Source: Gammaproteobacteria bacterium (GTDB lineage: Bacteria > Pseudomonadota > Gammaproteobacteria > Pseudomonadales > Azotimanducaceae). Taken from it: 33,224 nucleotides of DNA. The notes under the pieces were generated by a model that was not told the DNA's origin, made no database searches, and worked only from the letters and a program-made list of their open reading frames with translations. Positions 1 to 33,224 of the stretch are shown in pieces. Each line of letters starts with the position of its first letter. Positions within the stretch are counted from its first letter, which is position 1. The DNA is taken from positions 1 to 33,224 of the forward strand of contig VXPO01000102.1 in assembly GCA_009839505.1 (NCBI GenBank), in the 5' to 3' direction. The position numbers and the translations under genes are program-made.

Positions 1-7
1 GCAAGGT

Positions 8-80
8 CGGCGTGGCTGGGCCGGAGGCGAACCCCGGGGCACAGCGAAGCGAAGCCCCGGGGACGGCTTTGGGGCGCTAC
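8..80. repeat. 73-bp dispersed hairpin repeat, copy 1
   Basis: This stretch matches 22864-22936 at 71 of 73 positions in the same orientation. It contains a perfect 9-bp stem (32-40 with 54-62) around a 13-nt loop. The two differences between copies, G38 versus C22894 and C56 versus G22912, pair with each other in the stem, so the hairpin is kept by a compensatory change. The right end overlaps the stop codon of the minus-strand dioxygenase gene (77-79), placing the element directly downstream of that gene. Function unknown: REP-like palindrome, transcription end signal or mobile hairpin are all possible. Confidence 0.85.
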
Positions 81-1048
81 GCGTGTGCGCTGGCTGTCGT
101 GCCGCCGTAACGTCGGTCTGCGGTCTCGTCGCGCAGCAGCGCGAGCTCCATTCGGAGCGCTTCGCGACCCGCCTCGGCCGCCGGGTCCGAAGGATAGTAG
201 GCGAGTTCCGATGCCGGGTCGCCCGCCACCCGGGTCCCGATCAACACCCGCGGCTTCGAGTAGTCGTATGGCACGGCACGGTGCATGACCGCCCGGTTGT
301 CCCACAGCAGCGTGTCGCCCTCCTGCCAGCGGTGGCTGTAGACGCGGGTTTCGTCCGAGACCACGAACGAGACGAGCGACGTCAAGAGCGCGCGGCTGTC
401 TTCCCGCGCCAAGCCGGGAATCCCGAACGCGTGGCGACCGACGAAGAGGTTCTTGACCCCGGTCTCCGGATGGACCTTGACCAACGGCCGGAGGTACGCC
501 TCGCCGTGGTAGATCCCCTGCGGGTTCTGGGGCGGGAAGTCACCCACGTCGTTGGCCTGCGAAAACTGCGTCGAGTGGTAGGCACTCAAGTCGGCGATGC
601 GGTCCTTGGTCTCGGCGTCGAGCGCCGCGTAGGCGGAACGCAGGTCGGCGAGTTCGGTGCCGCCGCCTTCGTCCGGTACGGTTACGGCCGACAGCATCGC
701 GCATTTCGAACTGATCGGCTTGTACGTGGAGTCGGTGTGCCAGGCCTCGTTGCCGACATTGGTGCGCATCACCTGGGACTCGATGCCGAAGACCTTGCCG
801 AACGTACCGTCGTCGTTGCGCCGGCTGTTCGACATCGGATTGGCGCCGAACTCCAACTCGCCGAAGCGCTCACCGAAGGCGATGTTCTCCTCGGCGGTCA
901 GGTACTGGCCCGGGAACAACAGGAAGCCGTGCTTGAGGAACGCGGTCTTGATCGACGCGAACGCCTCGTCGCTCAAGCCGCCGAGACGGATCCCGGTAAC
1001 GACAGCGCCGAAGGCCTTGCCCTCGATCGGAGTGACGTTGATGCCCAT
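77..1048 (-). CDS. TauD/TfdA family 2-oxoglutarate-dependent dioxygenase
   Basis: A 323-residue Fe(II)/2-oxoglutarate dioxygenase of the TauD/TfdA superfamily. Such enzymes hydroxylate substrates such as taurine, alkyl sulfates or aryloxy acids with release of succinate and CO2. The facial triad is visible: WHTDST gives His104 and Asp106, and MHRAVP gives His256. The 2-oxoglutarate-binding arginine follows in the KPRVLIGTR segment (Arg267 or Arg273). Length is close to the family's usual 280-320. It is cytoplasmic, with no signal peptide. It is divergent from the binding-protein gene at 1137, and the 88-bp gap probably holds both promoters. The substrate cannot be read from the sequence. A link to the ligand sensed by the neighbouring receptor is an inference from position only. 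Confidence 0.9.
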   Translation of the reverse strand: MGINVTPIEGKAFGAVVTGIRLGGLSDEAFASIKTAFLKHGFLLFPGQYLTAEENIAFGERFGELEFGANPMSNSRRNDDGTFGKVFGIESQVMRTNVGNEAWHTDSTYKPISSKCAMLSAVTVPDEGGGTELADLRSAYAALDAETKDRIADLSAYHSTQFSQANDVGDFPPQNPQGIYHGEAYLRPLVKVHPETGVKNLFVGRHAFGIPGLAREDSRALLTSLVSFVVSDETRVYSHRWQEGDTLLWDNRAVMHRAVPYDYSKPRVLIGTRVAGDPASELAYYPSDPAAEAGREALRMELALLRDETADRRYGGTTASAHA

Positions 1049-1136
1049 GAGGACGCGTAGTATCCCGAGTTCCCGTACCCCACTTCAACTACCGGAAGCG
1101 TTAGAGTACGCCCATCTCGAAGGGGACGATCCGCCG

Positions 1137-2396
1137 ATGCTCACGCGGCGCACACTCCTGGCAATCTCTCTGATCGCGCCTTGGATCAGGGTGCGTGCCG
1201 CGAACGGCTTCGGCGGAGTCAGCGACGACGAGTTCATCCTCGGCACGTCAGCGGCCTTCTCGGGGCCGTCCCGGGGCCTGGGCATCGAGCTGTACCGGGG
1301 TGCCATGGCCTACTTCGAGCACATCAATCGCGCCGGCGGCATCAGCGGACGGCGCATCCGGCAGACGATCTACGACGACGGCTACCAGCCCGACCCCGCG
1401 GTCCAGAACAGCACCACGCTGATGCTGGACGACGATGTCTTTCTCCTGTTCGGCTATGTCGGTACGCCGACCGTCACCCGCGTGCTGCCGCTCTTGAAGA
1501 AGTTTCAGGACCGCGACATGTTCCTGTTCTTCCCGTTTACCGGCGCGGCACCCCAGCGCGAACCGCCCTATGGTGACTTCGCCTTCAATCTGCGCGCGTC
1601 CTACGGTCAGGAAACCGCTGGTCTGGTCGACAACTTCGTCGCCGTCGGACGACGACGCATCGCCGTCTTCTACCAGGCCGATGCCTACGGTCGGAGTGGC
1701 TGGGCGGGCGTGCGCAAGGCGCTGGCGCGCCACGGCGAGCGGATCGTCGGCGAGGCGACCTACCAGCGGGGATCGAAATTCACCAGCGTCATGCGCAGGC
1801 AGGTCGAGATTCTCAAGGACAGGAATCCCGAGGCGGTGATCTGCATCGGTTCCTACGCCGCGTGCGCGGCCTTCGCCCGGGACGCGGTGGATCTCGGCCT
1901 CAACGTGCCGCTCGCGAACCTGTCCTTCGTCGGCAGCGAGAACATGCTGAAGCTCCTGTCCGAAGGCCGGGACGACGCCGAACGGTACACGCAGCTCCTG
2001 GTCAACTCCCAAGTGGTGCCGAGCTACGAGGATGTCTCCATTCCGGCGGTCCGGGAATACCGGGAATTCATGGCCCGCTACAACCCCGAAGTACCCGCTC
2101 AACTGGTCACGGAGGAGTACACGCCCTTCCCCCACAGCTTCGTGAGTCTCGAGGGGTTCCTGGACGCAAAGCTACTCGTCGAGATCCTGCGCCGGCTGGG
2201 TGACAACCCTTCCCGCGAGGGCCTGGAGCAGGCGGTGTTCACCATCCGCGACTTCGATCTCGGGATCGGCGAGATGGTTTCCTTTGCACCGGATCGCCGG
2301 CAAGGCCTGCAGGGGGTGTACTACACCGTCGTCGACGAGGGCCGCTTCGTCACGTTGGACGATTGGGAACGGAGGTTCGCCAATGTCGGCGCCTGA
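1137..2396 (+). CDS. ABC-type periplasmic substrate-binding protein (Peripla_BP_6, branched-chain amino acid type)
   Basis: A 419-residue type 1 periplasmic binding protein. The chosen ATG gives an N-terminal export signal with a TRRTLLA twin-arginine-like motif and a hydrophobic stretch ending near RVRAA. Further upstream in-frame starts would run through the divergent promoter. An AGGGG ribosome site lies upstream. The mature part begins with ILGTSAAFSGPSRGLG and continues with AYFEHINRAGGISGR, the classic opening of LivJ/urea/amide binders, and has the FYQADAYGRSGW hinge region. No permease or ATPase genes follow. The next gene, overlapping by 14 nt, encodes a membrane receptor, so this protein may deliver ligand to a sensor rather than to a transporter (inference). 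Confidence 0.88.
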   Translation: MLTRRTLLAISLIAPWIRVRAANGFGGVSDDEFILGTSAAFSGPSRGLGIELYRGAMAYFEHINRAGGISGRRIRQTIYDDGYQPDPAVQNSTTLMLDDDVFLLFGYVGTPTVTRVLPLLKKFQDRDMFLFFPFTGAAPQREPPYGDFAFNLRASYGQETAGLVDNFVAVGRRRIAVFYQADAYGRSGWAGVRKALARHGERIVGEATYQRGSKFTSVMRRQVEILKDRNPEAVICIGSYAACAAFARDAVDLGLNVPLANLSFVGSENMLKLLSEGRDDAERYTQLLVNSQVVPSYEDVSIPAVREYREFMARYNPEVPAQLVTEEYTPFPHSFVSLEGFLDAKLLVEILRRLGDNPSREGLEQAVFTIRDFDLGIGEMVSFAPDRRQGLQGVYYTVVDEGRFVTLDDWERRFANVGA

Positions 2397-3141
2397 GCCC
2401 TCGGAACAGCGCGAGGACGTTCCCGACATCAAGGTCAAGAAGCTCTTCCGCAAGACCACCTTCGGGGTCTTCATGCTGTTCGGAGCGATCGGCCTATCGA
2501 CATCGATCCTGAACGTCTACACCGTGGACACCCATCTCTCCGAGGAGTACATCAGCAACAGCAAGGGCATCGCCAAGACCATCGCCGACGCCAGCGTCGA
2601 CATCCTGCTGAACCGCGATCTGGCGGCGTTGCAGTCCTTGATCGACCAGTTTCTCGAGATCCAGGGCATACGCTACATCTACATCACCGACGAATCCGGA
2701 GAGTTCATCGCCCACACCTTCGTGCCGGGCATACCCGAGGAAATTCTGCAGGGCGACCCGTTGAGCACGGAGACGGTGGAACGCACGCTGGCCGGTATGG
2801 GCGACTTCGTGGAAGTCGGCAGCCCGATCCTCGCGGGAGTCGCCGGTACCGTCCATGTCGGCATGGACCGGGGCCTCATCGCGCTCAAGATCCAGCGCGC
2901 CATCGGCCAGCAGATGTGGCTGTTCGTGGTCGTCGGCGCGATCGGCGTGGTCGCCGCCATCTGGCTGGTCAACCTCGCGGCGAAACCGATGGCGAGGCTC
3001 ATGGCCTACGCGGTGTCGCTCGCGCGAGACGACGAGACCACCGACGCCGAGTTGCTCGACCGCAACGACGAGGTCGGCCATCTCGCGAGGTTGTTCAGGC
3101 ACTTCGCCAGTCGACGAAAACCGGGATCCGACGGATCGTGA
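2383..3141 (+). CDS. Membrane receptor with periplasmic Cache-like domain and terminal HAMP, no output domain
   Basis: A 252-residue inner-membrane protein. TM1 spans about residues 26-44, a periplasmic domain resembling a single Cache sensor spans 45-175 (RYIYITDESGEFIAH is typical of Cache strands), and TM2 spans about 178-198. A HAMP-like linker at 199-245 (KPMARLMAYAVSLARDD, LDRNDEVGHLARLF) follows. The chain stops right after HAMP. There is no kinase, cyclase, GGDEF or chemoreceptor domain, and the MFS gene starts 15 nt later, so no output domain is hidden in another frame. The ATG at 2383 is preceded by GGAGG and overlaps the upstream gene by 14 nt, indicating tight co-translation. It probably senses the ligand-loaded binding protein and passes the signal to a partner encoded elsewhere (inference). 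Confidence 0.8.
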   Translation: MSAPEPSEQREDVPDIKVKKLFRKTTFGVFMLFGAIGLSTSILNVYTVDTHLSEEYISNSKGIAKTIADASVDILLNRDLAALQSLIDQFLEIQGIRYIYITDESGEFIAHTFVPGIPEEILQGDPLSTETVERTLAGMGDFVEVGSPILAGVAGTVHVGMDRGLIALKIQRAIGQQMWLFVVVGAIGVVAAIWLVNLAAKPMARLMAYAVSLARDDETTDAELLDRNDEVGHLARLFRHFASRRKPGSDGS

Positions 3142-3156
3142 CGATCCCGCAGACAC

Positions 3157-4458
3157 ATGGCTCAAGGTAGCCACCGCGTCCCGCGAATCGTCACGGCGCT
3201 GCTGTGCACGAACCTGCAGATCTGCCTCGGCACGGTCTACGCGTGGAGCTACTTCCAGACGCTGCTGGTTCGCCAGCTGGGTTGGACCTTCACGGAGACC
3301 GCCTGGGCATTCAGCATCACCATCTTCGCCCTCGGCACGTCGGCGGCCTGGGCGGGGCACCAGTTGCCGAAGCTGGGACCCCGCAAGCTGGCATTGGCGG
3401 GGAGCGTCATGTTCGCCGGCGGCTACCTGATCGCGAGCCTGGCCCTTCAGTTGGACCTGCTGTGGCTGTTCTACCTGGGCTACGGCGTCATTGGCGGGGC
3501 GGGCATCGGGTTCGGCTACGTGACGCCCGTCGCAACCGTGGCGAAGTGGTTCCCCGACCACAAGGGGCTCGCCACCGGCGTCGTCGTCATGGGATTCGGG
3601 GTCGGCGCGCTGCTCCTGAGCAAGGTTCTCGCACCGGTTTTGGAACTTCGGACCGAGAGCGATCTGGTGTCGATGTTCTTCTGGCTCGGCATCATCTTCG
3701 CCCTGATCCTCGTGCCGACGAGTCTTATGCTCCGCGATCCGCCGCCGGACTTCGCACCCGCCGCGGCGGCGGCCGACGACACACCCGACGTGCCCTTGCG
3801 CGCCTGCCTGACCTCGCCCGAGTTCGTGATCATGTGGCTGGTGTTCTTCTTCAACATCTCCGCGGGCATCGCCGTGATCAGCTTCCAATCGTCGCTCCTG
3901 CAGGACGTCTGGGGGCTCGCCGACCCCTCCGTCGAACCCGAGCTTCTCGCCCAATACGGCGCCACGCTGATCGCCGTCAGTTCGCTGTGCAACGGCGTGG
4001 GTCGCCTGTTGTGGGGTCTGTTGTCGGATCGCATCGGCCGTGTAACCGTGTTCCGCATCCTGCTGGCGAGCCAGATGCTCGTGTTCGGCATCCTGATGAC
4101 CGAGCGGGATCCGTGGATCTTCTCGGCACTCGTCTGCTACATCCTGCTGTGCTTCGGCGGCGGCTTCGCCACCATGCCGTCGTTCGTCCTGGACGTGTTC
4201 GGTACGAAGCGCATGTCCACCATCTACGGCGCCATGCTCACGGCCTGGGCCGCGGCGGGGATATTCGGGCCGCTGTACGTCGGCTACCTGAAGGATCAGT
4301 ATCCCGACCGCGCGGTGATCTACTGCTTCCTGATCGGCATCCTGATCCTGGGTCTCGGCTACGTGTTCACCTATCTCCTGAGCGACGACCGGCTTCGGGT
4401 CGGCAAACCGACAGTGGCCGACACGCTGCGTGAGTTCGGCATCGCGCCCGCGCGCTGA
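3157..4458 (+). CDS. MFS transporter, OFA (oxalate:formate antiporter) family
   Basis: A 433-residue major facilitator with about 12 hydrophobic segments. The first helix (LQICLGTVYAWSYFQTLL) and the loop-2 region (GPRKLALAGSVMFAGGYL) are typical of the oxalate/formate antiporter family (OxlT-like), as is GIGFGYVTPVATVAKWFPDH with the following GLATGVVVMGFG. Family members exchange small carboxylates, and many are monocarboxylate carriers, so the substrate is open. The gene begins 15 nt after the receptor gene and is probably in the same operon, suggesting that the ligand or a product is a small organic anion. This is inference from family and position. Confidence 0.88.
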   Translation: MAQGSHRVPRIVTALLCTNLQICLGTVYAWSYFQTLLVRQLGWTFTETAWAFSITIFALGTSAAWAGHQLPKLGPRKLALAGSVMFAGGYLIASLALQLDLLWLFYLGYGVIGGAGIGFGYVTPVATVAKWFPDHKGLATGVVVMGFGVGALLLSKVLAPVLELRTESDLVSMFFWLGIIFALILVPTSLMLRDPPPDFAPAAAAADDTPDVPLRACLTSPEFVIMWLVFFFNISAGIAVISFQSSLLQDVWGLADPSVEPELLAQYGATLIAVSSLCNGVGRLLWGLLSDRIGRVTVFRILLASQMLVFGILMTERDPWIFSALVCYILLCFGGGFATMPSFVLDVFGTKRMSTIYGAMLTAWAAAGIFGPLYVGYLKDQYPDRAVIYCFLIGILILGLGYVFTYLLSDDRLRVGKPTVADTLREFGIAPAR

Positions 4459-4470
4459 CCGGTTTCATCC

Positions 4471-4914
4471 GTGGAAGCGACCACCGCCCGGTCGAGCGCC
4501 GCGAAGGCCCGTCGCGGCGGCGTGAAGTTCATCCTGTTGCACCATGGCGGCTGCCCTGCGGGCGGGTTCCACTACCGCATCGACACCGACGGCTGCATCC
4601 ACGCCGAACTGGACGATTCAGAACGCGGCCAACACCCGCGAAGCATCGCCGTGGTGGTGGATGGTGACTTCGACACCGCCGCTCCGAGCGGCGCGCAGCT
4701 CGACGCGCTGCGCGAACTGCTGCTCAAGCTGAAGCTGCGCTTTCCGATGGCCGAACTCGGCGCACATCGACAGGTCCGCGGTGGCGCCGAGACAACCTGC
4801 CCCGGTAGGCGATTCCCCATGAAGGCGCTCGCCGAATGGTCCCGTACTGGGCTCGTGAGTGAACGCGACGCCGTCCTGAGGCGGGACTTCGAGTCGCAGT
4901 ATTCGCAGATCTGA
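4471..4914 (+). CDS. N-acetylmuramoyl-L-alanine amidase (amidase_2/PGRP fold)
   Basis: A 147-residue zinc amidase of the amidase_2/peptidoglycan-recognition family, which cuts the bond between N-acetylmuramic acid and L-alanine. The ligand set is visible: His24 or His25 in ILLHHGG, His99 in LGAHRQV and Cys110 in TTCPGR. FHYRIDTDGCIH is the usual central strand pair. The start is GTG, 12 nt after the MFS stop. No signal peptide is evident, so the protein may be cytoplasmic and act in recycling, or be phage-derived. Its link to the upstream transport cluster is unclear. It converges with the PhyH gene, leaving 20 bp between them. Confidence 0.82.
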   Translation: MEATTARSSAAKARRGGVKFILLHHGGCPAGGFHYRIDTDGCIHAELDDSERGQHPRSIAVVVDGDFDTAAPSGAQLDALRELLLKLKLRFPMAELGAHRQVRGGAETTCPGRRFPMKALAEWSRTGLVSERDAVLRRDFESQYSQI

Positions 4915-4934
4915 CGTCCGGATGTCGGACGTCG

Positions 4935-5879
4935 CTACGCGGCCGACGCCTTCTTCGGCTCGGTGCGCCTACTGCGCATCGCCTGCAGCCGCTTCTTGGC
5001 CTCAGGGCTCAGGTAGCGGATTCCCCGCGAGTAGTCCGGACCGTGCTCGTCCCAGCCCATGTGGTCGTCGGCGGCGACCAGGCGGGCGAACTCCGGCGGA
5101 TTGCGGTCGAGCATCTCCTGGCTGACCCGCCACTGGTAGTTTTCCTGGTTCTTGAGTCGACGGTGGCAGTGGTAGCTGGTGACGTTCAGCCGCAGGCCGT
5201 CGGTCTTCTTCTCGAACGCGCCGTGCCAGGTGTTGCCGTGCCAGGCGATCAGCGATCCCGCCTCGGCCTCCACCGGCACTGCGGAGTCTTCGCCCTCGCC
5301 CGCGCGCGGCTGGCGGCAGTAGAGGTGACTGCCGGGAACCATGGCGATGCAACCGTTCTCCAGGGTGTAGTCGGTCAGGCAATAGGCGGCGTTGGCGACG
5401 TCCGAGCAGGCGGGCAGGCGACCATCGCGGTCCGGCGGACTGTCGCTGTGCAGCCCGAGACCCTTGCGCTCACCCTTCCACTTCACGAACGACGTGAGGC
5501 TGGAAAGCTGCTGCTGGCCCCGCATCAGGTAGTCGATCAGGGTGTAGAGGGTCGGGTTGAGGATCCACTCCTCGAAGATCCGGTCCGCCATGAGGAGGTA
5601 GAACAACAGGAACTGGCCGTCCGACTGGGGCTGCGCCTTGTACTCGCCGAAGGTGCCGTTTTGCTCGAGATCGAACTCGATTCCGGTGCGCTCCTTGCAG
5701 ACGCGCAGCACGGTTTCGCGGATGCGCTCGAAGAATGCCCGATCGGCGACCTTGTCCGGCGGCACCACAGTGAAACCGTAGGAATCGAGTTCGAACGCGT
5801 GCTGTTCCAGACCCAGTTCGCGAACGCGCTTGAAGGTCGGATTGAAGGCTTCGGTGTTCTTGAATTCGCCGAACTCCAC
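4935..5879 (-). CDS. Phytanoyl-CoA dioxygenase (PhyH) family protein
   Basis: A 314-residue Fe(II)/2-oxoglutarate oxygenase. The GTG start is chosen because GGAGGGG sits a few bases upstream; extension further up gives low-complexity sequence through the divergent promoter. The metal site is His144-x-Asp146 in GLHSDS, with distal His219 in NTWHGAF and the 2-oxoglutarate Arg230 in GLRLNV. YTLENGCIAMVPGSH is the characteristic PhyH strand. PhyH proteins hydroxylate acyl-CoAs, natural products or quorum compounds, and the substrate here is unknown. It is one of three non-heme iron oxygenases in the window, with the TauD and Rieske genes. It is divergent from the exonuclease gene with 82 bp between. 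Confidence 0.9.
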   Translation of the reverse strand: MEFGEFKNTEAFNPTFKRVRELGLEQHAFELDSYGFTVVPPDKVADRAFFERIRETVLRVCKERTGIEFDLEQNGTFGEYKAQPQSDGQFLLFYLLMADRIFEEWILNPTLYTLIDYLMRGQQQLSSLTSFVKWKGERKGLGLHSDSPPDRDGRLPACSDVANAAYCLTDYTLENGCIAMVPGSHLYCRQPRAGEGEDSAVPVEAEAGSLIAWHGNTWHGAFEKKTDGLRLNVTSYHCHRRLKNQENYQWRVSQEMLDRNPPEFARLVAADDHMGWDEHGPDYSRGIRYLSPEAKKRLQAMRSRRTEPKKASAA

Positions 5880-5961
5880 GGTCCCCTCCCAATGGTCAAT
5901 CGGTGAACATTCAACTGTAGCGGGTTTTGCACCGTAGCGCCGTGTCGTTTGTAATGGCGCC

Positions 5962-6831
5962 ATGAGACTGCATGTCGTCGACGGCACCTTCGAGCTGTAC
6001 CGGGCCCAGTACGCTCCGCGACCCGACCGTAGCGCCCCCAACGGGATGGACGTCAAGGGCGTCGTCGGGGTCATGTCGTCCATGCTGGGCCTGCTGGATG
6101 ATCCCGAGGAGCAGGTAACCCACCTCGCCGTCGCCTTCGACAACCCCATCGAGTCGTTCCGCAACGAGATGTTCGCCGGCTACAAGACGGGCGAAGGCAT
6201 GGAACCGGCTCTCGTCGCGCAGATGGACCTCGTCGAGGAAGCCGTGGCGTCCCTTGGCATTACCGTCTGGTCCATGGATCGCTACGAGGCTGACGACGCC
6301 TTGGCGACGGCAGCGAAACGATGGCGCGACGACGTCGCGCAGGTCAGGATTCTGACCCCGGACAAGGATCTTGGACAGTGCGTGACAGGCAATCGCGTCG
6401 TCCAGGTGGACCGCATGCGACGACGGGTCATCGACGAGGATGGCGTGCGTCAACGCAACGGCTGCAACCCGGCGAGCATTCCCGACTGGTTGGCCCTAGT
6501 GGGCGACACCGCCGACGGCATTCCGGGCGTACCGGGGTTCGGCGCGAAAACGGCCGCCACACTGCTCACACGCTACGGCACGGTGGAGTCGATCCCGCCG
6601 CACTCGTCCGACTGGGACGTCAAGGTCCGTAGCGGCATCCGCCTGGCGCAGACCTTGAACGACATGCGCGAGGAGGTCGCCTTGTACAAGCGGTTGGCGA
6701 TCCTCGTGGAAGACGTGCCCCTCGGCGAGTCGTTGGGGGAGCTGCGCTGGCGCGGTGCCGATCGTGAGCGCTTCGAACGCATGGAGAAACGCCTTGGGGG
6801 TGTGCCGATGCGCCCGCGACGATGGCGCTAG
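5962..6831 (+). CDS. Free-standing 5'-3' exonuclease (Pol I N-terminal/FEN-like)
   Basis: A 289-residue 5' nuclease like the N-terminal domain of DNA polymerase I, without polymerase. Acidic metal ligands are in place: Asp7 (VVDGT), Asp60 (VAFDNP), Glu109/Asp111/Asp112 (YEADDAL), Asp134/Asp136 (TPDKDL) and Asp182/Asp185 (VGDTADGIPG). The helix-3-turn-helix DNA-binding part is GVPGFGAKTAATLL at 189-202. It would remove RNA primers or 5' flaps. Similar solo proteins (ExoIX/xni-like) accompany a full Pol I. The TAG stop at 6829-6831 is itself the start of the GGTGTCCC-type tandem repeat. The ATG at 5962 begins the VVD strand directly. Confidence 0.9.
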   Translation: MRLHVVDGTFELYRAQYAPRPDRSAPNGMDVKGVVGVMSSMLGLLDDPEEQVTHLAVAFDNPIESFRNEMFAGYKTGEGMEPALVAQMDLVEEAVASLGITVWSMDRYEADDALATAAKRWRDDVAQVRILTPDKDLGQCVTGNRVVQVDRMRRRVIDEDGVRQRNGCNPASIPDWLALVGDTADGIPGVPGFGAKTAATLLTRYGTVESIPPHSSDWDVKVRSGIRLAQTLNDMREEVALYKRLAILVEDVPLGESLGELRWRGADRERFERMEKRLGGVPMRPRRWR

Positions 6832-6874
6832 GGTGGGTGTCCCTTTTTCGCCGTAGGGTGGATGTCCCTTTTCG
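6829..6874. repeat. Tandem pair of GGTGTCCC-family repeats
   Basis: TAGGGTGGGTGTCCC at 6829-6843 is followed 25 bp later by TAGGGTGGATGTCCC at 6854-6868. Each is followed by a T-rich stretch and CG. The first copy includes the stop codon of the exonuclease. Related copies lie at 12968, 13004, 13131, 13171 and 19848. The T runs could also allow a terminator role, but there is no strong stem. Confidence 0.7.
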
Positions 6875-6876
6875 AG

Positions 6877-7281
6877 TCAGGCGGGATCGAGACGGACGAA
6901 GTACCGGGGTGCGAATCCCATGAAGAAGCGGATCACGATTCCCAGCGGATTGTCCTCGGCCACGCGGTCGTGTTCCTCGCCGTCAACTCGCACGGCAACG
7001 TAATCCACCTTGACGCCGTCTGCGCGGGCGACCTGGACATGGGGGTTCTCGAGCACGCGCCGATACCAGGCCCGCGGCCAGTGGTTCACGGCAACGTAGA
7101 CCTTGCCGTCGCTGGCGAGCTCCGTCAGCACCCGGTCGTGCGCGTTGCCGTCCTCATCGGTCGTCGTGATGGTGATGGACCCGGGCGGTTCGGGCTGGAA
7201 GTACCCAAGCAGGGACTCGAACAGCACGACCAACCCCACGTAGACGATGAGTGCGATGCCAACGATCTTCAGTGCCTTCAT
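6877..7281 (-). CDS. Membrane-anchored DUF385/nitroreductase-like (split beta-barrel) protein
   Basis: A 134-residue protein with one N-terminal transmembrane anchor (about residues 5-27) and a small beta-rich domain. The pattern ITTTDEDGNAHDRVLTEL, then DGKVYVAVNHWPRAWYRRVL, then ENPHVQV resembles the deazaflavin-dependent nitroreductase (DUF385) split barrel. In that family a strand carrying Arg/Thr is followed by PxWYxNL and NPxVxV. Whether it binds F420, another flavin or none cannot be told. The ATG is preceded by AGGCGG. It shares a 160-bp intergenic region with the divergent DUF1993 gene. I am moderately sure of the fold and not sure of any enzymatic role. Confidence 0.6.
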   Translation of the reverse strand: MKALKIVGIALIVYVGLVVLFESLLGYFQPEPPGSITITTTDEDGNAHDRVLTELASDGKVYVAVNHWPRAWYRRVLENPHVQVARADGVKVDYVAVRVDGEEHDRVAEDNPLGIVIRFFMGFAPRYFVRLDPA

Positions 7282-7348
7282 AGATCCGCCTTTTCTCCCG
7301 CCGTACAGTAGGTCTCAGTAGATTGCTCTAGAGCGCCTCCAGCCCGAA

Positions 7349-7393
7349 GAGATTTCGCATACCGAAATCTCGGGCGACCGCGCCAGCGGTCGC
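7349..7393. promoter_or_regulatory. Two adjacent perfect palindromes upstream of the DUF1993 promoter
   Basis: GAGATTTCG (7349-7357) pairs with CGAAATCTC (7363-7371) around a 5-nt loop. Two bases later GCGACCGC (7374-7381) pairs with GCGGTCGC (7386-7393) around 4 nt. They lie just upstream of the putative -10 box at 7398 in a region between divergent genes, so operator sites are more likely than terminators. Confidence 0.5.
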
Positions 7394-7396
7394 GTT

Positions 7397-7413
7397 CTAT
7401 ACTCGCGCGCTTT
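7397..7413 (+). promoter_or_regulatory. Putative -10 box and discriminator (CTATACT, two bases, CGCGCTTT-like)
   Basis: TATACT at 7398-7403 lies 39 bp upstream of the DUF1993 ATG and is followed by a CGCGCTTT-like discriminator. The same layout recurs at 26835-26850 ahead of the LLM oxidoreductase gene. No convincing -35 hexamer is visible at either place. Confidence 0.45.
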
Positions 7414-7441
7414 CCGCAATCCTTTAACAATCGGAGGTCCC

Positions 7442-7960
7442 ATGTCCACCTCGCTGTATGACGCCACCGTCGGCACCTACCAACAGATTCTTCCCGCGAT
7501 CGAAGGCGTCCTCGAAAAGGGCCGTGCCCACTGCGAAGCCAGCGGCATCGACCTGAACGACGTCCTCGGCACGCGTCTGATCGACGACATGCTGCCGTTC
7601 ACGTTCCAAGTCTTCTCCGTCGCGCACCACTCCCTCGGCGCGCTGAAAGGCGTGGAAGCGGGCGTATTCGGGCCGCCGCGGGTCGAGGACACCGACTACG
7701 CCGGCCTGCAGGCGTTGGTCGCGCAGGCGCGGGAAGGTGTCGGCCAGTACACCGCCGAGACCGTGAACGGTTTCGAGGGCAACCCCATGGAGTTCCGCAT
7801 GGGCAGCCTCGTCATGCCCTTTAAGGCGGAGGACTTCCTGCTGACTTTCTCACTGCCGAACTTCTACTTTCACGCCACCACGACCTACGACATGCTGCGC
7901 ATGAAAGGCACGCCGATCGGCAAGGGGGACTTCATGGGACGACCTAGGCTGAACCGCTGA
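7442..7960 (+). CDS. DUF1993 family protein (DinB-like fold)
   Basis: A 172-residue DUF1993 protein. The family signature runs throughout: SLYDATVGTYQQILPAIEGVL at the N-terminus, DDMLPFTFQV in the middle and LPNFYFHATTTYDMLRMKG near the end. The family is predicted to form a DinB-like four-helix bundle with His residues that could bind metal. No biochemical role is established. A GGAGG site lies just upstream of the ATG. The antitoxin gene begins one base after its stop, so the two are probably co-transcribed by chance of insertion rather than for a shared job. Confidence 0.88.
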   Translation: MSTSLYDATVGTYQQILPAIEGVLEKGRAHCEASGIDLNDVLGTRLIDDMLPFTFQVFSVAHHSLGALKGVEAGVFGPPRVEDTDYAGLQALVAQAREGVGQYTAETVNGFEGNPMEFRMGSLVMPFKAEDFLLTFSLPNFYFHATTTYDMLRMKGTPIGKGDFMGRPRLNR

Positions 7961-7961
7961 C

Positions 7962-8189
7962 GTGAACAGGATCAAGGCTTCGGAATTCAAGGCCAAGTGC
8001 CTCGGGGTGATGGACGAGGTGGCCCGTACGGGTGACTCGCTCGTGATCACGAAGAACGGCAAGCCTGTCGCCGTGCTGTCACCCTACGCCAAGAAGCGAG
8101 CGTCTCTGCCGGCCCTGCATCGCGGCTCCGTGGAGGTTCTCGGCGACATCGTCTCCCCCATCGACGAGCCCTGGGAGGCGGACTCGTGA
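7962..8189 (+). CDS. Phd/YefM family antitoxin, orphaned
   Basis: A 75-residue type II antitoxin. KASEFKAKCLGVMDEVARTG and SLVITKNGKPVAVLSPY are the Phd/YefM DNA-binding fold, which represses its own operon. The acidic tail (GDIVSPIDEPWEADS) is the toxin-neutralising segment, typically paired with PIN-domain (VapC-type) toxins. The GTG start follows the DUF1993 stop by one base. Its TGA overlaps the GTG of the next frame by 4 nt, the usual antitoxin-toxin coupling, but that toxin frame is only 20 codons long. The antitoxin itself looks intact. Confidence 0.85.
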   Translation: MNRIKASEFKAKCLGVMDEVARTGDSLVITKNGKPVAVLSPYAKKRASLPALHRGSVEVLGDIVSPIDEPWEADS

Positions 8190-8248
8190 TCTTGCTCGCT
8201 ACCCAGTCCTCCGCTGGCTTGATCACCGCGAAGCGTGAGCCGCTCTAG
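8186..8248 (+). pseudogene. Collapsed PIN-type toxin remnant (20 codons)
   Basis: Translation from the overlapping GTG reads MILLATQSSAGLITAKREPL and then stop. PIN toxins normally open with MILLDTH, where Asp5 is catalytic. Here it is Ala5. The ending AGLITAKREPL resembles the late LVTADxxL strand of the same fold. The simplest reading is a toxin with its middle of about 100 codons deleted and its first catalytic Asp lost. Its TAG shares the palindrome CTAG with the stop of the convergent SDR gene. Confidence 0.6.
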
Positions 8249-9162
8249 CCCTTGACGCGTGTCGCCGCGGCAACCAGTTCCCCGATGGTGTCGTTGAGCC
8301 GCGTATCGCCCCCGGCTTGCCAGCCGAGGTTCCTAAGACCCGCCGAACGCATCGGATTTCGCAACGCGTTCGTCGCAGGCGCAGGCAGTTCTCCACGAAT
8401 CCGAAGCCCCTCGGCGATCGCCGCCATGACATCGCGCGTGTCGACCGCCAGATCCGAACAGTTGAAGGCTCGCCCCGAGATAAGATCGGCCCGTGCCGTC
8501 AGCAGGATCCACACCGCGGACGCCACGTCCTGTCCATGGACCTCCGTTGCCAAGCGGGCTTCCGGCAGGGGTTCGTTGCGAACCAAGTTTAGCGCGAGAT
8601 CCAGCCACTTGGTTCGCTGCAGGGGGTAGGTGACCCCGTAGACGCCGGTGGGCCGCAAACTGCAGAAGCAGACCCCGTGGACTGCGGCAAAGGCGCTTGC
8701 GTGGGCTTCCAAGGCGAGCTTCAGCGCTCCGTAGTGCGTATCCGGTACCGGACGGGTGTCGTCGTCGACCCAGGAACCCGGCGGTGACGGTTGTCCGAAC
8801 ACCGCTCGGCTGGACATCAACACCAGCCGGGTGACGCCAGCCTCGACCGCCTTTCGCATCAACTCGACGCCACCGTGAAGATTCGACCGCCAGAATCCCG
8901 GCAAGTCGTCCCCCTCGCCGCCGCGATACCGTCCCGAGACGTGCTCGTAGGCGCAATGCACGACGGCGTCCGCATTTTCGACGAGACTGGCAAACGACGA
9001 GGAGTCGGTCATGCCGCCCTCGACCCACTCGACGTCAAGAGGCAGTTCCCGTCGATCCGACGACGCACGCACGAGAGCCCGGATAGCAACACCTTCCCGC
9101 GCCAAGCGCTCGGCGACGAACCGGCCGACGATGCCGGTCGCGCCGGTCAATGCCACGATCAC
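8245..9162 (-). CDS. NAD(P)-dependent epimerase/reductase of the extended SDR family, candidate SqdC-role protein
   Basis: A 305-residue extended short-chain dehydrogenase. The nucleotide motif TGATGIVG lies at residues 6-13 and the catalytic YxxxK is Tyr144-Lys148 (YGALK), with SSRAVFG as the preceding serine strand. The GTG start overlaps the upstream glycosyltransferase stop by 4 nt (GTGA), so translation is coupled. It is third in the order sqdB, GT8 glycosyltransferase, reductase. That matches the sqdBDC operon of Rhodobacter sphaeroides as I know it, where sqdC encodes a reductase-like protein needed for normal sulfolipid. Assignment to that role rests on gene order, not on clear sequence recognition, so other nucleotide-sugar reactions are possible. 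Confidence 0.8.
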   Translation of the reverse strand: MIVALTGATGIVGRFVAERLAREGVAIRALVRASSDRRELPLDVEWVEGGMTDSSSFASLVENADAVVHCAYEHVSGRYRGGEGDDLPGFWRSNLHGGVELMRKAVEAGVTRLVLMSSRAVFGQPSPPGSWVDDDTRPVPDTHYGALKLALEAHASAFAAVHGVCFCSLRPTGVYGVTYPLQRTKWLDLALNLVRNEPLPEARLATEVHGQDVASAVWILLTARADLISGRAFNCSDLAVDTRDVMAAIAEGLRIRGELPAPATNALRNPMRSAGLRNLGWQAGGDTRLNDTIGELVAAATRVKG

Positions 9163-9944
9163 GGGTCCGGCAGGTCCGTTGGTATCGGCTTGCCGTCCAA
9201 CACCGCGTGCCACAGATCGATCAGCGGCCGGAGTTCGGCGGCCTTCGGGTGATCCTTCTGCCAAGGTTTCTCGAACTGGTAGTGGACGACCTTGATGCTC
9301 GACCAGCGCCACATCTCGGGCAGCCGGAAGTACACGTACTGCAGGGCGTTGTAGGTGTAGGGCAGACCGTGCCAGTCCGGGAAATAGGTCTCCAGGAACG
9401 TCTGGTCCGTGCGCCGCCAGAACACGTCCGGGGTGTCCAGCCGCTCAAGCATCGCCGCGTAGGTGGCCTCGCTCGGCGCCGCGACGAAGACCCCGGAATT
9501 GAGGCGGTGGATGTCCTCCAGCGCGTGGTAGAGATTCGGTGCGGCGGAAAACTCCGGGTAGCCGAAGAGCCGGTCGATGTTCTTGATGACCAGGGTGTCC
9601 GCGTCCAAGAACACAACGCGGTCGTACCGGGTGAGCAGCCATAACGAGAGCTTGCAGAAGTTGTCCAGCGGATTGTGGAAAGACGGTTTGATGCCCTTGG
9701 TGTACGGATCTCTAGCGTGCAGCGCGCGTCGCTCGTGGCTGTCCCGGAACTCCCGGGACAGTGGCGGTTGCTTCACGCGTTCGACGACACATCCCTCTGC
9801 CCTGAGCTCGTCGAGAGTGCCGGCGCCCTCCGTCGCGAGTACCACCAACGGCCACTCGCTGCCGACGAGGCGCAGTGACCGGGCAAGTGCCAGCGCCCCC
9901 AGGCAATAGTCGGCGTTGGTGACGAGCGTGACGTAGGCGAACAC
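9159..9944 (-). CDS. sqdD: Glycosyltransferase family 8 (glycogenin-like), candidate sulfoquinovosyltransferase SqdD
   Basis: A 261-residue GT8 retaining glycosyltransferase. FLDADTLVIKNID carries the metal-binding DxD at 114-116, LNSGVFV at 148-154 is the conserved GT8 segment, and KVVHYQFEKPW gives the late metal-ligand His221. The length fits bacterial glycogenin-like enzymes. It sits 71 bp downstream of the UDP-sulfoquinovose synthase gene and overlaps the next gene by 4 nt. In Rhodobacter the GT8 protein SqdD is proposed to transfer sulfoquinovose from UDP-sulfoquinovose to the lipid acceptor, and that is the best reading here. The symbol is given on context and family, so it is moderately firm. 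Confidence 0.82.
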   Translation of the reverse strand: MFAYVTLVTNADYCLGALALARSLRLVGSEWPLVVLATEGAGTLDELRAEGCVVERVKQPPLSREFRDSHERRALHARDPYTKGIKPSFHNPLDNFCKLSLWLLTRYDRVVFLDADTLVIKNIDRLFGYPEFSAAPNLYHALEDIHRLNSGVFVAAPSEATYAAMLERLDTPDVFWRRTDQTFLETYFPDWHGLPYTYNALQYVYFRLPEMWRWSSIKVVHYQFEKPWQKDHPKAAELRPLIDLWHAVLDGKPIPTDLPDP

Positions 9945-10015
9945 GTCGCCCTCGAAGAGTTAGCGGGTTGCGGGCCGAGACGGGCGCCGGGCGGCGCTAG
10001 TTGCGACGCGGATCA

Positions 10016-11239
10016 CTAGCCCGTCTCGCCTGGCGCACCGTTGGCCTCGATCTCGGTGACCAGCTTCGAAGCGATCTCCCGGGTCCAGGCGGAGGTGCTC
10101 GGAATGCGCGACCGGTCGACGCGGTGAATGTACTTCTTCGCCACGTCGACGAGTTCGGTCAACAGGCCCGTCTGCAGCCTGATCGGATCAAGGCCGAGGG
10201 CCACGAACTGGTCGTTCCTGACACTGAGTTCGTTCTCGGCCGCCTCCTTGCGCGGGTTCGGCAGACAGGCGATCTCGGCGCCCGTCAGCTCGCTGACAAG
10301 CTTCGCGAGGTCGCGAACCCGGTGCACTTCGGTCATCTGGTTGAAGATCTTCGTGCGTTCGCCGCGCTCCGGGGGATTGGCGAGCGCGATCTCGATGCAG
10401 CGTACCGAGTCCTGGATGTGGATGAAGGCCCGGCTCTGGCCACCGGTGCCGTGAACGGTGAGCGGGTGATGGAGCGCCGCCTGGATCAGGAAGCGGTTCA
10501 GAACCGTGCCGTAGTCGCCGTCGTAGTCGAAGCGATTGATGAGCTGCTCGTGGCGCCGGGTCTGGTCCGTGTGGGTACCCCAGACGATGCCCTGATGCAG
10601 ATCGGTGATCCGTACGCCGTCGTTCTTGGCGTAGAACTGGAACAGCACCTGGTCGAGGCACTTGGTCATGTGGTAGATGCTGCCTGCGTCCGTGGGGTAG
10701 AGGATCTCGCGCGCCGTCTTGCCGCCGTCGTCCAGGGTCACGTCCACCGTCAGGTAGCCCTCCGGGATCGACGCGCCCGCGGTGGAGTAGCCGTATACGC
10801 CCATCGTGCCGAGATGAACGACGTGGGCATCGAGTTCCGTCGCCACCAAGGCGTTCAGCAGGTTGTGCGTGGCGTTGACGTTGTTGTTGACCGTGTAGGT
10901 CTTGTGGCGATCGCTCTTCATGGAGTACGGCGCCGCACGTTGTTCCGCGAAGTGGACCACGGCCTCGGGTCGCCAAGAGGCGAGCCAGTCTTTGAAGCGC
11001 TCGTAGTCGCCAGCCACGTCGATGTGTTCGAATTCGAGTGAGCGACCGCTCACTTCCTTCCAGATCCGCTGCCGCTCTTGGATCGAGTCCATCGGTGTGA
11101 GCGACTGCACGCCGAGTTCGGTGTCGATCCAGCGGCGACTCAGGTTGTCGACGACGGCAACCTCGTGATCGAGGTTGGAGAGATGTAGCGTCGTCGGCCA
11201 GCCGATGAAGCCGTCACCGCCGAGTACCGCGATTCGCAC
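10016..11239 (-). CDS. sqdB: UDP-sulfoquinovose synthase
   Basis: A 407-residue SDR enzyme that makes UDP-sulfoquinovose from UDP-glucose and sulfite using bound NAD. Diagnostic stretches are GGDGFIGWPTTLHLS (residues 7-21), DNLSRRWIDTELG, HFAEQRAAPYSMK and TYTVNNNVNATHNLL. Thr145 and the pair Tyr189/Lys193 (YHMTK) are the expected catalytic residues. The length matches the plant SQD1 and bacterial SqdB core. The GTG at 11239 starts directly at the Rossmann strand (RIAVLGGDG). It is the first gene of a minus-strand operon with the GT8 and SDR genes, and is divergent from the SMUG1-type gene across 86 bp. It implies the cell makes a sulfolipid or another sulfoquinovose glycoconjugate. Confidence 0.92.
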   Translation of the reverse strand: MRIAVLGGDGFIGWPTTLHLSNLDHEVAVVDNLSRRWIDTELGVQSLTPMDSIQERQRIWKEVSGRSLEFEHIDVAGDYERFKDWLASWRPEAVVHFAEQRAAPYSMKSDRHKTYTVNNNVNATHNLLNALVATELDAHVVHLGTMGVYGYSTAGASIPEGYLTVDVTLDDGGKTAREILYPTDAGSIYHMTKCLDQVLFQFYAKNDGVRITDLHQGIVWGTHTDQTRRHEQLINRFDYDGDYGTVLNRFLIQAALHHPLTVHGTGGQSRAFIHIQDSVRCIEIALANPPERGERTKIFNQMTEVHRVRDLAKLVSELTGAEIACLPNPRKEAAENELSVRNDQFVALGLDPIRLQTGLLTELVDVAKKYIHRVDRSRIPSTSAWTREIASKLVTEIEANGAPGETG

Positions 11240-11325
11240 GCCTACTGCACTCAAAGCTTGGTAGCGGCAGGTTACAGCACTGTTCGGGCGAACCCAAGCG
11301 CAGCGGTTGTTCACGACGTAGACTC

Positions 11326-12057
11326 GTGAACGTGTCCAGACACCCCAGTACGCCCGCGACGATCGCGCGAACGTTGTCCCGCGCGGCGGCGGAGTGCCGC
11401 TTCGGGCCACCCGTCCGCCATGTCTACAACCCGCTCGACTACGCCTGCCGGGCACACCGTGAGTACTTGGACCGTTACTGCCGAACCGAGGCGGACATCC
11501 TGCTCCTCGGAATGAACCCGGGTCCCTTCGGCATGGTGCAGACCGGGGTGCCCTTCGGCGAAGTGACCGCCGTGCGCGACTGGCTCGGCATCAACGGCGG
11601 CGTCGAAGCACCGCGGGAGCAACATCCCGCCCGGCCGGTCGAGGGATTCGCCTGCACGCGGCGGGAGATCAGCGGTCAACGCCTCTGGGGCTGGGCGAAG
11701 GCCCGTTTCGGATCCCCCGAGGCATTCTTCCGTCGGTTCTTCGTCTGGAACTACTGCCCGCTGGCCTTCCTCGAGGACTCCGGGCGCAACCGGACCCCGG
11801 ACAAGCTGCCACGCGAAGAGCGCGAGCCGCTGTATGCCGCCTGCGATGACGCCTTCGTCGACATCGTCGACTTCCTGCGGCCGAGCCTGGTCCTCGGCGT
11901 CGGCCGCTTCGGCGAAACACGCGCCCGCAAGGTGCTGGGCGACGGCATCCGGATCGGCCACATCCTTCACCCGAGTCCGGCGAGTCCCGCCGCCAATCGC
12001 GGTTGGATCGAACAGGTCGAGATACAACTCGCCCACCTGGGCGTTGCACTTCCCTAG
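11326..12057 (+). CDS. SMUG1-type single-strand-selective uracil-DNA glycosylase
   Basis: A 243-residue base-excision repair glycosylase. Motif 1, GMNPGPFGMVQTG at 62-74 with catalytic Asn64, is essentially the SMUG1 signature. Motif 2 is HPSPASPAAN at 215-224 with His215. FVWNYCPLAFLE is another family strand. It removes uracil and oxidised pyrimidines from DNA. The start is GTG at 11326, and a second GTG at 11332 is also possible. A divergent second copy of the last 18 codons survives at 13033-13086, beyond the methyltransferase gene. The next gene starts 10 bp after the stop. Confidence 0.93.
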   Translation: MNVSRHPSTPATIARTLSRAAAECRFGPPVRHVYNPLDYACRAHREYLDRYCRTEADILLLGMNPGPFGMVQTGVPFGEVTAVRDWLGINGGVEAPREQHPARPVEGFACTRREISGQRLWGWAKARFGSPEAFFRRFFVWNYCPLAFLEDSGRNRTPDKLPREEREPLYAACDDAFVDIVDFLRPSLVLGVGRFGETRARKVLGDGIRIGHILHPSPASPAANRGWIEQVEIQLAHLGVALP

Positions 12058-12067
12058 CGTTACCGCG

Positions 12068-12922
12068 ATGGCAAAAACACCGGACTGGATGGATGCCCAC
12101 GCGGCGCGGAATCTCGAACTGACGTTGCAGGCTCTGGTGTCGGGCGAATACGGCGAACCCTACCTGGATCTCGACACCGAGCCTTTTCGCAGATATCGAA
12201 CCGGGCAGCAGGCTGCCTTGCTGTCGGAACCGTGGCTGGACAAGCCAACCTGGGACTTCCTGATGAGCCGGGTCCGACCCGGCGACCGGGTACTCTGCCT
12301 GGCGGGCGGAGGCGGTCAGCAGTCCGTGATCTACTCACTGCTGGGCGCGGATGTGACGGTGTTCGACTTAACGCCGGAGCAACTCGAACGCGACCGCGCT
12401 GCAGCGCGCCACTACGGCTACGAAGTCGAGACCGTACAGGGCGACATGCGCGACCTCTCGGTGTTCGAAGACGGCCGCTTTCGCTGGGTCCATCAACCCA
12501 TTTCTCTTCTCTACGTGCCCGACCTCACACAAGTGTACGCAGGGGTCTACCGTGTCCTAGAGGGTGGCGGCAGGTACTGCTCCCAATACACCTACCCCGC
12601 TTTCTACCTGGCCGAGGACAAGGGTTGGGACGGCACGGGCTACGTGATGAGGTTCAGTCAACCCCAAATCAGCGGTCCGCTGCTCGAACGGGAATCCGAC
12701 GGGCTGGTCAACTTCGAGGAAGGCATCTCGTTCGGCGAGACCCATCACCTCCTGTCGGACATCGTCAACGGCCAAGTAGCGGCGGGATTAGTCATCAAGG
12801 GCCTGTGGGAGGATCCTCGACCTACGGGAATCTCTGCCCTCGATGGACTGAAACCCGGATCGGCGAGTCACAAGCACGCGTGTATTCCTTTCGGCATCAC
12901 CACGATCGCTGAGAAGCCCTAA
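12068..12922 (+). CDS. SAM-dependent class I methyltransferase
   Basis: A 284-residue protein. Motif I is VLCLAGGGGQQS with the acidic motif II at TVFDLTPEQLERDR, followed by TVQGDMRDLSVF (motif III). Together these form the Rossmann AdoMet site. The C-terminal 90 residues (from PAFYLAEDKG) are specific to this subfamily and may form the acceptor site. The substrate is unknown, and small-molecule rather than nucleic-acid methylation is suggested by the fold order. The gene sits between the intact SMUG1-type gene and the repeat island carrying a second SMUG1 tail, so it may have been inserted there. Confidence 0.85.
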   Translation: MAKTPDWMDAHAARNLELTLQALVSGEYGEPYLDLDTEPFRRYRTGQQAALLSEPWLDKPTWDFLMSRVRPGDRVLCLAGGGGQQSVIYSLLGADVTVFDLTPEQLERDRAAARHYGYEVETVQGDMRDLSVFEDGRFRWVHQPISLLYVPDLTQVYAGVYRVLEGGGRYCSQYTYPAFYLAEDKGWDGTGYVMRFSQPQISGPLLERESDGLVNFEEGISFGETHHLLSDIVNGQVAAGLVIKGLWEDPRPTGISALDGLKPGSASHKHACIPFGITTIAEKP

Positions 12923-12936
12923 CGCCCCCCGGAAGC

Positions 12937-13027
12937 CTCCGGATAGGGGCATCCACCTATTCCAAGGTAGGTGTCCCCTTCCTCTCCCCTACCGCTTTCT
13001 CTCACAGGTGGGTGTCCCATTCCTCTC
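12937..13027. repeat. GGTGTCCC-family repeat unit A
   Basis: A 91-bp unit beginning CTCCGGATAGGG, with an imperfect hairpin (GGGGCATCCACCT with AGGTAGGTGTCCCC). It then has a second direct GGTGTCCC box at 13011, 41 bp after the first at 12970. It matches unit B at 13103-13194, including a shared 20-mer CTCTCACAGGTGGGTGTCCC. It lies immediately after the methyltransferase gene and abuts the SMUG1 tail remnant. Confidence 0.75.
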
Positions 13028-13032
13028 ACTGT

Positions 13033-13086
13033 GGCTGGGCTGAACAGGTGGACCAGCAACTCGCCGGTCTCGGCATCGACCTTCCC
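13033..13086 (+). pseudogene. Second SMUG1 C-terminal tail (gene remnant)
   Basis: Reading in frame gives GWAEQVDQQLAGLGIDLP. The intact SMUG1-type protein ends GWIEQVEIQLAHLGVALP, so 12 of 18 residues are identical, while the DNA is about two-thirds identical. Homology begins at the NRGW point and runs to the last coding residue. The frame then continues only to a TAG at 13111-13113. No upstream part of the gene is present because repeat unit A abuts it. This looks like the tail of a diverged SMUG1 homologue trapped between repeat units A and B. Confidence 0.65.
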
Positions 13087-13102
13087 CACAACGACGCGCG
13101 CC

Positions 13103-13194
13103 CTCCCGGATAGGGACATTCACCCTTTCCAACGTGGGTGTTCCCTTCCTCTGCCCGGCATCCCTCTCTCACAGGTGGGTGTCCCTGTCGTCTC
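13103..13194. repeat. GGTGTCCC-family repeat unit B
   Basis: A 92-bp direct copy of unit A, offset by 167 bp at the shared 20-mer. It opens CTCCCGGATAGGG, carries AGGGACATTCACCC facing GTGGGTGTTCCC as a looser hairpin, and has the second box ACAGGTGGGTGTCCC at 13171-13185. It lies between the SMUG1 tail remnant and the first CoA-transferase gene. Nothing else coding is seen in 12923-13229. Confidence 0.75.
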
Positions 13195-13229
13195 TTTTTC
13201 GCTTCGGGTCGCGTTATGCTCGCCGCCCG

Positions 13230-14273
13230 ATGGATCGGGTACTTGAAATCGGGGGATACGCGGCCGGTTTCTGCGGTCGGTTGTTCGCCCAGTCCGGCTA
13301 CGACGTCGTACGAGTCGAAACCGGCGCGGACGATCCAGCCTGGGTCCGTTCCGAGGCGATGTCGTTGTTTCTTCACCCGGGGAAACGTCGCATTCGCACC
13401 GACGATCCGGAGCTGATCGCCGAACTCGCCGCAAACGCCGATATCGTCGTCGCGCAAGCCAAGGACGCCGATGGCGTCGATGCACTCAGTCTCGACGATT
13501 GGACGACGGAGGTCAAATGCGCCATCACGCCATTCGGCCGCACGGGGCCGAAGCGCAACTGGCAGGCGACGCCGAACGTACTGCTCGCCATGGGCGGCTA
13601 CACCAATCTGATGGGAGATCCCGACCGGGCACCGCTGTCGCTGCCCGGTCACTACGTCGAGTTCCAGAGCGGCGCCTTGGCCTTCACTGCCGCCAACGCC
13701 TGCCGTGTGGCTGGCGAACGCAACGCCATTGACATCGGCATGCTGGAAGTCGTCATGACGCTCAGCCAGTTCACCACCGTGATGTGGCACTGCAACCGCG
13801 TGATCCGCTCGCGCCACGGCAGCGACTTCCACTCGGTGGTGCCGTCGAACCTGTTCCGCTGCGCAGACGGCTGGATCTACATGAATATCGTGCCGACGTT
13901 CTGGGATCCGTTCACGGTGTTCCTCGAACGACCGGAACTCGCCATCGACAAACGCTTCGAAACCAACGAAAACCGTATGCGCAACCGCGACGCGCTGCAC
14001 GATCTGATAGCAGACATCCTTGCACCGCTGTCGAGGGCTGAGATCGAACGGCGCATCGACGAGTGCCGCATCCCGGTGGGCGTTGTGCAGACTTTCGACG
14101 AGGTGCTCGCCGATCGGCACTTGGCGGTTCGCGACATGTGGCAAACGCTCGCAACAGGCGACGGCGGATCGCTTCGGTCGCCGCGACCGTCGTGGCGGAT
14201 TCATGGGGAGCAGCGGGCCACCCTCGAGCTCGCCGAGCCGGACGACGGCGTGGAGCGTTGCGAGAATGGCTGA
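13230..14273 (+). CDS. CaiB/BaiF class III CoA-transferase subunit lacking the catalytic Asp
   Basis: A 347-residue family III CoA-transferase-like protein. It has the family's Rossmann start (VLEIGGYAAGFCGRLFAQSGYDVVRVE), ITPFGRTGPKRNW and the NVLLAMGGYTNLMGDPDRAP strand. Where active members have the aspartate that forms the acyl-aspartyl intermediate, this protein reads LSLPGHYVEF (Gly140-His141-Tyr142), so it should be inactive alone. The ATG at 13230 is chosen because upstream sequence is repeat unit B. A TATGCT box lies only 10 bp upstream. It overlaps the next subunit by 8 nt, which suggests a heteromer like benzylsuccinate CoA-transferase BbsE/BbsF, where only one subunit is catalytic. 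Confidence 0.85.
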   Translation: MDRVLEIGGYAAGFCGRLFAQSGYDVVRVETGADDPAWVRSEAMSLFLHPGKRRIRTDDPELIAELAANADIVVAQAKDADGVDALSLDDWTTEVKCAITPFGRTGPKRNWQATPNVLLAMGGYTNLMGDPDRAPLSLPGHYVEFQSGALAFTAANACRVAGERNAIDIGMLEVVMTLSQFTTVMWHCNRVIRSRHGSDFHSVVPSNLFRCADGWIYMNIVPTFWDPFTVFLERPELAIDKRFETNENRMRNRDALHDLIADILAPLSRAEIERRIDECRIPVGVVQTFDEVLADRHLAVRDMWQTLATGDGGSLRSPRPSWRIHGEQRATLELAEPDDGVERCENG

Positions 14274-15492
14274 CGGTCCGCTGCGGGGGATCCGCATTCT
14301 CGACCTGACCCACGTCTGGGCCGGACCGCTCGCGACCCGTGTCCTCGCCGACTTGGGCGCAACTGTCGTCAAGATCGAAGGGCCGCTCAGCCGCGGGCCG
14401 CGGCGCTACCGGGGCGGCCTGTCCATCGGCGGCTGGATCGGTGGCAGAACGCCATTGGAACCGTGGAACCTGAACGCGGTGTTCGTCAAGTTGCAGCGCA
14501 ATAAGCAGAGCGTGGCGATCGACCTCAAACACCCCGACGGCCGCGAGACGTTCCTCGAGTTGGCCCGAGAAGCGGACGTGGTCATCGAGAACTTCAGCGC
14601 CCGCGCCATGCCGGAACTGGGGCTCGACTACGACGACATCGCCGCGGTGAACCCGCGCATCATCTACGTCGCCATACCCGGCTACGGCAAGAGCGGGCCG
14701 TACCGCGAGCGCGTTGCCTTCGGGCCGTCCGTCGAAGGGCTCTCAGGGCTCACCAACGTGATGGGGTACGGCCCCGCCGAACCCCGCAACACAGCGATGG
14801 CGCTGATGGATCCCATCACCTCGGTCAACGCCACCGCAGCCGTGCTCGACGCGCTTCGCCGGCGCGAACGAACCGGCAAGGGCGCCTACGTCGAGATGTC
14901 CCTGCACGAGGGCGGCGTCAGCTATTCAGGCCCTTGGCTGATCGAGCACCAGCGTGGCGGGAAGATCGAGCCGATCGGCAACCGGCACCCGCGGATGGCG
15001 CCCCACGGCGTGTATCCCTGCGCCGGCGACGATGCCTGGATCGCCATGGCATGCCGCAACGATGACGACTGGCGGGCGTTATCCGGAGTCGTCGACGGCT
15101 TGCAAAGCGATGCCAACCTCACAACCCGTTTCGCCAACCACGACGATATAGACGCGACCATAGCGGGTTGGACGTCGTTGCAGTCGAAAGAAGAAGCGGC
15201 TGCGGCGTTGCAGACTGCCGGTGTGCCCGCGGGGCCTGTCAACGTCACGCCGGACATGACCTCCGACCCGCAGGTCCAGTCCCGAGGGTTCTTCGTCCCC
15301 GTTGAACCCGGCCCGACGCCTATGCCGGGAAATCCCATCAAGATCGCTGGTATCGGCAGCGACGACTGGACGTCCTGTCCGCGCCTCGGCGACGACAACC
15401 GCGCCGTGCTGCGGGAATGGCTGAACTACGACGCTGCCCGCCTCGCTGCGCTCGAGGGCGCCGGCGTGCTCGTGGACAAACCGCCGAAGTGA
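14266..15492 (+). CDS. CaiB/BaiF class III CoA-transferase, catalytic subunit
   Basis: A 408-residue family III CoA-transferase that moves CoA between carboxylic acids. The N-terminus GIRILDLTHVWAGPLATRVLADLGATVVKIE is the family signature. NKQSVAIDLKHPDGRE and YVAIPGYGKSGPYRERVAFGPSVEGLSG follow. Asp182 in ALMDPITS is at the catalytic position, followed by the TGKGAYVEMSLHE strand. The ATG overlaps the preceding subunit by 8 nt and the GNAT start overlaps its stop by 4 nt, so the three genes form a coupled unit. Acid substrate and CoA donor are unknown. Confidence 0.92.
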   Translation: MADGPLRGIRILDLTHVWAGPLATRVLADLGATVVKIEGPLSRGPRRYRGGLSIGGWIGGRTPLEPWNLNAVFVKLQRNKQSVAIDLKHPDGRETFLELAREADVVIENFSARAMPELGLDYDDIAAVNPRIIYVAIPGYGKSGPYRERVAFGPSVEGLSGLTNVMGYGPAEPRNTAMALMDPITSVNATAAVLDALRRRERTGKGAYVEMSLHEGGVSYSGPWLIEHQRGGKIEPIGNRHPRMAPHGVYPCAGDDAWIAMACRNDDDWRALSGVVDGLQSDANLTTRFANHDDIDATIAGWTSLQSKEEAAAALQTAGVPAGPVNVTPDMTSDPQVQSRGFFVPVEPGPTPMPGNPIKIAGIGSDDWTSCPRLGDDNRAVLREWLNYDAARLAALEGAGVLVDKPPK

Positions 15493-16376
15493 CCGCGAAC
15501 CTAGCGCTTCGTCCGATCCGGCAGGATGACCTCGCGGCCATTGAGAACCTGGCGGCGAAGATCGGCTGCATTCGTTGGGGTTGGCCGAGCCTGACGGCGA
15601 AACTGCTTGCCGAGCGATGGCACGAGATTTCCCGTACCTTGATCCGAGTTGCTGAAGCGGCTGGCGTTGTCCAAGGCTATTCGGCCTACCAACCATCGCC
15701 CACCCTCCCGAGGTTTCATGGGATCGCGTCAACCCTGGATGCAGCACGGACCCTGATCGACTGGGCCTGCGAAGACGCCGCGAGTCGGAGCACGACCCTG
15801 GAAACCAGCCTGTTCGCCAAGGAAGCGGGCCAAACCCTCCGGCCCGATGTCGTCGACCGTCCCGTGTACCGTTTGCTCGTTGCCGCGGCATTCAGACCAT
15901 CGTCAAAAACGACGATCATGCGTCTGGCGGCCGAGACACCGGAACCGAAGGCCTTGCCGCGCCGCTATCGCTTCGCGCACTTCAACGAGTCGCTGCTGCC
16001 ATCCCTGCTCGCCACCTACTACGCCGCTTGGCCAGAGGACTACTATCGAGGCGAGCACACCGCCGATATTGTGGATTCCTTCCGTCAAGCGCACAGCGAC
16101 GACCTGCACCTCGTCGTCGCGCACAACGGCGACGTGGCCGGTTACGTTCTGGCGAGTCGCGCGCCCGAAGGCGGTGTGATCGAAGAGGTCGCCGTCCACC
16201 CCGCCCACCGTCGAAAGGGACTCGGCGAAGCGCTTACGCTTGCGGCAATCCGAAGCCTGGGAGATCGCACGATCACACTCGTCGTCATGGACGACAACCC
16301 CGTTCGCGGTTTGTACGAGCGGCTAGGTTTCGTGGTGTGGGAGGAGAGAGTCGACCTCGTTCTTGCCCAGCGTTAG
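15489..16376 (+). CDS. GNAT acetyltransferase, probable tandem-domain protein
   Basis: A 295-residue protein. The C-terminal half (about 155-295) is a clear GNAT domain: VIEEVAVHPAHRRKGLGEAL holds the acetyl-CoA motif (R/QxxGxG, RRKGLG at 241-246), and DDNPVRGLYERLGFV is the end motif. The N-terminal half (LALRPIRQDDLAAIENLAAKIG) has the shape of a degenerate GNAT domain with no visible CoA motif. The GTG start overlaps the CoA-transferase stop as GTGA. It may acylate or modify the product of the CoA-transferase step, but this is context only. It converges with the nucleotidyltransferase remnant, overlapping by 4 nt. Confidence 0.82.
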   Translation: MTANLALRPIRQDDLAAIENLAAKIGCIRWGWPSLTAKLLAERWHEISRTLIRVAEAAGVVQGYSAYQPSPTLPRFHGIASTLDAARTLIDWACEDAASRSTTLETSLFAKEAGQTLRPDVVDRPVYRLLVAAAFRPSSKTTIMRLAAETPEPKALPRRYRFAHFNESLLPSLLATYYAAWPEDYYRGEHTADIVDSFRQAHSDDLHLVVAHNGDVAGYVLASRAPEGGVIEEVAVHPAHRRKGLGEALTLAAIRSLGDRTITLVVMDDNPVRGLYERLGFVVWEERVDLVLAQR

Positions 16377-16663
16377 CGTCCTCGCAACAGAGCCTCGACA
16401 TCGAGCAAGTCCTGAGGTCGGCCGGACGCCCGCTTCGCCTCGATCAGGTCCTCGCGGGAGATGAACGGTACCAGCAGGCCATCGAAATCCACTTCCATGC
16501 GTCGTTGCCACGTTCCTGGCGTTGAAACCTCGCGTAATATCCGGCGCATCGGATCAGGGGTCGGGTCGACGACCAAACGCGCAAAAACGTGGTGGTCAGT
16601 TCGACGTGAGTAGGCGTGAGTAGGAATGTACAACGATGGTCGAAACACTGATCGGCTGGGCAA
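16373..16663 (-). pseudogene. Internally deleted nucleotidyltransferase-like gene
   Basis: The 96-codon frame ends VPFISREDLIEAKRASGRPQ and then DLLDVEALLRGR, the typical C-terminus of small antitoxin-linked nucleotidyltransferases (ISREDLIxxKxAxGRPxDLxDVExL). Upstream, RTDHHVFARLVVDPTPDPMR resembles the TxDxDxxVxPTPEN strand of the same family. The acidic metal residues read HHVF instead of DxD, and the roughly 40-60 residues expected between the two parts are missing. I read it as a decayed, internally deleted gene. Its 5' end overlaps the small membrane protein gene on the other strand. Confidence 0.55.
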
Positions 16664-16890
16664 TAGGGATCATCTTGGTGCCCGTGGTGATCTTCCTGGC
16701 GGCTGTTGGCGTCGACGCTTGGGAGAATCGCGGACGTAAGCGTTCGCTTGAGGACTTGGGCGAGAGTCTGGATCGGGCCAAGGACGCAGCTCTTAAGGAG
16801 TTCCAAGCCCAACAGGATGAGCGCGTAGAACGGCTCCGACGCCAAGCTCGGGCTTTGGGTGAGATTCGCGAAGGAAGCGGGAGCAGATAG
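16636..16890 (+). CDS. Small single-pass membrane protein with coiled-coil tail
   Basis: An 84-residue protein not recognised as a named family. Residues 5-27 (LIGWAIGIILVPVVIFLAAVGV) form one membrane segment. The rest is charged and helical (SLEDLGESLDRAKDAALKEF, then QAQQDERVERLRRQARALGE), likely a short coiled coil on the cytoplasmic side. Its last 32 nt overlap the longest possible sulfatase frame. The sequence looks coding, with acidic/basic heptads rather than shadow composition, but no function can be given. Confidence 0.6.
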   Translation: MVETLIGWAIGIILVPVVIFLAAVGVDAWENRGRKRSLEDLGESLDRAKDAALKEFQAQQDERVERLRRQARALGEIREGSGSR

Positions 16891-18286
16891 ACATGACTAC
16901 CTGCATTGGGAACGTCCACTGTCAAGCCTGAGAAAACAATCGCCGTGGCCCGGTAGAGTGGCGGGGTTTGCGCTGGCGGTTATCGCCGCCGCGCACGGTG
17001 CCGCAGCGGACGACCGTCCCAATATCGTGCTGATCATGGCGGACGACCTGGGCTACGGGGACATCTCGCCCTTCGACGGCTGGATCGAGACCCCGAACCT
17101 CGAGGCGCTCGCCGAGCAGGGCGTCCGCTTCACCGACTTCCACACCAGCGGCAACGTCTGCTCGCCGACCCGGGCCGGCCTCCTGACCGGACGCTACCAG
17201 CAGCGCGCTGGACTACCGGGCGTACTGTTCGCCAACGCCGCCCGCCCGGAACACCGACACGGGTTGCAGGACGTCGAGGACACGTTCGCCGAACGCCTGC
17301 ACGAGGCGGGCTACGCCACCGCGCTGTTCGGTAAGTGGCACCTAGGATATCTACCCAGGTTCAACCCGGTTAGACACGGCTTCGGGCGCTTTCGCGGCTT
17401 CGTGAGCGGCAACATCGACTACGTGTCGCACATCGACACCACGGGTCGCGCCGACTGGTGGGTCGATGACGAATTGCAGGCGGAGGAGGGCTACTTCACC
17501 GAACTGGCTACCGATCACGCGGTGCGGTTCATCGACGAAAATAGGACGCGCCCCTTCCTGCTCTACCTCGCGCACCATGCGCCGCACTATCCGTTCCAAG
17601 GGCCATCGGATCCCGCCGAACGCAGCGTCGGCGGCGAGTTCAATCCCCAGGGTGCCCGCCCGGACAAGCGCGAGGCCTACCGCGAGATGGTGCAGAGCAT
17701 GGACGTCGGCATCGGCAGGGTCGTCGCCGCGCTCGAAACGAACGGACTGCGGGAACGGACGTTGATCTGGTTTTTCTCCGACAACGGCGCGGCGTCCCAG
17801 TGGGGCTCGAACGGCCCGTTGCGCGGCAGCAAGGGGACGGACTGGGAGGGAGGCCACCGGGTTCCCGCGATCGCCTCCTGGCCCGGCCAGATCGGAGCCG
17901 ACTCGGTCAGCCACGCCGTTGCCTCCACGCTGGACGTCATGCCCACGATCCTGAGCCTCGCCGGCATTGCACCCAATGCCGAGCGACCCTTCGACGGCAT
18001 CGACCTGACGCCCATGCTGCTGGACGGCGAGCCGCTACCGTCCAGGCAACTCTTTTGGGGCGGCGACGGCGTATTCTGGAACGGTGCCGCGGTCCGTGAC
18101 GGTCCCTGGAAGCTCGTCATCGACCGCTACCGGGATTCGCCGGGGCGACCCATGCTGTTCAACCTCGACGACGACCTCGGGGAAACCACCGATCTCGCGA
18201 CCCAACACCACGGCCGCGCTAAGCAGTTGTTCGCCGCCTTGTCCCGATGGCGGGACGATGTTGCCCGTGGCGCCACGCCACAGTAA
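16859..18286 (+). CDS. Type I (formylglycine-dependent) sulfatase, exported
   Basis: A secreted arylsulfatase-family hydrolase of up to 475 residues. The maturation motif CSPTRAGLLTGRY starts at Cys101 (converted to formylglycine by a sulfatase-modifying enzyme not in this window), with Arg105. ADDLGYGD (61-68) gives metal ligands, GKWHLG gives Lys/His, and FFSDNGA gives the late Asp-Asn pair. A hydrophobic segment RVAGFALAVIAAAHGAAA, cut before DDRPN, is the signal peptide. The start is uncertain: GTG 16859 gives a long n-region, GTG 16958 a very short one. The final 16 codons are duplicated at 19852-19898 beyond the fic gene, with only synonymous changes after the first codon. Confidence 0.9.
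   Translation: MRFAKEAGADRHDYLHWERPLSSLRKQSPWPGRVAGFALAVIAAAHGAAADDRPNIVLIMADDLGYGDISPFDGWIETPNLEALAEQGVRFTDFHTSGNVCSPTRAGLLTGRYQQRAGLPGVLFANAARPEHRHGLQDVEDTFAERLHEAGYATALFGKWHLGYLPRFNPVRHGFGRFRGFVSGNIDYVSHIDTTGRADWWVDDELQAEEGYFTELATDHAVRFIDENRTRPFLLYLAHHAPHYPFQGPSDPAERSVGGEFNPQGARPDKREAYREMVQSMDVGIGRVVAALETNGLRERTLIWFFSDNGAASQWGSNGPLRGSKGTDWEGGHRVPAIASWPGQIGADSVSHAVASTLDVMPTILSLAGIAPNAERPFDGIDLTPMLLDGEPLPSRQLFWGGDGVFWNGAAVRDGPWKLVIDRYRDSPGRPMLFNLDDDLGETTDLATQHHGRAKQLFAALSRWRDDVARGATPQ
18240..18286 (+). repeat. Left copy of duplicated sulfatase 3' end
   Basis: These 47 bp, in frame and ending with the sulfatase TAA, match 19852-19898 at 44 positions. The three mismatches fall at third codon positions and do not change the amino acids. 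Together the copies flank the fic gene like direct repeats of an insertion. Confidence 0.85.
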
Positions 18287-18317
18287 GTCGTGGGGGGCGA
18301 AGAGCGTTCCGGCGCTG

Positions 18318-19721
18318 TTAGCCTCGGTTGGCCGCATCCCAGACTTCCCACCAAGCGTCGAACTCGCCGGCTGACACTCGGTAGCGCGCGTAGTTGCCTT
18401 CGTGGAGGCCCAGAAGTTCCGTTTCGGCCATCTCGTGGAAGCGGTCTCGGTCGCCAGCTTCGACGTTGGCCGCAACCCAAGCTGCAACGCGCGTGGCTGC
18501 CGATCCAACGTCCAAACGGTTGCGGACTACCTCGCCAACGAGTTCTCGCAACGCCTCGCGGTGTCGAAGCCTGAACGGATCCGGTTCGCCGACCGATTGT
18601 CTGATCGCGCCATACCGGCCGGCGGAACGTTCGTACGCCCAGAGGAATAGATTCTTCAGCAGGTGCGTGTCGTTCTGCTCGTACACCAACAGGACCGCGT
18701 CCGAGTAGTAATCCCTTGGTACGTCGCTAAACGACAGCGGCGAGAGGTTGTTCTTGATGAGCGGTATGTTCGCCGCGAGGCGCGACACTCGCTTGTTAAC
18801 GTCGTCGAAGGCCTGAAGGTAGGGAATCTGGACCAAGCAGAACAGCGCTTGTTCGAACGGGTCGCCAATCGCCTGCGCTGACGCTAGGACCTGGTCGAAG
18901 CACTCTTCCACCTGTGCCGGAACTTCGAGCGGACGATAGGCGGACGCTCCAATACCAACCGGCCTACTCCTTAGCCGGCCTGGGGCTGCAGGGTCCGGCA
19001 GTAGGTTCTCTGCCAGTGTCGCGTGTAGGTTGAGGATCGTGCGGCGGTCGAACCGGACGTCGTTCACGCTCTCGACGAGGAACTCGATCGCGTGTTTGTG
19101 GTTGAGGATCATCTGCGTCTCGCGGATGTCCGGACCCTCGGCCGGGTCGCCCAGTTCGATCAGTCTTTTCGTGTCGAGCAAGGAATAGGTGTTGCCTTCC
19201 AGACGGCTCGAATTCCAGGAGAGGTCGATCAGCATCCGATCAATGATCCGCCTAGCGTGGGTTCCCGCAGGCTCTGGCGTCTCGGCGAACTGGCCCATGC
19301 CACGAAGCCTGGTTCGTTCTTCCGCCGATAGGTAGGCGCTGACGTTCGGAACGTAGTTGTCCAGGAACTCCCGACGATAGCCAACGGGCGGGCGCTGATT
19401 GGCGGGCTGCAATAGGTATCGTTGCCGGAGTTCGCCACGAAGTCGATAAAGGTCGCCCGGGACGACCTCCAGTCGGACGTCTACCTTCGGCGGTCCCGCC
19501 TGGGCGTGGACCCTCAGGTCTATTTGGCGCAACTGATAGCGGGTTGCCCGACCATGTCCTTGCCGGATGAGCCGCTTGTTTTCCACCAGCCGCCCGAGCC
19601 GGTATTGGAGGGTGCGCCGTGGCAACGCGGCATCCAGTTCACGGGCGATGCCCTGCACGCCGATTCCATTCGGATGACGGCCGACCACGGCTTCGATCTC
19701 CCTGAACTCGTTCTCGAGCAT
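18318..19721 (-). CDS. Winged-helix/Fic-fold protein with inhibitory motif and degenerate Fic motif
   Basis: A 467-residue protein. An N-terminal winged-helix-like region (1-75, with IGVQGIARELDAALPRRTLQ) is followed by a Fic domain. SSRLEGN at 171-177 is the alpha-inh motif (S/TxxxEGN) that blocks ATP in autoinhibited Fic proteins. The catalytic loop reads QAFDDVNKR at 303-311 where canonical Fic has HxFx(D/E)GN(G/K)R: His is Gln303 and Gly is Val308, so AMP transfer is doubtful. The tail (AYERSAGRYGAIRQS, GEPDPFRLRHR) fits a known Fic subfamily. ATG 19721 is chosen because upstream in-frame codons read back through the operator region and the antisense of the displaced sulfatase tail. It lies between duplicated sulfatase ends and was probably inserted. 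Confidence 0.85.
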   Translation of the reverse strand: MLENEFREIEAVVGRHPNGIGVQGIARELDAALPRRTLQYRLGRLVENKRLIRQGHGRATRYQLRQIDLRVHAQAGPPKVDVRLEVVPGDLYRLRGELRQRYLLQPANQRPPVGYRREFLDNYVPNVSAYLSAEERTRLRGMGQFAETPEPAGTHARRIIDRMLIDLSWNSSRLEGNTYSLLDTKRLIELGDPAEGPDIRETQMILNHKHAIEFLVESVNDVRFDRRTILNLHATLAENLLPDPAAPGRLRSRPVGIGASAYRPLEVPAQVEECFDQVLASAQAIGDPFEQALFCLVQIPYLQAFDDVNKRVSRLAANIPLIKNNLSPLSFSDVPRDYYSDAVLLVYEQNDTHLLKNLFLWAYERSAGRYGAIRQSVGEPDPFRLRHREALRELVGEVVRNRLDVGSAATRVAAWVAANVEAGDRDRFHEMAETELLGLHEGNYARYRVSAGEFDAWWEVWDAANRG

Positions 19722-19735
19722 CGATTCAAACACGG

Positions 19736-19824
19736 TTGCGCAATTTGCGCGATTGTTGCACGATTGACCTAATCGCGCAACATCGACCTTGCGTGAATAA
19801 GACGGTGCGTTGTCATTTGCGCAA
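19736..19824. promoter_or_regulatory. Array of TTGCGC(GATT) boxes upstream of fic: probable operator
   Basis: Boxes: TTGCGCAA (19736-19743), TTGCGCGATT (19745-19754), TTGCACGATT (19756-19765), inverted AATCGCGCAA (19771-19780) and TTGCGCAA (19817-19824). The 19756 and 19771 boxes form a 10-5-10 imperfect palindrome. All lie within about 105 bp upstream of the fic ATG, as expected for a site bound by the protein's own winged helix. I saw no such cluster elsewhere in the window. Confidence 0.6.
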
Positions 19825-19851
19825 CTCTCGACGCTCCCTACGGCGCCTAGG

Positions 19852-19898
19852 TGTCCCGATGGCGTGACGATGTTGCCCGCGGCGCGACGCCACAGTAA
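19852..19898 (+). pseudogene. Displaced sulfatase 3' end (right copy)
   Basis: In frame it reads VSRWRDDVARGATPQ and stop, against LSRWRDDVARGATPQ in the intact sulfatase. The three internal base differences (CGG/CGT, CGT/CGC, GCC/GCG) are all synonymous, and the first codon differs at the edge. No more of the sulfatase is present upstream. TAGGTGTCCC (19848-19857) spans the junction. The remnant lies 41 bp upstream of the Rieske gene. Confidence 0.8.
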
Positions 19899-19939
19899 TC
19901 TCGCCGGGCTTCGCAACGCCAAGGTGGATAGCTAACTCG

Positions 19940-21139
19940 ATGCGACACGACGAACGACAGCGGCTGATCGACATCCTGAAGGACGGTCTGGAGAACGGCG
20001 GACCGGTGCAGGGGGAAGGCATCGTCAAGAGCCCGCTGTCCGACTACACCTCGCCGGAACTCCTAGCCGAGGAGCGCAAGGTCTTCTTCCGCGAGACGCC
20101 GCTTTTCATGGGCCTGTCCGCGGACCTGCCCGAAAACGGCAGCTACTGGGCCGACAGCGAGACCGGTCTGCCGATTTTGATGACCCGGGACGACGAGGGA
20201 CGTTTCCGCGCATTCGCCAACACCTGCAGGCACCGGGGTGCACAGGTCGTCCCGGACGGTCGGGGCACGCAGGTCCGGTTCAGCTGCCCGTTCCATGCGT
20301 GGACCTACGGCAGCCGCGGAGACCTGATCGCCGTCACCAAGGCAGACCGGTTCGGCGAGATCGACAAGTCCGAGCACGGCCTCATCGAACTACCCGCCGC
20401 CGAGCGCTACAACATGCTGTGGGTGAAGCCGACGCCGGGTGGCGAGATCGATGTCGACAAGTGCCTGGGCGGACTCCAGGACGATATGGCGCATTGGAAC
20501 CTGGACGTGACCAGCTTCGCGGCTTCCCAAGTGCTCGATGCCAAGATCAACTGGAAGCTCGCTATCGACACCTTTGGCGAAAACTATCACTTCGATGTTC
20601 TGCACCGGGAGAGCCTTGCCAAGGATATCCGCGGCAACCTCCAGACCCACGACACCTTCGGCCCCAACTACCGCATGGTTTTCGCCTTTACCCGGTTCCC
20701 GGAGATCGCCAAGGAGGTGCCAGATCAAAAGGACTGGCCGTTCAGAATAATGACGCTGTCGGTCTATTTCATCTATCCCAACGCGATCTTCCTGGTCGAT
20801 CCGCACGCCGTGGACGTACTGCGCATGTTCCCCGACGCAGAGAACCCCGCAAGGAGCACGACTGCCCACAGCTACTACGTTCTACCCAAAGTGAAGGCTT
20901 ACTTCGAAGACCCGGAGTTTCCCGAACGCAACTACGAAGAGCGCTTCGAGGGCTTCAACCACGTCATCATGGGCGAGGACTACCGCATGGCCGAGTCCAC
21001 CCAGCGTTGCGCGGACACGGGCATCCAGAGCCACATCCTGTTCGGCCGCAACGAACCCGCGCTACTCCACTACCACAACGCCCACCGGCGAGGATTGGGC
21101 AGGCCATTGCTTGAACCCGTGGTGGAAGCCGAGGCCTAG
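19940..21139 (+). CDS. Rieske-type aromatic ring-hydroxylating oxygenase, alpha subunit
   Basis: A 399-residue oxygenase large subunit. The Rieske [2Fe-2S] ligands are Cys96-x-His98 (NTCRHRG) and Cys116-x2-His119 (SCPFHAWTYG). The catalytic domain has the mononuclear iron histidines in GENYHFDVLH (His217, His222), and GEDYRMAE near the end is a candidate for the acidic ligand. It needs an electron-transfer reductase, which is not nearby. There is no beta subunit gene. Family members hydroxylate aromatics, carnitine or other quaternary amines. An AAGGTGGA site precedes the ATG. The VOC-family gene downstream could act on the product, as in a dihydroxylation and ring-cleavage pair (inference). 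Confidence 0.92.
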   Translation: MRHDERQRLIDILKDGLENGGPVQGEGIVKSPLSDYTSPELLAEERKVFFRETPLFMGLSADLPENGSYWADSETGLPILMTRDDEGRFRAFANTCRHRGAQVVPDGRGTQVRFSCPFHAWTYGSRGDLIAVTKADRFGEIDKSEHGLIELPAAERYNMLWVKPTPGGEIDVDKCLGGLQDDMAHWNLDVTSFAASQVLDAKINWKLAIDTFGENYHFDVLHRESLAKDIRGNLQTHDTFGPNYRMVFAFTRFPEIAKEVPDQKDWPFRIMTLSVYFIYPNAIFLVDPHAVDVLRMFPDAENPARSTTAHSYYVLPKVKAYFEDPEFPERNYEERFEGFNHVIMGEDYRMAESTQRCADTGIQSHILFGRNEPALLHYHNAHRRGLGRPLLEPVVEAEA

Positions 21140-21164
21140 GGAGGGCTCTGAACAAGTGCACCAT

Positions 21165-21253
21165 GCCGTAGGGGCGACCCTTGTGGTCGCCCTCGTTGGC
21201 AACCGACGCCGTGCGGCGACCCCACGGGCGACCACAAGGGTCGCCCCTACGGC
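21165..21253. repeat. Perfect 28-bp inverted repeat (palindromic repeat element)
   Basis: The arm 21165-21192 is exactly complementary to 21226-21253, with a 33-nt centre. The arm core is GTAGGGGCGACCCTTGTGG, a sequence type scattered through many bacterial genomes. It sits between the Rieske stop and the VOC start and ends only 14 nt before that ATG, so it may attenuate or uncouple the downstream gene. No T run follows, so a simple intrinsic terminator is less likely. Confidence 0.85.
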
Positions 21254-21267
21254 TTCCCGTTAACCGG

Positions 21268-21741
21268 ATGGCAACACCCACAGGCAGAGCCACCAGCGGA
21301 CTAGCCCCGAAACAGTTGGGACACCTGGTCGTGCAAGTGCGCGACCTAGATCGGGCGGAGGACTTCTACACCCGTATCCTCGGCCTCTCGGTGACCGCGA
21401 AGTTCGACGGACACGCGGTGTTCATGTCCGCGAACACGGAGCTGTCGCACGAGCTCCTGATCGTGCCGGCGAAAGACGACTCGCCGGAGAGCCAGACTTC
21501 GGGGCTGGTCCACATGGCTTGGCAGATGGAGTCTTTCGAAGATCTCAAGGCGCTCCATCGGCGACTGAAAGACAACGACATCGAGATCGTGGGTATCGGC
21601 GACCACGGACTGTCTCTCGGGGTCTACTTCCGCGACCCCGATGAGAATGAACTCGAGGCGTACTACGAAAAGCCCAAGGCCGAGTGGGAGACGGGCGGGA
21701 AGCACATCTTCGATTCGAAGTTCCCGCGTCGGCTGGAATAG
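21268..21741 (+). CDS. VOC family protein (glyoxalase/extradiol dioxygenase fold)
   Basis: A 157-residue single-module vicinal-oxygen-chelate protein. It opens LGHLVVQVRDLDRAEDFYTR with metal-ligand candidate His19. Second-half ligands are His82 (LVHMAW) and Glu130 (ENELEAYYE), a full 2-His-1-Glu set. Length fits one-domain members, which include glyoxalases, fosfomycin enzymes and small catechol 2,3-dioxygenase-like proteins. ENELEAYYE is typical of the last. Its ATG lies just beyond the 28-bp inverted repeat and lacks a clear ribosome site. Its stop overlaps the GTG of the outer-membrane gene by 1 nt. Confidence 0.85.
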   Translation: MATPTGRATSGLAPKQLGHLVVQVRDLDRAEDFYTRILGLSVTAKFDGHAVFMSANTELSHELLIVPAKDDSPESQTSGLVHMAWQMESFEDLKALHRRLKDNDIEIVGIGDHGLSLGVYFRDPDENELEAYYEKPKAEWETGGKHIFDSKFPRRLE

Positions 21742-22706
21742 TGTCCGGCGCTCCAGCTAGTCGAAGCACGAATTGCGCCGGGAAGGGCTGCAGACGTCAT
21801 CTCGCGGTCGCGCTGGCATGCGTAGGCGCGCTGCTCGGAACCAAGCTGAATGCGGACTTCTACTTCGGCGCTGCAGTCGGCGGCGACCGGTTGCCGTCGA
21901 TGCGCCTCGTATCCGGCGACGACGATCGCGCGAGCCGTTGCGACGAGTACATCAACCCCCGCTATGCCGAACTCCCGGCCTGCACCGCCCCAGACCGGTC
22001 TGTCGGCGCGGCGGACGCGTGGTCAAGCCGGTTCGCCAGCGCGTGGGGCGCCCAGTCCGGGGTTGCCGTCGGCTATCGGCTTGGAGAGCGGTATCGAATC
22101 GAACTGGAAGCCGACTACGGCAGCGTCGGTCTGGACACATCGTCTCCCATCATTGCCCCTTCCGGCATCCCCTACGACACCGTGGCGGCACCCGAACTTG
22201 CCGATGCCTACGAACGAATCGGCAACGCCAAGTTTCTTGGCCTGTTCGTCACCGCCTACGTTGACTTGCCCAACCCCAGCCGTTTCACCCCGTTTATCGG
22301 CATCGGCACCGGCGTCGGCTTTGCCAGCATGGACTACGACGTTCTCTGGGAGCGAACGGACAATCTCGACAACATCGTATACGCGGGTGCCGGCCTGCCC
22401 AACGAGGACGAGATCCGGCGCAATCTGGTCGGCGGCGACACGCGTGCCCGGCAGCGGCTGCGCGACCGCCTCGGCGCGGCCCACGTAACCCTTGGCATCG
22501 GCTATGCGTTGACCGAACGGATGTCGCTGGAGATTCGGGCGCGGCACGTTAGGTCCTCGGCGTTCGGCGACGGGGGCTCCTACATCACCCTTCGCGGCCA
22601 CCCGTCCGGACTGCGTCGCGACGGCAGCGAGCCCGTGCGCTGGCATGTGGGCACGGAGGATACGAGCCGGACCCATGTCGGGCTGCGCCTGAATTATCGT
22701 CTTTGA
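21741..22706 (+). CDS. Outer-membrane beta-barrel protein (OmpA-like/OMP_b-brl type)
   Basis: A 321-residue protein with a signal-like N-terminus (GCRRHLAVALACVGALLGTKLNA), then alternating hydrophobic strands typical of an 8-stranded barrel: DFYFGAAVGGDR, GVAVGYRLGERYRIELEADY, FTPFIGIGTGVGFASMDYDV, AHVTLGIGYALTERMSLEIRAR and a closing VGLRLNYRL. The start GTG overlaps the VOC stop by one base. It probably sits in the outer membrane. Role unknown: a structural porin-like protein, or a channel for the aromatic substrate of the neighbours, is only a guess. Confidence 0.8.
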   Translation: MSGAPASRSTNCAGKGCRRHLAVALACVGALLGTKLNADFYFGAAVGGDRLPSMRLVSGDDDRASRCDEYINPRYAELPACTAPDRSVGAADAWSSRFASAWGAQSGVAVGYRLGERYRIELEADYGSVGLDTSSPIIAPSGIPYDTVAAPELADAYERIGNAKFLGLFVTAYVDLPNPSRFTPFIGIGTGVGFASMDYDVLWERTDNLDNIVYAGAGLPNEDEIRRNLVGGDTRARQRLRDRLGAAHVTLGIGYALTERMSLEIRARHVRSSAFGDGGSYITLRGHPSGLRRDGSEPVRWHVGTEDTSRTHVGLRLNYRL

Positions 22707-22742
22707 CCCGAGCGGTATCGCGGTCTTGCCTTCCTGAACACC

Positions 22743-22763
22743 GGGACGGGACAAGCCCGTCCC
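22743..22763. repeat. Hairpin, 8-bp stem (GGGACGGG/CCCGTCCC)
   Basis: GGGACGGG at 22743-22750 pairs with CCCGTCCC at 22756-22763 around ACAAG. It is 37 bp downstream of the outer-membrane protein stop. It could be a terminator stem but has no T run. It is the first of several hairpins in the non-coding stretch 22707-22952. Confidence 0.6.
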
Positions 22764-22800
22764 CGACGACGTGTTGCACGCCAGCGCGTGGAACCGCCCG

Positions 22801-22858
22801 TCCCCTTGCATGGAACATCCGCAAGGGGAACGTAGTGACCCGCGGCGAATGTTCCATG
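22801..22858. other. Overlapping stems with pseudoknot-like geometry
   Basis: TCCCCTTGC (22801-22809) pairs perfectly with GCAAGGGGA (22821-22829). The 11-nt loop contains ATGGAACAT, which with the preceding C pairs perfectly with ATGTTCCATG (22849-22858). The two helices are therefore either mutually exclusive or form an H-type pseudoknot. The same holds on the other strand. No gene is visible here. Confidence 0.6.
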
Positions 22859-22863
22859 ATCGA

Positions 22864-22936
22864 CGGCGTGGCTGGGCCGGAGGCGAACCCCGGCGCACAG
22901 CGAAGCGAAGCGCCGGGGACGGCTTTGGGGCGCTAC
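22864..22936. repeat. 73-bp dispersed hairpin repeat, copy 2
   Basis: Same orientation and 71 of 73 bases as 8-80. The stem is 22888-22896 with 22910-22918, and the loop is identical to copy 1. The altered pair C22894-G22912 replaces G38-C56 of copy 1. As with copy 1, it lies downstream of a minus-strand gene, here the truncated metY. Confidence 0.85.
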
Positions 22937-22952
22937 GGTCCGCTCAGGAGAC

Positions 22953-23354
22953 CTAGCAGCCTGTCGAACTTCGCGCGCCAGCGGCGAAGCCGACAGGGTG
23001 ATAGGTGGGTGCGAACAGCGTGTACGTGCCGCCATACAGCTGCGGCACCGTGACGATGTTGTCGCCGGCCTCGGCAAGGTTGAGGATCGAGTAGTTGATC
23101 GCGGCGCTTCCCGCGGACACAACGAGCGAGCCGACGCCCTTCTCGAGTGCCGTGACGCGTTCTTCGAGCACGGCTTGCGTCGGGTTCATGATCCGCGTGT
23201 AGATGTTCCCCGGCACCGCTAGGTTGAACAAGTCGGCGCCGTGCTGCGCGTCGTCGAACTCGTAGGAAACCGTTTGATAGATGGGGACGGCCACGGCCTT
23301 GGTGGTGGGTTCCGATTCGTAACCGCCGTGAATGGCAATGGTTTCGTCTTTCAA
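22953..23354 (-). pseudogene. Truncated O-acetylhomoserine sulfhydrylase (MetY-type), N-terminal quarter only
   Basis: The frame opens [20 protein letters not shown] and continues [49 protein letters not shown] and [10 protein letters not shown], a clear match to the PLP-dependent Cys/Met metabolism family. A full enzyme is about 430 residues. Here recognisable sequence stops near residue 117 and the next 16 codons come from the hairpin region. The PLP lysine and the rest of the active site are missing, so the product cannot be active. The start and upstream region look intact. Nothing is seen in 23355-23484. Confidence 0.85.
22960..22997. repeat. Imperfect hairpin at the metY breakpoint
   Basis: CCTGTCG and CTTCGC (22960-22974) pair with GCGAAG and CGACAGG (22984-22997), with a small internal bulge. 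Homology of the truncated metY frame to its family ends within a few bases of this hairpin, so it marks the deletion or insertion joint. Confidence 0.6.
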
Positions 23355-23484
23355 GGTCTCTTCCTCACTTTGCAGTTGGTTTCAAGTTGGGGCACGCCCT
23401 ACCGGCCGAACCAAATCGATCCCCCACGGCCAATGTGGCCGTCGGAACGATGGCGCGGTTGTCTAGCGAGAGGGGAATCGGGGC

Positions 23485-24285
23485 CTACAACCCCTCCAGT
23501 GCCTTCTTCATCCCCTCGCCGAGGTTCATCCAGGCGGCCCGGACGATCATCCGGTCCCAGCCGATGCAGAAGTCGCGCACACCTAGGTCGATGTAGCGCT
23601 TGGCCTGTTCGACGGCGCCGATCTCGATGCGGGGCCGGATGCCGTACTCCAGCGACTTGGCAATGACGCGTTCCTCGAACTCCCGGATCTCGGGCGAACC
23701 CATGAGCCGCATCTGGCCGCGTGAGAAGCTGAAGTCGGCGGGGCCCCACTGGGTCATCGCGACGCCGCGTTCCTTGGCGCGTTCGAGCACTTCGTCGATG
23801 CCTTCGACGGTGATGTTCTTCTCAATCATGATGGCGAACACGATGGACTCGAGATCCTCGAGGTAGCCGTCCATGCTGTAGCTGCCGAGTGCCGGACGGC
23901 GCAGCTTGACGCCCATCAGCCCACCGGTGTTCGGCGTGTCGGGGGCGATCGCGCGGTGGCAGTCGTCCACGTCTTCCGCCGTGCGGACGTCGGTGAACAG
24001 CACGGACTTGAAGCCGGCGCCCAGCGCCACCTGGGCCCAGAAGCTCTGCGCCTCCTGGTCCAGCTTGATCATCAGCGGCAGGTTGTTGCCACACTGCGCG
24101 GAGCGGGCTAGTTCGTACAGCAAGCGCATGTCGAATGCCGAGTATTCGGCGACGTACTCCGCATAGTCGAACATGCCGGTGTCGCCGATGATCTCCGGTA
24201 CATCGGTGTCCGCGAACAGGAAATGCGTGCCGACGGTGGGTTCGCCCCGGTCGAGCTTCTCCCGGAACGTGTTGGCCAGAATCAT
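23485..24285 (-). CDS. HpcH/HpaI aldolase/citrate lyase family protein
   Basis: A 266-residue class II aldolase-like TIM barrel that would cleave or form a C-C bond using pyruvate or oxaloacetate-type enolates. MIKLDQEAQSFWAQVALGAG with FTDVRTAEDVDDCHRAI is the barrel core seen in HpaI/GarL-like enzymes. MGVKLRRPALGSYSMDGYLED and MTQWGPADFSFSRGQ follow. The ATG at 24285 is preceded at good spacing by GGAGG. It is downstream of nothing on its strand, and the truncated metY 130 bp further on would be next. Substrate unknown. Confidence 0.88.
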   Translation of the reverse strand: MILANTFREKLDRGEPTVGTHFLFADTDVPEIIGDTGMFDYAEYVAEYSAFDMRLLYELARSAQCGNNLPLMIKLDQEAQSFWAQVALGAGFKSVLFTDVRTAEDVDDCHRAIAPDTPNTGGLMGVKLRRPALGSYSMDGYLEDLESIVFAIMIEKNITVEGIDEVLERAKERGVAMTQWGPADFSFSRGQMRLMGSPEIREFEERVIAKSLEYGIRPRIEIGAVEQAKRYIDLGVRDFCIGWDRMIVRAAWMNLGEGMKKALEGL

Positions 24286-24434
24286 GATGGTCCTCCGTGG
24301 TTCGGCCGATGATCCGCCACCAGCCCGTGATCGGCGGTTGACCATACGTTAACGGAGGCGGCACACGCAATCGGCGGGCGCGCCTGCGCTACGCCTGTCG
24401 GGAAAACGCCGACAACGGCGCCCCCATGGGACCG

Positions 24435-24466
24435 GTCCACGATCTACCATACGGCTGTCCACGATC
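24435..24466. promoter_or_regulatory. 10-bp direct repeat upstream of the GH32 gene: possible operator
   Basis: GTCCACGATC occurs at 24435-24444 and again at 24457-24466, 22 bp apart or about two helical turns, ending 12 bp before the GH32 ATG. The spacing fits a regulator binding the same DNA face twice. No regulator gene is adjacent. Confidence 0.45.
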
Positions 24467-24478
24467 AGGTGTCAGAAC

Positions 24479-25828
24479 ATGCGGCTCTACCAAGAACTGC
24501 ACCGACCGCAGTTCCACTTTTCGCCCCGGAAGAACTGGACCAACGATCCCAACGGGCTGGTCTACCTAGACGGTGTCTGGCACCTGTTCTTCCAGCACAA
24601 CCCGGAAGCCACGACCTGGGGCAACACGCACTGGGGGCATGCCGTCAGCGACGATCTCATGCACTGGCGGCAGCTCGAACACGCCCTGTACCCCGACGAG
24701 CATGGCGACATGTTCAGTGGCTCCGCCGTGGTCGACCGGGACAACACGGCGGGCTTCGGCAAGGGCGCGTTGCTCGCCTTCTACACTGCGGCCGGCAGCT
24801 ACGCCCAACCGAAGCGACCTTTCACCCAATGCCTTGCCTACAGCGTCGACAACGGCAAGCAGTGGACCAAGTACGACGGCAACCCGATCGTCGAGTGGTT
24901 CGAGGCGGACAACCGCGATCCGAAGGTCGTCTGGCACGCGCCCACGCGCTCTTGGATCATGGCGCTCTACTTGGCGGACAACCGCTACTGCCTCCTGCAC
25001 TCGGCCGACGCGAAGTCGTGGAGGAGATTCCAGGACTTAAGCCTCGAAGGCTGCACCGAGTGCCCCGACTTCTTCCCGCTGACGGATGAATCCGGCACTG
25101 AGCGCTGGGTATTCTGGGGGGCCAAGGGCACCTACCGGATCGGGAGCTTCGACGGTAGCCGGTTCACTCCCGAGACCGCCTTGCTGACCTCGGAACAAGG
25201 CACCAACGGCTATGCTGCACAGACTTGGAGCGATGCGCCAGATGGCCGGCGGGTCCAGATTTCCTGGATGCTTGGCGGGGTGTACCCGGAGATGCCCTTC
25301 AACCAGCAGTTGTCGATCCCCGTGGAACTGATCCTGGCGGGTGCCGGCGAAGACGTCACGCTGGTTCGCTGGCCGGTTCGAGAACTGGAATCGCTGCACC
25401 GGCGAACCGTCAAACTTGGTCGGCAGGCCGTCGCGCCCGGTAGTCCCCTGGTCGCGGACACCGACGCGAAGCTCCTCGATGTTTCCTTCAACGTCCGCAA
25501 ACAGCACGCGAAGACGCTCTACGTTGCGATCCGAGGCGTGTCCATGGAGTTCCACTGGTCTTCGCGAGCGCTCAGGTTCCGCAACGGCGCATCGCACAGC
25601 CTCGTGCCCGACAAACCGCAGGTCGCGCTGCCCGACGAGGAGACCCTGTCCGTTCGCCTATTGATCGACAAGACTTCGGTTGAGGTCTTCATCGACCAAG
25701 GGAGGATCTCCGCGTCGTACTGTTTCCTCCCGAGCGGGTACGTTCACCCCTTGGTGTTCCAGTCCTACGACGGCGAGCAGATCATCGAGGACTTCGAACT
25801 GCACGAACTCGCATCGATTTGGACTTGA
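24479..25828 (+). CDS. Glycoside hydrolase family 32 (sucrose/fructan beta-fructosidase)
   Basis: A 449-residue GH32 enzyme that hydrolyses beta-fructosides such as sucrose, inulin or levan. The three catalytic signatures are in order: WTNDPNG with nucleophile Asp23, NRDPKVVW with transition-state stabiliser Asp147, and TECPDFF with acid/base Glu194. A five-bladed propeller is followed by the usual C-terminal beta-sandwich (from about 310, with SVEVFIDQGRISASYCFLPS). It has no signal peptide, so it acts in the cytoplasm on imported sugar, but no sugar transporter is adjacent. The ATG follows the direct-repeat operator candidate at 24435-24466. Confidence 0.93.
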   Translation: MRLYQELHRPQFHFSPRKNWTNDPNGLVYLDGVWHLFFQHNPEATTWGNTHWGHAVSDDLMHWRQLEHALYPDEHGDMFSGSAVVDRDNTAGFGKGALLAFYTAAGSYAQPKRPFTQCLAYSVDNGKQWTKYDGNPIVEWFEADNRDPKVVWHAPTRSWIMALYLADNRYCLLHSADAKSWRRFQDLSLEGCTECPDFFPLTDESGTERWVFWGAKGTYRIGSFDGSRFTPETALLTSEQGTNGYAAQTWSDAPDGRRVQISWMLGGVYPEMPFNQQLSIPVELILAGAGEDVTLVRWPVRELESLHRRTVKLGRQAVAPGSPLVADTDAKLLDVSFNVRKQHAKTLYVAIRGVSMEFHWSSRALRFRNGASHSLVPDKPQVALPDEETLSVRLLIDKTSVEVFIDQGRISASYCFLPSGYVHPLVFQSYDGEQIIEDFELHELASIWT

Positions 25829-25878
25829 GCTACGCCTGTTTCGCAAGTTCGGCGACCACAGCACCCGCCGGGAAGGCG

Positions 25879-26622
25879 TCAAGGTGAACGCTGATCCAGT
25901 CGCCGCGAGCCTTGTCCGATGAGTTGGGCAAGCACCCGGTCGTAGAACTTGCACAGTCGCGGATAGTCGATGTTGGGCAGCTGCCGACCCGTGAGATGGT
26001 GATCGAGGGCATCGAGGATTTCGTGCCAGCCGGCCGTCACGCCCGGGTTCCACGCCTTGGCGACGCCTCCGGGGAAACGTTGCACTGACTCGAGCGTCAT
26101 CCGGTCCTCGATGGTCAGGCGAATGCACGTGGCACCGCCGACGTCGAGGGGTTCGATGGCGAAGCGCCAGAACCCGCCGTCGGCGCTGTCGAAGCGGATC
26201 GCTCGTTGGCGACTGTACTCGCCCAGCGTACCGGACATCGCCGGCCGCGACCGGAACGCATAGGGAGCGCCCGTCCTTGGCTCGAAGCTGACCGGCAGCA
26301 GCCACGCGCCGATCTCCTCGGGCTTCGAGAGGGTGTCCCAAAGGCGTTCCGGCGTTACATCGAACTCACGGGCAACGCGAAACGTGGCGATGTCGTCGAA
26401 ACGTCCCAAACGGGGGACGAAGCGGGTGAGCGCGGACCAGCTGCGAAAGCCGTACTCGCGTGCAAGGACGAGTTGCGCGGCCTGCAGTCCGAAGCGGGGC
26501 GCGTTCGGGAACAACGCGGCTACGCGATCCCGCGCTTCTGCGTCTCCTCGTTGCCAGGCTCGCAGCAACGCCTTGGCCTGCTTGCGCAGATTGTCGATAT
26601 TGGGGCCGTGGAATGAAGTCAT
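25879..26622 (-). CDS. SRPBCC/AHSA1-domain protein with N-terminal helical module, probable C-terminal frameshift
   Basis: A 247-residue protein. Residues 5-70 (NIDNLRKQAKALLRAWQRGD, LAREYGFRSWSALTRFV) are the helical module common at the N-terminus of ankyrin-type and SRPBCC proteins. Residues about 80-210 (FRVAREFDVTPERLWDTLSKPEEIGAWL) are an AHSA1-like START fold that binds hydrophobic ligands. The ATG is preceded by GGGAGG. The frame ends GSRRLDQRSP, but another frame from about 25920 reads ARGDWISVHLDAFPAGAVVA and then ELAKQA with stop at 25830. That looks like real coding sequence, so a single-base frameshift near 25917-25925 is likely. Confidence 0.8.
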   Translation of the reverse strand: MTSFHGPNIDNLRKQAKALLRAWQRGDAEARDRVAALFPNAPRFGLQAAQLVLAREYGFRSWSALTRFVPRLGRFDDIATFRVAREFDVTPERLWDTLSKPEEIGAWLLPVSFEPRTGAPYAFRSRPAMSGTLGEYSRQRAIRFDSADGGFWRFAIEPLDVGGATCIRLTIEDRMTLESVQRFPGGVAKAWNPGVTAGWHEILDALDHHLTGRQLPNIDYPRLCKFYDRVLAQLIGQGSRRLDQRSP

Positions 26623-26834
26623 GGTCAACCTCCCTGGCGGTCGGCATCCGCGAACCGACCGCGACAAGAAGGTCGCTGTTGACGTGGCAGACGGGCTTGG
26701 CCCTTCCCGCGGATCAGGCGCGTTCCGCCAGACGCGCGAGATGATCGTAGCACAACGACCGTCAGCCCAAGGGGACAGTCGACGTTCATCGGCTCTTATC
26801 CGCCGCGACTAAGCGGCGCACCGTGGAACCATCG

Positions 26835-26850
26835 CTATACTGTCGCGCTT
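26835..26850 (+). promoter_or_regulatory. Putative -10 box and discriminator upstream of the LLM gene
   Basis: CTATACTGTCGCGCTTT starts at 26835, matching CTATACT, two bases and CGCGCTTT at 7397. TATACT ends 46 bp before the LLM start. The rest of 26623-26834 shows no gene or repeat that I can support. Confidence 0.45.
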
Positions 26851-26887
26851 TGCCGGCGCGGTCCGGCGAAGGCAAGGGGGGGATCCG

Positions 26888-27814
26888 ATGAAGTTCGGCG
26901 CGCAGGTCACGTGCTATCGAAACACCTGGGACAGCATCCGCAGGGTTGCCGAGACCCTGGATGCCGGGCCTTGGGACAGCATCTGGTTCGCCGACCACTA
27001 CCTGCCGCCGCCGGGGCGCAAGGAGGAGGAGCACCTCACCGCCCACGAGGGGTTCACCGTTGCGGCAGCCGTCGCCGGGTTCACGGAGACCTTGCGCGTC
27101 GGCCACCTCGTCCTCGGCAACACCTACCGCAATCCCGGTCTTACCGCCAAGATGGCCGCCACCGTGGATCACATTTCCCACGGCCGGTTCGTGCTCGGCA
27201 TCGGCGCCGCCTGGTTCAACCGCGAACACGTCGCCTACGGCTGGACGTTCCCGTCCATGAAGGAGCGCCAGGACCGCTTCGAAGAGGCGGTCGAACTGCT
27301 TCGCTGCTTGTTCCACGACGAATCGCCTGTCACCTACCAAGGCAGCTACTACACACTTGACGACGCTCCGTTGTCCCCGGGCAGCTATGACAAGCCCATT
27401 CCCATCCTGGTCGGTGGCACTGGCGAGCGGCGCACGCTGCGTACGCTTGCCCGCCACGGCGACGTCATGAACCTTGACGGTTGGTCCGGCGGGCCAATGA
27501 GCAAGGAGTACTTCCACCACAAGGTCGGCGTCGTGAACAAGCACTGCGAAGACGCCGGTCGGGATCCGGGCGAGATCAGCCACACCGTGCTGATGCCGAC
27601 GATGGTCACCGACGACAGGGCCGCCGCCGCGCACTTCATGGCCAACCGGCGGCTCGGCGAAGGCACGGCGGCGGGTCCGAAGAACTACGTCATCGACCGC
27701 ATCGGCGAGATCGTCGACGCGGGTGCCGACGAAATCATGATCGGCGGCATTCCCACCGCCGACATCGAGCAGTACCAGCTCGTCGCCGAGGAAGTCCTGT
27801 CGGCATTCGACTGA
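26888..27814 (+). CDS. Luciferase-like monooxygenase family (LLM class) flavin/F420-dependent oxidoreductase
   Basis: A 308-residue TIM-barrel oxidoreductase of the luciferase-like family. KFGAQVTCYRNTWDSIRRVAE starts strand 1, DSIWFADHY and LRVGHLVLGNTYRNP are the flavin or F420 contact strands, and GRFVLGIGAAWFNREHVAYG followed by RQDRFEEAVELLR is strongly diagnostic. IPILVGGTGERRTLRTLARH is the phosphate-binding strand. It could use FMNH2 or F420H2, and the sequence does not decide. It is followed after 32 bp by an SDR gene, probably in one operon, so the two may oxidise or reduce the same compound in succession. Confidence 0.9.
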   Translation: MKFGAQVTCYRNTWDSIRRVAETLDAGPWDSIWFADHYLPPPGRKEEEHLTAHEGFTVAAAVAGFTETLRVGHLVLGNTYRNPGLTAKMAATVDHISHGRFVLGIGAAWFNREHVAYGWTFPSMKERQDRFEEAVELLRCLFHDESPVTYQGSYYTLDDAPLSPGSYDKPIPILVGGTGERRTLRTLARHGDVMNLDGWSGGPMSKEYFHHKVGVVNKHCEDAGRDPGEISHTVLMPTMVTDDRAAAAHFMANRRLGEGTAAGPKNYVIDRIGEIVDAGADEIMIGGIPTADIEQYQLVAEEVLSAFD

Positions 27815-27820
27815 ACAAAC

Positions 27821-27842
27821 CAACGAGGAAGCAACGAGGAAG
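27821..27842 (+). repeat. Tandem 11-bp duplication containing the ribosome-binding site
   Basis: CAACGAGGAAG is present twice in direct succession (27821-27831, 27832-27842) between the LLM stop and the SDR ATG at 27847. Each unit carries GAGGAAG, so the SDR gene has two Shine-Dalgarno sequences. This looks like a recent slippage duplication that could tune translation. Confidence 0.75.
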
Positions 27843-27846
27843 ATAG

Positions 27847-28686
27847 ATGAGCGAACAAAGCGCCGGACGACTTGCCGGCAAGGTCGCCTGGGTGACGGGC
27901 TCGTCCCGGGGCATCGGCCGCGTCGTTGCCGATCACCTGGCGAGCCTCGGTGCGAAAGTCGCCGTTCACGGCACGACGCCGACCTCGACCCGTGCCTTCA
28001 ACGAGGCGGAATCCCTGGATGCGGTGGCCGCCGCCATCGCCGAAGCTCACGGCACCGACGTGCTCGCGGTTCCCGGCGACCTGACCTCCGAGACCGTGGT
28101 CAAGGACATCGTCGCCCAGATCCGCGACCGCTTCGGCCAGATCGACATCCTGATCAACAACGCCGGCGGCGATATCGGCTCGAAGGGCACCGGTGGCGAG
28201 CGTGCCGGCAAGCCGGTCGTGAACGACGCCGTCAACGTCTCCCTGGAGGACGTGCATACCATCCTCGACCGCAACCTCATGACCTGCATCCTTGTCTGCC
28301 GCGAGGTCTGCCCGGAGATGATGGAATGCAACAGCGGCTGGATCGTCACCATCGGCAGCATTGCAGGCTTGGGCGGGCACCGTTCCGAGGTCATCTACGG
28401 CACAGCCAAGGCGGCTGTCCACGAGTACACCCGCTGCCTCGCGGCCCAGATGCGACCCCACGGCGTCTACGCCAACGTCATCGCGCCGGGGGAGATCATC
28501 ACCGCGCGCTTCGAGGCCAGCCGTCCAACCCGCGACGAGCGAAAGGTCCACGAGGGAGCGTTGACCCGCTACGGGTGGCCCGAGGAAGTGGCCAAGGCCG
28601 TCGAGTTCCTGGTGACCGAGGACTCCTCCTACATCACCGGGCAGGTACTGCGGATCGACGGCGGGGCGCAGTTGTTTCCGGCCTGA
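27847..28686 (+). CDS. Short-chain dehydrogenase/reductase (classical SDR)
   Basis: A 279-residue classical SDR. The cofactor motif TGSSRGIG is at 17-24, NNAG at 104-107, and the catalytic set is Ser171 (IGSIAG), Tyr184 and Lys188 (YGTAK). The C-terminus has VIAPGEIITARF and SSYITGQVLRIDGG, as in FabG-like reductases and sugar or alcohol dehydrogenases. An inserted loop (GSKGTGGERAGKPVVNDAVN, 111-130) is longer than usual. It is downstream of the LLM oxidoreductase gene. Its stop is separated by one base from the stop of the convergent sigma factor gene. Substrate unknown. Confidence 0.92.
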   Translation: MSEQSAGRLAGKVAWVTGSSRGIGRVVADHLASLGAKVAVHGTTPTSTRAFNEAESLDAVAAAIAEAHGTDVLAVPGDLTSETVVKDIVAQIRDRFGQIDILINNAGGDIGSKGTGGERAGKPVVNDAVNVSLEDVHTILDRNLMTCILVCREVCPEMMECNSGWIVTIGSIAGLGGHRSEVIYGTAKAAVHEYTRCLAAQMRPHGVYANVIAPGEIITARFEASRPTRDERKVHEGALTRYGWPEEVAKAVEFLVTEDSSYITGQVLRIDGGAQLFPA

Positions 28687-28687
28687 A

Positions 28688-30064
28688 TTACGCGTGGTGC
28701 TTGGATTGCAGGTGGTCGCCCGAGGCGAGCAACTCCCGCGCGGACGCTTCGTCGGGCGCGACCAGGAAGGATCCTTTCTCGTCGCCTAGACCAAGCAAAC
28801 CACCGGTGTCGTCTACCCAGATCGAGATTGTCCGTCCGACATGAGCCGTCACGTCGATCTCGTAGGTGTGACTCAGTCCCGTCGGTAGTCCCTTGCGCCC
28901 CGCATAGCGACCCGGAACCTCGAGCAAGCCCCACTTGCGACCGGTCCGCGAACGGTCGAAGCCGATGATCCCCATGTTCCACGCGCTCGTGCGTTCACGT
29001 TCCTGCTCGCAAGCAACCAGAAAACACAGAAAGTCGGGCACAGTCGGAGAAGGTGCCTTGCCTGACAGCGACACTTGCCTCCCACCTTCGTGCGTGACCA
29101 CGAAACCGCCGTTGCCATCGGGTTCGATGACATCGCTCCAGCCGATGTATGCGTCGCCCTCGTGCCAGCAGTTTATCCATGCCTCCTCGTTGCGGTAGCG
29201 GCTCCACGCGAAGCGCTCGGCATCCTGAAGGGCTAGGTCGCATGACGTCCACGAGCGTGCGTCGGCTTCCTCCGGTCGGTCCTTTCGCGGGTTGTCCTTG
29301 TCATAGGCCAAATCGTCGTGCCACTTCAAAGTGACCGAACCGTCGGGCTCCGACGCGGCGGTGATGTGCCCGATGCCCCGGGCGCCCTTGGGCAACGTGA
29401 CAAACCAAGTGTCGTTCCACTTCTCGGCAAACGCCCGGTTGCGATCAGCCGTAGCTGGGGGTAGTGGTTTCATGGAAGTCTCCTCTCCATCAGTCGGGTA
29501 GGCGGGCAACAAGCCCTGAGTCTCGAGCGCATCGCGCACCTGGCCGATGCCGCGCGACAGGCGCGAGGCCACCGTGCCCGGGCTCAGGGACAGGATCCTG
29601 GCGATTTCCGCGTAGCTCATGTCCTCGAAATAGCGCTTCAGCAGCGGGCCGCGAAAGCGCTCATCCATACGGTCAATTTCCCGGTGGATGTGCCTGACCA
29701 GTTGCGCGTGTTCGATCCGGCTCACGAAGTCGCTGACGAAGAACAGGCTTTCCAGCCGATGCACCTCGCCCGCCTCACGCTCCTGTTCGCGCCGTCGCGT
29801 ACAAGCGCGAAGCTGATCCATCGCCGTCATGGCGATGATGGTCCGCCACCAGCCGAGCGGGTTCCTGACCTCGCCGACGGGTTCGGCATCCATCAGGCGT
29901 AGAATCGAAAGCTGGACGATGTCTTCCGCCTCCTCCGCGAAGAGTCGCCCGGCTTGCGCGAGTGCCCACGTTCGGTGGCGGGCGACGAAAGTCGCCAGAG
30001 CGTCGTCGTCGTCGCCAAAGTAGAACGCCCCGAGCAATTCCTGATCTGTCGCTGTCTTGGACAT
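28688..30064 (-). CDS. ECF-type sigma factor fused to an unknown ~260-residue C-terminal domain
   Basis: A 458-residue protein. Residues 1-185 are an ECF sigma-70: region 2 (about 20-90, AEDIVQLSILRLMDA and PLGWWRTIIAMTAMDQLR) and region 4 (about 132-182, RYFEDMSYAEIARILSLSPG, TVASRLSRGI). After a short linker, residues 198-458 form a beta-rich domain I do not recognise (WNDTWFVTLPKGARGIGHIT, DVTAHVGRTISIWVDDTGG). The frame is continuous, yet Met198 (29473) is preceded by a good GGAGAGGAG site, so the second domain could also be made alone. No anti-sigma gene is adjacent. It may be a one-protein sensor-sigma, or two genes fused by loss of a stop. Confidence 0.82.
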   Translation of the reverse strand: MSKTATDQELLGAFYFGDDDDALATFVARHRTWALAQAGRLFAEEAEDIVQLSILRLMDAEPVGEVRNPLGWWRTIIAMTAMDQLRACTRRREQEREAGEVHRLESLFFVSDFVSRIEHAQLVRHIHREIDRMDERFRGPLLKRYFEDMSYAEIARILSLSPGTVASRLSRGIGQVRDALETQGLLPAYPTDGEETSMKPLPPATADRNRAFAEKWNDTWFVTLPKGARGIGHITAASEPDGSVTLKWHDDLAYDKDNPRKDRPEEADARSWTSCDLALQDAERFAWSRYRNEEAWINCWHEGDAYIGWSDVIEPDGNGGFVVTHEGGRQVSLSGKAPSPTVPDFLCFLVACEQERERTSAWNMGIIGFDRSRTGRKWGLLEVPGRYAGRKGLPTGLSHTYEIDVTAHVGRTISIWVDDTGGLLGLGDEKGSFLVAPDEASARELLASGDHLQSKHHA

Positions 30065-30178
30065 GTAAGACGAACTCTTAGTCAGTGCTCCGTAGACCTT
30101 GAACAGGCGGTGTGCGGCAACGGCGTTCGCGTATTAAGGTCGGCCCGCGGCGGACATTTCTTCCCTATGCGCATCGCA

Positions 30179-30275
30179 ATAGTGTCCCCGCACGCGTTTC
30201 GGACTCGGTCCCGTGAAGACGACCGCTATCGCGTCTCTGCGCCACCAACGGCACAACTGCCCTCAGGGACACTAC
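30179..30275. repeat. Inverted AGTGTCCC pair
   Basis: AGTGTCCC at 30181-30188 is matched by its complement GGGACACT at 30266-30273, about 93 bp end to end, in the gap between the sigma gene start (30064) and the nucleotidyltransferase end (30281). The minus-strand version GGTAGTGTCCC follows the nucleotidyltransferase stop and resembles the GGTGTCCC family. The rest of 30065-30280 shows nothing coding. Confidence 0.45.
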
Positions 30276-30280
30276 CGGGA

Positions 30281-30802
30281 TCAACTGCCGCGGAGGATCT
30301 CTTCCAGCGCGTAGAGCGTCTTCTGTGGCACGCGGTCCAGGGGGTAGTAGCGCGCGATGGTGTCAAGCGCGACCTTGGGCTCGGTGATGTTCAGATAGCG
30401 CAGCAGGTAGCGAACGTCGGCTTCGTCGTTGAACTCGGCTCCGAGGCGCATGCTCAGGCACTTCATCGCCAAGAGGTACTCGGGGCGGGCAGTCATCACC
30501 GAGAGGTTCGAGAACTCGAGATACGGCTGGTAGTCGCCCCGTTCACTGAGGAATCCCTTGACCGCGTCGTTCAGCCAGTCAGGGGGACAACCCTCCCAAA
30601 CAGCGATGCGTCCTGCCGCTTGGCGAATCACGTTGGCGGGACGAAAGAAGGCATCGACATCCTGGGTACTCTGTCGTGCTTCATGCACCAGACACATCAC
30701 GGCACCACCGACGACGTAGAGCTCACCGCTGACTCCAGTGCGCGCGAGTTCCTCGTTTAGCCGCTCAAACAAGCGGCGGATCTCATCCCGGTTCATCCCC
30801 AT
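30281..30802 (-). CDS. DUF6036-type nucleotidyltransferase, probable toxin of a toxin-antitoxin pair
   Basis: A 173-residue minimal nucleotidyltransferase. ELYVVGGAVMCLVHEARQST followed by QDVDAFF has the GG motif (32-33) and the metal-binding Asp48-x-Asp50 of the polymerase beta-like fold, and TARPEYLLAMKCLSMRLG is the helix after the third strand. Related proteins act as toxins that modify tRNA or as AbiEii/MenA-like abortive-infection enzymes. The ATG overlaps the upstream ribbon-helix-helix gene stop by one base (TGATG), typical of antitoxin-toxin coupling. Toxicity is inferred from family and arrangement. Confidence 0.78.
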   Translation of the reverse strand: MGMNRDEIRRLFERLNEELARTGVSGELYVVGGAVMCLVHEARQSTQDVDAFFRPANVIRQAAGRIAVWEGCPPDWLNDAVKGFLSERGDYQPYLEFSNLSVMTARPEYLLAMKCLSMRLGAEFNDEADVRYLLRYLNITEPKVALDTIARYYPLDRVPQKTLYALEEILRGS

Positions 30803-31293
30803 CAGACTCTGTCACCCAAGGTACTGTCCACGAACAGGTTGCGGCGACGGAACGGCGCCGGCGACGACGTCAGGAGATGCAGCCTCAAGGACTCCAGTCT
30901 CGTCGCGAACCAGGGAGTAGACAGCGGCTCAACCGCTCGCGCCCAATCCGGCACGGGGACGTGCTTGCCCGCACAGGCGTACTCCACCATCGCCGCGAGA
31001 TAGTTGGCTGCCCAAGCGTCCAGACCGTCGAGTTCGACGCCCCGGACCGCCAGTTCCAGCTTCTTTGCGTTCAATGACTGCAGAAGGTCGTGCAAGGCGG
31101 CGAGCGCCACCGAATAGGCGGACGGGTCCGACCTGAGCCGGTCTATCCGACGTTGGAACTCATCGGCCACTTCCGGTAGGAGCAGACCGAGTATCCACTT
31201 CGAGACATCTTGTCCCGCTTGTGCGGCCTGCGCCTTGATCCGCTCTTTCTGTTCGACGGTCACGCGTAGTTGCAGTTGCTGTGTCTTGGCCAT
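30802..31293 (-). CDS. Ribbon-helix-helix antitoxin-like protein with C-terminal toxin-partner domain
   Basis: A 163-residue protein. The N-terminus (QLQLRVTVEQKERIKAQAAQ, AGQDVSKWILGLLLPE, about 6-41) is a ribbon-helix-helix DNA-binding fold. The remaining 120 residues are helical and end in TPWFATRLESLRLHLLTSSP and RRRNLFVDSTLGDRV, probably the part that binds and neutralises the nucleotidyltransferase encoded next. It is the first gene of the pair and should repress it. A direct repeat of GACAAGTG(T/C)C lies 24-56 bp upstream as a candidate operator. It is much longer than a simple RHH antitoxin (about 80), so this pair is not a standard type II system. Confidence 0.75.
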   Translation of the reverse strand: MAKTQQLQLRVTVEQKERIKAQAAQAGQDVSKWILGLLLPEVADEFQRRIDRLRSDPSAYSVALAALHDLLQSLNAKKLELAVRGVELDGLDAWAANYLAAMVEYACAGKHVPVPDWARAVEPLSTPWFATRLESLRLHLLTSSPAPFRRRNLFVDSTLGDRV

Positions 31294-31316
31294 GCGCCAA
31301 CTCTAAAGTGCGCCCG

Positions 31317-31349
31317 GACAAGTGTCTATACGTTGTAGTGACAAGTGCC
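31317..31349. promoter_or_regulatory. Direct repeat GACAAGTG(T/C)C: candidate operator of the RHH/nucleotidyltransferase operon
   Basis: GACAAGTGTC (31317-31326) and GACAAGTGCC (31340-31349) are 23 bp apart. A TATAGA box on the minus strand (31329-31324) lies between them. Ribbon-helix-helix repressors commonly bind such repeated short sites over their promoters. The region also precedes the divergent ATPase gene at 31431. Confidence 0.5.
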
Positions 31350-31430
31350 TGAAGACGTCGCCTTCCAGTCGGTCTTTCGTGACAGTTTATCCTTGTAAAT
31401 CGTCCATAAACATGGACAAAATACAAGCAA

Positions 31431-32603
31431 ATGATTCCCAGACTTCTCCAACAAGACGTGCTGGACGCACTGCTTCGACAGTCGGCGGTCGCCGTTGTCG
31501 GCCCTCGGCAATCGGGAAAGACGACGCTGGCTCGTCAGATCGGCCAGGCACGCAACGCCGTCTACCTCGATCTGGAGGATCGCGACGACCGTGGTCGTCT
31601 GGAAGAACCCGTACTGTTCCTCGACAGCGTCGCCGAACGGCTGGTAATCCTAGACGAGATCCATCGTGCGCCCGAACTGTTTCAAACGTTGAGGGGCGTC
31701 ATCGACCGTGGCCGCCTTGAAGGGAACTACGCGGGGAGATTCCTGATCCTTGGATCCGCATCGATCGACTTGCTCCGCCAATCCGGGGAGTCGCTGGCCG
31801 GGCGAATCTCCTACCTGGACTTGACTCCGTTCTCCGTCAACGAGGTCGAAGACGATCGCGCGACGCGCGAGCGTCTTTGGCTACGCGGCGGGTTTCCGCT
31901 GAGCTACCTAGCCAAAACCGACAAGGCGAGCCTGGCGTGGCGCAAGGACTTCGTCCGAACCTACCTGGAACGGGACATTCCAACTTTCGGCTCCCGCATC
32001 CCAGTTACCGCAATTGAACGGTTGTGGACGATGTTGGCGCATCGGCAAGGTTCCTTGTTGAACGCCTCGGCGCTCGCCCACGCCCTGGAGGTGAGTCCGC
32101 AGTCGATCACGCGCTATGTCGACCTGCTGGTCGACCTGCTGCTGGTACGGCGGCTGCCACCCATGCATGCCAACGTGGGCAAACGCCTCGTCAAGTCGCC
32201 GAAGGTCTACGTCAGGGACAGTGGCATCGTGCATGCGTTGCTTGGCATTCCCTCTCTGACCGCCCTCGCGGGACACCCCGTCATCGGCAGAAGTTGGGAA
32301 GGATTCGCCGTCGAGACGCTCGTGTCCGCCCTCGCCTGGCCATCGTTCGCGACGTTCTATCGAACCCAGGCGGGGGCCGAGATCGACCTGGTGATCGAGC
32401 ACGCAGGAGGCGAAATCTGGGCGATCGAGATCAAGCGCTCGCTGTCGGCAAAGGTGAGCCGGGGATTCCACCACGCCTGCGAGGACATCCAGCCCACACG
32501 CTGCTTCGTAGTTCACGCGGGAGACGCCCGCTTCCCGGTCTCGGGAAAGATCGAGGGGGTGGGGCTGAACGAACTGGCGAAGGAACTTCGCGACCGACGA
32601 TAA
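31431..32603 (+). CDS. AAA_14/DUF4143 ATPase
   Basis: A 390-residue protein of the common AAA_14 plus DUF4143 architecture. Walker A is GPRQSGKTT at 24-32 and Walker B is RLVILDEIH at 70-78. LILGSASIDLLRQSGESLAG and RISYLDLTPFSVNE are the sensor region. The C-terminal DUF4143 part has VYVRDSGIVHALLGI and GRSWEGFAVETLV, then a nuclease-like core EIDLVIEH with WAIEIKRS, a PD-(D/E)xK-type signature (Asp, then E-x-K). The biological role of this family is unsettled. It is often near toxin-antitoxin and defence genes, as here with the divergent RHH/nucleotidyltransferase pair. Confidence 0.92.
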   Translation: MIPRLLQQDVLDALLRQSAVAVVGPRQSGKTTLARQIGQARNAVYLDLEDRDDRGRLEEPVLFLDSVAERLVILDEIHRAPELFQTLRGVIDRGRLEGNYAGRFLILGSASIDLLRQSGESLAGRISYLDLTPFSVNEVEDDRATRERLWLRGGFPLSYLAKTDKASLAWRKDFVRTYLERDIPTFGSRIPVTAIERLWTMLAHRQGSLLNASALAHALEVSPQSITRYVDLLVDLLLVRRLPPMHANVGKRLVKSPKVYVRDSGIVHALLGIPSLTALAGHPVIGRSWEGFAVETLVSALAWPSFATFYRTQAGAEIDLVIEHAGGEIWAIEIKRSLSAKVSRGFHHACEDIQPTRCFVVHAGDARFPVSGKIEGVGLNELAKELRDRR

Positions 32604-32659
32604 CCCGAGAGACGGAAGGCACTCGCGACCGGTGTCGCCGAGCGCGAACAGGGCCGCCC

Positions 32660-33224
32660 CTACGCGTCCTCCCGGATCATGGCCGCGGCCTTCTCGCCGA
32701 TCATGATCGTCGGGGCATTGGTGTTGCCGGAAACCAGGGTCGGCATGATCGAGGCATCCGCGACGCGCAGTCCCGGCACACCGTGGACCCTTAGCCGGTC
32801 GTCGACCACGGCGTTCGGGTCACGCCCCATCTTGCAGGTGCCCACCGGGTGGTACACCGTGCCACCGGTACGGCGGCAGAACTCGAGCAACTCGTCATGG
32901 CTCTGCCAGCGGTCGCCGGGATAGAGTTCGTGGTCGACGTAGTGGGCCAATGACGGGGCGGCTCCGACGCGACGGGCAATGCGCAGGCCTTCGGTCAGGG
33001 CGTCACGATCGACCTCCTCCGACAGGAAGTTGGGGCGAATCGCCGGCGGCGCCGTCGGATCGGCACTGCGGATGTGGATCGAGCCCGTGCTCTCGGGCCG
33101 GAGCTGGCAGACCGAGCAGGTCATTCCCGGTTCGGACTCCAGCGACCCCTGCTTGCCGCCGCGCGCCGGGCTAGGGGGGGGGGAAGGGGGCAGTAGGTGG
33201 GGCGGGGCGGGGTGGCAGCGCGGG
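32660..33224 (-). CDS. GMC family oxidoreductase (choline dehydrogenase-like), C-terminal part, runs off the window
   Basis: The frame is open to the window edge and contains the GMC C-terminal domain: [20 protein letters not shown], then [20 protein letters not shown], with the active-site region [14 protein letters not shown] and [20 protein letters not shown]. These FAD enzymes oxidise alcohols. Recognisable sequence covers about 155 residues of a usual 530-550. Beyond about 33160 the translation becomes Pro-rich and unlike GMC proteins, and the DNA there is a run of G homopolymers, so the last 60 bases may be poor sequence. The FAD-binding N-terminus is outside the window. Confidence 0.88.

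Follow-up and report, generated by a model that had tools for sequence, protein, structure and literature searches.

The end of a sulfatase gene occurs twice in the DNA analysed here, once in the gene itself and once on the far side of a fic gene, and this duplicated end is most likely a duplication scar, left when a block of neighbouring genes was duplicated in tandem and later cut back, with fic moving by a few kb. In our assessment, the second tail probably arose by duplication of the block followed by differential loss. The window, i.e. the whole stretch analysed, is one entire contig of 33,224 bp from a metagenome bin of 181 contigs. Its list of ORFs comprises 126 of at least 90 aa, most of which overlap other frames, and 32 were scanned with Pfam. 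The relevant features are:

16859..18286, + strand: sulfatase ORF (Pfam Sulfatase), ending in tail copy 1 (18240-18286, the final 47 bases)
18287..18317: 31-bp gap from sulfatase stop to fic stop; possible relic of a deleted VOC copy
18318..19721, - strand: fic gene, most likely displaced from a place downstream of VOC; in G003, G010 and G011, its orthologues have VOC and the 1131-codon gene as neighbours
19722..19851: 5' flank of fic, containing six TTGCGCAA-like octamers (a pattern drawn up after inspecting this flank); comparable to the interval between fic and the 1131-codon gene in congeners, and ending at the TCCC of the 1131-codon gene end
19852..19898, + strand: tail copy 2, with 47 bases of a sulfatase gene end that abut the region upstream of the dioxygenase
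19853..19857, + strand: GTCCC at the junction; also at the 1131-codon gene end in G011, G003, G002 and G004 (GTTCC in G010)
19940..21139, + strand: Rieske dioxygenase alpha subunit
21298..21741, + strand: VOC (glyoxalase family) gene; its last third, about 21592-21741, is the fic-linked haplotype
21742..21774: putative deletion junction; fic and the 1131-codon gene occupy this place in G003 and G011, and the window runs straight to the OMP
21684..22706, + strand: ORF for an outer-membrane beta-barrel-like protein (OMP); Pfam match below its cut-off

A sulfatase gene end repeated across fic

The two tails form a direct repeat in which 44 of 47 bases are identical. When a 111-bp query around copy 1 was compared with its own genome of 4.7 Mb, only two places matched at E <= 0.001, copy 2 with E = 7.8e-14. 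The earlier note was right that the sulfatase end recurs across a single fic gene with silent differences only, and its reading of copy 2 as the duplicated end of a gene is supported. Read in the sulfatase frame, the three mismatches are CGG/CGT (Arg), CGT/CGC (Arg) and GCC/GCG (Ala), all at third positions. About 27% of the single-base changes in this stretch would be silent, giving P about 0.02 for three silent changes out of three under free drift of one copy. With three differences, this pattern is weak evidence, and weak, too, is the proposal built on it that the second tail came from another sulfatase under protein-level selection. Polarised by the tails of G001, G010 and G011, one difference falls on copy 1 and another on copy 2, the third being ambiguous; the silent change on copy 1 is expected because this copy belongs to a live gene.

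Beyond the two stop codons, the sequences are unlike each other as judged by eye, and the sequence following copy 2 resembles that of G001. Tail 2 lies 41 bases from the dioxygenase start, close to the spacing of the single tails in G010 (43) and G001 (46); therefore, the new joint is that between sulfatase and fic. As an observation on its own, tail 1 can form a GTCCCG/CGGGAC hairpin; because the corresponding tails in G010 and G003 adopt other folds, a hairpin at the break was dropped as a candidate.

Between the tails lies one Fic-domain gene, with its CDS at 18318-19721 on the minus strand (Pfam E 2.5e-9). The AMP-transferase motif of Fic proteins is HxFx(D/E)GN(G/K)R. The corresponding stretch here reads LQAFDDVNKR and does not match, with Gln where an aligned FICD homologue has His. 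Relatives of this fic were found in 173 plasmid records; the eight listed are 53-59% identical.

It is very unlikely that the arrangement is an assembly artefact of the metagenome bin. The window is a single contig of this bin, the contigs of G010 break inside fic, and the dioxygenase gene of G002 carries a 54-base exact repeat flanking about 80 bases plus ten N. However, no N lies between the two tails, which moreover differ at three bases, and a second fic, dioxygenase or 1131-codon gene of comparable identity was not found in the bin. The G002 repeat was also considered as a second insertion case and rejected, as it flanks a run of N, i.e. an assembly join.

Gene order in related genomes

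Six of 15 congeners, with one genome per species, were compared in detail. In G003, G010 and G011, the order is sulfatase, Rieske dioxygenase, VOC, fic, 1131-codon gene, OMP, which places fic 1.8-2.7 kb away from the end of the sulfatase, flanked by VOC and the 1131-codon gene (for G010, the order was pieced together from two contigs, each of which breaks off within fic). The window instead reads sulfatase, fic, tail copy, dioxygenase, VOC, OMP. The 1131-codon gene, for which Pfam shows a golvesin C-terminal domain only and NCBIfam gave no match, is missing here, and its orthologue is missing from the window's bin (best match 46%). The OMP orthologue follows the 1131-codon gene in G002, G003, G004, G010 and G011. 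Thus, fic is not foreign to this neighbourhood and, because it lies further along the same block in three congeners, it switched sides within the block rather than newly arriving at the sulfatase. The window order can be derived from the congener order by one tandem duplication plus losses from each copy.

In G010 and G001, neither of which has fic at the sulfatase end, this end adjoins the dioxygenase and carries a single tail, as the test proposed in the earlier note called for, although G001 keeps only 81 bp of the sulfatase. This single-tail empty site is not specific to integration because duplication predicts one too. The earlier note had further read the second tail as the mark of an integrating segment that brought its own gene 3' end. 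At the sulfatase, this is not supported, since three congeners have fic in the same block; at the last third of VOC, it fits (see below).

A related proposal is that a site-specific or other mobile element inserted fic at the sulfatase end and restored the gene end. The repeat does lie at a gene 3' end, the left copy keeps the sulfatase whole, and fic relatives occur on plasmids. By contrast, the 32 window ORFs scanned with Pfam include no integrase, recombinase or transposase, in agreement with the earlier note; an older fic site lies within the same block, to which the fic flanks point; and the gap sequences resemble the genome's 89-bp inverted-repeat element no more than expected by chance. 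We regard such an insertion as very unlikely. A mobile element with inverted repeats had been considered because the fic flanks are slightly similar to the ends of this 89-bp element, of which the genome has dozens of copies; the candidate was dropped because random segments reach such scores in fractions of 0.44 and 0.14. Around the 89-bp element at 21165-21253, the flanking shared stretch is no longer than a chance-like 9 bases.

A further alternative is that the ancestor had tandem sulfatases, that tail 2 is left over from another complete sulfatase gene, and that fic entered between them. Sulfatase bodies have indeed been lost at this locus, leaving short tails of 81 bp in G001 and 42 bp in G002 and G003. 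Nevertheless, none of the six congeners compared has a second sulfatase at the locus, and tandem sulfatases do not predict that the start of tail 2 matches the end of the 1131-codon gene at a conserved distance, making this history highly improbable.

Junction scars and a proposed route by duplication and loss

The junction between fic and tail 2 falls at a TCCC, which the 1131-codon gene end shares and which lies at a matching distance from fic. From an anchor at the fic start, TCCC is 140 bases away in the window, and the same point in the 1131-codon gene end is 140 bases away in G011, 142 in G010 (TTCC) and 146 in G003. These gene ends are those of congeners, not of the window's own ancestor.

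At the other joint, 18289-18316 in the gap between sulfatase and fic resembles the last codons of VOC, its stop codon and the bases beyond (21727-21752). Under permissive scoring, matches to the VOC end as good as that of the 31-bp gap occur in 10 of 4939 random segments and in 17 of 5000 shuffled sequences (strict scoring: 57 of 4939 and 69 of 5000). For a 44-bp stretch, the corresponding numbers are 59 of 4939 and 53 of 5000 (strict: 70 of 4939 and 85 of 5000). P thus ranges from 0.002 to 0.017 depending on scoring and segment length, for a short segment tested after a shared 9-mer had been noticed. That the gap is a relic of the VOC gene end is suggestive only. Accordingly, of the places where remnants of lost copies are predicted, tail 2 is clear and the VOC relic is suggestive.

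From the observed repeat and gene orders, we infer the following intermediate steps. The ancestor of the window lineage would have had the order sulfatase, dioxygenase, VOC, fic, 1131-codon gene, OMP, as seen in congeners. Tandem copying would have included the sulfatase tail, dioxygenase, VOC and fic up to the end of the 1131-codon gene, with the new junction forming where this end and the sulfatase tail match over 4-5 bases, (G)TCCC. The first copy would then have lost dioxygenase and VOC, leaving the sulfatase stop, a few VOC bases and fic, and fic and the 1131-codon gene would have been lost after the second copy. The end state would be sulfatase, fic, tail 2, dioxygenase, VOC, OMP. Alternatively, one replication error with two template switches and one later deletion could have left identical scars. 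The source of the copied DNA may have been the cell itself or a relative, and neither an integrase nor a transposase would be necessary. Tandem duplication, template switching and input from a relative are indistinguishable here. A genome with both copies, i.e. the duplication intermediate, was not present among the six congeners compared in detail. The repeat stops at the sulfatase stop codon, for which duplication and loss would need chance or selection.

Likely exchange at the locus and comparison with known systems

In the last third of VOC, 11 fixed differences group the window with the three congeners that have fic and separate it from the three that lack it; this split ranks first of 35, the next having 2. 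The first 300 columns contain 0 differences for the fic split, and 20 unite G000 with G001; the border at column 300 was picked after seeing the alignment, and the 11-against-0 contrast is, therefore, post hoc. Thus, across species, fic and the final third of the adjoining VOC gene vary jointly, and the window's VOC 3' haplotype, otherwise seen only beside fic, seems to point to the old neighbour. Together, the TCCC junction, the VOC-like gap and this haplotype therefore indicate duplication and loss.

The locus has also been subject to other changes. G001 is the nearest congener by dioxygenase, yet it is without fic and the sulfatase body, and in the CoA-transferase region it is only 80% identical, compared to 87-90% for the other five congeners; therefore, the locus is mosaic and its ancestral state uncertain. 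G002 and G003 are a close pair that differ in having fic. In the 5' half of fic, identity is 83.6% between the window and G010, 81.1% between G010 and G003, and 78.8% between G010 and G011; because this half is closest to G010, exchange likely touched fic. In a four-genome alignment of the 3' half, the window is the outgroup, with 87.9-90.1% identity to the others, which are 90.1-92.5% identical among themselves. The sulfatase of the window is 82.1-82.6% identical in DNA to those of G010 and G011, which are 87.3% identical to each other. For the sulfatase and the fic 3' half, the distance to congeners is about as for other genes here. A recent G010-like donor of sulfatase and fic was considered, as G010 came nearest for fic in BLAST, and is unlikely for the whole segment, given the outgroup position of the fic 3' half and the 82.1-82.6% sulfatase identity.

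Duplication and loss may have acted on a related strain's DNA, with an incoming sulfatase end, dioxygenase, VOC and fic, and the later losses alike. This is a narrower form of the preferred explanation, with which its probability overlaps, and we hold it to be possible but less likely than not. As the incoming piece would have its own sulfatase end, the two tails would be two alleles. In line with this, none of the three tail differences changes an amino acid (P about 0.02 for a freely drifting copy), and the VOC haplotypes, the fic difference between G002 and G003 and the closeness of the fic 5' half to G010 indicate exchange at the locus. However, there are three differences only, one of them on the live gene; neither the sulfatase nor the fic 3' half has excess similarity to any sampled congener; and the donor is not seen among these.

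More speculatively, the fic unit could be an accessory cassette that moves integrase-free by attaching to gene 3' ends, which we consider unlikely. Such a cassette would replace the last third of VOC on arrival and duplicate the gene end at the sulfatase, and its putative promoter array would then re-wire the neighbour. Both placements would be outcomes of one recombination route with gene ends as landing homology.

Duplication followed by loss has counterparts elsewhere. In spontaneous rearrangements in Salmonella (PMC3411829), duplication joints likewise lie at short direct repeats; the confirmed joints reported there are 11 bp or more, shorter candidates having been largely screened out, and the joint in the window is 4-5 bp. 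Tandem duplication–random loss in animal mitochondrial genomes, as outlined for instance in PMC5745709, also reorders genes by duplication and loss, but here the setting is a bacterial chromosome and a single small event. In a conserved operon cluster, insertions were put down to duplication with asymmetrical loss, transposons and DNA from related species (Brandis 2021, PMC8046335); the account of these insertions calls the precise mechanisms indeterminable and gives no junction scars, whereas the window has scars. In the SNAP model, as summarised by its authors, segmental duplication and differential gene loss are proposed as an important cause of gene-order change in bacteria (Brandis and Hughes 2020, PMC7055797). 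The likeness is that a new order results from a duplication in which different genes are lost from each copy. However, SNAP as described there involves tens of kilobases and upward, with duplications formed at repeats and kept by selection, while the window involves a few kilobases and a 4-5 base junction. Moreover, the completed SNAP process is stated to leave no genome feature unique to the model, while short scars remain in the window. On this reading, gene-order change through duplication and loss is unusually easy to follow at this small locus, where a completed event of modest size seems still to expose its joints: a duplicated tail, perhaps another relic, and an allele betraying the old neighbour. 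A search across genomes for short gene-tail repeats next to a displaced neighbour gene could make the duplication-loss hypothesis countable.

Gene order at the sulfatase-fic locus

The sulfatase gene ends in 47 bases, stop codon included, that recur on the far side of a Fic-domain gene (fic), the sole gene between the two copies, and 44 of the 47 bases are identical.

18240-18286, tail 1, end of the sulfatase gene
18318-19721, minus strand, CDS of fic
19852-19898, tail 2, the repeat beyond fic
19940..21139, plus strand, Rieske dioxygenase alpha subunit (dioxygenase)
21298..21741, plus strand, glyoxalase-family gene (VOC)
21684..22706, plus strand, ORF for an outer-membrane beta-barrel-like protein (OMP)

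A 111-base query against the window's own genome (G000; 4,699,526 bases in 181 contigs, the window being contig 22) matched only the two repeat sites at E <= 0.001, the second with E = 7.8e-14. Among 15 other genomes of the genus (G001-G015), the dioxygenase is present at 85% identity or more in six (G001, G002, G003, G004, G010 and G011), and detailed comparison covered these six. G006 was used solely for a piece with fic and the 1131-codon gene, the neighbor of fic in congeners, and this piece contains a run of N; regions of G007, G008, G012 and G013 were compared by BLAST alone, and the locus-level comparison omits G005, G009, G014 and G015. A search of 57 other genomes detected the sulfatase at 80% identity or more in two, G010 and G011.

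Gene order in the window and six congeners (sulfatase presence judged by DNA comparison)
Window: sulfatase / fic / tail 2 / dioxygenase / VOC / OMP
G011: sulfatase / helix-turn-helix gene / dioxygenase / VOC / fic (opposite strand) / 1131-codon gene / OMP
G003: as G011, sulfatase reduced to its last 42 bases
G010: sulfatase / dioxygenase / VOC / fic, contig ending within fic; other contig ending within fic, with 1131-codon gene and OMP adjoining
G002: 42-base sulfatase tail / helix-turn-helix gene / dioxygenase / VOC / 1131-codon gene / OMP; no fic
G004: dioxygenase / VOC / 1131-codon gene (two frames) / OMP; no sulfatase tail, no fic
G001: 81-base sulfatase remnant / dioxygenase / VOC / different gene; no fic (bin 81% complete)

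Thus, fic in the window lies on the opposite side of the dioxygenase and VOC from its place in G003, G010 and G011. A search of the window's bin recovered no orthologue of the 1131-codon gene (best match 46%).

Both G010 contigs break within fic (L068 at its start, L070 at its end), suggesting that the strains in that sample differ at fic. The helix-turn-helix gene between sulfatase tail and dioxygenase (L067 7789-8280 in G011, L069 8472-8948 in G003, L133 11110-11586 in G002) encodes proteins that are 98-99% identical and MqsA-family-like, with a score below the curated cut-off. The sulfatase body is lost, with tails remaining, in G003 (L069 9352-9393, 42 bp), G002 (L133 11990-12031, 42 bp) and G001 (L131 6118-6198, 81 bp). 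At 22953-23354 the window has a truncated PLP enzyme of Cys/Met metabolism, whose 133 codons align to the first 115 of 381 model positions; in its place G001 has a 446-codon ORF. An 89-bp inverted-repeat element with perfect 28-bp arms lies at 21165-21253 and has dozens of genome copies (82 matches, both strands counted; 40 of 244 candidates scored); in G011 and G001 the dioxygenase and VOC almost adjoin, without this element.

Joints and a proposed model of duplication and loss

The three differences between the tails are silent, as the earlier note had claimed and the sequence of both copies bears out (P ~ 0.02 under free drift of one tail copy). Judged by the relatives' tails, one change falls in each copy and the third is unplaced. 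An assembly artefact of the metagenome bin is conceivable, because the G002 dioxygenase gene (L133 around 10640-10860) carries an exact 54-base repeat around about 80 bases plus ten N, a scaffolding join showing that bins of this kind can contain spurious repeats of similar length. In the window, however, the copies differ at three bases and no N lies between them, and we consider this explanation very improbable.

Downstream of the tail 2 stop codon the sequence continues as in G001 (TAATCTCGCC...), with a tail-to-dioxygenase spacing of 41 bases (43 in G010, 46 in G001), while the sequence after tail 1 differs. Thus, we read the junction of tail 2 and dioxygenase as the old joint and that of sulfatase and fic as the new one. 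Counted from a fixed point at the fic start, TCCC lies 140 bases away in the window, within tail 2; the same point lies at 140 bases in G011, 142 in G010 (TTCC) and 146 in G003, there within the end of the 1131-codon gene. These distances place the right joint where tail 2 and the end of the 1131-codon gene have (G)TCCC in common, a placement that uses the congeners' gene ends, from which the ancestral end of the window lineage may differ.

Based on these joints, we suggest a model in which a tandem duplication would have extended from the sulfatase tail through the 1131-codon gene to its end, with (G)TCCC as the new junction. Copy 1 would then have lost the dioxygenase and VOC, and fic and the 1131-codon gene would have been lost after copy 2, giving the gene order and scars of the window. 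A double template switch with one deletion would yield the same product. In either case, the duplicated DNA could stem from the own cell or from a relative; the silence of all three tail differences would favor a relative, but at least one of the changes falls in each copy.

Under duplication and loss, the 31-base gap between the sulfatase and fic stop codons is suggestive of a relic of the VOC end: it aligns with the 3' end of VOC in the window itself, from the last codons across the stop into the bases beyond (28 columns, the final nine identical). In a comparison set up after the shared nine bases had been spotted, 10 of 4939 random segments and 17 of 5000 shuffles scored equal or better with permissive scoring, and 57 and 69, respectively, under strict scoring; a 44-base stretch gave counts of 59 and 53 (permissive) and 70 and 85 (strict). 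Several observations count against duplication and loss. The putative VOC relic spans few bases, the repeat ends exactly at the stop codon, no intermediate with both copies is known, and tail 2 begins, within about two bases, at the TCCC where the sulfatase of G002 and G003 is broken.

Probable exchange of fic and the mosaic ancestry of the locus

In an alignment of seven VOC genes, with a border at column 300 picked post hoc, 20 fixed differences in columns 1-300 unite the window and G001 and none separates fic carriers from non-carriers. By contrast, 11 fixed differences in columns 300-450 separate carriers (G000, G003, G010, G011) from non-carriers (G001, G002, G004); the runner-up among the 35 four-versus-three splits has two. 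Aligned blocks of G002 and G003 share 95-99% identity, but at the VOC end (250-base bin) the figure is only 86%, and fic is in G003, not G002. Together, the split and this contrast suggest that fic and the last third of VOC have been exchanged jointly between species, homologous recombination being the presumed route. The window's VOC retains the fic-linked end, although fic now lies upstream. The dioxygenase is nearest to that of G001 (89.5% DNA identity), while the CoA-transferase region is 79.9% identical in G001 and 87.2-89.6% in the other five congeners; the 5' half of fic is nearest G010 and the 3' half is not. These affinities indicate repeated recombination at the locus, so that inference about the ancestor is limited.

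The absence of an integrase, also claimed earlier, held in a Pfam scan of 32 likely genes among the 126 window ORFs, which contained no integrase, recombinase or transposase. Plasmid-borne relatives of fic are 53-59% identical among the matches listed (8 of 173 records), and fic may therefore be mobile over longer times. Its predicted product has the motif LQAFDDVNKR, with Gln at the position of His in the aligned FICD homologue, as also in G003 and G011, and is perhaps not an AMP-transferase. Upstream of fic, 19722-19851 contains TTGCGCAA-like octamers. Six of the 16 plus-strand matches in the window to T[TC]GC[GA][CT][AG]A, a pattern devised after looking, fall in this interval, and the corresponding interval has six in G003, four in G010 and G011 and three in G006. 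The octamers, perhaps an operator array, now sit between fic and the dioxygenase gene, which are divergently oriented.

Relation to known rearrangements

A limited literature search found no plainly bacterial case with such scars, and one may exist in print. In PMC3411829, confirmed duplication joints are of 11 bp or more, against which the joint of 4-5 bases here is short. PMC7055797 describes bacterial gene order as shaped by duplication, selection and differential loss, with a finished event retaining no genome feature unique to that model. In PMC8046335, duplication with asymmetrical loss is discussed for many changes in operon clusters, but the precise mechanisms are said to be indeterminable.
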